Shown in pieces: positions 1-47,469 of a DNA stretch of 47,469 bases. Source of the stretch: Actinomycetota bacterium (GTDB lineage Bacteria > Actinomycetota > JAICYB01); assembly GCA_035536535.1 (NCBI GenBank), contig DATLNZ010000087.1, positions 1 through 47,469 on the forward strand, written 5' to 3'. The position numbers and the translations under genes were made by a program. The first letter of the stretch is position 1. The number at the start of each line of letters is the position of its first letter. The notes under the pieces were generated by a model. The model was not told the DNA's origin, ran no database searches, and saw nothing but the letters and a program-made list of their open reading frames with translations.

Positions 1-1
1 C

Positions 2-1447
2 CTGGCGCTTGAGGCGGGGCTGGACATAATCCCGTTGATCAACAAGTGCGACCTCGCGGGAGCCGACCCCGACCGCGTCGAGGAGGAGATCTACCACCTG
101 CTCGGCGGCGTCGAGGAGGGCATCCTGAGGATCTCGGCCAAGACCGGGCAGGGTGTTCCGGAGGTCCTGGAGGCCATCGTCGACAGGGTGTCGCCCCCGA
201 AAGTCGACCCCGGCGATGTGCATGCCCGCGGGCTGATCTTCGACTCGATGTACGACCCCTACAGGGGAGTGGTCAGCTACGTACGCCAGATGTCCGGGGA
301 GCTGAGGTCCCGGCAGCAGATTCAGCTGATGTCCACCGGCCACGTCGCCGATGTCATCGAGCTGGGGGTCCTGGCACCGGACATGAAGCCCACGCAGACC
401 ATCGGTCCCGGCGAGACGGGCTACGTCATCACCGGGATCAAGGACGTCCGGAAGGCCCGCGTTGGCGACACCATCACGATGGCGGCGGAGCCGGCCCCCG
501 ACCCCGTGCCCGGGTTCCAGGAGCCCAAGCCCATGGTGTGGACGGGGCTTTACCCCGAGGAGGGCGAGTACGAGGAGCTGCGCGACGCGCTGGACAAACT
601 CCAGCTCAACGACGCGGGATTCGTCTACGAGCCGGAGACGTCACACGCGCTGGGCTTCGGGTTCCGTTGCGGGTTTTTGGGCCTGCTCCACATGGAGATC
701 GCCAACGAGCGGCTGTACCGGGAGTTCAACCTCGACCTGGTCGTGACGGCGCCCACTTGCGCCTACAACGTGGAGCTCACCGACGGCTCCCGGCTGCAGA
801 TCCACTCACCGGCCGATCTGCCCGACCCCTCCCGGATCGCGGTGATCGAGGAGCCGTTCGTGAAGGTGATGTTGATCACGCCCACCGACTACGTGGGCAC
901 GATCATGGACCTGTGCCAGGCCAAGCGTGGCGAGCAGACGGCCATGGACTACCTGTCCACGGACCGGGTGGAGCTGCGCTACGAGATGCCTCTTTCGGAG
1001 ATCCTGTTCGACTTCTTCGACCAGGTGAAGTCGCGAAGCCGCGGGTACGCGTCGCTGGACTACGACCCCCTGCCGTACCGCTCCGCGGAGATGGTGCGGG
1101 TGGACATCCTGGTCCACGGCCAGCCGGTGGACGCGTTCAGCTCCATCGTCCACCGGGACCGCGCCTACCACTGGGGACGCGCGATGACCCACCGGCTGCA
1201 GGAGCTGATCCCGCGGCAGATGTTCGACATCGCGGTCCAGGCCGCGATCGGGGCCAAGATCATCGCCCGGGAAACGGTCAAGGCCCGCCGCAAGGACGTG
1301 CTGTCCAAGTGCTACGGGGGCGACGTCACGCGTAAGCGCAAGCTGCTCGAAAAGCAGAAAAAGGGCAAGGCGAAGATGAAGATGCTCGGACAGGTGGAGG
1401 TCCCGCAGGACGTCTTCATCAAAGCGCTGCGCGTAGAGGAGAAGTAG
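2..1447 (+). CDS. lepA: Elongation factor 4 (LepA), 5' truncated by window
   Basis: Ribosome-associated GTPase that acts during translation elongation (back-translocation/assembly roles are reported for the family). The reading frame is open from base 2, so the N-terminal ~120 residues with the P-loop lie outside the window; 481 residues of the usual ~600 remain. The G4 motif NKCD is seen at once (residues ~14-17 of the visible part), followed by domains II, III and IV. The LepA-specific C-terminal tail is clear: YGGDVTRKRKLLEKQKKGK, then a Lys-rich segment ending in QDVFIKALRVEEK. hemW starts 2 bases after the stop, so the two are probably co-transcribed. Confidence 0.97.
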   Translation: MALEAGLDIIPLINKCDLAGADPDRVEEEIYHLLGGVEEGILRISAKTGQGVPEVLEAIVDRVSPPKVDPGDVHARGLIFDSMYDPYRGVVSYVRQMSGELRSRQQIQLMSTGHVADVIELGVLAPDMKPTQTIGPGETGYVITGIKDVRKARVGDTITMAAEPAPDPVPGFQEPKPMVWTGLYPEEGEYEELRDALDKLQLNDAGFVYEPETSHALGFGFRCGFLGLLHMEIANERLYREFNLDLVVTAPTCAYNVELTDGSRLQIHSPADLPDPSRIAVIEEPFVKVMLITPTDYVGTIMDLCQAKRGEQTAMDYLSTDRVELRYEMPLSEILFDFFDQVKSRSRGYASLDYDPLPYRSAEMVRVDILVHGQPVDAFSSIVHRDRAYHWGRAMTHRLQELIPRQMFDIAVQAAIGAKIIARETVKARRKDVLSKCYGGDVTRKRKLLEKQKKGKAKMKMLGQVEVPQDVFIKALRVEEK

Positions 1448-1449
1448 GC

Positions 1450-2655
1450 ATGGTCCGCCCGGCGGAGCGGCTCCTGCCCCGCCCGCGGGACGTACTCGGA
1501 GCCTTCGGGATCTACGTCCACGTCCCGTTCTGCACCCGGCGCTGCTGGTACTGCGACTTCAACGCGTACGCCGGCCTGGACCACCTGGCGCCGCAATACA
1601 TGAGTGCGCTCGCGGAAGACGCGCGGCGGGCCCTGTCGGCACCGGAGCCTTTCGGGGAGCGCCCCGTGGTGACCTCGGTGTTCTTCGGCGGCGGGACGCC
1701 GTCGCTGGTCGAACCCGGACTTCTCACGGCGGTCCTGGACGCGGTGCGAGAGTCCTGGCCGGTGGACCCGGGGGCCGAGGTGACGGTGGAGTGCAACCCC
1801 GAGAGCATCGACCGCGACAGGCTGCTCGCCTACCGCGCCGCCGGGGTGACCAGGCTGAGTTTCGGGGTCCAGTCGCTTGACGACCGGCTCCTGGCGTCCC
1901 TCGGACGGGTCCACGACGCGGCGACGGCGGTCGGGGCGCTGGTGTTGGCCCGAAGCGTCTTCGAGCGGGTGAGCGGCGACCTCATCTTCGGGGTGCCGGG
2001 CGAGGACGACCGGACGTGGAGGTCCAGCGTCGAGGGACTTCTGTCCCTAGGCCTCGAGCACATGTCCTGCTACGGACTGACCTACGAGGAGGGGACTCCG
2101 CTGCACTCCTGGAAGCGGCTGGGCAAGGTCGTCCCGGTGGACGACGACGACTCCGCGCGGCGCTGGGAGATGACCGACGACCTGCTCAGTGCGCGGGGAC
2201 TGCGCCGCTACGAGGTGTCCAACTGGGCGGTTCCGGGGCACGAGTGCCGGCACAACCAGCTGTACTGGGCGTGCGGCGAGTACCTGGGCATAGGCGCCGG
2301 CGCCCACTCCCACCTGGCCAGGCCGGACGGGTGCACCCGGTCCTGGACCGTCAAGTCGCCCGAGCGGTACGTCCGTGAGGTTTTCCGCGGGGCCTCCCCG
2401 GTGGCGGGGGCCGAGCACGTCGACGCAGCGGGACGGGCGTCCGAGGCCATGTTCCTGGGCCTGCGTCGAGCGGGCGGAGTGCGCTCCGAAGAGTTTCAGG
2501 CGCTCACCGGGTTGCGGCTGGAGGACCTGTTCCGTGCGGAGCTGGAACGCTGGTCCCGCGCGGGCCTTCTGCGGTGGGAGGAGACGGGAGCGAGGCTGAC
2601 GAGGCGCGGGACGCTTCTCGCCAACGAGGTCCTCGCCTCGATGCTGGCCGGTTGA
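1450..2655 (+). CDS. hemW: HemW-type radical SAM haem chaperone (CPO-like)
   Basis: Radical SAM protein of the HemW family, historically annotated as coproporphyrinogen III oxidase; HemW is known as a haem-binding chaperone that delivers haem to respiratory enzymes. The 401-residue length fits. The cluster motif is near the N terminus: CTRRCWYCDF, the CxxxCxxC arrangement whose cysteines bind a 4Fe-4S cluster. A GGGTPS glycine-rich SAM-binding motif follows, then VECNPES and SFGVQS, both typical of the family. The ATG start is 2 bases after the lepA stop; lepA-hemW-hrcA-dnaJ is a common gene order in Gram-positive bacteria. Whether it acts as a true CPO cannot be decided from sequence. Confidence 0.94.
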   Translation: MVRPAERLLPRPRDVLGAFGIYVHVPFCTRRCWYCDFNAYAGLDHLAPQYMSALAEDARRALSAPEPFGERPVVTSVFFGGGTPSLVEPGLLTAVLDAVRESWPVDPGAEVTVECNPESIDRDRLLAYRAAGVTRLSFGVQSLDDRLLASLGRVHDAATAVGALVLARSVFERVSGDLIFGVPGEDDRTWRSSVEGLLSLGLEHMSCYGLTYEEGTPLHSWKRLGKVVPVDDDDSARRWEMTDDLLSARGLRRYEVSNWAVPGHECRHNQLYWACGEYLGIGAGAHSHLARPDGCTRSWTVKSPERYVREVFRGASPVAGAEHVDAAGRASEAMFLGLRRAGGVRSEEFQALTGLRLEDLFRAELERWSRAGLLRWEETGARLTRRGTLLANEVLASMLAG

Positions 2656-2665
2656 TCCGGGAGGT

Positions 2666-2692
2666 TTGGCACTCTCAGTGTTAGAGTGCCAA
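2666..2692 (+). promoter_or_regulatory. CIRCE operator of the hrcA-dnaJ heat-shock operon
   Basis: A perfect inverted repeat, TTGGCACTC, 9-base spacer, GAGTGCCAA, lies 5 bases upstream of the hrcA ATG. It matches the CIRCE consensus (TTAGCACTC-N9-GAGTGCTAA) except for A to G at the fourth position, compensated in the other arm. HrcA binds CIRCE and represses until heat shock, so this is autoregulation. A -10-like hexamer TAGAGT (2682-2687) sits inside the element, so repressor binding would directly cover the promoter. Confidence 0.93.
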
Positions 2693-2697
2693 TCACC

Positions 2698-3723
2698 ATG
2701 ATCAACCACGAGGCCCCCCTCGACGAGCGCAAGGAGCGCATCCTTCGGGAGATCGTCGAGGCGTACGTCCAGATGGGCGAGCCCGTCGGTTCCAAGGCGA
2801 TAGCCGCGGGCCGCGACCTCGACGTCAGCTCCGCGACCGTCCGCAACGAGATGGCGATCCTGGAGCGCGAGGGGTACATCGCGCAGCCCCACCCCTCGGC
2901 CGGACGGATACCCACGGACAAGGGCTACCGCTACTACGTCGACAGGCTCGCTCCCGCGGTGGACGCCGACCCACAGGAGCGCCGGGAGATCGAACGCTCC
3001 ATGGCGGGTGCGCTGTCGGCCCTGGACGACCTTCTCATGCGGGCTTCCCACCTACTGTCGGACCTTACGAACTACACGTCGCTTGCGTCCGCGCCCCCGG
3101 TCAGTGAGGCGCGGTTGCGCCACGTCGAGCTGGTGCCGCTGGGTCACCGGCGGATTTTCCTGGTCATCGTCGGCGACGGCGCCTGGCACGCCGAGCGCGT
3201 GCTGGAGCTGGCCCAGGAGCCGGCTGAGGACACGCTGCGCAGGTCCGGCGAGGTCGCAAACCGCCTCGCACACGGGCTCGGCCTCACCGAGGCCGCGGCC
3301 GCCCTCGACAAGGCGGAGGGCTTGGACCGTGAGACGTCCCGGGTGTTGAAGGCGACGGCCCTGGCCCTGCGGACTGTCGCCAGCGACCGCGGAGGCCGCG
3401 TGTTCACCGGCGGCACGTCGCGGCTGGTGGTCTGGGAGCCGGCTCCTACAGCCCGCCGCGTCCTGGAGATGCTGGAGGAGGGGGAGATGGAGCCGCTTCT
3501 CCCGGAACCGGCCCCAGAAGGGGTCTCCGTGCGCATCGGCCGGGAGCTGGCCTTTGAGGACTACCACGACCTCAGCCTTATCGCGGCCGGGTACAGGTTC
3601 GGCCGCCAAGCGGGGACGCTGGGCGTGCTGGGGCCGACTCGGATGCACTACCCGTCGGTGATGTGCACGGTCGCGGAGGTGGCGCGGTCCCTTTCGCGTG
3701 CGTTGAGCCGGCTCGAGCAGTAG
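2698..3723 (+). CDS. hrcA: Heat-inducible transcription repressor HrcA
   Basis: Dimeric repressor of class I heat-shock genes; it binds CIRCE and is stabilised by GroEL in studied bacteria. 341 residues. The N-terminal winged helix-turn-helix is evident (ERILREIVEAYVQMGEPVGS, SSATVRNEMAILEREGYI, then SAGRIPTDKGYRYYVD, the family hallmark). A GAF-like middle and C-terminal domain follow, ending in the conserved LGVLGPTRMHYPSVM segment. The ATG at 2698 is chosen over an in-frame GTG at 2686 because the GTG lies inside CIRCE. No Shine-Dalgarno sequence sits at a suitable distance, so the mRNA may be nearly leaderless. The stop abuts the dnaJ ATG. Confidence 0.96.
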   Translation: MINHEAPLDERKERILREIVEAYVQMGEPVGSKAIAAGRDLDVSSATVRNEMAILEREGYIAQPHPSAGRIPTDKGYRYYVDRLAPAVDADPQERREIERSMAGALSALDDLLMRASHLLSDLTNYTSLASAPPVSEARLRHVELVPLGHRRIFLVIVGDGAWHAERVLELAQEPAEDTLRRSGEVANRLAHGLGLTEAAAALDKAEGLDRETSRVLKATALALRTVASDRGGRVFTGGTSRLVVWEPAPTARRVLEMLEEGEMEPLLPEPAPEGVSVRIGRELAFEDYHDLSLIAAGYRFGRQAGTLGVLGPTRMHYPSVMCTVAEVARSLSRALSRLEQ

Positions 3724-4821
3724 ATGGCTCGCGACCACTACTCGGCCCTCGGCGTGTCCGAGGAGGCGTCGCCCGAGGAGATCAAGCGTGCGTTCAGGTC
3801 GCTGGCCCGGCAGCACCACCCGGATGCCACCGGCAACGACCCGGAGGCGGCGGAGCGTTACAAGGAGATCTCAGAGGCCTACTCCGTGCTTTCCGACCCG
3901 TCCCGGCGCCGCGAGTACGACATGCAGCGCGCCGGCGGCTTTACGCAGTTCGGGACCACCATCGAGGACCTGTTTGACTCGTTTTTCGGCGGCGGGTCCG
4001 GGCGCAGGTCCGCAACGCGGCAGAGGTCGCGGGCGTGGCCGGGGGAGTCCATCGGAGCGCGCGTCTCCATGGACTTCCGCGAGTCCGTCTTCGGGGCGTC
4101 CAAGACGATCCGGCTGGACCGTCTGCAGCCCTGCCCGCGGTGCCAGTCGTCCGGATGCGAGCCGGGGACCTTTCCTCAGACCTGCGAGCGCTGCGACGGG
4201 ACCGGCGAGCTTCAGCAGGTGAGGCGCACCGTGCTCGGCTCGATGATGACCGCGTATCCCTGCGCCGCCTGCCGGCAGACCGGCTGGGTCATCCCGGACC
4301 CCTGTTCGAGCTGCCGGGGCGAGGGCAGGGCCAAGGCGACCGAGGAAGTGACCGCCCAGATCCCTCCGGGCGTCGAGAGTGGCGACCGCATGGTGATGAG
4401 GGACCAGGGCAACGCGGGTGTGGCCGGCGGGAGCAGGGGGGACCTGTACGTCGAGATAGCCGTCGAGCCCGACGAGCGGTTTGAACGCCGCGGTGACGAG
4501 ATCCTCACGTGGGTGGACATTCCAATGACCACGGCTGCGCTGGGCGGGGAGGTCACGTTCGAGTCGCTGGACGGCACGGAGAAGCTGAACGTGCCGAAGG
4601 GAGCGCAGTCCGGAGAGGAGTTCCGCATCAGGGAGCGCGGGATGGTCCGGCGCTACGGGGACCGGGGGGACCTGGTCGTCCACGCAAACGTGGTCACCCC
4701 CACAGGCCTGACCGACGAACAGGAGAGGCTGCTGGCGCAGCTGGCGGAGCTGCGTGGAGAGCCGCGAGGCGGCCACGGGATCCTCGCGGGCCTGCGGCGG
4801 GCTCTGCGTATGGAGGGATGA
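3724..4821 (+). CDS. dnaJ: Chaperone protein DnaJ (Hsp40, type I)
   Basis: Co-chaperone that delivers clients to DnaK and stimulates its ATPase. 365 residues. The J domain is at 1-70 with the essential HPD in QHHPDATGND, followed by a Gly/Phe-rich stretch containing FDSFFGGG. Four zinc-binding repeats occupy ~139-205: CPRCQSSG, CERCDGTG, CAACRQTG and CSSCRGEG; the first and third deviate from CxxCxGxG but keep the cysteines. The C-terminal substrate-binding domain is complete. The start codon directly follows the hrcA stop, as is usual for the actinobacterial dnaJ2 copy, so it is very likely under CIRCE control. A second dnaJ next to dnaK elsewhere in the genome would be expected. Confidence 0.96.
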   Translation: MARDHYSALGVSEEASPEEIKRAFRSLARQHHPDATGNDPEAAERYKEISEAYSVLSDPSRRREYDMQRAGGFTQFGTTIEDLFDSFFGGGSGRRSATRQRSRAWPGESIGARVSMDFRESVFGASKTIRLDRLQPCPRCQSSGCEPGTFPQTCERCDGTGELQQVRRTVLGSMMTAYPCAACRQTGWVIPDPCSSCRGEGRAKATEEVTAQIPPGVESGDRMVMRDQGNAGVAGGSRGDLYVEIAVEPDERFERRGDEILTWVDIPMTTAALGGEVTFESLDGTEKLNVPKGAQSGEEFRIRERGMVRRYGDRGDLVVHANVVTPTGLTDEQERLLAQLAELRGEPRGGHGILAGLRRALRMEG

Positions 4822-4824
4822 CGG

Positions 4825-5556
4825 CTGGGGCTTCACCATTTCTTCACCGACCCCGACGACGTGCGGGAAGGCCGCGTTGTCCTGCGCGGTGACGAGGCAC
4901 ACCACGCCGCCAAGGTGCTGCGCGTGCGCATCGGGGAGACGATCTCCGTGGCGGACGGATCGGGGCGGGTGATGGACGCCGTCGTCACCAAGATCGCGGA
5001 GGAGGGCCTAGCGGCCCGGATCATCCTGTCCCATGACCTCCGGGCGTCCTCGCCCGCCCTCGTGCTGTGCCAGGGACTCACGAAGCGCGAGCGGATGGAC
5101 CTTGTGGTCCAGAAGTCGGTTGAGGTAGGGGCCCGGACGATTGTGCCGTTCGTCGCACAGCGATCGATCGTCAAGTGGGACGACGACAAGCGCCGCCGCG
5201 CCCGCACTCACTGGGAGGGAGTAGCGAGAGCCGCGGCCAAGCAGTGCCGGTCTCCGTGGCTGACGAGCGTGGATCAGGTCGCCGACGGCCTGGACGCCGT
5301 CGTGGCGCAGGGTCAGCCGATGCTGGCGCTGCACGAGGAGTCGAAGCTCCACTTCCGCGACGCCCTGGACCCGGACCCCCCGGAGCGCCTGACGATCGTG
5401 ATCGGTCCCGAGGGGGGCCTGACCGGCGAGGAGGTGTCCGAGCTGGAGGCGTCCGGCGCCAAGTCCGTCACGCTCGGGGAGCGGATCCTGAGGACGGAGA
5501 CGGCTGGTCCGGTAGCCCTGGCGCTCGCGGCCTACAGCTACGGGATCCTGGGATGA
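4825..5556 (+). CDS. rsmE: 16S rRNA m3U1498 methyltransferase RsmE, probable CTG start
   Basis: SPOUT-class methyltransferase that methylates N3 of U1498 in 16S rRNA. The SPOUT knot motifs are clear: IGPEGGLTGEEV and LGERILRTETAGPVALA at the C terminus, plus LCQGLTKRERMD and KSVEVGA in the middle. The first in-frame ATG/GTG is a GTG at 4861, but the family-typical N terminus (LHHFFTDPDD, matching the usual HRFFVDPDD) is encoded upstream of it. The only plausible start between the in-frame TGA (4819) and that motif is CTG at 4825, preceded by GGAGGG (4812-4817) with a 7-base spacer. That gives 243 residues, normal for the family. The overlap with the dnaJ end suggests translational coupling. 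Confidence 0.93.
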   Translation: MGLHHFFTDPDDVREGRVVLRGDEAHHAAKVLRVRIGETISVADGSGRVMDAVVTKIAEEGLAARIILSHDLRASSPALVLCQGLTKRERMDLVVQKSVEVGARTIVPFVAQRSIVKWDDDKRRRARTHWEGVARAAAKQCRSPWLTSVDQVADGLDAVVAQGQPMLALHEESKLHFRDALDPDPPERLTIVIGPEGGLTGEEVSELEASGAKSVTLGERILRTETAGPVALALAAYSYGILG

Positions 5557-6014
5557 GCGATTTCAACCGCCGCCTCGGGGAGCACATCCGCCGCCTGCGC
5601 AAGCTGCAGGGACTGTCGTTGCTGGACGTGGAGTCGGTCTCCGGCAAGGAGGTCAAGGCCTCCGTCTTGGGAGCCTACGAGCGCGGCGAACGGGTGGTGT
5701 CCGCTCCACGCCTCGCGCGACTGGCCGAAATTTACGGGGTTCCGCTTCGGGCGATGCTGCCCTCGCCGCCGGGGTCCGGCGGGGGACCGGCGGTTTCGAT
5801 GTCCCTGGACCTGAACAAGCTCCAGGAGGCCGACTCGGCCGACGCACGGACCGTTGTCCGCTACGTCAGGTCCATACAGGCGCAGAGGGCGGAGTGGTCT
5901 GGCAACGTCTTCTCGATACGGGGCGAAGACGTGAGGGCGCTTTCGACCGCCCTGGACGTCACGCCCGAAGAACTGGTCCGCAGGCTCGACGAGCTGGGGG
6001 TGAGGCTGACATGA
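5553..6014 (+). CDS. BldD-like transcriptional regulator
   Basis: 153-residue protein matching the layout of BldD, the master developmental repressor of Streptomyces. It has an N-terminal XRE-type helix-turn-helix (residues ~5-70: LGEHIRRLRKLQGLSLLDVE, then ASVLGAYERGERVVS and LARLAEIYGVPLRAMLP) and a C-terminal domain at ~85-153. BldD binds a cyclic-di-GMP tetramer through RxD-x8-RxxD. Here the corresponding segment is R112-A-E114, eight residues, then R123-G-E-D126, so the first Asp is replaced by Glu. It starts with ATG overlapping the rsmE stop (ATGA) and ends overlapping hinT (ATGA). It may control genes by c-di-GMP, but the D-to-E change makes ligand binding uncertain. Confidence 0.85.
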   Translation: MSDFNRRLGEHIRRLRKLQGLSLLDVESVSGKEVKASVLGAYERGERVVSAPRLARLAEIYGVPLRAMLPSPPGSGGGPAVSMSLDLNKLQEADSADARTVVRYVRSIQAQRAEWSGNVFSIRGEDVRALSTALDVTPEELVRRLDELGVRLT

Positions 6015-6355
6015 CGGACTGCCTTTTCTGCCGGATCGTGTCCGGCGAGATTGAAGCCGACATCGTGCACGAGGGGGCCGAGGTCATCGCCTTCCGCGAC
6101 ATCAACCCCCAGGCCCCCACCCACATCCAGATAATCCCGAGGCGGCACGTGCCGAAGGTGGGCGGCTTTGTCGCCGAGCAGGATTCAGCGTGGCTGGTGG
6201 AGCTTTTCTCGACGGCGGCCGACCTGGCCCGGGCCGAGGGCCTGGAAGCCGGCTTCCGTCTGGTGATCAACAACGGGCCGCTGGCCGGACAGAGCGTCCA
6301 CCACGTCCACCTGCACCTCCTGGGCGGGCGGCAGCTGGGGTGGCCCCCGGGATGA
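6011..6355 (+). CDS. hinT: HIT-family purine nucleoside phosphoramidase (HinT)
   Basis: Small nucleotide hydrolase of the histidine-triad family; HinT enzymes hydrolyse AMP-lysine and similar phosphoramidates. 114 residues, the usual size. The triad is H98-V-H100-L-H102 in SVHHVHLHLLGG, and the N-terminal CLFCRIVSGEI motif is typical of bacterial HinT, with two cysteines that bind zinc in some members. It overlaps both neighbours by 4 bases, so it is translated as part of the rsmE-bldD-hinT-phoH string. Confidence 0.95.
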   Translation: MTDCLFCRIVSGEIEADIVHEGAEVIAFRDINPQAPTHIQIIPRRHVPKVGGFVAEQDSAWLVELFSTAADLARAEGLEAGFRLVINNGPLAGQSVHHVHLHLLGGRQLGWPPG

Positions 6356-7395
6356 CCGGCAGGGGCGGGAAGGGTCGCGGCCCGGCGATATACTCGCCCC
6401 CAGAGAGGAACTATCGGACGTTGTCGAACCGCTTGAAGATCATGGTCCCCGGCGAGACCCATGTGGTCGACCTGGTCGGCCAGAGAGATGAGCACCTCAG
6501 GCTCATCGAGGACTCTTTCGCCTCGGACATCCTGGTGCGCGGCAACGAGATCACCATCACGGGTCCGACCGAGGAGGCCGAGAAGGTGGCCTCCGTCTTC
6601 GAGGAGCTTCTCGCTCTGCTTCAGCGCGGCCATGTGCTGACCACCGATTCCGTCGGCCGAGCGGTGGAGATGGTGAAGTCCGATTCGGGCGACAAGCCCT
6701 CTGACGTCATGAGCGAGACGCTGCTCGTCACGCGGGGACGCGCCATCCGGGCGAAGACTCCGGGTCAGAAGCGCTACATCGACGCGATCCGCAGGAACAC
6801 GGTTGTGTTCTCGATCGGACCGGCCGGCACCGGCAAGACCTATCTCGCCGTCGCGACGGCGGTGAAGGCGCTTCGGGACAAGGAGATCTCCCGGATCATC
6901 CTCACGCGCCCCGCGGTGGAGGCGGGGGAGCGGCTGGGTTTTCTTCCCGGCGATATCGCCCAGAAGGTGGACCCCTATCTGAAGCCGCTCTACGACGCGC
7001 TGTACGACATGCTCGAGCCGGACCACTTCACGCGGCTGATGGAGCGCGGCACGATCGAGGTGGCGCCGCTGGCCTACATGAGGGGGAGAACCCTCAACGA
7101 CTCGTTCATCATCCTGGACGAAGCGCAGAACACGACACCGGAGCAGATGAAGATGCTGCTCACCCGCCTGGGGCTTGGGTCCAAGGCCGTCGTGACCGGC
7201 GACGTCACTCAGGTGGACCTGCCCGAGGGCCACACCAGCGGCCTGGTGGTGGTCCAGCAGATCCTCAAAGAGATCACCGGGCTGGAGTTCGTCCACCTCG
7301 AGCCGATGGATGTCGTCCGTCACAAGATCGTGCAGCAGATCGTGGAGGCGTATCACCGCTTCGACGAAAACCGCCGGCCATCCGGAGGCAGATGA
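6352..7395 (+). CDS. phoH: PhoH-like NTPase
   Basis: Cytoplasmic P-loop ATPase of the PhoH family, usually encoded next to ybeY and thought to act in RNA metabolism. 347 residues. The Walker A is GPAGTGKT (156-163) and the Walker B is FIILDEAQN, with GDVTQVDLP and SGL characteristic of the family. An N-terminal KH-like region precedes the ATPase domain (GNEITITGPTEEAEKV). The ATG overlaps the hinT stop. The biochemical role of chromosomal PhoH remains poorly defined. Confidence 0.95.
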   Translation: MTGRGGKGRGPAIYSPPERNYRTLSNRLKIMVPGETHVVDLVGQRDEHLRLIEDSFASDILVRGNEITITGPTEEAEKVASVFEELLALLQRGHVLTTDSVGRAVEMVKSDSGDKPSDVMSETLLVTRGRAIRAKTPGQKRYIDAIRRNTVVFSIGPAGTGKTYLAVATAVKALRDKEISRIILTRPAVEAGERLGFLPGDIAQKVDPYLKPLYDALYDMLEPDHFTRLMERGTIEVAPLAYMRGRTLNDSFIILDEAQNTTPEQMKMLLTRLGLGSKAVVTGDVTQVDLPEGHTSGLVVVQQILKEITGLEFVHLEPMDVVRHKIVQQIVEAYHRFDENRRPSGGR

Positions 7396-7436
7396 GCGTC
7401 GAGCCCCCGGATCACCCCCCACAACCTTGGCTGTGA
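7392..7436 (+). CDS. Possible 14-codon linking mini-ORF between phoH and ybeY
   Basis: An ATG at 7392 overlaps the phoH stop (ATGA). It opens a 14-residue frame (MSVEPPDHPPQPWL) whose TGA at 7434-7436 overlaps the ybeY ATG (TGATG). The geometry would let ribosomes finishing phoH reinitiate twice and reach ybeY without a Shine-Dalgarno site. Alternatively ybeY simply starts independently. The peptide has no recognisable relatives and could be chance. Confidence 0.3.
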   Translation: MSVEPPDHPPQPWL

Positions 7437-7911
7437 TGGCCGGCCTGAAGGACGTCTTCGTTGCCAACGAGCAGTCCGACGTCGACATCGACGAACGCCG
7501 GCTCATCCAATTGGCCCGCGTCGCGGCCGGCGAAGAGGACGTGGACCCGCGCGCTGAGCTTTCCGTCCTGCTGGTGGACCGTGAGTCGATGGCCAGCCTG
7601 AAGGAGAAGTGGCTCGGTGAGCCCGGGCCCACCGACGTGCTGGCTTTCCCGATGGACGAACATCCTTCCGAAGAGGAGCAGTACCTCGTGGGCGACATCG
7701 TGATCTGCCCGGACGTCGCCCGCGAGCAGGCCGAGTCGCAGGGGGGCACGGTGCTCGAGGAGGTCGAGCTCCTGCTCGTCCACGGGTTCCTCCACCTGCT
7801 GGGCTACGACCACGCAAAGCCGTCCGAGGCGCGTACGATGCGGCACCGTGAGCGCAAGATCCTCCAGGAGTTCTACCGCCACCCGGCCTCCGATCCTGGA
7901 CCGATCTCCTG

Positions 7912-7912
<1 letters not shown>
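7436..7912 (+). CDS. ybeY: Endoribonuclease YbeY
   Basis: Zinc-dependent endoribonuclease required for 16S rRNA 3'-end maturation and ribosome quality control. 158 residues. The metal-binding motif H116-G-F-L-H120-L-L-G-Y-D-H126 is intact. Upstream LSVLLVDRESMASL and GPTDVLAFP are family landmarks, as is LVGDIVICPDVA. The ATG at 7436 is preferred because the conserved N terminus (VFVANEQ) begins right after it. It follows phoH, the usual partner, and its stop overlaps the next gene by one base. Confidence 0.95.
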
Positions 7913-9177
<1,265 letters not shown>

Positions 9178-9182
9178 GCACG

Positions 9183-10106
9183 GTGGACGGGCTGCAGCTC
9201 GGCCAGTCGCCTCCGGGTTTCCGGTCTGGTTTCGCCTCTTTCATCGGGCGCCCCAACGTTGGAAAGTCGACTCTGCTCAACCAGATCATGCGGGCCAAGG
9301 TGTCGATCATCTCCGAGCGGCCGCAGACGACGCGCAATGCCGTGAGGGGGGTCCTCACGACCGAGGCGGCACAGGCGGTGTTCATCGACACCCCCGGTTT
9401 TCACAAGCCCCGTACGGCTCTGGGGCAGAAGCTCAACGCCGTCGTGCACGTGACCCTGGCCGAGGTGGACGTGGTGGTCTTCGTGGTCGACGCCGCCGAC
9501 GGCGTCGGCAGCGGCGACGCCTTTCTTGCTCACCAGCTGCACAACGTCCGGACGCCGGTGCTGGTCGTGCTCAACAAGACCGACCTGGTCGCCGAGCAGG
9601 CGCTTGAGCGCCAGATGGTTGCGGTGAGGGCGCTCGGCTCCTTTGAGGAGATCCTGCCGGTGTCGGCGAAGTCCGGGGCCGGTGTGGCCGACCTGGTCCG
9701 GCTCGTGACGTCCAGGCTGCCGGAGGGGCCGCTGTTCTATCCGCCCGACCAGGTGACCGACCAGCCCGAGTCGGTGCTTGTGGCTGAGATAGTCCGGGAG
9801 AAGGCGCTTCGTCTCACCCGCGACGAGGTCCCTCACTCCATCGCGGTGGTGGTGGAGGAGATGAGGGAAGCCGAGGAGGAAGGGCGCCTGGAGGTGGATG
9901 TGATCGTGTACGTGGAGCGCGACTCACAGAAGGGCATCCTTATCGGACACCGAGGCGGCATGCTCAAGCAGATCGGCACGGAGGCCAGGCGCGAGATCTC
10001 GGCGCTCCTCGGCTCCCGGGTGCACCTGGACCTGCGGGTCAAGGTGAAGCGGGACTGGCAGCGGCAGCCCGGACTCGTGGAGCGGTTCGGCTACGGCCGC
10101 CAGTAG
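9183..10106 (+). CDS. era: GTPase Era
   Basis: Essential GTPase that binds the 3' end of 16S rRNA during 30S assembly. 307 residues. GTPase motifs are complete: G1 GRPNVGKST (22-30), G2 TTRNAVRG, G3 DTPGF, G4 NKTD, G5 SAKSG. The C-terminal KH domain carries IGHRGGMLKQIG, and the family motif RDEVPHSIAV is present. The GTG at 9183 is the only start that leaves a normal N terminus. It has no good Shine-Dalgarno sequence and lies 5 bases after the upstream stop, so coupling is likely. Confidence 0.96.
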   Translation: MDGLQLGQSPPGFRSGFASFIGRPNVGKSTLLNQIMRAKVSIISERPQTTRNAVRGVLTTEAAQAVFIDTPGFHKPRTALGQKLNAVVHVTLAEVDVVVFVVDAADGVGSGDAFLAHQLHNVRTPVLVVLNKTDLVAEQALERQMVAVRALGSFEEILPVSAKSGAGVADLVRLVTSRLPEGPLFYPPDQVTDQPESVLVAEIVREKALRLTRDEVPHSIAVVVEEMREAEEEGRLEVDVIVYVERDSQKGILIGHRGGMLKQIGTEARREISALLGSRVHLDLRVKVKRDWQRQPGLVERFGYGRQ

Positions 10107-10129
10107 TTCCCGCCGGAGAAAGGCAGGAG

Positions 10130-10699
10130 ATGCCCGACAAGGTCTACACGCGGCGCGGCGACGACGGGACGACGCAGCTTTTCTTCGCCGGTAGCGAACG
10201 CATCCCCAAAAACGACCTGCGCCCCTGCGCCTACGGGGAGTCCGACGAGGCGGTCTCGGCGCTGGGGCTCGCGCGTGCGCACGCTGGCCTGGAGGGCCAG
10301 GAGGACGTGGCGGAGATCGTCCTGGGCCTCCAGCGCGAGCTGTTCGTCCTCAATGCCGAGCTCGCGACAGCGCCGGACAACTGGCCGCGGCTGACCCCGG
10401 GCGTGTCGCTGGTGACGCAGCAGATGGTCGACCGTCTGGAGGAGGTCATCGACGGCCTGACGCAGCGGTTCGAGCAACCGAAGGATTTCATCGTGCCGGG
10501 CAACACCATCCTCGGGGCCTGCCTGGACCACGCGGCTCGCGTGGTTAGACGGGCCGAACGGGCGGCCGTCGCCCTGGCGGCGGCGGAACAGGTCCGGCCG
10601 GAGGCGCTGCGGTATCTCAACCGGCTCGCGGACCTGGTGTGGGTGCTGGCGCGCTACTCCGAGAGGTCCGGCCCCCAGCCGAAGCCCCGGCCCTCCTGA
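10130..10699 (+). CDS. PduO-type cob(I)alamin adenosyltransferase
   Basis: Transfers the adenosyl group of ATP to cob(I)alamin to make adenosylcobalamin. 189 residues. The N-terminal ATP-binding motif YTRRGDDGTTQLF is a variant of TRTGDxGTT. CAYGESDEAVSALGLARA corresponds to the usual YGTVDELNSxIGxA, and the late motif RRAERAAVAL holds the conserved Arg/Glu pair. A Shine-Dalgarno-like AGGCAGGAG precedes the ATG. Its presence implies B12-dependent metabolism in this organism; no B12 enzymes are in the window. Confidence 0.9.
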   Translation: MPDKVYTRRGDDGTTQLFFAGSERIPKNDLRPCAYGESDEAVSALGLARAHAGLEGQEDVAEIVLGLQRELFVLNAELATAPDNWPRLTPGVSLVTQQMVDRLEEVIDGLTQRFEQPKDFIVPGNTILGACLDHAARVVRRAERAAVALAAAEQVRPEALRYLNRLADLVWVLARYSERSGPQPKPRPS

Positions 10700-10746
10700 T
10701 CACGCCGGCCGCGTCCAGCATCCTGGCGTAGGAGGACGCGCGGCAG

Positions 10747-10752
10747 TACGTT
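10747..10752 (+). promoter_or_regulatory. Probable -10 element of leaderless recO
   Basis: TACGTT lies 8-13 bases upstream of the recO ATG (10760), the spacing expected if transcription starts at or next to the start codon. No Shine-Dalgarno is present between them. No convincing -35 is seen. Confidence 0.45.
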
Positions 10753-10759
10753 GGCGGCC

Positions 10760-11503
10760 ATGCCGGATCGAGGCCACGGCCTGTACAGGGACCAGGGCAT
10801 CGTCCTGCGCGGCATCAAGCTGGGAGAGTCCGACCGCATCCTGTCCGTTTTGACGCAGTCGCACGGGCGCATCCGGGTGGTGGCCAAGGGTGCCCGCAAG
10901 TCCAAGTCGCGGTTCGGCGGGCGAATCGACGCGTTCACCCACGTGGACCTGCAGCTGTACACCGGCCGCGAGCTGGACATCCTCACGCAGGCCGAGATCC
11001 TCGGCCGCTTCCCGAGGCTGCGATCGGACTATGCCTCGTTCACGGCGGCGGCCGCGATGGCCGACGCGGTCGAGCGCACCACCCCGGACCGTGAGCGCAA
11101 CGTCCGGCTGTTCGTCCTGCTCAGGACCGGATTGCACGCACTCGAGCAAGGCGCGGACGACCCCGGCGTCCTGGCCTACGCTTTTCTCGTCAAGGCCGCC
11201 TCTCTGGCCGGACTGCACCCCGTCCTGCAGGCCTGTGTCGGCTGTGGTGGACCAGCCGGATCCGCGTTCTCGATGTCCGCAGGGGGGGTCGTGTGTCCGG
11301 CCTGTACCTCGCGCTCCGACCCCCGCGTATCGGACGGGGTTTTGGAGGCGTGGACGGGGCTTCTGGCCGGGACCTGGGAGGAGCTGCGAAGGTTGCGGCT
11401 GGCCCCGGACGTGCAACGAGAGCTGCCGGGACTGCTGCTGGGATTCGTCCAGTGGCAGTTGGACAACCGCTTCAGGGCCTTCGGGCTGCTGGCTTCCCAA
11501 TAG
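10760..11503 (+). CDS. recO: DNA repair protein RecO
   Basis: Recombination mediator that, with RecR, loads RecA onto SSB-coated DNA. 247 residues. The N-terminal OB fold is recognisable (YRDQGIVLRGIKLGESDRIL, a strong RecO signature, and GRIRVVAKGARKSKSRFGG). A helical C-terminal domain carries a zinc-binding set, CVGCGG and VCPAC, as in Deinococcus RecO. ATG 10760 is preferred to the TTG at 10751. The era-recO-uppS neighbourhood is common in Actinomycetota. Confidence 0.93.
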   Translation: MPDRGHGLYRDQGIVLRGIKLGESDRILSVLTQSHGRIRVVAKGARKSKSRFGGRIDAFTHVDLQLYTGRELDILTQAEILGRFPRLRSDYASFTAAAAMADAVERTTPDRERNVRLFVLLRTGLHALEQGADDPGVLAYAFLVKAASLAGLHPVLQACVGCGGPAGSAFSMSAGGVVCPACTSRSDPRVSDGVLEAWTGLLAGTWEELRRLRLAPDVQRELPGLLLGFVQWQLDNRFRAFGLLASQ

Positions 11504-11511
11504 GAGGAACC

Positions 11512-12054
11512 ATGGATCGCGACAACGAACCGCAGCCCCAGTCTCAGCAGAACCCCGGATCGGGGTCTTCCCCGTCGGAGGGTGCTCCGGCACCCGCATC
11601 CTATGAGTCCGCCCCGACTCCGGAGGCCGGGCCACCCGGCAGCTACCCCGGGACCACCGGGGACCCGGTCGACGTGGGCGACTCGCCGGCTTACGACCTT
11701 CCCGCGCCACGATCCAGTCCGTACGCCATCGCCTCCATGGTCGTGGGCCTGGTCGCGTTGAGCCGGGGCGGGAACATCCTGGCCATGGCTCAGCTGTTCG
11801 GCCGCCAGCTGGACCCCGTCACCCTGGTTGTGAACCTGCTCGAGGTGCTGATCGTCCCCGTCGTGCCGGGCGTGCTGGCCGTGTGGCTGTCCTGGCGCGC
11901 CGACGACGAGATTCAGATGTCCCAGGGCAGGCTCGGGGGCCGTGGATTCTCACAGGCGGGCCGGGTTCTGGGTTTTGCCGTGCTGATCGCCCTGCTCCTG
12001 GGGCTCGCGCTGACGCTGGTCGGCAGTCCGGACGCGTCCGTGAGGCTGCAGTAG
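11512..12054 (+). CDS. Membrane protein with Pro/Gln/Ser-rich N terminus (DUF4190-like layout)
   Basis: 180 residues. Residues 1-70 are low-complexity, rich in Pro, Gln, Ser and Glu, and presumably cytoplasmic. Three hydrophobic segments follow at ~71-92, 103-127 and 150-171. The arrangement (disordered head, then two or more helices with a GRVLGFAVLI-like final helix) resembles actinobacterial DUF4190-type membrane proteins. No catalytic motif is seen. A strong Shine-Dalgarno TAGGAGGAAC precedes the ATG, overlapping the recO stop region. Function unknown. Confidence 0.75.
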   Translation: MDRDNEPQPQSQQNPGSGSSPSEGAPAPASYESAPTPEAGPPGSYPGTTGDPVDVGDSPAYDLPAPRSSPYAIASMVVGLVALSRGGNILAMAQLFGRQLDPVTLVVNLLEVLIVPVVPGVLAVWLSWRADDEIQMSQGRLGGRGFSQAGRVLGFAVLIALLLGLALTLVGSPDASVRLQ

Positions 12055-12102
12055 CCGGCACGGACCCGGCTCCCTGCATGGAGGCGGCGGCTTCGCCGTC
12101 CG

Positions 12103-12108
12103 TAGACT
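12103..12108 (+). promoter_or_regulatory. -10 element for leaderless uppS transcript
   Basis: TAGACT occupies exactly -12 to -7 relative to the uppS GTG at 12115, so RNA synthesis should start at the start codon. The GTG has no Shine-Dalgarno. This matches the leaderless pattern that is common in Actinomycetota. Confidence 0.55.
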
Positions 12109-12114
12109 TGCCCG

Positions 12115-12852
12115 GTGGATGCCCCGCACGCGCACCTGGACCTCACCCGGATGCCGAAGCACGTTGCGCTGATCATGGACGGCAACGGCAGGTGGGCCAA
12201 GCAGCGGGGGCTGCCTCGCACCGCGGGGCACAGCGCCGGCGAGGAGTCCATCGTCGAGTGCGTGGACGGGGCCCTGGAGGTTGGGCTGCGGTGGCTGACC
12301 GTGTACGCGTTCTCCACCGAGAACTGGAAGCGGCCGGTGGACGAGGTCCGTTTTCTCATGAACTACAACCGCGACCTGCTGTTCCGCCGTCGCGACGAGT
12401 TCCGGTCCAAGGGGGTGCGGATCAGGTTCATCGGCCGCCGCGACGACCGGCGCCTGCCCCGGAAGCTGGTGGCCATCGCCGAGGAGGCCGAGGAGATGAC
12501 CCGCGGATGTCGCAAGCTGAACCTGACCATCGCCCTCAACTACGGGGGCCGGGCCGAGATAATGGACGGCTTCCGACACCTCGCCCAGCGCGTGGAGAAG
12601 GGGGAGGTGGATGCCGAGAAAGTGTCGGAACGCGACCTCCGTGGCTTCTTCTACGCGCCCGAGATGCCGGACCCGGACGTGATCGTTCGAACTTCCGGTG
12701 AGATGAGGACATCCAACTTCCTGCTGTGGCAGGGGGCATATTCGGAACTGGTCTTCACGCCTGTTTTGTGGCCGGACTTCCGCCGCGAGCACCTGTGGGA
12801 GGCGATCGGGGAGTTCCAGCGCCGAGCGCGGCGCTTCGGGGGAGTGCGGTGA
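12115..12852 (+). CDS. uppS: Isoprenyl transferase (undecaprenyl diphosphate synthase family)
   Basis: cis-Prenyltransferase that builds the polyprenyl diphosphate carrier used in cell-wall synthesis. 245 residues. The catalytic P-loop motif [12 protein letters not shown] contains Asp22, and [25 protein letters not shown] and [19 protein letters not shown] are all family signatures. The chain length of the product (C50 versus C55) cannot be read from sequence. Its stop overlaps the glyQ GTG by 4 bases. Confidence 0.95.
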
Positions 12853-13745
12853 ACTACCAGGACCTGATCCTTTCCCTCCTGCGCTTTTGGGGTGACCGCG
12901 GGTGTCTGGTCGGCCAGCCCTATTCGGGAGAGGTGGGAGCGGGGACGTTCAACCCGCTGACCTTCTTGAGGGCCCTCGGGCCGGAGCCCTGGCGCGCGGT
13001 GTACGTCGAGCCGTCCAAAAGGCCCACCGACGCCCGGTACGGCGACAACCCCAATCGCCTGTACTCCCATCACCAGGTGCAGGTCGTCCTGAAGCCGGCG
13101 CCCGATGACATCCAGGACCTGTACCTCGAGTCTTTGTCCGCGTTCGGTGTCAAGGCGTCCGAGCACGACATCCGGTTCGTCGAGGACAACTGGGAGTCCC
13201 CGTCGCTGGGGGCGTGGGGGCTCGGCTGGGAGGTCTGGCTGGACGGGATGGAAATCACCCAGTTCACGTACTTCCAGCAGGTTGGGGCCGTGGAGTGTGA
13301 GGTCGTGACGGGTGAGATCACCTACGGGACCGAGCGGATCGCAATGTACCTGCAGGGCGTCGACAACGTGTTCGACCTGCAGTACGCGCCGGGCGTCACC
13401 TATGGCGAGGTCCACAAGGCCTCGGAGAGGCAGTGGTCGGCCTACGTCTTCGACCACTCGTCCGCGGACAGTCTCTTCTCGTGGTTTGACGAGTACTCCG
13501 AAGAGAGCCGGCGGCTGATCGGCCAGGGACTCGTTCTGCCGGCGATGGACTTCGCCATCAAGGCCTCGCACACTTTCAACCTGCTGGACGCGCGCGGGGT
13601 GATCGCGGTCGCCGAGAGAGCCCGTTACCTGGGGCTGGTACGTGACCTCACGAAGGCCTGCGCCTCCGCGTGGCTGGAGGCCCGGCGGGAGGAGGGATTC
13701 CCCCTGCAGGCGTCATTGGACTCGCCTGTGCGGGCGAACCCCTAG
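12849..13745 (+). CDS. glyQ: Glycyl-tRNA synthetase alpha subunit
   Basis: Catalytic alpha subunit of the alpha2-beta2 glycyl-tRNA synthetase. 298 residues, normal length. Hallmarks: [16 protein letters not shown] at the N terminus, [45 protein letters not shown], and [16 protein letters not shown]. The GTG start overlaps uppS (GTGA). The beta subunit gene glyS is present but separated by two unrelated genes, which is less usual than adjacent glyQS. Streptomyces and Mycobacterium use a single-chain GlyRS instead, so this is a lineage clue. Confidence 0.97.
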
Positions 13746-13748
13746 AAT
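13743..13748 (+). promoter_or_regulatory. -10 element upstream of the cNMP-binding protein gene
   Basis: TAGAAT overlaps the glyQ stop codon (its first three bases are the TAG). With the next start codon at 13782 the 5' leader would be ~25 bases and includes the Shine-Dalgarno GGGGGGA (13773-13779). Confidence 0.45.
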
Positions 13749-13781
13749 CCAACCACCTGGATCGGACCCGTTGGGGGGAAC

Positions 13782-14207
13782 ATGCGCAACAAGAAAGAGG
13801 GCCTGAAGCTTCTGAAGTCCGTGCCGTTGTTCGAGGGGCTGTCCGGCGCTGAGTTGAAGCGCCTCCTGGCGGAAACCGAGGAGCGGTACTTCTCTCCGGG
13901 CCAGGACCTGGTCGTCGAGGGCCAGAAGGGCGGGCCCTTCTTCCTGATCACGGAGGGCCGGGCGAAACTGATCATGGGGGGGCGTACCAGGAAGACCCTC
14001 GGGCCCGGCGCCGCCGTGGGCGAGATGTCCCTGATAGACGGGCTGCCCAGATCCGCGACCGTCCGGGCCGACACCAACATCAAGGCGCTCGCCATCAAGT
14101 CCTGGAATTTTCTGGCGATCCTGGAAGAGAGCTGGCCGATCACCAAAAAGATCATGGCCGAGCTGAGCAGGCGCGTCCGGGCGCTGGAAAAGGTCGAGCC
14201 CCACTGA
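13782..14207 (+). CDS. Stand-alone cyclic-nucleotide-binding domain protein
   Basis: 141-residue protein consisting of a single CRP/FNR-type cNMP-binding beta-roll plus a C-terminal helix. The phosphate-binding cassette is GEMSLIDGLPRSATV, with the conserved Glu and the Arg that contact cAMP's ribose and phosphate in CRP. There is no helix-turn-helix, so it is not a DNA-binding regulator by itself. It could be a ligand-binding partner, or bind no nucleotide at all. It has its own -10 (TAGAAT at 13743) and Shine-Dalgarno GGGGGGA. It lies between glyQ and a secreted protease, with no obvious functional link to either. Confidence 0.85.
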   Translation: MRNKKEGLKLLKSVPLFEGLSGAELKRLLAETEERYFSPGQDLVVEGQKGGPFFLITEGRAKLIMGGRTRKTLGPGAAVGEMSLIDGLPRSATVRADTNIKALAIKSWNFLAILEESWPITKKIMAELSRRVRALEKVEPH

Positions 14208-14239
14208 CCGGCAGGCACCGCGCCGCCTGACGGCACCCG

Positions 14240-14271
14240 GCAGGATTCGTGTCTCCCCCGGCGAATCCTGC
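14240..14271. repeat. 10-bp inverted repeat upstream of the subtilase gene
   Basis: GCAGGATTCG and CGAATCCTGC form perfect 10-base arms separated by 12 bases. The right arm ends 3 bases before the protease ATG (14275). There is no U-rich run after it, so it is a weak candidate for a terminator of the preceding gene. Its position suits an operator or a structure that blocks ribosome access. Confidence 0.6.
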
Positions 14272-14274
14272 AGC

Positions 14275-15729
14275 ATGCAGCCCAGCCGCCTTCGTGCCGC
14301 CGTAGTCCCGGTTGTCCTCGCTCTCATCGCGGCGCTGGTGACGCCGTCACCCGCCGTGGCGCTCCAGGACCGCCCGGTCACGGTCGTGGCCGTCGTCGAC
14401 TCCGGGTTCTCTCCGTACCACTACGACTTCCTCGGCTCCCAGCACCCCTGGAACACCGACTCGGACCCCGGCAACGACCTGGACTTCTCAGCCCATCCCT
14501 CGACCTACGTGGAGGGGCACCCGGGGGCCGAACGACTGGACCTCACGCTGCCGGGTTCGGCAACCGCGGACGTCGACCAACTCCGGGGCGTCGACTCGGC
14601 CAAGTGGAACTCGTTCGGCAGGTCCACGACCTCGCAGGCGCGCATGTACTGGATGCCGGGCACCAAGGTCATCGGAGCCGTTCGCTTTGGGGGCGAGCGG
14701 TTCGAGGGCTCCAACTCGGCACACGGCACGAGGTCGGCCGCGAGCGCCGCGGGCAACCTGCACGGGACGTGCCCGGAGTGCCTGTTCGTCCTGGTCTCCG
14801 GGATGCTGCCGGAGGCGCTGGCGTGGGCGATGTCCCAGCCGTGGATCGACGTCGTCACCAACTCCTACGGACACAGCACGACCCCCTTGAGGGACAACGT
14901 CTACCGCCACGGACCGGTCCAGCAGGGCAAGGCGGCGTCCGAGGCCGGGCAGGTCGTGGTGTTCAGCGCCGGCAACGGACTCGCCAACGCCTTTGACGTC
15001 CCGGCTTTCACCTACTGGTCCAGCGAAAAGGGGCCCGACTGGGTGGTGACGGTGGGAGCCGTTTCCCCCGACGACCAGGCCACCTATTCCGGGGCCGGCA
15101 AGCCCGTGGACATCTCCTCGATCGGGCGCAGCTACCCATCGACCGGTGGATCTTTGGCAGAAGGGACCGGCACTCACAGCGGGACTTCCAACGCGGCTCC
15201 CGTGGTGGCCGGATACTTCGGGCGCGTGCTGCAGTCGGCGCGGGAGACGCTGGGTGATCTCTCGGCCGGGCACGCCGCGGGCGTGGTCGCGCAGGGCGAG
15301 CCGGTGACCTGCGGGACCGCCCACCCGTCCTGCCCGCTGGGCGACGGCGTCCTTACGCGGGCCGAGCTGCAGGATCTGGTCTTCCACAACGTGCTTCCCG
15401 ACCCGGGCCTGAACGCCGCAGGCGTGGCCTCCGTACAGGGCGTCCCGCACGCGTACTACTACCAAGGCCACGGAGCGGTCCTGGGACGCCTGCGCGGGTC
15501 ACACGACTGGCTGGAGGAGGCGGGACGGATGATCGGTGCCTCCACGGGCGTGGCGGCCCCACCGCAGCGCCCCGCGGGCGAAAGGAACTGGTTTGTCGTG
15601 GACTCCATGTGCCGACAGGGGATCTGGGGCGACTGGACCGGCGGCTACTACACCGGCTCGGCTCCGGACATGAACCCCATCGATGACCCCCTCGCGACGT
15701 CCTTCAGGGCGGGGTGTAGCGCTCTTTGA
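14275..15729 (+). CDS. Secreted subtilisin-like serine protease (S8 family)
   Basis: 484 residues. A signal peptide is seen at 1-29 (Arg near the start, hydrophobic AAVVPVVLALIAALVTPSPAVA, cleavage after AVA). The S8 triad is present: Asp42 in VVDSGF, His150 in NSAHGTRSA, Ser305 in GTSNAAP; the oxyanion Asn is in VVFSAGNG. A long insertion lies between the Asp and His motifs. The C-terminal ~130 residues (from ~360) hold four Cys and no recognised domain. The enzyme should act outside the cell. Substrate unknown. There is no obvious propeptide, since the catalytic Asp is only ~12 residues after the signal peptide. Confidence 0.92.
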   Translation: MQPSRLRAAVVPVVLALIAALVTPSPAVALQDRPVTVVAVVDSGFSPYHYDFLGSQHPWNTDSDPGNDLDFSAHPSTYVEGHPGAERLDLTLPGSATADVDQLRGVDSAKWNSFGRSTTSQARMYWMPGTKVIGAVRFGGERFEGSNSAHGTRSAASAAGNLHGTCPECLFVLVSGMLPEALAWAMSQPWIDVVTNSYGHSTTPLRDNVYRHGPVQQGKAASEAGQVVVFSAGNGLANAFDVPAFTYWSSEKGPDWVVTVGAVSPDDQATYSGAGKPVDISSIGRSYPSTGGSLAEGTGTHSGTSNAAPVVAGYFGRVLQSARETLGDLSAGHAAGVVAQGEPVTCGTAHPSCPLGDGVLTRAELQDLVFHNVLPDPGLNAAGVASVQGVPHAYYYQGHGAVLGRLRGSHDWLEEAGRMIGASTGVAAPPQRPAGERNWFVVDSMCRQGIWGDWTGGYYTGSAPDMNPIDDPLATSFRAGCSAL

Positions 15730-15795
15730 GGCCACGGGGCCCCCTCTTCTTCCCGGCTTAGGTTCAGCTCCCGCAACGGGCCCAGCCGGCAGCCG

Positions 15796-15801
15796 TAGAA
15801 T
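15796..15801 (+). promoter_or_regulatory. -10 element for near-leaderless glyS
   Basis: TAGAAT lies 10-15 bases upstream of the glyS GTG (15811). Transcription would start ~2-3 bases before the start codon. No Shine-Dalgarno sequence is present. Confidence 0.5.
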
Positions 15802-15810
15802 CGCAGTCCC

Positions 15811-17970
15811 GTGGCCGACCTCCTGCTTGAAATCGGAACCGAAGAGCTGCCCCCGTCCGCGATAACCGCCGGCGAGCCGCAGCTGCTGGAGCTGGCGACG
15901 CGGCTTCTGGGCCGGGAACGTCTGGCGCACGGCGCCGTGGACACTTTTGCGACGCCCCGGCGGCTCGCGGTGCTCGTCCGCGACGTCGCGCAGGTCCAGG
16001 AGGCGGTTTCGGAGGAACGTCGCGGCCCGCCGGCCTCCAGGGCCTTCACGGACTTGGGTGAGCCGTCAGAAGTCGGGATCCGGTTTGCGCGCTCCAACGG
16101 CGTGGATCCTTCACAGCTCCAGCGCCGGTCCACTCCGCAGGGCGACTACGCATACGTCGTGAGGCAGACGCCGGCCCGTCCGGCCCTGGATCTCCTTCCG
16201 GATGTGCTTTCCGAGATGCTCGGTTCGCTGAGCTTCCAGCGGACGATGCGCTGGGACGACTCGGGCGTGAAGTTCCCCCGTCCCATCCGGTGGATCGTGG
16301 CGCTGTTCGGCGACAAGGTGGTGCCGTTCGTCCACGGCCGGGTGGCAGCGGGCAGGCAGTCGGTTGGGCACCGGGTGTTCCATCCGGGTCCGGTGGAGAT
16401 CACCGACGCCGCGTCGTATGAGAGCCAGGTCCGCGATGCGGGGGTTCTCGCGAAGATTTCCGAGCGCCGGGAGGAGATCGTCTCGGAGGCGCAGCGTGCG
16501 GCGGACTCGATGGGTGGGACGGCTATCGCTCACGACAGGATCGTCGACGAGGTGACGAGGATCGTCGAGCGCCCGGTGGCCCTGACCGGCACGTTCGACC
16601 CAGGCTACCTCGAGCTTCCGCGCGCGGTGCTCACGACGTCCATGGAGACCCATCTGCGTCACATAGCAGTTCAGGACCGGGACGGGAGCCTGCTGCCGGG
16701 GTTCGTGGTCGTGTCCAATGCAGATCCGGGGGCCGCCGCGATGATTGCCCACGGAAACGAGCGGGTCCTGAGGGCGAGGCTGGAGGACGCCCGGTTTTTC
16801 TTCGCCGAAGACCGCAAGGTCCCGCTCCAGGCCTATGCGCGCCGCCTCAACGAGGTGGTGGTGCACGCCCGGCTAGGCTCCCTTGCCGATCGCGCGCGGC
16901 GAATGACGGCTCTGCTGCCCGATACCGTGGGTTGGTCGTCCATAAAGGAAGGCGACGCGCGGGCGGCGGCAATCGCCGCGCCCCTGGTCAAGGCCGATCT
17001 GCTCACACACATGGTCGGGGAGTTTCCAGAGCTCCAGGGCGAGATGGGGGCCGAATACGCGCTGCGCGACTCCGACCTCGCACGGGAGGCTGGGGATCTG
17101 CTGCCCGCGGTCGCACTGGCCGTGCGGGAGCACTATCTGCCGCGCTTCGCCGGCGACGCAGTGCCGTCGTCGCCGGCCGGCTCGCTGGTCGGACTCCTGG
17201 ACCGGCTCGACACGCTCGTGGGGTACGTCGGCATAGGACTGCTCCCGACAGGTTCGGCTGACCCGTACGCTCTGCGCAGGGCGGCCGCGGGGTTCGCCGC
17301 CATCTGCATCGCCACGGGCTACCGGATTCCGATCAGCGACTCGGTTGCGCGGCTCTGGGAGGGCTATCGGGCCGCCGGCGCGGACCTGCAGCCGCTCGAT
17401 GCGTGCCTGGAGGGGGTTTCGGGGCTTCTGTCCGACAGGACGCAGGCGATCCTCGAGCGCGAGGGAGTCGCCGCACCTTTCGTGTCCATGGCCCGGGGAT
17501 CGGCGTGGACCGACCTGCCGGACCTCGCGGCGCGGGCACGTGCCGTGGCCGAGGTGCATGCGTCCGGCGGCCTGAAGGAGCTTGTGACCGCGCACGAGCG
17601 CCCCCACAACATCCTGCGCAAGGCGGGAGGCGTCGACGCACCGCTGGACAGGTCGATGGCGGTCCATCCTGCCGAGCGGGACCTGCTGCAGACGATCGAT
17701 TCGCTGGCCGGCCAGGTGACGGCGCTGGCAGCCGAGAGGCGCTATGCGGAGGCCCTATCGGCGGCCGCTCCCCTCGCCGCCCCCATGGATAGGCTGTTCG
17801 ACAGGGACGCAGGCGTAATGGTCAACGATCCCAATGAAAAGGTGAGGCACAACCGCCTCGCCCTTCTGGCCGCGGCGGTGACGGTGCTGTCGGCGGTTGC
17901 GGATCTCTCGGCGGTGGAGCCCAAGGAACTTGATGCCGTGGCCGCCGGCCCCGGACACAGCAGCCAGTAG
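15811..17970 (+). CDS. glyS: Glycyl-tRNA synthetase beta subunit
   Basis: tRNA-binding beta subunit of the heterotetrameric GlyRS. 719 residues, close to the family norm (~690). The N terminus LLLEIGTEELPP, then TPRRLAVLV, FQRTMRW and FPRPIRWIVALFG, and the mid-protein QGEMGAEYA are diagnostic. The C-terminal anticodon-binding-like domain includes RLALLAAA. The GTG at 15811 gives the canonical start. The next gene, ppdK, follows after 15 bases. Confidence 0.96.
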   Translation: MADLLLEIGTEELPPSAITAGEPQLLELATRLLGRERLAHGAVDTFATPRRLAVLVRDVAQVQEAVSEERRGPPASRAFTDLGEPSEVGIRFARSNGVDPSQLQRRSTPQGDYAYVVRQTPARPALDLLPDVLSEMLGSLSFQRTMRWDDSGVKFPRPIRWIVALFGDKVVPFVHGRVAAGRQSVGHRVFHPGPVEITDAASYESQVRDAGVLAKISERREEIVSEAQRAADSMGGTAIAHDRIVDEVTRIVERPVALTGTFDPGYLELPRAVLTTSMETHLRHIAVQDRDGSLLPGFVVVSNADPGAAAMIAHGNERVLRARLEDARFFFAEDRKVPLQAYARRLNEVVVHARLGSLADRARRMTALLPDTVGWSSIKEGDARAAAIAAPLVKADLLTHMVGEFPELQGEMGAEYALRDSDLAREAGDLLPAVALAVREHYLPRFAGDAVPSSPAGSLVGLLDRLDTLVGYVGIGLLPTGSADPYALRRAAAGFAAICIATGYRIPISDSVARLWEGYRAAGADLQPLDACLEGVSGLLSDRTQAILEREGVAAPFVSMARGSAWTDLPDLAARARAVAEVHASGGLKELVTAHERPHNILRKAGGVDAPLDRSMAVHPAERDLLQTIDSLAGQVTALAAERRYAEALSAAAPLAAPMDRLFDRDAGVMVNDPNEKVRHNRLALLAAAVTVLSAVADLSAVEPKELDAVAAGPGHSSQ

Positions 17971-17985
17971 AAGACGAGGAGCGCG

Positions 17986-20802
17986 ATGGCAGGCAAGAAG
18001 GCAACCAAGAGCGGGACGGACCGTAAGCCCAAGAGCTCCATAGGGACCTCGCCCAAGCCGACGCCGAAGCAGAAGAAGCAGGGATCCCAGGCCGCGCGCC
18101 GGAAGGCAACGGCCCCTCGCTTGGTCTACGACTTCTCCCAGGGCAACAAGGAAATGAAGTTTTTGCTCGGGGGAAAGGGCGCGAACCTCGCCGAGATGAC
18201 AAACCTCGGCCTCCCGGTCCCCCCAGGGTTCGTCATCACCACCGACGCGTGCCGCGAGTACATGCGCACCGGCAAGGTCCCCCCGGGCTTGCAGGAGCAG
18301 GTGGAAAAGCGCCTGCGAGCCCTGGAGCGGGCGATGGGCCGGTCCCTGGGCGACGCGGCGAACCCGCTACTGGTCGCGGTGCGGTCCGGGTCGATGTTCT
18401 CGATGCCCGGAATGATGGACACAGTGCTGAACCTCGGCATGAACGACGAATCGGTCAAGGGTCTCGCCTCCCAGACCGGCGACGACCGCTACGCGTGGGA
18501 CTGCTACCGGCGTTTTATCCAGATGTTCGGCAAGACGGTCACGGGCATCCCGGGTGACGACTTCGAGCAGGCCCTGACGCAGGCGAAGGGCCGCAAGGCG
18601 AAGTCCCTGCGGCGGTCCCCTGATTCGGTGGCAGATACCGACCTGGAGTCCGACGACATGCGGGAGATGGTCGCGCGATTCAAGGAGATCTACAAGACCC
18701 ACACGCGCCGCTCGTTCCCCCAGGACCCCCGCCGGCAGCTGTCCATGTCGATCGAGGCGGTCTTCAACTCCTGGAACAACAAGCGGGCCCAGGACTACCG
18801 CCGGCTGGAGGGAATCGACGACTCGCTGGGAACCGCGGTGAACGTGATGGCAATGGTGTTCGGCAACAAGGGCGATGACTCCGGCACCGGAGTCGCGTTC
18901 ACCCGCGATCCCGCCAGCGGCAAGCCCGGCGCCTACGGTGACTACCTGGTGAACGCTCAGGGCGAGGACGTCGTGGCCGGTATCCGGACTCCCGAGCCTC
19001 TCCAGACCCTGCGCAAGCTCAATCGCAAGGCATACGACGAGCTGCTGAAGATCATGGAACGGCTCGAGCGCCACTACCGCGACATGTGCGACGTGGAGTT
19101 CACGGTCGAGCAGAAGAAGCTGTGGATGCTGCAGACCCGCATCGGCAAGCGCACACCGAAGGCGGCGGTCCGGGTGGCCGTCGAGATGGCCAACGAGCGC
19201 CTGATCACGCGCAAGGAGGCCGTCCGACGCGTGAGCCCCTCACAGCTGGACCAGCTGCTCCACCCCCAGTTCGATCCCGACGCCGACGTGAAGGTCCTGG
19301 CGCGGGGGGTCAACGCCTCTCCGGGTGCAGCGGTCGGGAAGGTGGTCCTGGACGCGGACACGGCAGTCGAGTGGGTGAAGCGGGGAGAGAAGGTGATTCT
19401 CGTCCGCGACGAGACGAACCCCGACGACGTGCATGGGATGTACGCGGCCGAAGGCATCCTCACGGCGCGTGGTGGAAAAACGTCTCACGCGGCGGTTGTC
19501 GCCCGGGGAGCGGGCAAGCCATGCGTGGTTGGTGCCGACGAGGTGCGGATCGAGCTCGGCTCGAGGTCGCTGGAGGCCGGCGGGACGACCGTCCGGGAAG
19601 GCGATGTCATCTCCATTGACGGCACGCAGGGAACCGTCGTCCTCGGATCCGTTGCACTGGTTGCGCCGTCGGTGACGGGGGAGTTCGCGACGCTTTTGTC
19701 CTGGGCGGACACGTTCAGGAAGCTGGGAGTCCGAGCCAACGCCGACACGCCCGAGGACGCGCAGCGCGCCAGGGAGTTCGGTGCCGCCGGCATAGGACTG
19801 GCGCGAACGGAGCACATGTTCCTCGGTGACCGGCTGCCCATCGTGCGGCGCGCGATCCTGGCCACCGGCGATGAGGAACGCGACGCGGCCCTGGAGGCTC
19901 TGCTCGAGATGCAGAGGACCGACTTCGAGGGGATCTTCCGCGCCATGGACGGGCTCCCGGTGACGGTCCGGCTTCTGGACCCCCCGTTGCACGAGTTCCT
20001 CCCGGGGTCAAAGGAGATGGCCGTCGAGATTGAGCGACTGCGGATCGCCGGCGAGATCAGCCAACTGGAGTCGCTTCAGCAGGAGGTCACGGAGCGCACG
20101 AAGCTGCTGCGGCTGATCGAGCAGATGGAGGAGTCCAACCCGATGCTCGGCCTCCGTGGCTGCCGGCTGGGCCTGGTCATCCCGGGCATTTACAGGATGC
20201 AGGTCCGGGCCATCATGGAAGCGGCCTGCAAGCTTGCGGCCGCGGGCGGCAAGCCGGGGGTCGAGATCATGATCCCGCTCGTGGGCATCGAGTCAGAGAT
20301 CCGGACGCTGAGGGCCGAGGCGGACGCCGTCGCAAAACAGGTCATCAAGGCGACCGGCACCCGTGTCGCCTATCGGATCGGGACGATGATCGAGGTCCCC
20401 AGGGCGGCGCTGGTCGCCCGGGAGATCGCCCGCCACGCGGACTTCTTTTCCTTCGGCACCAACGACCTGACCCAGATGACGTACGCCTTCTCGCGCGACG
20501 ACATGGAGGGGAAGTTCCTCAGTCCGTACCTGGAGCGGCAGATCCTGGACGACAACCCCTTCGAGACGCTGGACGTGGCCGGGGTCGGGCGGCTGGTCGA
20601 GATGGCGACGCGTGACGGACGGTCCGAGTCGCCGAAGCTGAAGGTCGGTGTGTGCGGGGAGCACGGGGGCGACCCCCAGTCCGTGGCCTTCTTCCACGAC
20701 ATCGGGCTCGACTACGTCTCGTGTTCGCCCTTCAGGGTTCCCATAGCCAGGCTTGCCGCGGCGCACTCGGCCATCGGCCCCGCCGAGTCCGCAAGCACCT
20801 GA
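17986..20802 (+). CDS. ppdK: Pyruvate, phosphate dikinase with Lys-rich N-terminal extension
   Basis: Interconverts pyruvate, ATP and Pi with phosphoenolpyruvate, AMP and PPi; it works in gluconeogenesis or PPi-dependent glycolysis. 938 residues versus ~880 typical. ATP-grasp domain from ~46 (VYDFSQGNKEMKFLLGGKGA). Swivelling phosphohistidine domain with His501 in TARGGKTSHAAVVARG. C-terminal TIM-barrel PEP site with Cys890 in GVCGEHGGDP. The extra residues 1-45 are Lys/Ala/Ser/Pro-rich and likely disordered. A Shine-Dalgarno GAGGAG precedes the ATG. The stop overlaps the next ATG by one base (TGATG). Confidence 0.96.
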   Translation: MAGKKATKSGTDRKPKSSIGTSPKPTPKQKKQGSQAARRKATAPRLVYDFSQGNKEMKFLLGGKGANLAEMTNLGLPVPPGFVITTDACREYMRTGKVPPGLQEQVEKRLRALERAMGRSLGDAANPLLVAVRSGSMFSMPGMMDTVLNLGMNDESVKGLASQTGDDRYAWDCYRRFIQMFGKTVTGIPGDDFEQALTQAKGRKAKSLRRSPDSVADTDLESDDMREMVARFKEIYKTHTRRSFPQDPRRQLSMSIEAVFNSWNNKRAQDYRRLEGIDDSLGTAVNVMAMVFGNKGDDSGTGVAFTRDPASGKPGAYGDYLVNAQGEDVVAGIRTPEPLQTLRKLNRKAYDELLKIMERLERHYRDMCDVEFTVEQKKLWMLQTRIGKRTPKAAVRVAVEMANERLITRKEAVRRVSPSQLDQLLHPQFDPDADVKVLARGVNASPGAAVGKVVLDADTAVEWVKRGEKVILVRDETNPDDVHGMYAAEGILTARGGKTSHAAVVARGAGKPCVVGADEVRIELGSRSLEAGGTTVREGDVISIDGTQGTVVLGSVALVAPSVTGEFATLLSWADTFRKLGVRANADTPEDAQRAREFGAAGIGLARTEHMFLGDRLPIVRRAILATGDEERDAALEALLEMQRTDFEGIFRAMDGLPVTVRLLDPPLHEFLPGSKEMAVEIERLRIAGEISQLESLQQEVTERTKLLRLIEQMEESNPMLGLRGCRLGLVIPGIYRMQVRAIMEAACKLAAAGGKPGVEIMIPLVGIESEIRTLRAEADAVAKQVIKATGTRVAYRIGTMIEVPRAALVAREIARHADFFSFGTNDLTQMTYAFSRDDMEGKFLSPYLERQILDDNPFETLDVAGVGRLVEMATRDGRSESPKLKVGVCGEHGGDPQSVAFFHDIGLDYVSCSPFRVPIARLAAAHSAIGPAESAST

Positions 20803-21629
20803 TGCTCCGGGTCAGGACCGACGACGGGCTGGAGCTGGCGTACGCCGAGTCCGGGCGTCTGGACGGGCGTCCACTGGTCCTGTTGCACGGCCTGTCCGGA
20901 AGCTCGGGGGCCTGGGCGTCCACAGCCGGAGCCGTGGCCCCGCGGTTCCGCGTCCTGGCGGTCGATCAGCGAGGCCATGGAGAGTCCGGACGGACCGACG
21001 ACCCGCTGGACTTCACGCTGGAGCGGCTGGTGCTGGACGTGTTCAACGTCTCCGACGCGCTGCAGGCGTCACCGATCGTCCTGGTTGGACACGGCATAGG
21101 CGCGACGGTCGCGATGCTGGCGGCGCTCGAGGACCCGGACCGCGTGGACGCCCTGGTGTGCGTGGGAGCCTCGGCGGCGCCGCTTGACCCTGCCAGCGGC
21201 TGGATGGCGACCAGGGTCCGCGTGGCCGAAGCCGTACAGCGGGGAGGGATTCAGGCCGGCTGGGAGGCCTACCTTGAGAGCGGGATCTTCGGCTGGGAGC
21301 TCGACGACATCCCAGCCGAGATCGTGGGCCGCTGGCGCAAGGAGTTCACACGCACCGCTCCCGCCGCGTTCGTTGGCCTGGCCGGGTCGGCGTCCTCGCA
21401 GCCGGACCTCACGCCGCGCCTGAGAAAGCTGCGCTGTCCGACGCTGGTGGTTGCGGGCAGCGACGACCAGGCCTTCGGCCCCCAGGCGGCAGCCCTGGCG
21501 GAGGCCATCCCGGGGGCCGAGCTGAAGGTCATCCCAGGCGGCGGCCACTCCCCGCAGATGTCGCGGGCGGAGGAGTTCAACGAGACGCTGGTGGCGTTCC
21601 TGAAGCGCGCATTGCCCTCCGGGCGCTGA
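20802..21629 (+). CDS. Alpha/beta-hydrolase-fold protein lacking the nucleophile Ser
   Basis: 275 residues with a clear alpha/beta hydrolase fold: oxyanion motif LLHGLSGSSGAW, VLAVDQRGHGESGR, and a late acid and His (AGSDDQAF; GGGHSPQ, His249). The nucleophile elbow reads G96-H-G98-I-G100, so Gly stands where Ser, Cys or Asp is expected (GxSxG). Unless another residue serves, it should not work by the usual covalent mechanism. It could be a binding or regulatory protein, or use a cofactor-independent mechanism. It is translationally coupled to ppdK, but no pathway link is evident. Confidence 0.87.
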   Translation: MLRVRTDDGLELAYAESGRLDGRPLVLLHGLSGSSGAWASTAGAVAPRFRVLAVDQRGHGESGRTDDPLDFTLERLVLDVFNVSDALQASPIVLVGHGIGATVAMLAALEDPDRVDALVCVGASAAPLDPASGWMATRVRVAEAVQRGGIQAGWEAYLESGIFGWELDDIPAEIVGRWRKEFTRTAPAAFVGLAGSASSQPDLTPRLRKLRCPTLVVAGSDDQAFGPQAAALAEAIPGAELKVIPGGGHSPQMSRAEEFNETLVAFLKRALPSGR

Positions 21630-21650
21630 AAGCCCCGGAAGCGCCCGGGT

Positions 21651-22274
21651 TCAGGGGAAGGTGAGGGTGGGCATCTGGGGAACTTCCCTGACGCACGGCC
21701 CCAGCCACACGCCCTGCGCCACGTCCCCGCTGACCCCCGTGAGGGCCCCAGCATGGGCGAATTGGGAGCACTGGCCATCGCCCTTTATCTGCCCGAGGAA
21801 CGCCTCCGCGTGCGCCGGTCCCACGCTCCCGAGGTTGTTCTCGGTGCCTCCTGTCAGGTAGGTGCCGGCGTAGCCTGTGCCAAAGGCCTCGTATTGCACC
21901 ACTCCAGCCCAGGTCTCGGATCCGACGTTCTGGTCAAGGGGCTGGACGTACACATCGGTCTTGTTTCCCGCCGCTGCGGCGAAAACCCTCCATTGGATGC
22001 CGCCATTGCCGATGAGCTGGTAGAGCCCGGCCCCGCTGGTCGAGCGGACGCTCCCGACCGGCGTATCGGCATTCACCCAGACGGCCGCCCCGCTGTCCGA
22101 CTCCTGGTAGGTGTAACCGGGCCCCTGTCCGTGATGCGTCTGCGGGGCGCACACCACGGCTCCCGCGACGCCCGGATCCTGCGTGACGCACAAGTGGCCC
22201 GCCGAGGCCGGTGCGGCCAGGAGCACGGCCGCAAGTGGCGCAGCCAAGAACACGCACAGCATCCTGATCCGCAT
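21651..22274 (-). CDS. Secreted hypothetical protein, four cysteines
   Basis: 207 residues. The N terminus is a strong signal peptide (MRIRMLCVFLAAPLAAVLLA, cleavage after PASA). The mature part has Cys at its start (HLCVTQ, VVCAPQ) and end (GQCSQF, GPCVRE), suggesting two disulfides, and many Gly and aromatic residues consistent with a beta-rich fold. Start is ATG with Shine-Dalgarno AGGGGGCGGG. It is convergent with the hydrolase gene (21-base gap) and divergent from dgt. Not recognised. Confidence 0.75.
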   Translation of the reverse strand: MRIRMLCVFLAAPLAAVLLAAPASAGHLCVTQDPGVAGAVVCAPQTHHGQGPGYTYQESDSGAAVWVNADTPVGSVRSTSGAGLYQLIGNGGIQWRVFAAAAGNKTDVYVQPLDQNVGSETWAGVVQYEAFGTGYAGTYLTGGTENNLGSVGPAHAEAFLGQIKGDGQCSQFAHAGALTGVSGDVAQGVWLGPCVREVPQMPTLTFP

Positions 22275-22322
22275 ACCCGCCCCCTGTTCGTAGATGTCAA
22301 TCTGTTCGACTCCTCGGGCTGA

Positions 22323-22339
22323 TTTCCTTCAGAAGGAAA
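22323..22339. promoter_or_regulatory. 17-bp perfect palindrome in the dgt upstream region (candidate operator)
   Basis: TTTCCTTC-A-GAAGGAAA has two perfect 8-base arms around a single central base. It lies in the divergent intergenic region, 49 bases from the start of the - strand secreted protein and 50 bases upstream of the dgt -10. The shape fits a dimeric repressor site. The cognate regulator is unknown. Confidence 0.5.
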
Positions 22340-22388
22340 CTGCAGACGCGTCAAGTGCGGGCAGGCGTCGATCGTCCGCGGGCGCCGG

Positions 22389-22394
22389 TACACT
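22389..22394 (+). promoter_or_regulatory. -10 element for leaderless dgt
   Basis: TACACT lies exactly at -12 to -7 from the dgt ATG (22401), so the transcript should begin at the start codon. It is probably the promoter of the dgt-dnaG-rpoD operon. No Shine-Dalgarno is seen. Confidence 0.5.
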
Positions 22395-22400
22395 CCGCCG

Positions 22401-23411
22401 ATGGGCGGGACGGCGACGGGCGTGCGCGCGGCTACGGAGCACATCGAGTCTCTGACTCTGGCGCACTGGGCCACGCATTCGGCCTCCACCAAGGGACGGC
22501 AGACCCCGGAGCCGGACGATGAACTGCGGACCGCTTTCCAGCGCGACCGCGACCGTGTTCTGCACACCAAGGCCTTTCGCCGGCTCATGCACAAGACGCA
22601 GGTCTTTTTGGCCCCCGAAGGGGACCACTACAGAACACGGCTCACGCACACGCTGGAGGTAGCCCAGGTGGCGCGCACGATATGCCGCGGCCTGCGCCTC
22701 AATGAAGACCTCGTCGAGGCGATCTGCCTGGCCCACGACCTCGGCCACACCCCTTTCGGGCACATGGGCGAGGAAGTCCTGGCGGGGTGTCTGGGACGGC
22801 CGTTCGAGCACAACCGCCAGTCGCTGCGGGTGGTAGACGTCCTGGAGCGAGACGGCCGGGGGCTGAACCTGACCTGGGAGGTTCGGGACGGGGTCCTCAA
22901 CCACACGTGGCGCATGCCCGAGCCGTCCACCCCGGAAGGGCTGGTCGCGCGCTGGGCCGACCGGATCGCATACGTCAACCACGACGTGGACGACGCGATC
23001 CGAGCCGGTGTCCTGTCGGAGGCCGAGCTGCCGCCGGACGTGCTGGACGTCCTGGGGGCCACGCACAGACAGCGGCTGGACACTCTGGTCCGGTCGGTCG
23101 TCGGCGAAAGCGCGGCCGCCGGGGCGGTCCGGATGCCGGCGGAGCAGGCCGAGGCGATGGCCGTCCTGCGCCAGTTTTTGTTCGAGCGCGTGTATCTCGG
23201 TCCCGCGGCCCGCGGGGAGCAGGTGAAGGCCGGGGAGATCCTGAGGGCCCTGTTCGAGCACTACGCCCGCCATCCGGACCTGCTGCCGGACAGCCCCGGC
23301 AACGCCGGCGACGACCTCCCACAGCGCGTGGCGGATTACGTCTCCGGCATGACAGACCGCTTCGCCATCCGGACCTTCAGCCGCCTGTTCGTCCCGGAGT
23401 CGGTGTCGTGA
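22401..23411 (+). CDS. dgt: Deoxyguanosinetriphosphate triphosphohydrolase-like (HD superfamily)
   Basis: HD-domain dNTP triphosphohydrolase that splits dNTPs into nucleoside and triphosphate, affecting nucleotide pools and sometimes phage resistance. 336 residues. The HD metal site is His83 (RLTHTLE), His112-Asp113 (AHDLGHTPFGH) and a later Asp in NHDVDDAI. The N-terminal FQRDRDRVLHTKAFRRL is typical of type 2 Dgt proteins. The gene leads the dgt-dnaG-rpoD replication/transcription operon, and its stop overlaps the dnaG GTG. Confidence 0.93.
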   Translation: MGGTATGVRAATEHIESLTLAHWATHSASTKGRQTPEPDDELRTAFQRDRDRVLHTKAFRRLMHKTQVFLAPEGDHYRTRLTHTLEVAQVARTICRGLRLNEDLVEAICLAHDLGHTPFGHMGEEVLAGCLGRPFEHNRQSLRVVDVLERDGRGLNLTWEVRDGVLNHTWRMPEPSTPEGLVARWADRIAYVNHDVDDAIRAGVLSEAELPPDVLDVLGATHRQRLDTLVRSVVGESAAAGAVRMPAEQAEAMAVLRQFLFERVYLGPAARGEQVKAGEILRALFEHYARHPDLLPDSPGNAGDDLPQRVADYVSGMTDRFAIRTFSRLFVPESVS

Positions 23412-25290
23412 GCCCCAGGTACGCGCGCGACGACATCGACGAGGTCCTGGAGCGGGCCAACATCGTCGAGGTGGTCGGGGAGCACGTGCGGCTGCGCCGC
23501 GCGGGACGGGAGCTGGTCGGTCTGTGTCCGTTCCACCAGGAGAAGACGGGCTCGTTCAACGTCAACCCGGAAAAGGGTGTCTACCACTGCCACGGGTGCG
23601 GCGCCGGTGGGGGAGTGTTCTCGTTCGTCCAGGAGGTGGAAGGGCTTTCCTTCACGGAGGCCGTCGAGCACCTGGCCAACCGCTACGGGGTTCAGCTCCG
23701 GGAGGTGTCCGGCACGCGCAAGGTCGAGTCGCCCCGGGCGAGGCTGGTTTCGCTGCACGAGGCGGCCGTCGAGCACTACCGCGGGCTTCTGGCGCACAAG
23801 GAAGGCGGGACGGTGCGGGCTTACCTCGACGATCGCGGGATCGGTCCGGACCTGCGTGAGCGGCACCGGATCGGTTTCGGAGGCTGGACACGCGACGGCC
23901 TGGTTCGTGCACTGACGCGCCGTAACTTCACCACCGAGGAGTTGGTGACCGCGGGACTGGCGGCCAAGGAGGGGCGTGCGGTGCGCGACGTGTTCCACGG
24001 GCGCCTGCTGTTTCCGATCTACGACCCTTCGGAGCGCCCGGTCGGGTTCGGGGGCCGCGTGCTCCCGGAGAACTACCGGTCCCGGCCGGCCCCCGACGCG
24101 CCCAAGTACCTCAACAGCCGCGAGACGCCGCTGTTCAAGAAGTCGCGGGTGCTCTACGGGGCCAACTGGGCGCGGGGGGACATCGTCCGCACGCGGCGCA
24201 TGGTCCTGGTCGAGGGATACACCGATGTGATCGCCATGCACGCCGCCGGGGTACGGGAGGCCGTCGCCACCTGCGGCACGTCCCTGACCGAGCAGCACAT
24301 GCAGGAAATCTCACGCCGTTTCGGCGACGTCCGCATCGTGCTGTGCCTGGACGGTGACGCCGCGGGACAGGCCGCCGCCTCCCGGGAGCGCACGGAGGAG
24401 CTGGCCGAGGCGTACTCGCCCGGCGGCCGCGTCACCGGGGGCAAGTGGCTGCCCTTGGGCAAGGGGTGGCTGCCCGAGGTGTACGTCGCTCTGCTGCCGG
24501 CCGGAAAGGACCCGGCCGACTTCGTTCGCGAGTCGGGGGCCGAGGCCGTGGAGGCGGTGCTGTCCGCGGCCTCCCCGCTCGTCCGTTTCCTGCTGGCACG
24601 CGCGCTGGACGGGGAGCGGCTGGACACTCCGGAGTCCAGGACCAGGGCCGTAAGGCGCGGGGCGGGTGTCCTGGCGCAGGTTGGCGACTCGCTGCTGCGT
24701 CACGAGTACTCCGTCTGGCTGGCGGACCGGTGCCACGTGGACGTGTCCGAGGTGGTGCGCGCGGTGGAGGACCAGGCCGGCCGGGCGTCGTCGGCCCGCC
24801 GCCAGGTCTCCCGCGACGCGGGGCCGGCCGCTCCCGTCGTTCTCACCGGCGCCCAGCGCATCGAACGGGAGGCGCTGCGGTGTCTGGTCGCCGAGCAGGA
24901 CCTCCTGGACGACTCGGACGTCTGCCCGCAGGAAGACGAGTTCACGTTGCCGCTTCATAGGTCGCTGCTGCGACTGCTCGTCCACGAACGCACCGAGCAC
25001 GGCACGATCGACCCGGCCCGGCTCGCGGCCAGGATGCAGGACGACGACCTTCGCCGTGCGGCGGCCGAACTCGCAGTCGGGGCCTCCCCCGGGCGCGTCA
25101 CGGCCGAGGAAACTCTTCTCCGGCTGCGCGCTCTTGCGCTTGCGCGGAATATTGAAGACAAGAAGGTCCGGCTGCGGGCGCTGGACCCGGAGCGAGAAGC
25201 CCGCGCCTACGATTCACTGTTCGAGGAGCTGTTGACATTGGAGAGCAAGCGCAGAGCCCTCGGTACCGGCGCAAGGATGACGAGCCGCCC

Positions 25291-25294
<4 letters not shown>
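23408..25294 (+). CDS. dnaG: DNA primase DnaG
   Basis: Synthesises RNA primers for replication. 628 residues. The N-terminal CHC2 zinc finger is formed by Cys40, His43, Cys61 and Cys64 ([22 protein letters not shown]). The catalytic core includes the TOPRIM acidic motif [13 protein letters not shown] and CLDGDAAG. The C-terminal helicase-binding domain spans ~490-628. The GTG start overlaps the dgt stop (GTGA). Its stop overlaps rpoD in the same way, giving tight coupling of the three genes. Confidence 0.96.
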
Positions 25295-26544
<1,250 letters not shown>

Positions 26545-26582
26545 TGGACGCCCCTTCTGCGTTACCATCGCTTTCGTTCCGG

Positions 26583-26655
26583 TCCGGGGTGGCGCAATCG
26601 GTAGCGCGGCGGACTGTTAATCCGTAGGTTGCGGGTTCGAGTCCCGCCCCCGGAG
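26583..26655 (+). tRNA. tRNA-Asn (anticodon GTT)
   Basis: 73 bases fold as a full cloverleaf: acceptor TCCGGGG pairs with CCCCGGA, discriminator G; D arm GCGC...GCGC; anticodon loop CTGTTAA, anticodon GTT; T arm GCGGG-TTCGAGT-CCCGC. CCA is not encoded. It closes the conserved chromosomal segment, and the accessory region begins right after it, so its 3' end is a candidate integration target. No duplicate of the 3' end is visible to the right in this window. Confidence 0.96.
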
Positions 26656-26717
26656 CCCTCACCAGAAGCTCCGCCATATCCCTGCAGGTCAGGGTAGCCG
26701 CGCCCCTGCAGCTGGAT

Positions 26718-26740
26718 GTATCAGGCGTAAGCGCCGATAC
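26718..26740. repeat. Hairpin downstream of tRNA-Asn
   Basis: GTATC and GGCG pair with CGCC and GATAC (one bulged A, loop TAAG). No U-run follows. It may terminate or process the tRNA transcript, or belong to the element's left end. Two copies of CCCTGCAG (from 26683 and 26705) lie just upstream, and a 9-base direct repeat CTGCTGTCA occurs near 26758 and 26770. Confidence 0.4.
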
Positions 26741-26936
26741 GTAGCGTCGGGCCCCCTTCTGCTGTCAATCTGCTGTCATGACCATGGTCCCCGGTTGCCA
26801 TACCCCCCTGCCGTAGGTCGCTCCCGCTCGACTAGATCCACTCGCGCCCACTACCTCCTCGCCGCTCCGGCTGACCAAGTCGATCCTGACCAAGTGGAGG
26901 TCGGTCGGGCTGACAGTGGTTCAGGTCCGGGGGCCC

Positions 26937-27164
26937 ATGCACCGGAGCCTCCACTCGAACGTGATCCCACGGGCCTGGCCCCTGGATCCGAGGTTCCAGG
27001 ATCCGGTCCGCTTCCCGTGCGGCGTCCGAGGGTGCGGGAACCGCTCACGGGGTTGGATGCTCACCTGGTTGATCCCGCCGGGCCTCCAAGTCGATGCGGA
27101 GTCGGAGAGGGCTTACCTCTGTGGCGACCACCTGCGGGCCGCCGGTATGACGCCCAACATCTAG
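26937..27164 (+). CDS. Possible small Cys/His-containing protein
   Basis: 75 residues from ATG 26937; the frame is open back to 26816, so an earlier GTG (26916) is possible. The sequence has a C-x4-C pair (FPCGVRGCGN), then CGDH ~40 residues later, an arrangement that could bind zinc. The Shine-Dalgarno is weak (CGGGGG). No recognised family. Overlapping frames are also open in this GC-rich stretch, so this may not be a gene. Confidence 0.3.
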   Translation: MHRSLHSNVIPRAWPLDPRFQDPVRFPCGVRGCGNRSRGWMLTWLIPPGLQVDAESERAYLCGDHLRAAGMTPNI

Positions 27165-27472
27165 TCTCACCGGCGCCCCATGCGGCGTTGGCACGCCTCG
27201 GGAGCCGATGCGCCTCCCCCCTCCCGCCTGGCGGTGGCTCCTCGGGGCCTCAGAGCGTGCCACAGGGGCCTATGGGGCTCCGACTACGGCGCACGCACTC
27301 GCTACCGGCCCTGACCTAGGTACACGGTCGTGCAGACCGTCGGGCGGTGTTCAGTGGAGCTGCCGGCCCGGGCTGCTCTCCGAGGACCCAGGGACTCGGC
27401 CAGTACCCCCTGGTCCCCTGGATGAAGTGAATTTCATCCGGAGCGTGGCTTGTATCCTGACCCTTCATCTCT
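27165..27472. other. Intergenic stretch without convincing gene
   Basis: Short open frames occur in all phases, but none has a start signal or recognisable protein. A small inverted repeat, GATGAAgtgaaTTTCATC (27421-27438), and a TTGTATCCT promoter-like patch precede the hairpin array that follows. Confidence 0.4.
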
Positions 27473-27520
27473 GACTTTCTCCCACTCTCTCTTTCCTTAA
27501 AGAGAGAGTGGGAGAAAGTC
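27473..27520. repeat. Perfect 22-bp inverted repeat (strong hairpin)
   Basis: Arms of 22 bases (27473-27494 and 27499-27520) are exact reverse complements around the 4-base loop CCTT. The arms begin GACTTTCTCCCA and end TGGGAGAAAGTC. The stem is pyrimidine-rich on one strand. It is too long and lacks a U-tract for a simple terminator. It is the leftmost part of a TTTCTCC/GGAGAAA array running to 27633. Confidence 0.9.
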
Positions 27521-27525
27521 TCCTA

Positions 27526-27633
27526 CCTGCGGTTTCTCCTGAAAGGAGAATCAGTTTCTCCTGCCCCCCCTCACGAGGAGAAACGGGCTGGAGAAATGGG
27601 ACAAGGCCTTCTCCCGTGTGGAGAAACCGCAGG
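27526..27633. repeat. Nested inverted-repeat array of TTTCTCC/GGAGAAA
   Basis: Outer 14-base arms CCTGCGGTTTCTCC (27526-27539) and GGAGAAACCGCAGG (27620-27633) enclose two smaller hairpins: TTCTCCT-GAA-AGGAGAA (27534-27550) and GTTTCTCCT with AGGAGAAAC (27554-27562 and 27576-27584). A further GGAGAAA is at 27590 and a TTCTCC at 27609. With the adjacent 22-bp hairpin, the heptamer occurs seven times exactly and twice with one mismatch in ~150 bases. It could be a multi-site protein-binding region (recombinase, partition or replication) or a structured RNA. Confidence 0.85.
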
Positions 27634-27772
27634 TCAGCGCGTGGATAAGCCGGGAGACCCCTCTCGCTTGCACGAATCCAGAATCCCACAGCGTTTCTGA
27701 GGTTTAGCCGCTTCCCAAGAGACTGGGAATCGGCAGAAGACGCCCAATCGGGTGAGAGACAATGGCGGTCGA

Positions 27773-27852
27773 GGGACAGAACGCTGGGGGGCACCCGAGT
27801 GTCAACCTATGTCTCTAGAGCGCGCCTCGGCTCGGGGGACAGAACGCTGGGG
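27773..27852 (+). repeat. Two 17-bp direct repeats
   Basis: GGGACAGAACGCTGGGG occurs at 27773-27789 and again at 27836-27852, 63 bases apart, and GCACC follows within a few bases in both. These may be recombinase or regulator sites at the left end of the accessory region. Confidence 0.8.
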
Positions 27853-27896
27853 CACCGGGGAGTCCTGTCTTCTGGACGGGCGACTGGCCACTGAAG

Positions 27897-28177
27897 TTGC
27901 CCCCCCGGGCGAGCTCGACCACGCCGAGCGCGGCGTCCCGCGACCACATCAACGAGCGGATCGCCGCCAGCCAGCGGCGGTGTCCAAGGTGACCGGGGGC
28001 GCGGTCCTGGAGTCGCTGGAGGGGTCGGGGAAGCTTCTGCGCAAGGCATGGGCCGAGCGGGTCCTGGAGTGGCTTAGGGCCGTGCTGAAGGCCGTCGTGG
28101 ACCGGGTGGTCGTGCCGGTGGGCAAGGGCGCGCAGAGGTTTGATCCGGGGTCGGTGGAGATCCGGTGGTTGGCGTAG
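27897..28177 (+). pseudogene. 3' remnant of a large serine recombinase
   Basis: The last ~65 codons of this frame encode GGAVLESLEGSGKLLRKAW, then RAVLKAVVDRVVVPVGKG, then RFDPGSVEIRW. This pattern (RRAVLxAVIDRVxV...RFDPxRVxIxW) is typical of the extreme C terminus of large serine recombinases/integrases. The catalytic N-terminal domain, recombinase domain and zinc ribbon are absent upstream, where only the repeat array lies. It is therefore a 5'-deleted remnant. An N-terminal serine recombinase fragment is found on the - strand at ~39 kb, but the two need not derive from one gene. Confidence 0.6.
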
Positions 28178-28329
28178 AGACCGCCTGCGTCGCCGCGTAA
28201 CAAGCACGGTAACCAGTCTCAAGATGTGCACCCTCGTCCCAGCGATCACGGCTGCTGCCACACCGCACCTTCGGGCACGTCCGCAGCAGATCTCCTGGGG
28301 AGGCTGCGGCGAAAGGAAAGCAGCGGTTG

Positions 28330-29256
28330 ATGTCGAACTCTTGGCTGATGATCGGAAACCGGCCCCGGAACCGACCCCCCACCCCGCGCCTACGTTCCAC
28401 TGTCTTGCTGGTGGTGCTCCTGATTTCTCTCACGCCGACTCAGGTTCGAGCGCATCATGCGCCTTCGCAAGTACTAGCCGAACACCTGATGTCGTCCTCG
28501 GGATGGACCGCCTTCAGGGTGGAAGTCGCCGACGGCTCTTCGGCAGACCTGCAGATGACCTTCGAGACCCGCTTGACCAGTAAACGGCTGCTCCAGGGAT
28601 GGCAGCTATTCACGTCAGACGGCCAACTCGTCGACCATCACTTCGGCGTCAGGGACTGTTGGTCTGATCCGCCTCCGCCAGGTACGTACGTCCGCGCACT
28701 CCCGCCTCCAGGCGTGGAGCACGGAGAGATGCCGATTGACGGAAGCTGTCAATGGGGCCCCACAACTGAAGGCTGGGCCACGGGTCCCGAGCTGTTGCCC
28801 CCGGGGACGTACTACTTCGTGCTGGCCCTAGAAGCCGACCAGGTGCACCGCGCCATGATCACGCTTGAGTCTCACTTCCCTCAAGTTAAGGTCACCGGGA
28901 CGACCAACGGCACGAGCCTGTTCGAAGCTTGGCCGGAGGACTTTGGGGGGGGAGCTTTCGTTTGGCATCGAGACGACCGCTACCCGCAGGTGCAAGTATC
29001 GGCCGGGGAGTCTGTGGTTCGAACAGTCTCGAACCGGGGTGTTGCCTGGTTCCATGGCGGTGACAACCTTCGAACAGGGGGGGTCCCCTCTGTGGTCACG
29101 ATCGTCGGGCCGGAGACCACCCAGGCGGCGATCGGTGGCGCCAGGCTGACGAACAGCCCACCCGGCGACTACCGATTCGTGCTGGGGGAGAGGCTGACGA
29201 CACTGACAAGATCGCCGCCTGTCGCTGTTCTGGGGGCGGACGTGATTCTCCCGTAG
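28330..29256 (+). CDS. Secreted hypothetical protein
   Basis: 308 residues. A basic N terminus (NRPRNRPPTPRLR) is followed by hydrophobic STVLLVVLLISLTPTQVRA, a probable signal peptide with cleavage after VRA. The mature part is rich in beta-prone and aromatic residues with few charges in clusters; it has two Cys (VRDCWSD, GSCQWG) and repeated PPGTY/PPGDY segments, suggesting a repeated beta-sandwich unit. No catalytic motif recognised. ATG 28330 has AAAGGAAAG upstream. It precedes another large secreted protein on the same strand. Confidence 0.7.
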   Translation: MSNSWLMIGNRPRNRPPTPRLRSTVLLVVLLISLTPTQVRAHHAPSQVLAEHLMSSSGWTAFRVEVADGSSADLQMTFETRLTSKRLLQGWQLFTSDGQLVDHHFGVRDCWSDPPPPGTYVRALPPPGVEHGEMPIDGSCQWGPTTEGWATGPELLPPGTYYFVLALEADQVHRAMITLESHFPQVKVTGTTNGTSLFEAWPEDFGGGAFVWHRDDRYPQVQVSAGESVVRTVSNRGVAWFHGGDNLRTGGVPSVVTIVGPETTQAAIGGARLTNSPPGDYRFVLGERLTTLTRSPPVAVLGADVILP

Positions 29257-29467
29257 CGCGACCGATCTGCACGGTCGGGAGGCATCGGCCGCTGGGACCT
29301 CCCGAGCGATTTCTCTTCCGGCACGGACTGCAGGAGTTGAGGTCACGTCGGCTGTGCGAGACGCAGGTGAGCGAATCGAACAAGGCATTGACGTGACTGC
29401 GCCGGAAGCCTAAGCTCTCGCGTGCCCCACCTACGGGTTGGTGAGGCTGACGACGCAGGGGGGAAGT

Positions 29468-32400
29468 GTGGGGCATCACACGGGTACGTCGGCACCTGCT
29501 TTGCCTTATGCGCGGCTTTGGTCAAGGCGCTCTGCGACTTGTTCCCGTCGTTCTCGACGGGCACGGTGCGATCCTCAACGGCGATACGGAGTCGCCAGCC
29601 GCCGCACACGCTTTTTGCTGGCGCTTTCGATCTTCGCATCGCTGATAAACCCGTTGCGGCCACAGGTGTCGAGTGCCCAGACGAGTCGAGTTTCCACCAA
29701 GAGTCCGCAGGCATCGCCTCAACTATTCAACGTCGGCCAGTATGCGGCTGACTTCGACGAGTCTCCCTCCAGAGGCGTAGGGGTCCGGTTTAGACACAAA
29801 CCTTCCGACCAGTACGTGGATGTCCGACTTGTAGGACATCCCGGATCCGAACCCCGCGTACGCGGCCGTTCCGCGGAGTTCGCACCGTCGGAGAAGCTAA
29901 GGGTTGTTTACGAGGTCCTGGCCGACGGAGTCAAGGAATCGATCATCTCGCACGAGCGCGTCTCGACTTACGAGTTCAAGGTGCACGCACCAGGCCTGAA
30001 GATGCGTCAGGACGGCGCAAACCATGTTCTTGCTGACAGGCATGATGCGGATGTCTTCAAAATTCTCGCACCGACCGCTTGGGACGCTCACGGGAACAGG
30101 ATCGGGGCCACGGCGAAATTCGTCGGGGAGAAGTTTTTAGTTACGCTCGACCCGTCTGCTGTAGCTGCCGCTCCACTGCCTATCACTGTCGATCCCACAA
30201 TCCAAGGCGCGACGTGGGCCACGGCGGGCGCTCACAACCGCAAGTTACTGGCAGTAGGGAACTCGCGCGTGATCATGTTGTACGTAGAAAGCGCTCCGAC
30301 CGTGCGGGTAGTTTTTAGACTTTCGAGTGACGAAGGCGTGACTTGGACTGAGCCGACAGCAGTGGCCGAAACGGCGGCACACACGGTTGTCTCGGGGGTA
30401 CACCTCGGAGGCGGTGTCGTGGACGTCCTCTACACGAGCAAGGCAGCTGGAGCCGGAACCGGTTTCATCGCAAGGCGTAGGCTGACCCCCGCAGCTGTCG
30501 ACACGTGGTCAGTCGGACCTGAGAGCATCGCCGTAGCGACCGGCTCCCTACTGGAGCCCGCACCAACCCTTGTTGTGCGAACTGACGGACCAGCTGGGCG
30601 GCGGCTTGCCATCGGCTACGCTCGCACTGGTCTGTTAGGCGGCGTCGTGGAGTACGTGACATCGCTGTCAGACAACGATGGCGCAACGTGGAACCCCGCC
30701 ACCATCTGCGATGCCGGACCAGACGGAACCATCGCCGCCGTCGGAAGTAGACTTGTGTGCTTCTCGACCGACCCAGGCTTGCCTGGGTTGGAGTGGCGGG
30801 AGTGGCTGAACGGAACGTGGGTACCGCAGACAACCATCCCAATCGGTGATGTCAAAGCAATGCCAAGTACGGTCGCAACCGGAGATGGTGAACTACATCT
30901 CGCAGTAGCGGTTGACGATGTGGGGGATGACGACCGGATTCGATACGCCAGGCTCCTATCCGCAGGCGCGTCGTGGTCAAGCCCAGTCACCGTCGGCGTT
31001 GGGTCAGAGCCGGTGATTGCAGACACTGGGGAATGGTTGGGGATTGAGGCGTACGATCGCGTCTCGGCTGATGAGTCCGTCCTGCGGACATACCTGAGCC
31101 AGGATCGAACTTCTTGGAGGGCGGAGTTTCCCAGGGGTGGCGCGGACTTCAGTTTCGTCCTCGATTACAACGAGGCTTGGGACTTTACGTCTGGCGTGGG
31201 CGATGCTCTCTTCAGTTTGTCCGGCGGGGGGGTCGCGATCGGCAACCGGATTGGAGTCGATTCACAGTTCCACCGGCTGGATTCCATCGATAAGCGGCTC
31301 GCGTTCGCCTTCAAGGCAACATCATCAGCGTCCGTTTCAAACCTCAAGTTGTGGTATCGCGCTCAAGACGCCCGCACGTACCGCATCGGTATCCAGTCAG
31401 ATTCCTCAGCGTTCGGGGGTCCAGAAGGAACTCCCAGCGGGAGATGGATCAACGCCACGGCTAGTCTTGCTGACGATGTGCCATCTTCGGGTGCTTACGT
31501 GGAGACTGGTCTTCCTACCAGTACAGTGGGCTCGGCCATTAGCCTTACAATTCCCGCAGGCTCGGTCTTGGCTCAAACCGTGTATCACCTCGTCGCGGAG
31601 CCTTCGGGTGTCCTCCCGCCGACCTCGGCAAACTGGGCCGAGTTTGAATCGGTCGGAACGGACGCTGGCGCAGTCGGCGCAATGGCCGTCCGCTCCTTTG
31701 CAAGCAGTACGAACTGGGTCCAGGCTCAGGATCGCGTTCCCCGAATGGTCGTGGGTTCCAGTTACGGCGGTTTGGCCGCTGATCAGCAAATCGGCGTCGG
31801 CTCGAACTACGCCACGCACGAGTACCTCGTGTCCGGTCAGAGATTCGTTTCTCCGACGACGGGCGCAATCGACAGTGCACGGCTCTTGCTTGCTCCCGTG
31901 GGGTCCCCGACGCCAGGACATGTCCTGGTTCGTCTTTTGGATGCCAGTGGTGCCCAGGTGAGTTCAGGAACCATTGGAGCGCCAACACCTGGGTGGGTTA
32001 CGGCGCCACTAGACCCGGTAACTATTCAAGCTGGCAACACCTACCACCTCGTGGTCGACTTTCGCGGTCGTGATCGGCTCAACACGTGGTCAATCAAAGC
32101 CTCGGGCGACTCCTCCGCCTCCTGGGACGACGGCCGGTCGTCTGTGACGACTGCGCCCGATCGCAAGGGCTTCAACGACCGCACTGATGAGGCAAAGTCC
32201 GTTGAATCCGGTCGGGACCTCATCGCGTTCAACTCGGGTTCAGGTGACGTCTTGTATATCGGAGGTGAGCGCCCCTTTGATTACGTCCGCCTGCAGCGCG
32301 ACCCCGCTGCAGATCCTGGCGGCGCAGTAGGCGTAAGCGCCCAGTATTGGAAGGAGGATCAATGGGCACCTCTACCGACCGAGCGGCAGTCGCTTGGGGT

Positions 32401-33526
32401 CGCGGGGTGGGACGGCGATATGTACTTCACGAAGCCGGGTGACTGGGCGCGGTCGTCTGTAAACGGGACGACCGGGCACTGGATCCGGATAGTTCCTCTC
32501 CAAGCCGCCCCTCAGATGACCATAGCCAAACTGAGTGGCGCCCGAGATCTTAATCGCCCAACCGCGGTGGGTTCTGGGATATCAGGTGCCATGGTTACAG
32601 CCTCCATGTGGACGCAGGCCCCTGACGCACTGGCTTACCTGTTCGTCATGCCGCCCGTGATCGGGGATGTGTTCTCGACGCTGGTGCTGCAGTTCAACAT
32701 GTGCGGGAACAATCCGACGAACGCGCACTGTGGACCGCGTGGCAACTTGCAGGTAGCCACGTGGACGGCTCGCGAGATGAAGGACCGGCGGGCATGGGCG
32801 GCCACGCTGAACGAAGTATGTAAGCCTCAGGTAACGGAGCTTGTGGAACAACTCAAGTGGCCCTGGGCGGCCTGGTTTTATGAGACCGTCCCGCAGCCCG
32901 ACAATGACTGCAAGAGCTATGGAAATGCAATTGTATATCGCGCCGACTACCTTGCCCAGAGGTTAAACGAGTGGCTGCCGACTGGTACAGAGCAGCGACG
33001 ACGGCTGGACTGCATTACTCTGGAGCGATATGACTCCGCGACTAAGGAATACACTGATCCGGTCGTGTGCGTTACGCACTTGACCCACACGGGCGAAAAC
33101 GCTGACTACATGCGGGCGTTGAGGCGGGAGCAACTAATTGACGTAGCCGACTACCTCATCGAAATAGGGCACGGGGATAACCAGGACACTAGATTTTCAC
33201 CAGTTATTCTAGGAGGAGACCTCAACAACCGACCATACGATTCTGTCGACGCGTGGCAGATGGATGTCGTATTTGACTACCTGTATGGCTTTCAGACAGG
33301 CGAGCCTGCGTGGAGCTCGGTCGGCGAGCTCTTTGAGGCAGAGGGGTGCTGCGCACAAAGGATGAATCGTCTGTTGGAACCCACCCACGGTGCAGGCAAA
33401 CTCGATTACATCTTTGCATATCATCCGCGAACGATTGTGGACGCATCAACGGAAGACGCCGATAACTCCGATCACAAGAGGTACTGGGGGAGAGTCTCGC
33501 TGGGCGAAGAGCGAGAAGACGTGTAG
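29468..33526 (+). CDS. Large exported protein: Asp-box repeats plus C-terminal EEP (DNase I-like) nuclease domain
   Basis: 1352 residues from GTG 29468, chosen for the Shine-Dalgarno AGGGGGGAAG just upstream. A signal or anchor segment is at ~46-70 (RTRFLLALSIFASL). Residues ~200-560 form a propeller-like region with Asp-box (BNR) motifs SSDEGVTW and SDNDGATW. Jelly-roll-like segments follow at ~600-1030. The C terminus (~1065-1350) carries the endonuclease/exonuclease/phosphatase motifs in order: LQFNMCGN, LNEVC (Glu1116), GNAIVYR, HLTH, GGDLNN (Asp1251, Asn1253), KLDYIF and NSDHKRYW (Asp1335, His1336). It should be an extracellular metal-dependent phosphodiesterase, either nuclease or phosphatase. 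Substrate unknown; a secreted DNase or toxin is possible. GC is lower than in the core genes. Confidence 0.85.
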   Translation: MGHHTGTSAPALPYARLWSRRSATCSRRSRRARCDPQRRYGVASRRTRFLLALSIFASLINPLRPQVSSAQTSRVSTKSPQASPQLFNVGQYAADFDESPSRGVGVRFRHKPSDQYVDVRLVGHPGSEPRVRGRSAEFAPSEKLRVVYEVLADGVKESIISHERVSTYEFKVHAPGLKMRQDGANHVLADRHDADVFKILAPTAWDAHGNRIGATAKFVGEKFLVTLDPSAVAAAPLPITVDPTIQGATWATAGAHNRKLLAVGNSRVIMLYVESAPTVRVVFRLSSDEGVTWTEPTAVAETAAHTVVSGVHLGGGVVDVLYTSKAAGAGTGFIARRRLTPAAVDTWSVGPESIAVATGSLLEPAPTLVVRTDGPAGRRLAIGYARTGLLGGVVEYVTSLSDNDGATWNPATICDAGPDGTIAAVGSRLVCFSTDPGLPGLEWREWLNGTWVPQTTIPIGDVKAMPSTVATGDGELHLAVAVDDVGDDDRIRYARLLSAGASWSSPVTVGVGSEPVIADTGEWLGIEAYDRVSADESVLRTYLSQDRTSWRAEFPRGGADFSFVLDYNEAWDFTSGVGDALFSLSGGGVAIGNRIGVDSQFHRLDSIDKRLAFAFKATSSASVSNLKLWYRAQDARTYRIGIQSDSSAFGGPEGTPSGRWINATASLADDVPSSGAYVETGLPTSTVGSAISLTIPAGSVLAQTVYHLVAEPSGVLPPTSANWAEFESVGTDAGAVGAMAVRSFASSTNWVQAQDRVPRMVVGSSYGGLAADQQIGVGSNYATHEYLVSGQRFVSPTTGAIDSARLLLAPVGSPTPGHVLVRLLDASGAQVSSGTIGAPTPGWVTAPLDPVTIQAGNTYHLVVDFRGRDRLNTWSIKASGDSSASWDDGRSSVTTAPDRKGFNDRTDEAKSVESGRDLIAFNSGSGDVLYIGGERPFDYVRLQRDPAADPGGAVGVSAQYWKEDQWAPLPTERQSLGVAGWDGDMYFTKPGDWARSSVNGTTGHWIRIVPLQAAPQMTIAKLSGARDLNRPTAVGSGISGAMVTASMWTQAPDALAYLFVMPPVIGDVFSTLVLQFNMCGNNPTNAHCGPRGNLQVATWTAREMKDRRAWAATLNEVCKPQVTELVEQLKWPWAAWFYETVPQPDNDCKSYGNAIVYRADYLAQRLNEWLPTGTEQRRRLDCITLERYDSATKEYTDPVVCVTHLTHTGENADYMRALRREQLIDVADYLIEIGHGDNQDTRFSPVILGGDLNNRPYDSVDAWQMDVVFDYLYGFQTGEPAWSSVGELFEAEGCCAQRMNRLLEPTHGAGKLDYIFAYHPRTIVDASTEDADNSDHKRYWGRVSLGEEREDV

Positions 33527-33631
33527 CGTGCGCTGCGAGTCGCCGTCCCCAGTTGGCGCCCAGACATGCAGCGATCGCAATGGCTGCGACTGTAGCTCGA
33601 TATCGGGGTCATTGCGCCGCGTGGTCGGGAA

Positions 33632-34609
33632 GTGATACTCGCGCGCCGCAGTGCGAGTCGGCGCCTACTGGCCGCCTGCATTGCAGGTGGGCTATTAGCG
33701 GTCGTGGTAACGCTGGTGCTTCCGAGGTTGGGCAGCCGCGGACTGGGACGAGTTGATGGAACGGTAATGGAGAAGCTGGAGTATCCGGCATCGAGCCTGC
33801 TTCCTGGTCCCGGGAGTCGACTGCCCATGAACTTCGTTGTGGCGGACGGATCGAGACTCGCCGGGACCGTGTTCGTGCAGCGAGCGTCAGACGGCTTGCC
33901 AGACTCCTGGCACGCCGATCTGGAAGTGACAGGGGATCCGATTCAGGTTTTCGAGTCCTATGCCAAACAGATCAGGGAACTGTTGCAGTCGCTCGGGCGG
34001 CCGCTCCCGGAGCTTGAGCCCGATAGGGCTTGCAAGAGGAAACTGGGGGAGGTCAGGTGTTTCGCGGAGGGGCCGGCCGCGCAGTCGCCTCACTACTACC
34101 AGCTGCGTGTCAACCGCGACCCATCTATCCGTCGAAGTTATGTGTTCCTGAGGATCTCCGGACGGGACCTTCCGTCGCCGCTTCTAGCAGCGCCATCCCT
34201 GCCTGCTGTGAATGTGCCGCCTCAGGCAGGTTCGGCGGCCGTGATTGCAGAGCTCCCAGCCCCCACTAAGCGCGTCAACCCTCGTCCTGTGCGGCTGGAG
34301 GAAGGGACTGCGCTACTGGTTCCTCCCCGGATGTTCAAGTTCGGCAGTGGAACAGACGCAGTGAGTTTGGTCGTCGTGTCGAAGAGGCCGCCGGACCAAG
34401 TCGTGGAGCAGTACGTGGACCAGCTCAAGCGTCTGGGGTACGACTACCGGGCGGACGTCCCGCCCGTCACCTCTCACGAGGGGAACCTGATTACGCTCTA
34501 CAAGAGGATCCTTTGCGTGCCTGAGTGTGGCGAGGTGGACCTTGCGGCCGTGGCTGACGGCCAAAGGACGTATGTGAGCATCAGGATCTCGGGATACCCC
34601 CTGGATTAG
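33632..34609 (+). CDS. Membrane-anchored extracytoplasmic hypothetical protein
   Basis: 325 residues. The basic N terminus (RRSASRRLL) and hydrophobic segment at ~12-32 (AACIAGGLLAVVVTLVLP) form a single N-terminal anchor; LAAC resembles a lipobox but lacks a hydrophobic stretch before it. The exported part contains two similar halves: a segment around VFESYAKQIRELLQSLGRPL and another around VVEQYVDQLKRLGYDYRA. Each follows a beta-rich stretch and is followed by a Cys pair (CKRKLGEVRCF; CVPECG), suggesting an internal duplication with disulfides. GTG start. It follows the EEP protein on the same strand. Not recognised. Confidence 0.65.
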   Translation: MILARRSASRRLLAACIAGGLLAVVVTLVLPRLGSRGLGRVDGTVMEKLEYPASSLLPGPGSRLPMNFVVADGSRLAGTVFVQRASDGLPDSWHADLEVTGDPIQVFESYAKQIRELLQSLGRPLPELEPDRACKRKLGEVRCFAEGPAAQSPHYYQLRVNRDPSIRRSYVFLRISGRDLPSPLLAAPSLPAVNVPPQAGSAAVIAELPAPTKRVNPRPVRLEEGTALLVPPRMFKFGSGTDAVSLVVVSKRPPDQVVEQYVDQLKRLGYDYRADVPPVTSHEGNLITLYKRILCVPECGEVDLAAVADGQRTYVSIRISGYPLD

Positions 34610-34687
34610 GACCTCCGGGACTCTCCCGAGACTAACCAGGCGGGACTCGCTCCGGCCTGCCTCGGACGCACCGACCATCTAGCATTG

Positions 34688-34846
34688 GTGTCCGTGGCCC
34701 GGCGGCCCCCGGCTGGTCGAGTGCTGCGGGCGCTCTTTGACGAGCGCGACCGGCTCACGCGGAGAGAGGGCCAGCTTGAGCTGGTCCGAACGCGCGAGCT
34801 GCTACAGCTGTGCCTGCCGCCCCACTGTGTCCGATGCGGATCGTAA
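34688..34846 (+). CDS. Possible small coiled-coil protein with C-terminal Cys cluster
   Basis: 52 residues from GTG 34688. The middle (ALFDERDRLTRREGQLELV) is strongly helical and charged, and the end is LCLPPHCVRCGS, with three Cys that could bind metal. It sits between two membrane-protein genes on the same strand. The composition looks protein-like, but there is no clear Shine-Dalgarno, so this is a tentative call. Confidence 0.35.
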   Translation: MSVARRPPAGRVLRALFDERDRLTRREGQLELVRTRELLQLCLPPHCVRCGS

Positions 34847-34856
34847 TCTTCCGTTT

Positions 34857-35750
34857 GTGAGCGAGGAGCGACCGTCAGACAGAAGCCCACCCTGGCCGCC
34901 CCGGCTCGTAGTTGTCTCGACGTTCTGGCGTGAGAATGTCTCTTGGTTATTGCCGTTGGTGGCGCTTACGACCGTTGGGTTAAAGGTTCTGGCAGTTTCC
35001 GATTTCGACTTTGTTACAGCGACCGGCGTTCTACAGTCCGCAGGATCCGTCGATGTCGCGGTCGGTATCCTCCTGACGGGGTTACCAGGGCTAGTCGGTG
35101 CACTCATGGCATTCGTACTGGCCGCGGGCATAGGTAGCGCATTCAGGGAAGGCGAACCCTGGCTAGCCCCCCTCGCCGTATTCGCCGGGTTTCTCTTTGT
35201 GGCTTCACTGTTCGTCAGCCTCAACCTCCTCGTGGGATACGTAGTCATCGCTGGCGTGCAGATCGCGCTGGGGCTCGGTCTGAGGGCCATGTTCAGCGCG
35301 ATCGGACGCCGTAGTGTCAGGGCGGCGCTAGCGGGAGTTGCGGAATCGCTGGGCGCGCGCGGCAGCGGTCCGGTGTGGCGTCAGGCTGTTCCCCAGCTGG
35401 CGACCCTCACGCTCTTGATATGGCCTCTCGTCTCCGGCTCGTCGGTCCCTTGGACGCCACCAGAGATGGTTCAGACCAAGGAGAGGAGGCTCATCGGGTA
35501 CGTCCTGGGGTCACAAGAAGGTTGGCTTACGATCTTGCGAGAGAATCCCCGCACCCTTGCCCGAGTCCCTGCCACAGATGTAATTGGGCGCTCGGTGTGT
35601 CGTGTTAACCCTGATGCGCGTCCCCGCGCGGTCTCCTACCTGCTCCCCGACGGTAAGCGGCATCCGCCGACCTACACGGCCTGCGGTGAGCCCTGGCGGG
35701 GTCGCTCCAATCCGACTCCATCACCTAGCCCCAGTCCCGCGCGTGACTAA
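34857..35750 (+). CDS. Polytopic membrane protein, unknown function
   Basis: 297 residues from GTG 34857 (an in-frame GTG at 34827 is an alternative; neither has a strong Shine-Dalgarno). About five hydrophobic segments: ~27-45 (SWLLPLVALTTVGLKVLAV), 66-91, 100-122, 124-141 and 183-200. A ~100-residue C-terminal soluble part is Pro/Arg-rich and ends in a Pro-Ser repeat. No known family seen. Confidence 0.6.
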   Translation: MSEERPSDRSPPWPPRLVVVSTFWRENVSWLLPLVALTTVGLKVLAVSDFDFVTATGVLQSAGSVDVAVGILLTGLPGLVGALMAFVLAAGIGSAFREGEPWLAPLAVFAGFLFVASLFVSLNLLVGYVVIAGVQIALGLGLRAMFSAIGRRSVRAALAGVAESLGARGSGPVWRQAVPQLATLTLLIWPLVSGSSVPWTPPEMVQTKERRLIGYVLGSQEGWLTILRENPRTLARVPATDVIGRSVCRVNPDARPRAVSYLLPDGKRHPPTYTACGEPWRGRSNPTPSPSPSPARD

Positions 35751-35910
35751 ACGGATCGGCGACGGCTCGCGACGGCAGACGGTCCTGGAAGAAGCTCGCG
35801 CAGCCGACGGGCACCACCTTCGCCACCCGGGAGAACATTCCCCCTGCGCGAGTTCGGTGCATGCACGGGTTTGATGGTGGCGATGGAGTCCCCTGAGTAC
35901 GTTGAGATCA

Positions 35911-36216
35911 ATGAGTCCGGCCCTCAATGTGGTGCTCGACACCCACATCTGGGATGAGCTCGCAGCCGACACTGTCGCTCGCGACCGGGTACGTGAGCTT
36001 TGCGAGTCGAGCGCCCTGGCGGTGATCGTCCCGGCGACAGTCCACCACGAGCTGGTAGCTGGTCCGTTTGGGTCTGTGCCCGACTGGTTCCCAACCACGA
36101 AGCTCCCAGACACAGTCTTCGTCTTGGACCACTCGAGTCTCGATCAAGCGGAGCTGGGTGAAGGGACCACGTTCAGCGCGCATCCGGTCAATCGACCTGG
36201 TCCTGGTCAACGCTGA
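35911..36216 (+). pseudogene. Truncated/frameshifted PIN-domain-like (VapC-type) nuclease
   Basis: The frame starts MSPALNVVLDTHIWDEL, the N-terminal Asp-containing strand of a PIN RNase, then has a helix with a conserved Glu (ATVHHELVAG). It stops after 101 codons, before the third acidic motif. In the +1 frame right after ~36175 the sequence reads IDLVLVNAEALRTAG, like the late PIN strand (ADAVLVATA...). A single frameshift thus appears to have broken the gene. No antitoxin gene is obvious upstream. It might alternatively be an intact short protein of another fold. Confidence 0.5.
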
Positions 36217-36356
36217 AGCTCTTCGCACCGCTGGCGTAAGTTCAGGGACCTGCTTCAGAGACGCAGCCGGAGCGTCTCGTGCCTCCGAGGGAGATGCGCT
36301 TTCAGTCGACAGCAGAGGACGACAACCATGGGGCAGGAGTGGAGGGGAGTGGAGAG

Positions 36357-36890
36357 TCACCTGCGGATCTCCGGTTCCTCCGGGAAGAGTGCCTGAGCTA
36401 GACGTAGTAGCCGCGTTGCTGTGCTCGGCTGGTCGGCCCGTGTAGTGCCGACATCACCCTCTGCGAACAGGCTGGGATCTCCCCTGGAAACTCCCATGTC
36501 GGGTGCCCCCTTGCTTCCGAATTCTGCTCGCACTGCAGTGGCCAGGGCCCTACCTCCCGCAGCGTCCTGCGTGTTCTGCAAGGCACGCAGTGCTTCCGTG
36601 TCGGCTCGGGTTTCGGCGCTCTTGGCCCGATCCTCCGCCGTCTCGGCGCGCTGGCGATTCACTTCCCTGCCGAACAACGCCCCCGCGGCAGCGAAAACCA
36701 CCGCCTCCGCTGTCCCGTAGAGGTAGATCGAACGGCTCCACTCAGGGTCAGGGAGTCCTGTTCGTTGCAGCATGTATCTCATCAGGGCGGCAAAGCCGAC
36801 GAGAATCGCTAAGCCGATCAGCACCTGGGGGGATCGCCAGCCACCTCGGGAGATGCTGGCGACCGGTGATGGATCCTCGGGTGGGGCCAT
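36357..36890 (-). CDS. Two-helix membrane protein with coiled coil
   Basis: 177 residues. Hydrophobic segments at ~22-41 (QVLIGLAILVGFAALMRYML) and ~55-74 (IYLYGTAEAVVFAAAGALFG) are followed by a highly charged coiled coil at ~76-105 (NRQRAETAEDRAKSAETRAD) and a soluble tail of ~70 residues. This is a membrane hairpin with a cytoplasmic helical rod. Function unknown. It lies alone on the - strand between + strand genes. Confidence 0.6.
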   Translation of the reverse strand: MAPPEDPSPVASISRGGWRSPQVLIGLAILVGFAALMRYMLQRTGLPDPEWSRSIYLYGTAEAVVFAAAGALFGREVNRQRAETAEDRAKSAETRADTEALRALQNTQDAAGGRALATAVRAEFGSKGAPDMGVSRGDPSLFAEGDVGTTRADQPSTATRLLRLAQALFPEEPEIRR

Positions 36891-36978
36891 GTCCTGCTAT
36901 ACGCACCGCCGTGCTGAAAGTCGCGCACAACCTTGAACCAGCCCGTGCGTACACCTAGTCGACGGATCCGACGACTAG

Positions 36979-37275
36979 GTGGGAGGCGGCTTGGCCAACC
37001 GACTGGGAACGGTAGCGAGGGTTCTGCTGGCTGGGTGCGTATCGGCGTCCGCGCTTGTGGTTGGCGCGGCGGAATCGGTGTCGGCATGCACCTGCGACTC
37101 CACGTGCGTGCAGGTGTGGTATGGCACTCCGAGCGATAGAAATTATCTGGTTGACTCTTGCACCGACACGGGCCCTCAGCACGTGAACGAGACGGGTCAG
37201 TTGAGGATCACTGAGTTTCTTTACGTCGGCTATCACTGGGGGGTAGGCGGCCCTATCCCTTCAGGTTCGGGCTAG
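36979..37275 (+). CDS. Small secreted Cys-containing protein
   Basis: 98 residues from GTG 36979, or 94 from TTG 36991, which has GGGAGG four bases upstream. A signal peptide is clear (RVLLAGCVSASALVVGAAESVSA). The mature part begins CTCDSTCVQVWYG, with a fourth Cys later (LVDSCTD), and ends in GVGGPIPSGSG. No family recognised. It is convergent with the sigma-factor gene, one base apart. Confidence 0.55.
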   Translation: MGGGLANRLGTVARVLLAGCVSASALVVGAAESVSACTCDSTCVQVWYGTPSDRNYLVDSCTDTGPQHVNETGQLRITEFLYVGYHWGVGGPIPSGSG

Positions 37276-37276
37276 G

Positions 37277-38338
37277 TCACTCAAGCGCGTCTGACGCTCG
37301 GCATGCCGAACCCACCACACGGGACTGGGTGCATTTGACTTCAGTCCCTACCTCTAGCTCTGGCTGAACAGGACCGGGGACGCCAGTTGCGCCTACTTGC
37401 CGACGCAGGCGGATGAAGTGTCGGTCCCGCGACACATTCACGGAGGCAGTGACTACGGGCACATCAACTCCGCCGACCGTGGGTGGTCTGACGTCAAGAC
37501 CGAGGTCGACGACGTCCCCGTTCTTGGCGCCAGAAGCGGTGGAGGTCGCTGACCCTACAGAGGTCGGGTCAGTCGGGTTCCCTTCAACGCGACCCGCCAC
37601 AGCACCGTCCGCCGGCCGCCGGGTGCTGCCCGAGGCACCAGAGGAGCGCGCCGCAATGGTCACGACGGACAGAGCGATGAGCAACGTCGCAATGGATAGG
37701 GCCGGGGCAAGACCGGATTGGAACTGTGGCTGGGCCAGAAGGTTTGAAAGAAAGTGGCGGCCCCTCGCGACGCCGCGTCTTGCCCTCTCTCGCAGCGTCA
37801 CCCAGACGGCGGGACCGAGGACGGAAAGCCCTCTCTTGTCGGCAACGTCCAGGTACACCTGCCTGAACGAGCGTCTTGCCCGAAGCAGGATCGACTTCAC
37901 CGCTGGCAGGGTCAGGTCCTCGCGGGCCGCAATTTCCTCGTAGGTGAGCTGCTGGATGTATCGGAGCGTCAGAATCCGCCGGTGCCGCTGAGAAAGACGC
38001 GAAAAGACTTCCCACAGTGCGCGAGCGCGTTCGCCTTGCAGGAAGGACTCCTCCGCGCCCTCGCCTTGACCCACCGGAAGCTCGTGCAAATCGTGGGTTC
38101 CGCTGTTGATCCGAGGGCGGGAACTCGCTCGACGAAGGTGGTCAATGCAAGACCGTTTCGTTATCTGTGCCAGCCATGGCCAGGGCTCACGTGCCTGGTC
38201 GAAAGTGGACCAGCGGGCCAGGGCCTTGATCAGTACTTCCTGCGCGATGTCCTCAGCGGCGCTTGCGTCCTTCACCCACTTTGCTGCCATAGCCCGGACG
38301 CGGTGGATGTGCGTCCGGCAAAGGCTTTCGAAATCCAC
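37277..38338 (-). CDS. ECF-type sigma factor fused to a transmembrane and extracytoplasmic tail
   Basis: 353 residues from GTG 38338 (in-frame stop 33 bases upstream). Sigma region 2 is at ~1-72 (AAEDIAQEVLIKALARW, then WLAQITKRSCIDHLRRA). Region 4 is at ~105-165 (LSQRHRRILTLRYIQQLTYEEIA, with LPAVKSILLRARRSFR as the recognition helix). A single TM segment follows at ~211-231 (APALSIATLLIALSVVTIAA), then ~120 residues rich in Ser/Gly/Thr that would lie outside. No separate anti-sigma gene is adjacent, so the tail may itself sense signals or tether the sigma factor. Confidence 0.82.
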   Translation of the reverse strand: MDFESLCRTHIHRVRAMAAKWVKDASAAEDIAQEVLIKALARWSTFDQAREPWPWLAQITKRSCIDHLRRASSRPRINSGTHDLHELPVGQGEGAEESFLQGERARALWEVFSRLSQRHRRILTLRYIQQLTYEEIAAREDLTLPAVKSILLRARRSFRQVYLDVADKRGLSVLGPAVWVTLRERARRGVARGRHFLSNLLAQPQFQSGLAPALSIATLLIALSVVTIAARSSGASGSTRRPADGAVAGRVEGNPTDPTSVGSATSTASGAKNGDVVDLGLDVRPPTVGGVDVPVVTASVNVSRDRHFIRLRRQVGATGVPGPVQPELEVGTEVKCTQSRVVGSACRASDALE

Positions 38339-38887
38339 GTGTGGAAGAGCCGGGTCCTCGATGTGCGCCTACCCAGATTCAACTTCGCTGCTTGAGCGGT
38401 CGTGCTCTTCAAAATCTTGCAAGTGAAACTCCTGCTCTGTCCGAGTGCGGAGTCCGATGAGGCTGAGAACGACCATCTGAAGCCGATGGGACACATCGAC
38501 TCCGCAGGGGGGGGGGCATCAGCAAACTGCCTGTCCTAGTTCGGCAGCCCTGCGCGATTTCCTGCTTCTGTACCCTTTGCGGCCTGAAGCGCCAGGCGGT
38601 CGCATGTGTCCTAGCTGAATCAGACTGCCGGACGGACGAAGGAGATCTACATAGAGCACCGCGCGGAGCAGGGAAAACCTCCAGATCAAACCGCTTGCTG
38701 GCGGCGGTCGCGAAGCATCCGTGGAGCTGTGATGGCCGAGGGCGCAACCTCAGGCCCTTTTCTGTGTAATCCCCCGGGTACGGCGCTTGGTGAAAAGCAG
38801 CCCGGCGTCAGAGGTGTAGATCTCGGTCTCCCAGAGGACCTTCTGACTCGCCTGGTGTCGAAGACCGCGGTGATGATCAAGGATCTG
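38339..38887. other. Region without a supported gene
   Basis: No start-plus-family evidence in any frame. It contains a run of ten G (38507-38516) and the out-of-frame tail of the recombinase remnant. The promoter of the sigma-factor gene must lie at its left end, but no hexamer pair stands out. Confidence 0.4.
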
Positions 38888-39215
38888 TTCTGCGAGACGC
38901 TGATCAGGTTCACGCCAGCCTCCTCGAGGAGGTCGAGAAGGCTCCTGTCGACCACCATCCTCCGCGCAGCTCGCGACAACTCCCACACGAAGATCGCTCG
39001 TGTCTCGTCCAGGCGCCCGAGCATGGCCTCCCGCGCTGGCCGACGTACCGTCCTGCTGTGGGCCGAGACATCGCGGTCCTCGAACCACTCAACGATGCGG
39101 AAGCCCATAGTGGCGGCGGTCGATTCGATGGTGGCCCGCTGCTTGTCCGGCGAGATCGACGTCCCGGTCGGGTCGTTGGAGACCCGGAGGTAGCCGAAGG
39201 CCTCGGCTCGCTCAC
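38888..39215 (-). pseudogene. Serine recombinase N-terminal catalytic domain, frameshifted and truncated
   Basis: Reading the - strand from GTG 39215 (VSEPR), a one-base shift within the first few codons gives AFGYLRVSNDP, TSISPDKQRATIESTAATMGF, IVEWFEDRDVSA and LDETRAIFVWELSRAARR, then EEAGVNLISVSQN. These are the ordered motifs of the resolvase/invertase catalytic domain, including the nucleophile Ser in YLRVS. Homology then stops: no recombinase domain, zinc ribbon or coiled coil follows. The ancestral start overlapped the stop of the upstream membrane-protein gene (GTGA), so it was once the third gene of that operon. Confidence 0.75.
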
Positions 39216-39763
39216 GCCGGAGCTTCAGCCTTGTGCTGGTTGACCGTTGACCGGGTGATGATGAAGAGGCGATTTACGGAAGCGAGAATCAGGAGAAGCA
39301 GATGGGTTCCAAGGACCCCGACGATGCTCGTCGTCACCACCAGATCCCGCCCCCCCTGCGACTTCTCCGACTCAGTGTTCAGGACCAAGAGCGCGACTGT
39401 TAGTGCCAACGACACAAGTAGGGCCCAGCAGAGGCCGCTGTACAGCCGTCTGATCGCATGAAGCCGTCGGCGATGACGTTCGAGCTGCCAAGCCAGACCA
39501 ATGTCATCGGCGGGGGTCTCGTCTATAGCGGCTGACGCATCCTGTGACCACGTGTAGACCTGGAAGAGCATTCCGAACAGGGACGCTGTGAGAACGGTGC
39601 AGCCGGTGAGAAGCGAGCCGAGGTTGTCGGCCTCAAGCCGCAGGCGGTAGATCGCGAAACCAATCACGACGGGGACGACGATGTACGTGAACCACTTGGA
39701 TCGACCGTCTTCGACCCACCAGTTGCGCGCAACCGGAGCAACGTTCAGAGACCCGTTCGCCAT
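39212..39763 (-). CDS. Four-helix membrane protein, RexB-like partner
   Basis: 183 residues with four transmembrane helices: ~24-41 (WFTYIVVPVVIGFAIYRL), 48-70, 108-129 and 143-167, joined by a soluble loop (71-107) with Arg/His-rich LERHRRRLHAIRR. It follows the 318-residue soluble protein gene after 2 bases and is surely co-translated. The layout, soluble protein then small four-TM protein, is that of lambda RexA-RexB, where RexB is a membrane channel triggered by RexA on phage infection. No sequence identity to RexB is claimed. Kiwa (KwaA/KwaB) is another soluble plus four-TM pair to consider. Confidence 0.7.
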   Translation of the reverse strand: MANGSLNVAPVARNWWVEDGRSKWFTYIVVPVVIGFAIYRLRLEADNLGSLLTGCTVLTASLFGMLFQVYTWSQDASAAIDETPADDIGLAWQLERHRRRLHAIRRLYSGLCWALLVSLALTVALLVLNTESEKSQGGRDLVVTTSIVGVLGTHLLLLILASVNRLFIITRSTVNQHKAEAPA

Positions 39764-39765
39764 GA

Positions 39766-40722
39766 CTACCGGCCTCCCGCTATGCCGATCGGCCCACCAA
39801 TATCTCGCGCGAGACCGACAGCGCGCTCAGCCATCGCCTCGATCTGCGGATACCCCTCCTCGTCGGTGGGCACCCCCTCCACTGCGTGACCGACCGGGGG
39901 GAAGCGGGGAGAGGCTAGGTTCACGCTCCTCGTCTTGCCCCTGATCTCCACCGTGAGCTTGAAAGTGTCGTAGTCGTCGAGATGCCCGAGTTCGCTGGCG
40001 TCACCAAGCAGTAACTCGATGGCGGCACCGCGGTCCCGTCGGCGGAAGATGTTTGCGACGGCCTCGGCGGTCGGCCGTTTGACAACCTCGATCTTGGTCT
40101 GAACGGTGCCGACCCGTCTGCGACTCGACGCGACGTCCAGTTCAAGGCTCTCGTCCTCTTCCCGAAGAACCCGAGTAAGGGTCGCTCCATGGATGGCCCC
40201 GCCGTGCTTTCGGTACTGATCCCAGACCGCTTCCTCAAAGTAGTAGCTGAAGTTGACCGTCAGGTCAGCGTGGTGTTGCTTCAGGCGTTTCACCAGGTGC
40301 TCTTTCCAGAAGGCATCCACGATGCCAAACCTTGCCCGCCGCTCAGTGAGCAAAAGCGCCGTCGTGTTTCCGGCCGGGACGGCCATCCAGAAGAAGAGTG
40401 GCCGGCCTTCATGGTCCTCGTCGCGGATCTTGATGGTCGATCCGGTGCTCGCCTGTTCGACATCGTGCCTGATTGCGGGCCTGGTCACCCTGATACGGCC
40501 ATACCGCGTGTGAATACCCTGGGCGTGGACCTGCTCAACTGTTAAGCGTCTAGACGGATGCTCGGGGGATGGCGTCCAGACCCACGTGGCGCTATTGACG
40601 ACGGCAGTGTCGAAGGCGGCCAGAACATCTGCCCCGTCTAGCGTTCCGTCGAGCGGGACGGACTCCCCAGGCTCTCCACGGCGGTGCGCCGTGAGCGTGT
40701 AGGGATACAGAGTGCTGGTCAC
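39766..40722 (-). CDS. Soluble protein of a two-gene membrane-effector module (RexA-like layout)
   Basis: 318 residues from GTG 40722, no TM segment or signal peptide. An N-terminal beta-rich part (RYGRIRVTRPAIRHDV, then PLFFWMAVPAGNTTALLLTE) is followed by a helical middle (AFWKEHLVKRLKQHHADL). A C-terminal part follows with RRVGTVQTKIEVVKRPTAEA and DYDTFKLTVEIRGKTRSVNL. The succession (short beta domain, a PLFFWMAV-type strand like FPSFLFVEG of RexA, later substrate-facing domain) recalls RexA, but this is judged by eye only. It leads the operon with the four-TM protein and likely senses an infection signal. Function unproven. Confidence 0.65.
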   Translation of the reverse strand: MTSTLYPYTLTAHRRGEPGESVPLDGTLDGADVLAAFDTAVVNSATWVWTPSPEHPSRRLTVEQVHAQGIHTRYGRIRVTRPAIRHDVEQASTGSTIKIRDEDHEGRPLFFWMAVPAGNTTALLLTERRARFGIVDAFWKEHLVKRLKQHHADLTVNFSYYFEEAVWDQYRKHGGAIHGATLTRVLREEDESLELDVASSRRRVGTVQTKIEVVKRPTAEAVANIFRRRDRGAAIELLLGDASELGHLDDYDTFKLTVEIRGKTRSVNLASPRFPPVGHAVEGVPTDEEGYPQIEAMAERAVGLARDIGGPIGIAGGR

Positions 40723-40754
40723 GACTGCCTAGACCCTCGCCGCTCCACGACCCG

Positions 40755-41372
40755 CTACGAGCGCCGCGACACGAGCCATGGAGGCTTCGGCCTCGCCCTG
40801 CGCTTCATCGACCCCGACAGGAGCAGGAGCGCCCAACCGGCCTCAAGCGTCGCGATTCCTGACATGCCCAACAGGAGCGTGTTCACCCCCGACTTCGGGA
40901 GGTTGTCGTTCGTGTTTGCCTGGGCGGCCGGCCGCGGGGTTGCGGCTGCTGCGGGTTGGGGCGTAGCAGCCGCTGCTGCGGTACAGAGATTCGTGGCATA
41001 GAACGCAGCGTTGTCGCGGCAGTTAGCCTCTGAGGGTGGGCCCGACAACTGAGGCGCGGCGTCCGATCCCCCGGCAGGGTCGTTCGAGAACCGGCACGGG
41101 TTTCCTGAGTCCCCACATCTGTAACTGGGTGGCCGCTTGTCCGAGGGGCAGGAGTGGGCTCCATGACAGCCGCTCTGGTGTGCCCCAGCCGCGGTCTGGG
41201 TTGCCAGCACGGCCGCCGACACTCCCACCAACAGGAGCATGAAGGCGAGCACAGTCGGCAGCAGGCAGCCCATTGCCGACTTCCTGCCGCCCATCCCAAC
41301 CGACACGCGCGGTCCTCTCTTCGACACCGAGAAGCTGAGCGGACCCTTGCGCTTGCGATAGCTGAACCCCAT
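40755..41372 (-). CDS. DUF4236-like N terminus plus LPKSG wall-sorting signal, surface protein
   Basis: 205 residues from ATG 41372, fixed by an excellent Shine-Dalgarno (AAAGGAGG). The N terminus MGFSYRKRKGPLSFSVSKRG resembles DUF4236, a short beta domain. A TM helix is at ~36-58, then Cys-rich GCHGAHSCPSDKRP and YRCGDSG, then NCRDNAAFY. An Ala/Pro linker leads to LPKSG (158-162), a hydrophobic stretch (165-187) and KRRARPK. This is the layout of an LPxTG-type sortase signal with Ser for Thr. The internal helix makes topology odd: the protein may be anchored twice. Shares an operon with the next gene upstream. Confidence 0.65.
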   Translation of the reverse strand: MGFSYRKRKGPLSFSVSKRGPRVSVGMGGRKSAMGCLLPTVLAFMLLLVGVSAAVLATQTAAGAHQSGCHGAHSCPSDKRPPSYRCGDSGNPCRFSNDPAGGSDAAPQLSGPPSEANCRDNAAFYATNLCTAAAAATPQPAAAATPRPAAQANTNDNLPKSGVNTLLLGMSGIATLEAGWALLLLSGSMKRRARPKPPWLVSRRS

Positions 41373-41383
41373 CCCTTCCTCCT

Positions 41384-41824
41384 TTAACGGGTGCTCTCGC
41401 ACCCAACTCCATCCTTGTTCTCGTCGAACCCGTGGGGATCTGGCTGTCTGACCGTGAATCTCCAGTGGGGGACGTCCTTGCAGTCGAGGTCCGGCGGCGG
41501 GGGCTTGATGCAGACGTCCGGATAGGAGGGGTCGCATCCTGACCTGCCAGCAGCGGCAGGAGCCGCTGTGACTTGTCGGGGTGCGGCAGTAAGACGAGGC
41601 GGCACGAACGGTGCGATGGTGGCTCTGACGGTGGGGCTTGCCGTGGGAGCGACAGTAGGCGTAGGCGACGGAGTCAGAGTGGGGGCGGCTGTCTCGGTGG
41701 GAAGTGCCTTGCCAACTGGGTCGCCCTCGTCGCCCGTGGCTGCGCCGATGATCCACAGCAAGAGAAACAGGCCTCCTCCCGTGAGCCACTTCTGGCCTCT
41801 AGACAGCGACCTCCACCGCTCCAT
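41384..41824 (-). CDS. Membrane-anchored protein with excalibur-like C-terminal domain
   Basis: 146 residues. A short basic N terminus is followed by a TM helix at ~12-28 (KWLTGGGLFLLLWIIGAA), then a Thr/Pro/Ala-rich spacer at ~40-92. The C-terminal domain has four Cys (97, 105, 115, 142): GCDPSYPDVC, DLDCKD, and DENKDGVGCES, the last an Asp/Asn-rich loop like the excalibur calcium-binding motif (DxDxDGxxCE). Shine-Dalgarno GAAGGAGAAG. It is 11 bases from the DUF4236-like gene, so both form a cell-surface operon. Confidence 0.7.
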   Translation of the reverse strand: MERWRSLSRGQKWLTGGGLFLLLWIIGAATGDEGDPVGKALPTETAAPTLTPSPTPTVAPTASPTVRATIAPFVPPRLTAAPRQVTAAPAAAGRSGCDPSYPDVCIKPPPPDLDCKDVPHWRFTVRQPDPHGFDENKDGVGCESTR

Positions 41825-41953
41825 CAGCCGATCTTCTCCTTCCCGCGTCGGGGCTCCCGGTGCGCGGACGCGCGAGAACGGAGCCCTTCACAAGGGGCTG
41901 CAATAGGCATACGCAACAGAAGCTCAAGAGTTGCGGCGGAAAGGAGGTTGCCA

Positions 41954-42380
41954 TCACCCGGTCTTCCCTCCTGCGCTCCGTCCACGACGCTCCCGGACGA
42001 CAGCGAGTTCGCGCAGATCGCCTATGTAGTCGAGGATCTTCTGTTTGTCCTCTGGGCTCAGTGATGGGTCGGCCGTAACGCCGAGCTCCGCACTTGCTGG
42101 GATGTCCGGGCGGCGCATTGGCGGCGTCATCTATGCGGGGGAGATACCAGGGGCCGGCGGTGTCGAGTTCCGCAGTCACGGCTGCGGGGATGAGGATCCC
42201 GACCCAGTTATCGGCGTCGATGGTGATTCGACCGTCGGTCGTGGAGGCCGACAGTAGGGGCGGATCTGCGTCCACCTCGCTGCGAAACTGCATCCGGGCC
42301 GCCGTCAGCATGTGGGGCTGCCGGTCGCGTCGAGCCACCGGAAGCCTCGCTCGAAGGGGCGTGCCTGTCGATCCGGATCT
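41954..42380 (-). pseudogene. Frame-disrupted phage-like structural protein remnant
   Basis: Three consecutive - strand segments read as one protein only if frame changes are allowed: RPFERGFRWLDATGSPT (stop at 42307-42305), then in another frame LTAARMQFRSEVDADPPLLSA and TTDGRITIDADNWVGILIP, then RPDIPASAELGVTADPSLS. The order (FRWLDADG..., ATARMQxR..., PLLxLxTxDGxIxI...) is that of a small beta-sandwich protein common in phage structural clusters. The last segment by itself is an ORF of 54 codons from ATG 42118 (LSPEDKQKILDYIGDLREL helix), which could be a real small protein instead. Confidence 0.45.
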
Positions 42381-42506
42381 GGTGCTCGACGGCCATCGCG
42401 TCACCGTGGCCGGACGGTCCTACAGAACCCCTGGTCTAGCGGTGGGGGTGCGCTTGCGTGGCAGCCCTCTTCGAGGCCGCCCTTGCGCGTGCACTTTGCG
42501 CGCCGG

Positions 42507-42806
42507 CTACTTCGCCGTCGGCGCCTGTCCGGACGATGGTCCATCCGACTCGCCCGTTTCGAGACCAGTTGTCTCATGAGTCGGTTGCCAAGTGTCCGAT
42601 GGGACCGGGACCCCTAGCGCCTGGAGGCGACGATCCCATTCATCGAGTCCGGCCGTGACACTGGCTAGCCGCTTGAAGGCTTGGGAGATGCGTTGAGTCG
42701 GAAACCGCATTACGCGGGCGAATGAGGACGCATGCGCCATTGAACCGGTCAGCTCATTGAGACCCGCCATGCCTTCGCGCGCTGCTGTGGCCAGACCTCC
42801 TGTCAT
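42507..42806 (-). CDS. Small helical hypothetical protein
   Basis: 99 residues from ATG 42806. The composition is protein-like: an amphipathic helical core (TAAREGMAGLNELTGSMA, then RISQAFKRLASVTAGLDEW) and a polar Ser/Thr/Gly-rich tail. It resembles small phage or mobile-element accessory proteins in size only. The Shine-Dalgarno is weak. It lies upstream of the disrupted phage-like gene on the same strand, so the two may once have been one operon. Confidence 0.4.
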   Translation of the reverse strand: MTGGLATAAREGMAGLNELTGSMAHASSFARVMRFPTQRISQAFKRLASVTAGLDEWDRRLQALGVPVPSDTWQPTHETTGLETGESDGPSSGQAPTAK

Positions 42807-42995
42807 TGGCCTCGGGCGGTTAAAGGCCGGTCGGGGGGTGCGGGGGTCCCCTTCAGCCCCTTGTGGCCATCGGCCGAGCGCCCGGGGACCCGAAGGCGCA
42901 GGAGGTACACGGGCGAGAAGGCAGCGAGACCTTTCGCGCGTGACTGCGTAATCCTCACGGTAGCCATCATGGGGTCGAGACGCTGGGAGGCGAAC

Positions 42996-43289
42996 TTGAA
43001 ACATGTTTCTCGTTGCATGCTGGTCTGTTGCGCCGTTGGGGTCCTGTGGGGCGGGACGGCGCAGCCTGCAGTGGCAACCACAGGGGAGATATCGAAGGTA
43101 TGCAGGGAGGCGCTCGATCCTCCTTGCACTCCGCCTGTAGACATTGCCGTAAGCGTTACAGGTAGTTGCGTGATGGACTTCACTCGGGTGGGGACGGGAG
43201 TATGTGTGGATAGCGCTGGCACTAGCTGGTGGTGCGCGCACATTAACTCCTCGTCCAGCGGCTCCGGGTGCGTAGGACCAGGCCGATAA
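42996..43289 (+). CDS. Small secreted Cys-rich protein
   Basis: 97 residues from TTG 42996, supported by GGGAGG five bases upstream; ATG 42969 is an alternative. The signal peptide is KHVSRCMLVCCAVGVLWGGTAQPAVA. The mature part contains six Cys (KVCREALDPPCTPP, GSCVMD, GVCVDS, WWCAHI, GCVGPG), suggesting three disulfides. Its 3' end overlaps the Shine-Dalgarno of the Clp N-domain gene, so the two are likely co-expressed. Function unknown. Confidence 0.5.
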   Translation: MKHVSRCMLVCCAVGVLWGGTAQPAVATTGEISKVCREALDPPCTPPVDIAVSVTGSCVMDFTRVGTGVCVDSAGTSWWCAHINSSSSGSGCVGPGR

Positions 43290-43306
43290 GGGAGGAGCTA
43301 GAACAA

Positions 43307-43756
43307 GTGTTTGAGCGACTGGACCAAGATGGCCGTCTGGTGATGGCCGCTGCCGGAGCGCATGCTAAGAGCCTCGGCAGCGGCCATATCAGGCCTGTGC
43401 ATCTGTTATTGGCGCTTGTGGACCCTCCAGGAGACGTTCCGATCGGGGAGGCCTATCGAGCAGCAAGTGCACTTCTGCAGGATCAGGGACTCAGCATCGA
43501 AGAGATGGTTCGTCAAGGTGGCGGGCATTCCTTAGTTATCGATGAGGACGGACGCGTGCAGGCAGGGGATCCTGGCCTGCAACCCCAGTGGGATGAGCGG
43601 GCCATCGCAGCGCTTGCACCGCTAACCAACTCAACAGGTCCTTTGGGGTTCCCAGTGGTCGCTACTACAATCCTCCGGGCGGAGGCTGTGCGCCAAGCCG
43701 CCAGAGGCACTGACCTGGAGGCCGTCGCACAGCGCATAGAGTCTGAAGCTGGTTAA
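43307..43756 (+). CDS. Stand-alone Clp N-terminal (ClpN) repeat protein
   Basis: 149 residues. Start GTG 43307 gives MFERLDQDGRLVMAAAGAHA, closely matching the ClpC/ClpB N-domain start (MFERFTDRARRVV...A), and has GGGAGGAG upstream. HIRPVHLLLALVD corresponds to the YIGTEHLLLGL motif of the first repeat; a second half (FPVVATTILRAEAVRQAARG) is more divergent. There is no AAA+ domain. Such isolated N domains act as ClpS-like or Clp adaptors or sequesters in other systems; the target here is unknown. Confidence 0.75.
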   Translation: MFERLDQDGRLVMAAAGAHAKSLGSGHIRPVHLLLALVDPPGDVPIGEAYRAASALLQDQGLSIEEMVRQGGGHSLVIDEDGRVQAGDPGLQPQWDERAIAALAPLTNSTGPLGFPVVATTILRAEAVRQAARGTDLEAVAQRIESEAG

Positions 43757-44144
43757 ACACGCTCGCGAGACCTGCCTAGCTCCACGGTCTCTTGCCCCCG
43801 TGAACCCAGAGGCCGGTTATCGGGGGCCTGCGAGGGGCTGAGCGACCCTGCCGAGACATACCACGTGCGAAGTCTCAGACGAAGACACCCGGCCCCCCGC
43901 GCATGCACTCGTCCCAGCCGCGCGGTCTGAGCGACTGGCCATGCCTGACGGCTGACCTGCTCGTCAGTCGGCGCTCGCGCCGACGATGCGTGTCTTCGCG
44001 ACTCGCTTGATAGCGAACATTCGGTTGGGCGCTGTGCGAAAAGTGGGTTGGAGAGCCTTCCCCCTCAAAACCAAGGCCGAGGGTGCACCTATCGCGCTGA
44101 GCACGCCGAGACTTCGTCACTAGTAGAGCCGATACTTCCGAGGA
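43757..44144. other. Intergenic region upstream of the SPARSA operon
   Basis: 388 bases without a supported gene. It holds a 7-bp stem with a 4-base loop (GTCGGCG-CTCG-CGCCGAC, 43967-43984). A TTGATAGCGAACAT patch near 44007 and GATACT at 44131-44136 could belong to the operon promoter, but the spacing does not give a clear -35/-10 pair. The GC is below the core average. Confidence 0.4.
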
Positions 44145-45869
44145 ATGACCAAGACGCTCATGGACTCAAGCGAGTTCGTCCGACTCCACTACGCACGCGC
44201 TCCCGGATTGGTGTGGTTTCTCGGTGCCGGCGCATCCGCCTCAGCTGGGATCCCGACTGCTGGTGCGATGGTCTGGGAATTCAAACGGTCGATTTACTGC
44301 TCGAGGATGGGAGTACCCGTCACGGCTGTGCCTGATCTCGGTGACGATCAGGTCAGGCGGCGGATCCAGGCGTATTTCGATGACCTCGGATCCTTTCCGC
44401 CGGCCGGTGCGGACGACGAGTACGCCTGCTACTTCGAGTACATGCACGCCTCGGAGTCTGATCGCAGAGCCATCATTGATTCAGTCGTGCAGCGAGGCGC
44501 AGCCACGTTTGGCCACCGCGCCCTTGGCGCACTCGCCGCAACCGGTAGGATTCCATTGATCGTCACAACTAACTTCGATCCACTCGTAGAGGATGGTGTT
44601 GCACAGGTAACTGGTTCCACCGGTTCTCTGACCGTGGTTAAGCCCGATGCTCACGGCGTCGGCATGGACGCACTGTCTGAGTCGCGATTTCCCTTGCTGG
44701 TTAAGCTCCACGGCGATTTCCGCTCTAGTCGCTTGAAGAACACATCCAACGAGCTGCGGACTCAGGATGCGCAGTTGCGCGAGATGTTGGTGTCTGGACT
44801 TGCTGATCGCGGCCTGGTCGTTGTTGGGTGCAGTGGCAGGGACGGTTCGGTAGTGGAGGCGATCCGCAGAGCAATTGTGTCGGGCGGCGTGAAGCGTGGG
44901 TTGTTCTGGTTACTGCGAGGCGGGGACGAGCCGCCGCACACCGTTGTCCAGTTGCTACACGAGGCCTATTCTCGCGGGCTGGAGGCGTGCCCCGTCAGAA
45001 TCGGGTCTTTCGACGAGGTCGCCGGAGACCTTCTCGCCATGGAGGATCTTCCAACAGGGATGGCCGAGCGATTAGCCCCGCAACGCGACCCGCGACGTGT
45101 AGTGCCCACCCCCATCCGTCGCCGGGGGACGGACTGGCCAGTGGTCCGGCTGAATGCCGTCCCCTTCATCGCATTGCCGCCCCTGTTCCGGTTTGTGGAT
45201 TGTTCGATCGGCGGAAGCGCTGAGGTCCGCCAGGCGGTCGAGAATGCGGGAGCGGACGTGCTGGCCGCACGCAGCCGCCGTGGGGTCATCTGTTTCGGAG
45301 GTGATGAGGCTGTTCGGAAGAGTTTCAGTCCGTATGGCATCACTTCATTTGGTGTGTCTGATGTCATCGCGCCGCGCCTCGGCCACCGGTCGACCGAGGC
45401 GGGCCTGGTGTTCGAGGCGCTATCCCGAGCGCTTACACGTTGCCGTCCTCTGAGACGGGCGCACGAGAAATCGCGGCACCTGTTCGTCGTCTCGGACGTT
45501 AGTGACCAGAGTGTCAGCCGCCTCAAGGCGTCGACAGGAGACCTGGTCGGGAGGATTCCAGGTACGTCGCTTCGTTGGGCAGAGGGTGTCCGTGTCCGGA
45601 TCGACCACAGGCTCGGTCGCACGTGGCTGTGCTATGAGCCGGTGGTGTGGGCTGAACCGATCGAAGGCGCGGACGCGGGAGTGGCTCGTGCGAAGTTCGT
45701 GCGTGAACGACTCGTCCGCCGTTTCAACAGGCAGACCTTCGACCTGCTCGACGCTTGGGCCGAGATTTTGACCGGTCCGCAGCTTGTTGCGTTCGATGTC
45801 CCGGAGGGGGTCGACGCCAGGTTCGAGCTGGATTCGCGCTCGGCCTTCAGCCGCCGAGAGAGAGCGTGA
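44145..45869 (+). CDS. SIR2-APAZ NADase effector of a short-Argonaute (SPARSA) system
   Basis: 574 residues. The N-terminal SIR2 domain (~1-290) has the Rossmann motif FLGAGASASAGIPTAG (25-40), TTNFDPLVEDG with catalytic Asn143, and VKLHGDFRS with His189, then GCSGRDGSV. SIR2 domains of this class hydrolyse NAD(P)+. The C-terminal ~240 residues (from ~330, RLNAVPFIALPPLFRFVD onward) have the position and size of the APAZ domain, which docks onto the Argonaute in place of the missing N/PAZ. GAGGA abuts the ATG. The next gene overlaps by one base (TGATG). Known SPARSA systems deplete NAD+ when the Argonaute binds invader DNA. Confidence 0.9.
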   Translation: MTKTLMDSSEFVRLHYARAPGLVWFLGAGASASAGIPTAGAMVWEFKRSIYCSRMGVPVTAVPDLGDDQVRRRIQAYFDDLGSFPPAGADDEYACYFEYMHASESDRRAIIDSVVQRGAATFGHRALGALAATGRIPLIVTTNFDPLVEDGVAQVTGSTGSLTVVKPDAHGVGMDALSESRFPLLVKLHGDFRSSRLKNTSNELRTQDAQLREMLVSGLADRGLVVVGCSGRDGSVVEAIRRAIVSGGVKRGLFWLLRGGDEPPHTVVQLLHEAYSRGLEACPVRIGSFDEVAGDLLAMEDLPTGMAERLAPQRDPRRVVPTPIRRRGTDWPVVRLNAVPFIALPPLFRFVDCSIGGSAEVRQAVENAGADVLAARSRRGVICFGGDEAVRKSFSPYGITSFGVSDVIAPRLGHRSTEAGLVFEALSRALTRCRPLRRAHEKSRHLFVVSDVSDQSVSRLKASTGDLVGRIPGTSLRWAEGVRVRIDHRLGRTWLCYEPVVWAEPIEGADAGVARAKFVRERLVRRFNRQTFDLLDAWAEILTGPQLVAFDVPEGVDARFELDSRSAFSRRERA

Positions 45870-47365
45870 TGGGGAAGGACGACGTTCCTGCGCCTCCGGG
45901 TCCGGCACCGGCTGCCGTGCCGTCGACGGATCCCCAAGCAGCCTGGGGACCTCAGCTTCCGGCGCACTTCCGCATTTCCGAGCCCATGTTGGCGTTCCAT
46001 CCCGGCCGCTCCGATGACCGACATGTGCATCCTCTGCAGGGGCTGGTCCAGTTCGGGCCGTACGGCCGGTCCCTGCTCGCCTCTGTGCCAGATCCAATTA
46101 GGGTCGCCACCGTTGTGCCTAGAGGCGAATCCGAGCGACTCACGGGGTTGTTGGGAGAGTTGGGGCAGGTGCACGCTCCGGCTGAGCGACGCGACTATCT
46201 TCCTGCCTTCCCGGGGATCCGGAGCGTGTTCGGCACCCGCTTGGTATTGGGCGGTACTTCCACTCACTTAGAGCTACCAGTCGGCATCGACCGGGAAATG
46301 GACGCTCCGACGCCGCACCAAGCTCTTGCCGGACACCTGGTCGCCGCGCTGCGGGCTCTCCGGTCACAGCGCTCGTCGTTCGACGTCGCATGCATCTACC
46401 TGCCTCACCGGTGGACCGCGGGATTCGAAGGAGGGGCCGACGAGGACTTCAACCTGCACGACCACGTCAAGGCCGCTGCGGCGGAATTAGGAATTCCGGT
46501 ACAGATCGTGCTTGAATCGGGTGCTCTAGCCTATCGATGCCGAGCAAGTGTCGCTTGGCGATTGAGCTTGGCTTTATACGTCAAGGCAGGCGGTGTGCCC
46601 TGGGTCATCGCAGAGCGAGAGCCGGCGACCGCCTACGTGGGCATCAGCTATGCGTTGCGTGCCTCTGGCCCCCGGAGATTTGTCACATGTTGCAGCCAAA
46701 TCTTCGATGACGACGGGACCGGGCTCGAGTTCATCGCATACGAAGTCGACGGGGCGCGTATCAGTCTGACCAACCCGTTTCTTAGTCGAGACGACATGCG
46801 CCGAGTCATGACGCGAACGTGCGACCTGTACCGAAGACGGCACGCTGGCCGGATGCCGCAGCGGATAATCGTGCACAAGTCCAGCCGGTTCCTGGAGGAG
46901 GAAGTCAACGGAGCGTTCGACGCCTTGGACGCGGTTGCCGAGATCGAGCTGGTCCAGGTACAAGGCGAGGTCCCTTGGTTCGGGGTTCAGGTAGACGCGC
47001 AGCCGGGAAGAAGGGAAGGCAGAGCGGGCGCATACCCCTGCCTCCGCGGGACCGTCCAACCCATAGGTCGTGACTCGGTATTGATATGGACGCAGGGCAA
47101 CGCGCCGGAGGCGGCAACGGCTGGCCGCAACTACTTCAAAGAGAAGAAGGCCGTGCCCCACCCCCTGATGCTGCAGCGGTTCTCTGGATCCGGTGGCTGG
47201 GACGCAACAGCCCGACGGGTTCTCGCGCTAACAAAGATGAACTGGAACAATGACGGCCTGTACGATCGCCTGCCTACGACTATGAGGTACGCAAGCACCT
47301 TGGCTCGAGTGGCAAAGATGGGTTTTTCCGCGGGACGCACCTACGCGTTTAGGCACGTCATGTAG
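45869..47365 (+). CDS. Short prokaryotic Argonaute (MID-PIWI), catalytically degenerate
   Basis: 498 residues, the usual size of a short pAgo without N and PAZ domains. MID (~90-240): DVACIYLPHRW, then FNLHDHVKAAAAELGIPVQIV, and VKAGGVPWVI, the conserved KxGGxPW at the MID-PIWI border. PIWI (~245-498): YVGISYAL has Ser260 where slicing Argonautes have the first catalytic Asp, and IIVHKSSRF has Ser338 at the third (HKD/HRD) position, so cleavage is not expected. It should bind a 5'-phosphorylated guide and sense complementary DNA or RNA, then activate the partner SIR2. Start ATG overlaps the SIR2-APAZ stop; GTG 45866 is also in frame. Confidence 0.9.
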   Translation: MGKDDVPAPPGPAPAAVPSTDPQAAWGPQLPAHFRISEPMLAFHPGRSDDRHVHPLQGLVQFGPYGRSLLASVPDPIRVATVVPRGESERLTGLLGELGQVHAPAERRDYLPAFPGIRSVFGTRLVLGGTSTHLELPVGIDREMDAPTPHQALAGHLVAALRALRSQRSSFDVACIYLPHRWTAGFEGGADEDFNLHDHVKAAAAELGIPVQIVLESGALAYRCRASVAWRLSLALYVKAGGVPWVIAEREPATAYVGISYALRASGPRRFVTCCSQIFDDDGTGLEFIAYEVDGARISLTNPFLSRDDMRRVMTRTCDLYRRRHAGRMPQRIIVHKSSRFLEEEVNGAFDALDAVAEIELVQVQGEVPWFGVQVDAQPGRREGRAGAYPCLRGTVQPIGRDSVLIWTQGNAPEAATAGRNYFKEKKAVPHPLMLQRFSGSGGWDATARRVLALTKMNWNNDGLYDRLPTTMRYASTLARVAKMGFSAGRTYAFRHVM

Positions 47366-47430
47366 CGAGGCCGGGCGAGTCAGCGACTACCGAAAGGCAT
47401 CCGACGCATGGCTTCTGACGATATGTGTCT

Positions 47431-47436
47431 TAGCCT
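47431..47436 (+). promoter_or_regulatory. -10 element for a leaderless gene at the window end
   Basis: TAGCCT sits exactly at -12 to -7 from the ATG at 47443, the leaderless spacing seen at several core genes. It suggests the next gene can be transcribed separately from the Argonaute operon. Confidence 0.35.
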
Positions 47437-47442
47437 AGACCG

Positions 47443-47469
47443 ATGACATCGGAAGTCTTCTTCGGGTAC
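47443..47469 (+). CDS. Start of a further gene, cut by the window end
   Basis: Nine codons are visible (MTSEVFFGY) before the sequence ends. The frame begins 77 bases after the Argonaute stop. A 12-codon frame (47408-47446) overlaps its ATG and is probably chance. Too little is present to identify; its position makes it worth checking as a possible accessory component of the defence region. Confidence 0.35.

Follow-up and report, generated by a model that had tools for sequence, protein, structure and literature searches.

Iteron origins, in which short repeats lie near a primase/helicase-type rep gene, are found in integrative phage satellites such as SaPI and P4. Among actinobacterial replicons, a closely comparable origin is that of the Streptomyces theta plasmid pWTY27, the replication of which requires repAB, with RepB being a predicted DNA primase/polymerase, as well as a 300-bp iteron (PMC3583192). 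This iteron contains five copies of GTGGGAAC and, as its counterpart on the opposite strand, five copies of TTCCCAC; its discontinuous inverted repeat of ~105 bp, termed IR2, is protected by RepA from DNase I, and the authors propose fold-back hairpins and multimeric RepA (PMC3583192). Plasmids pFP11 and pFP1 have the same type of rep and iteron, and their loci are similarly bound by Rep (PMC3583192). Amongst the integrative elements, the pairing of Prim-Pol with a SCO4618-like RepPP gene has been recognised as a replication module of AICEs, and in SLP1, one lies in a region important for replication (PMC3218068).

The locus described here is a dense array of heptamers on a contig of 47,469 nt (C87), which is referred to as the window; the genome to which it belongs comprises 2.62 Mb. 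Judging from its sequence, we consider it probable (about 0.75) that the array is an oriV of the iteron type, belonging to an actinobacterial element of the Prim-Pol/RepA class, and that this replication origin has been orphaned.

Anatomy of the heptamer array

The array and the inverted repeats in which it is arranged consist of the following features:

27473..27520, no strand assigned: perfect hairpin with a 22-bp stem and a 4-nt loop, one heptamer per arm
27476..27626, no strand assigned: heptamer array, nine repeats on both strands, taken as iterons
27525..27634, no strand assigned: discontinuous inverted repeat of 110 bp
27624..27640, + strand: AAACCGCAGGTCAGCGC, the motif at the right edge of the array, common to the C16 array and a Streptomyces AICE array (see below)

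An earlier note on this DNA had reported seven exact and two one-off copies of TTTCTCC/GGAGAAA as well as a perfect 22-bp hairpin, and a count by position confirms both. The exact copies start at 27476 (+), 27511 (-), 27533 (+), 27555 (+), 27577 (-), 27590 (-) and 27620 (-), while the one-off copies are located at 27545 (-, GGAGAAT) and 27608 (+, CTTCTCC), all nine falling within 151 bp. Four successive exact heptamers (27511, 27533, 27555 and 27577) start at exact 22-bp steps, a regularity with a chance of ~0.003 by simulation, albeit one that was spotted after the fact. The nested outer arms mentioned in the same note are present as well, except that they are perfect over 15 bp (27525-27539/27620-27634) rather than 14 bp. 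Inside these arms, the 110-bp repeat continues with a 5x5 internal loop and then its inner parts, which include a 6-bp inner pair in the opposite sense plus an inner 7+4-bp stem. The long stem is built of perfectly paired blocks, each containing the same heptamer, with loops between them that are unpaired throughout. This pattern suggests that not only pairing but also the heptamer itself, as a recognition unit, has been under selection. The right-edge motif has a partial inverted copy, ACCTGCGGTTT, at 27525-27535, and the shorter sequence GCAGGTCA is present at 27629-27636.

That this order is far from random, as previously claimed, is borne out by 2000 dinucleotide shuffles of the 176 bp, amongst which the longest inverted repeat was 14 bp (22 observed) and the top heptamer count was 5 (7 observed). 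No 176-bp stretch elsewhere in the 47-kb window approaches the array. Folded as single-stranded DNA, either strand yields a z of ~ -10, and the folding of both strands as RNA, a check proposed in the earlier note, yields a z of ~ -8. A minus-strand frame of 109 aa is open across the array and nothing indicates that it is coding, in agreement with the previous view that no coding frame explains the repeats.

A further proposed check concerned additional copies in the same genome, of which there are none: the array is single-copy in the 2.62 Mb. BLAST likewise detected no homologues in phages, plasmids, 397 genomes of the phylum or the own genome, and the ORFs flanking the array (82 and 309 aa) have no useful protein relatives. 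A pattern search with CGGTTTCTCC-N65-95-GGAGAAACCG matched 21 genome loci and 3 viral loci, but each of these contained only the two demanded heptamers and was attributed to chance; the match at L065 proved to be an unrelated AGAAACCCGGTTTCT-type repeat. Exact GGTTTCTCCTGAAAGGAGAA was absent from the viral contigs. The hairpin apex, CTCTCTCTTT...AAAGAGAGAG, was encountered in a single further genome, where it lies at an ORF end within a flagellar gene cluster and no array accompanies it; it was rejected as a relative. The structure at this site (L007:1494-1541 of G007, another actinobacterium) is a perfect 21-bp hairpin with a 6-nt loop, having only the CTCTCTCTTT apex in common with the hairpin of the window.

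The tRNA-Asn island

Three features define the surroundings of the array:

26583..26657, + strand: tRNA-Asn (GTT), the insertion target of the island (ARAGORN, Rfam)
26612..26658, + strand: attL core of 47 bp, spanning tRNA-Asn from its anticodon to its 3' end
27989..28177, + strand: putative C-terminal remnant of a large serine recombinase gene, no Pfam match

The gene run upstream of the tRNA-Asn encodes glycyl-tRNA synthetase, pyruvate phosphate dikinase, dnaG and an rpoD-like sigma factor, and the tRNA gene is located directly downstream of the latter, as it is in the relatives G001 and G002. A second copy of the att core, identical at 46/47 positions and without the 5' half of the tRNA, occurs at C16:2363-2409, whereas no second full copy of tRNA-Asn was found in the own genome. 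Inside this second att copy, C16 encodes a tyrosine integrase, at a distance of 4.4 kb, as well as a replication protein of 683 aa (PriCT_1/AAA_25). Based upon the att copies, C87 and C16 presumably join as one island, with the array located ~0.8 kb inside one of its ends. The att duplication of the tRNA 3' end, the tyrosine integrase and the rep module are together the hallmarks of an AICE or IME residing in a tRNA gene. No FtsK/SpoIIIE-type Tra was detected among the ORFs tested in the window or C16, the middle of the island being unassembled. The earlier note had named absence from mobile elements as an outcome that would count against it; instead, the array sits in the tRNA-Asn island.

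In relative G002 (L033, C123), an integrase-like (tyrosine) open frame starts directly behind the same tRNA-Asn, and the tRNA-Asn may therefore be a recurrent insertion site. Other sequence follows the tRNA-Asn in G001.

The serine recombinase remnant, the identity of which is suggested by the sequence of its tail, demonstrates that the neighbourhood of the array is decayed mobile DNA, with the remnant itself lying outside the presumed origin. DNA homologous to the remnant is found on contigs C96, C93 and C16. A second and apparently truncated piece, an N-terminal resolvase domain of a serine recombinase (PF00239), is located at 38686-39108 (-). A separate repeat family of ~65-70 bp, GGGACAGAACGCTGGGGCACC..., occurs twice in the window (27774-27867) and also at C96:3513-3670 (in tandem) and C58:17208-17293. 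It lies near C-terminal fragments of serine recombinases and includes a GCTGGGGCACCCCAG dyad on C96; possibly, this family represents element ends or another iteron family. Further along the window, 44145-47365 (+) encodes an intact-looking pair of a SIR2-type effector and a short Argonaute, a SPARSA-type defence system recognised by the PADLOC pAgo and SIR2 models (E down to 1e-170), with 8in8 as its best solved relative. This pair is either cargo of the tRNA-Asn island or adjoins it.

Arrays at replication genes of other elements

Sister contigs of the same genome were scanned for heptamer clusters, which led to an array on C93 (L056 7558-7700) that immediately follows the 3' end of an AAA_25 (RepA-like) gene and comprises seven GACGCAC/GTGCGTC heptamers along with a perfect hairpin of 10 bp. 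This array is a second candidate origin, and the tyrosine integrase of its element adjoins tRNA-Arg. On C16, the sequence directly 3' of the PriCT_1/AAA_25 gene reads AGGTGGTG-GAGT-CACCACCT-AAACCCGCAGGTCAGC-AGGTGGTGGTG and thus combines an element-specific 8-mer in both orientations with the motif of the window (15/16 with one gap); apart from this gap, its middle piece matches AAACCGCAGGTCAGC at the right edge (27624-27638) of the array in the window. Viral contigs yielded no relatives of the replication proteins encoded on C93 and C16.

A BLAST match to the right edge of the array, a 17-mer, led to an AICE presumably from Streptomyces (L187, G023:C1:5184000-5200000). Its order is tRNA-Tyr, integrase, HTH_17 xis, array, rep and an FtsK-like gene. 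Between xis and rep, the CGTCACC heptamer occurs 9-10 times, on both strands, and the motif is present as two inverted copies; neither this array nor its location was selected for by the 17-mer.

With the rep of this AICE as the query, 13 plasmid replicons were retrieved (12 Streptomyces, 1 Actinacidiphila), pFP11 among them; several are close relatives of one another, so they do not amount to 13 independent cases. In most of them, rep is closely preceded by a gene for a bifunctional primase/polymerase. Eleven of the 13 have 6-11 non-overlapping heptamers within 800 bp 3' of rep, with both orientations present in 10 and with GCGTCAC, CGTCCCC, GCGTCCC and AGGGACG as the heptamer types, while the heptamer count in background windows elsewhere in the same plasmid loci never exceeds 5; the other two plasmids lack an array 3' of rep. 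GCAGGTCA is similarly concentrated, with 21 occurrences in 9.1 kb of rep 3' regions vs. 5 in 68 kb elsewhere, and it is located in or next to the array in 10/13 reference replicons, according to an empirical criterion defined in this analysis. Most of the comparison arrays fold better than shuffles, and those of L195 and L206 are nearly as strong as the window array; folding was weak in 4 of the 12 arrays folded (C16, L199, L201 and L204).

By itself, GCAGGTCA is not diagnostic, because 73 viral contigs containing AAACCGCAGGTCAGCG exhibit no excess of arrays; the motif also occurs without arrays at other actinobacterial sites. A related sequence, GCAGGTCAG, is found 9-26 nt behind three tRNAs of the own genome, namely tRNA-Asn (window 26684), tRNA-Arg (L056:3448) and tRNA-Ala (L109:10101), and AAACCGCAGGTCA is found between genes in several actinobacteria, likewise without arrays.

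A probable orphan origin and alternative readings

Iteron origins of Prim-Pol/RepA actinobacterial theta replicons can be recognised by several 7-8-bp repeats on both strands within less than ~300 bp of non-coding DNA. The array possesses repeats on both strands, a long discontinuous inverted repeat, GCAGGTCA and a location in an integrative island. It lacks an adjacent initiator gene, since neither a rep or prim-pol gene nor a remnant of one was detected in the window; tblastn with 15 rep, prim-pol, integrase, xis and serine recombinase proteins (E up to 0.05) yielded no match in the window. For this reason, we refer to the locus as an orphan and origin-like, rather than as a complete replicon. 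A rep-like gene probably belonging to the same island is located on C16. Probably, the array was left behind by a deletion of its int-xis and rep neighbours: in the Streptomyces AICE, int and xis come first and the array follows them, still on the att side of rep, and a loss of int, xis and rep from such an arrangement would leave the layout of the window.

Several inferences can be made regarding how such an origin would function. The element would be integrative (an AICE/IME or plasmid-like) and inserted into tRNA-Asn, and the heptamer on both strands would serve as the recognition unit of an element-encoded replication initiator, which would bind several heptamers at once. The nested inverted repeats would allow the DNA to fold back into hairpins at initiation, as was proposed for RepA of pWTY27, and after excision, origin melting and the loading of primase and helicase would start at the array. 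Initiator binding, folding and origin activity are all predicted.

Against this reading stand the missing rep neighbour, the two plasmids with no array, the four comparison arrays that fold only weakly and the presence of GCAGGTCA at sites away from arrays. Three further observations do not fit as easily either. Firstly, TTTCTCC differs from the heptamers of all other arrays seen. Secondly, the rep gene on C16, probably of the same island, has its own array with a different 8-mer. Thirdly, a perfect 22-bp hairpin was not seen at other origins; a recent template switch may have produced it, it may be a functional addition, or both may apply. A more far-reaching proposal, which is unlikely when all of its parts are taken jointly, would be that actinobacterial Prim-Pol replicons, both integrative elements and plasmids, share a bipartite origin code, in which constant GCAGGTCA is paired with a 7-8-mer that is present on both strands, differs between elements and evolves together with the initiator, and that the orphan array is a functional origin replicated in trans by the Rep of another element, as a minimal satellite or a decoy, with the 22-bp hairpin as an added structure for strand opening or priming.

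The array could instead be a conjugation locus (clt), at which the TraB/FtsK-type translocase of the element would recognise short repeats and move double-stranded DNA. Streptomyces plasmid clt loci do hold 7-9-bp repeats and imperfect inverted repeats, with TraB reading 8-bp repeats (PMC3583192), and the compared Streptomyces AICE encodes an FtsK-like protein. However, the published repeats are direct (in pWTY27, four of 7 bp within or near traA; PMC3583192), whereas the arrays here mix orientations and the ~110-bp discontinuous inverted repeat resembles the replication iteron of pWTY27. Furthermore, every comparison array found sits at a rep gene, and a tra gene could be recognised in none of the tested parts of the window. 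We consider a clt improbable.

There is also a small chance that the array has no function, being either a palindrome cluster created by template switching at repeated microhomology or a relic of a MITE or transposon end. The same anatomy, with different heptamers, at the rep genes of independent replicons argues against such an accident, and so does the pairing itself, which comes in perfect blocks set apart by loops with no pairing at all, instead of mismatches scattered along a stem. A target-site duplication was not seen, and the genome contains neither a further copy of the array nor a Y1 transposase gene, both of which would be expected of REP/BIME sequences or IS200/IS605 ends. Nevertheless, template switching can generate perfect stems in one event (PMC8794818), the array is single-copy within decayed mobile DNA containing recombinase remnants, and the perfect hairpin of G007 stands alone in another actinobacterium.

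A structured non-coding RNA made from the island, as had also been suggested, or an antisense or regulatory RNA would explain the very strong predicted fold of both strands (z ~ -8), but equal folding of both strands is as expected of a DNA dyad, and an RNA fold would not need the same heptamer in every stem. No Rfam family matches at its gathering score, no promoter- or terminator-like site is present, and no homologue of the array was found from which covariation could be read. A reverse transcriptase gene was not detected in the genome, which equally argues against a retron, DRT or DGR. An RNA is thus very improbable. Scarcely credible, finally, is an array of partition, regulatory operator or integrase-arm sites: the short motif is indeed repeated on both strands, four copies being spaced by exactly 22 bp, GCAGGTCAG recurs behind the tRNA-Asn, tRNA-Arg and tRNA-Ala genes and ParA-family genes are located downstream of the array in several plasmids, but the partition region considered in the earlier note has no parS (TGTTTCACGTGAAACA-like 16-mer) within 3 mismatches in the window, while the recombinase site considered there would lie 0.8 kb from the att core, too far for integrase arm sites, which are expected within ~200 bp, and the heptamers are not clustered near the second att copy.

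Among the options originally listed, the replication origin of an excised element is the one favoured by the evidence, and an unexplained hairpin cluster becomes a testable replication origin. This reading would extend iteron origins of the pWTY27/AICE type from the compared Streptomyces replicons to a class of this phylum that is uncultured. For origins of integrative elements in unannotated genomes, it also provides a practical search signature, in which a Prim-Pol or AAA rep gene is followed on its 3' side by a heptamer present on both strands close to GCAGGTCA. That the heptamer varies while the motif stays constant, in plasmids and integrative elements alike, hints at how the specificity of initiators diverges.

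When compared with pWTY27, the window array similarly has a 7-8-bp repeat on both strands (GTGGGAAC/TTCCCAC there, TTTCTCC/GGAGAAA here) and nested inverted repeats, one of which is discontinuous (~105 bp there, 110 bp here). The heptamer sequence is different and the perfect 22-bp hairpin is an addition in the window. In pWTY27, the replicon includes a predicted primase/polymerase gene and the rep genes lie beside the origin, whereas the window array has no adjoining rep; RepA binding has been demonstrated for pWTY27 only. The Streptomyces AICE is comparable in its both-orientation array, in its two inverted copies of (A)AACCGCAGGTCAGCGC or CGGCAGGTCAGCGG, in residing at a tRNA gene and in having the array on the att side of rep, but its heptamer is CGTCACC, and int, xis and a RepPP-type rep are intact around the array. 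The C16 and C93 arrays, like that of the window, consist of 7-8-mers in both orientations with hairpins, but they are located directly 3' of AAA_25 genes and their 7-8-mers differ from the window heptamer (AGGTGGTG in C16, GGTGCGTC in C93). The C16 array is smaller (~50 bp) and has AAAC(C)CGCAGGTCAGC in common with the window array, while the C93 array lacks GCAGGTCA. Origins of this kind are already known, and the window array would be an exceptionally clear-cut new member, set apart by its unusual perfect hairpin.
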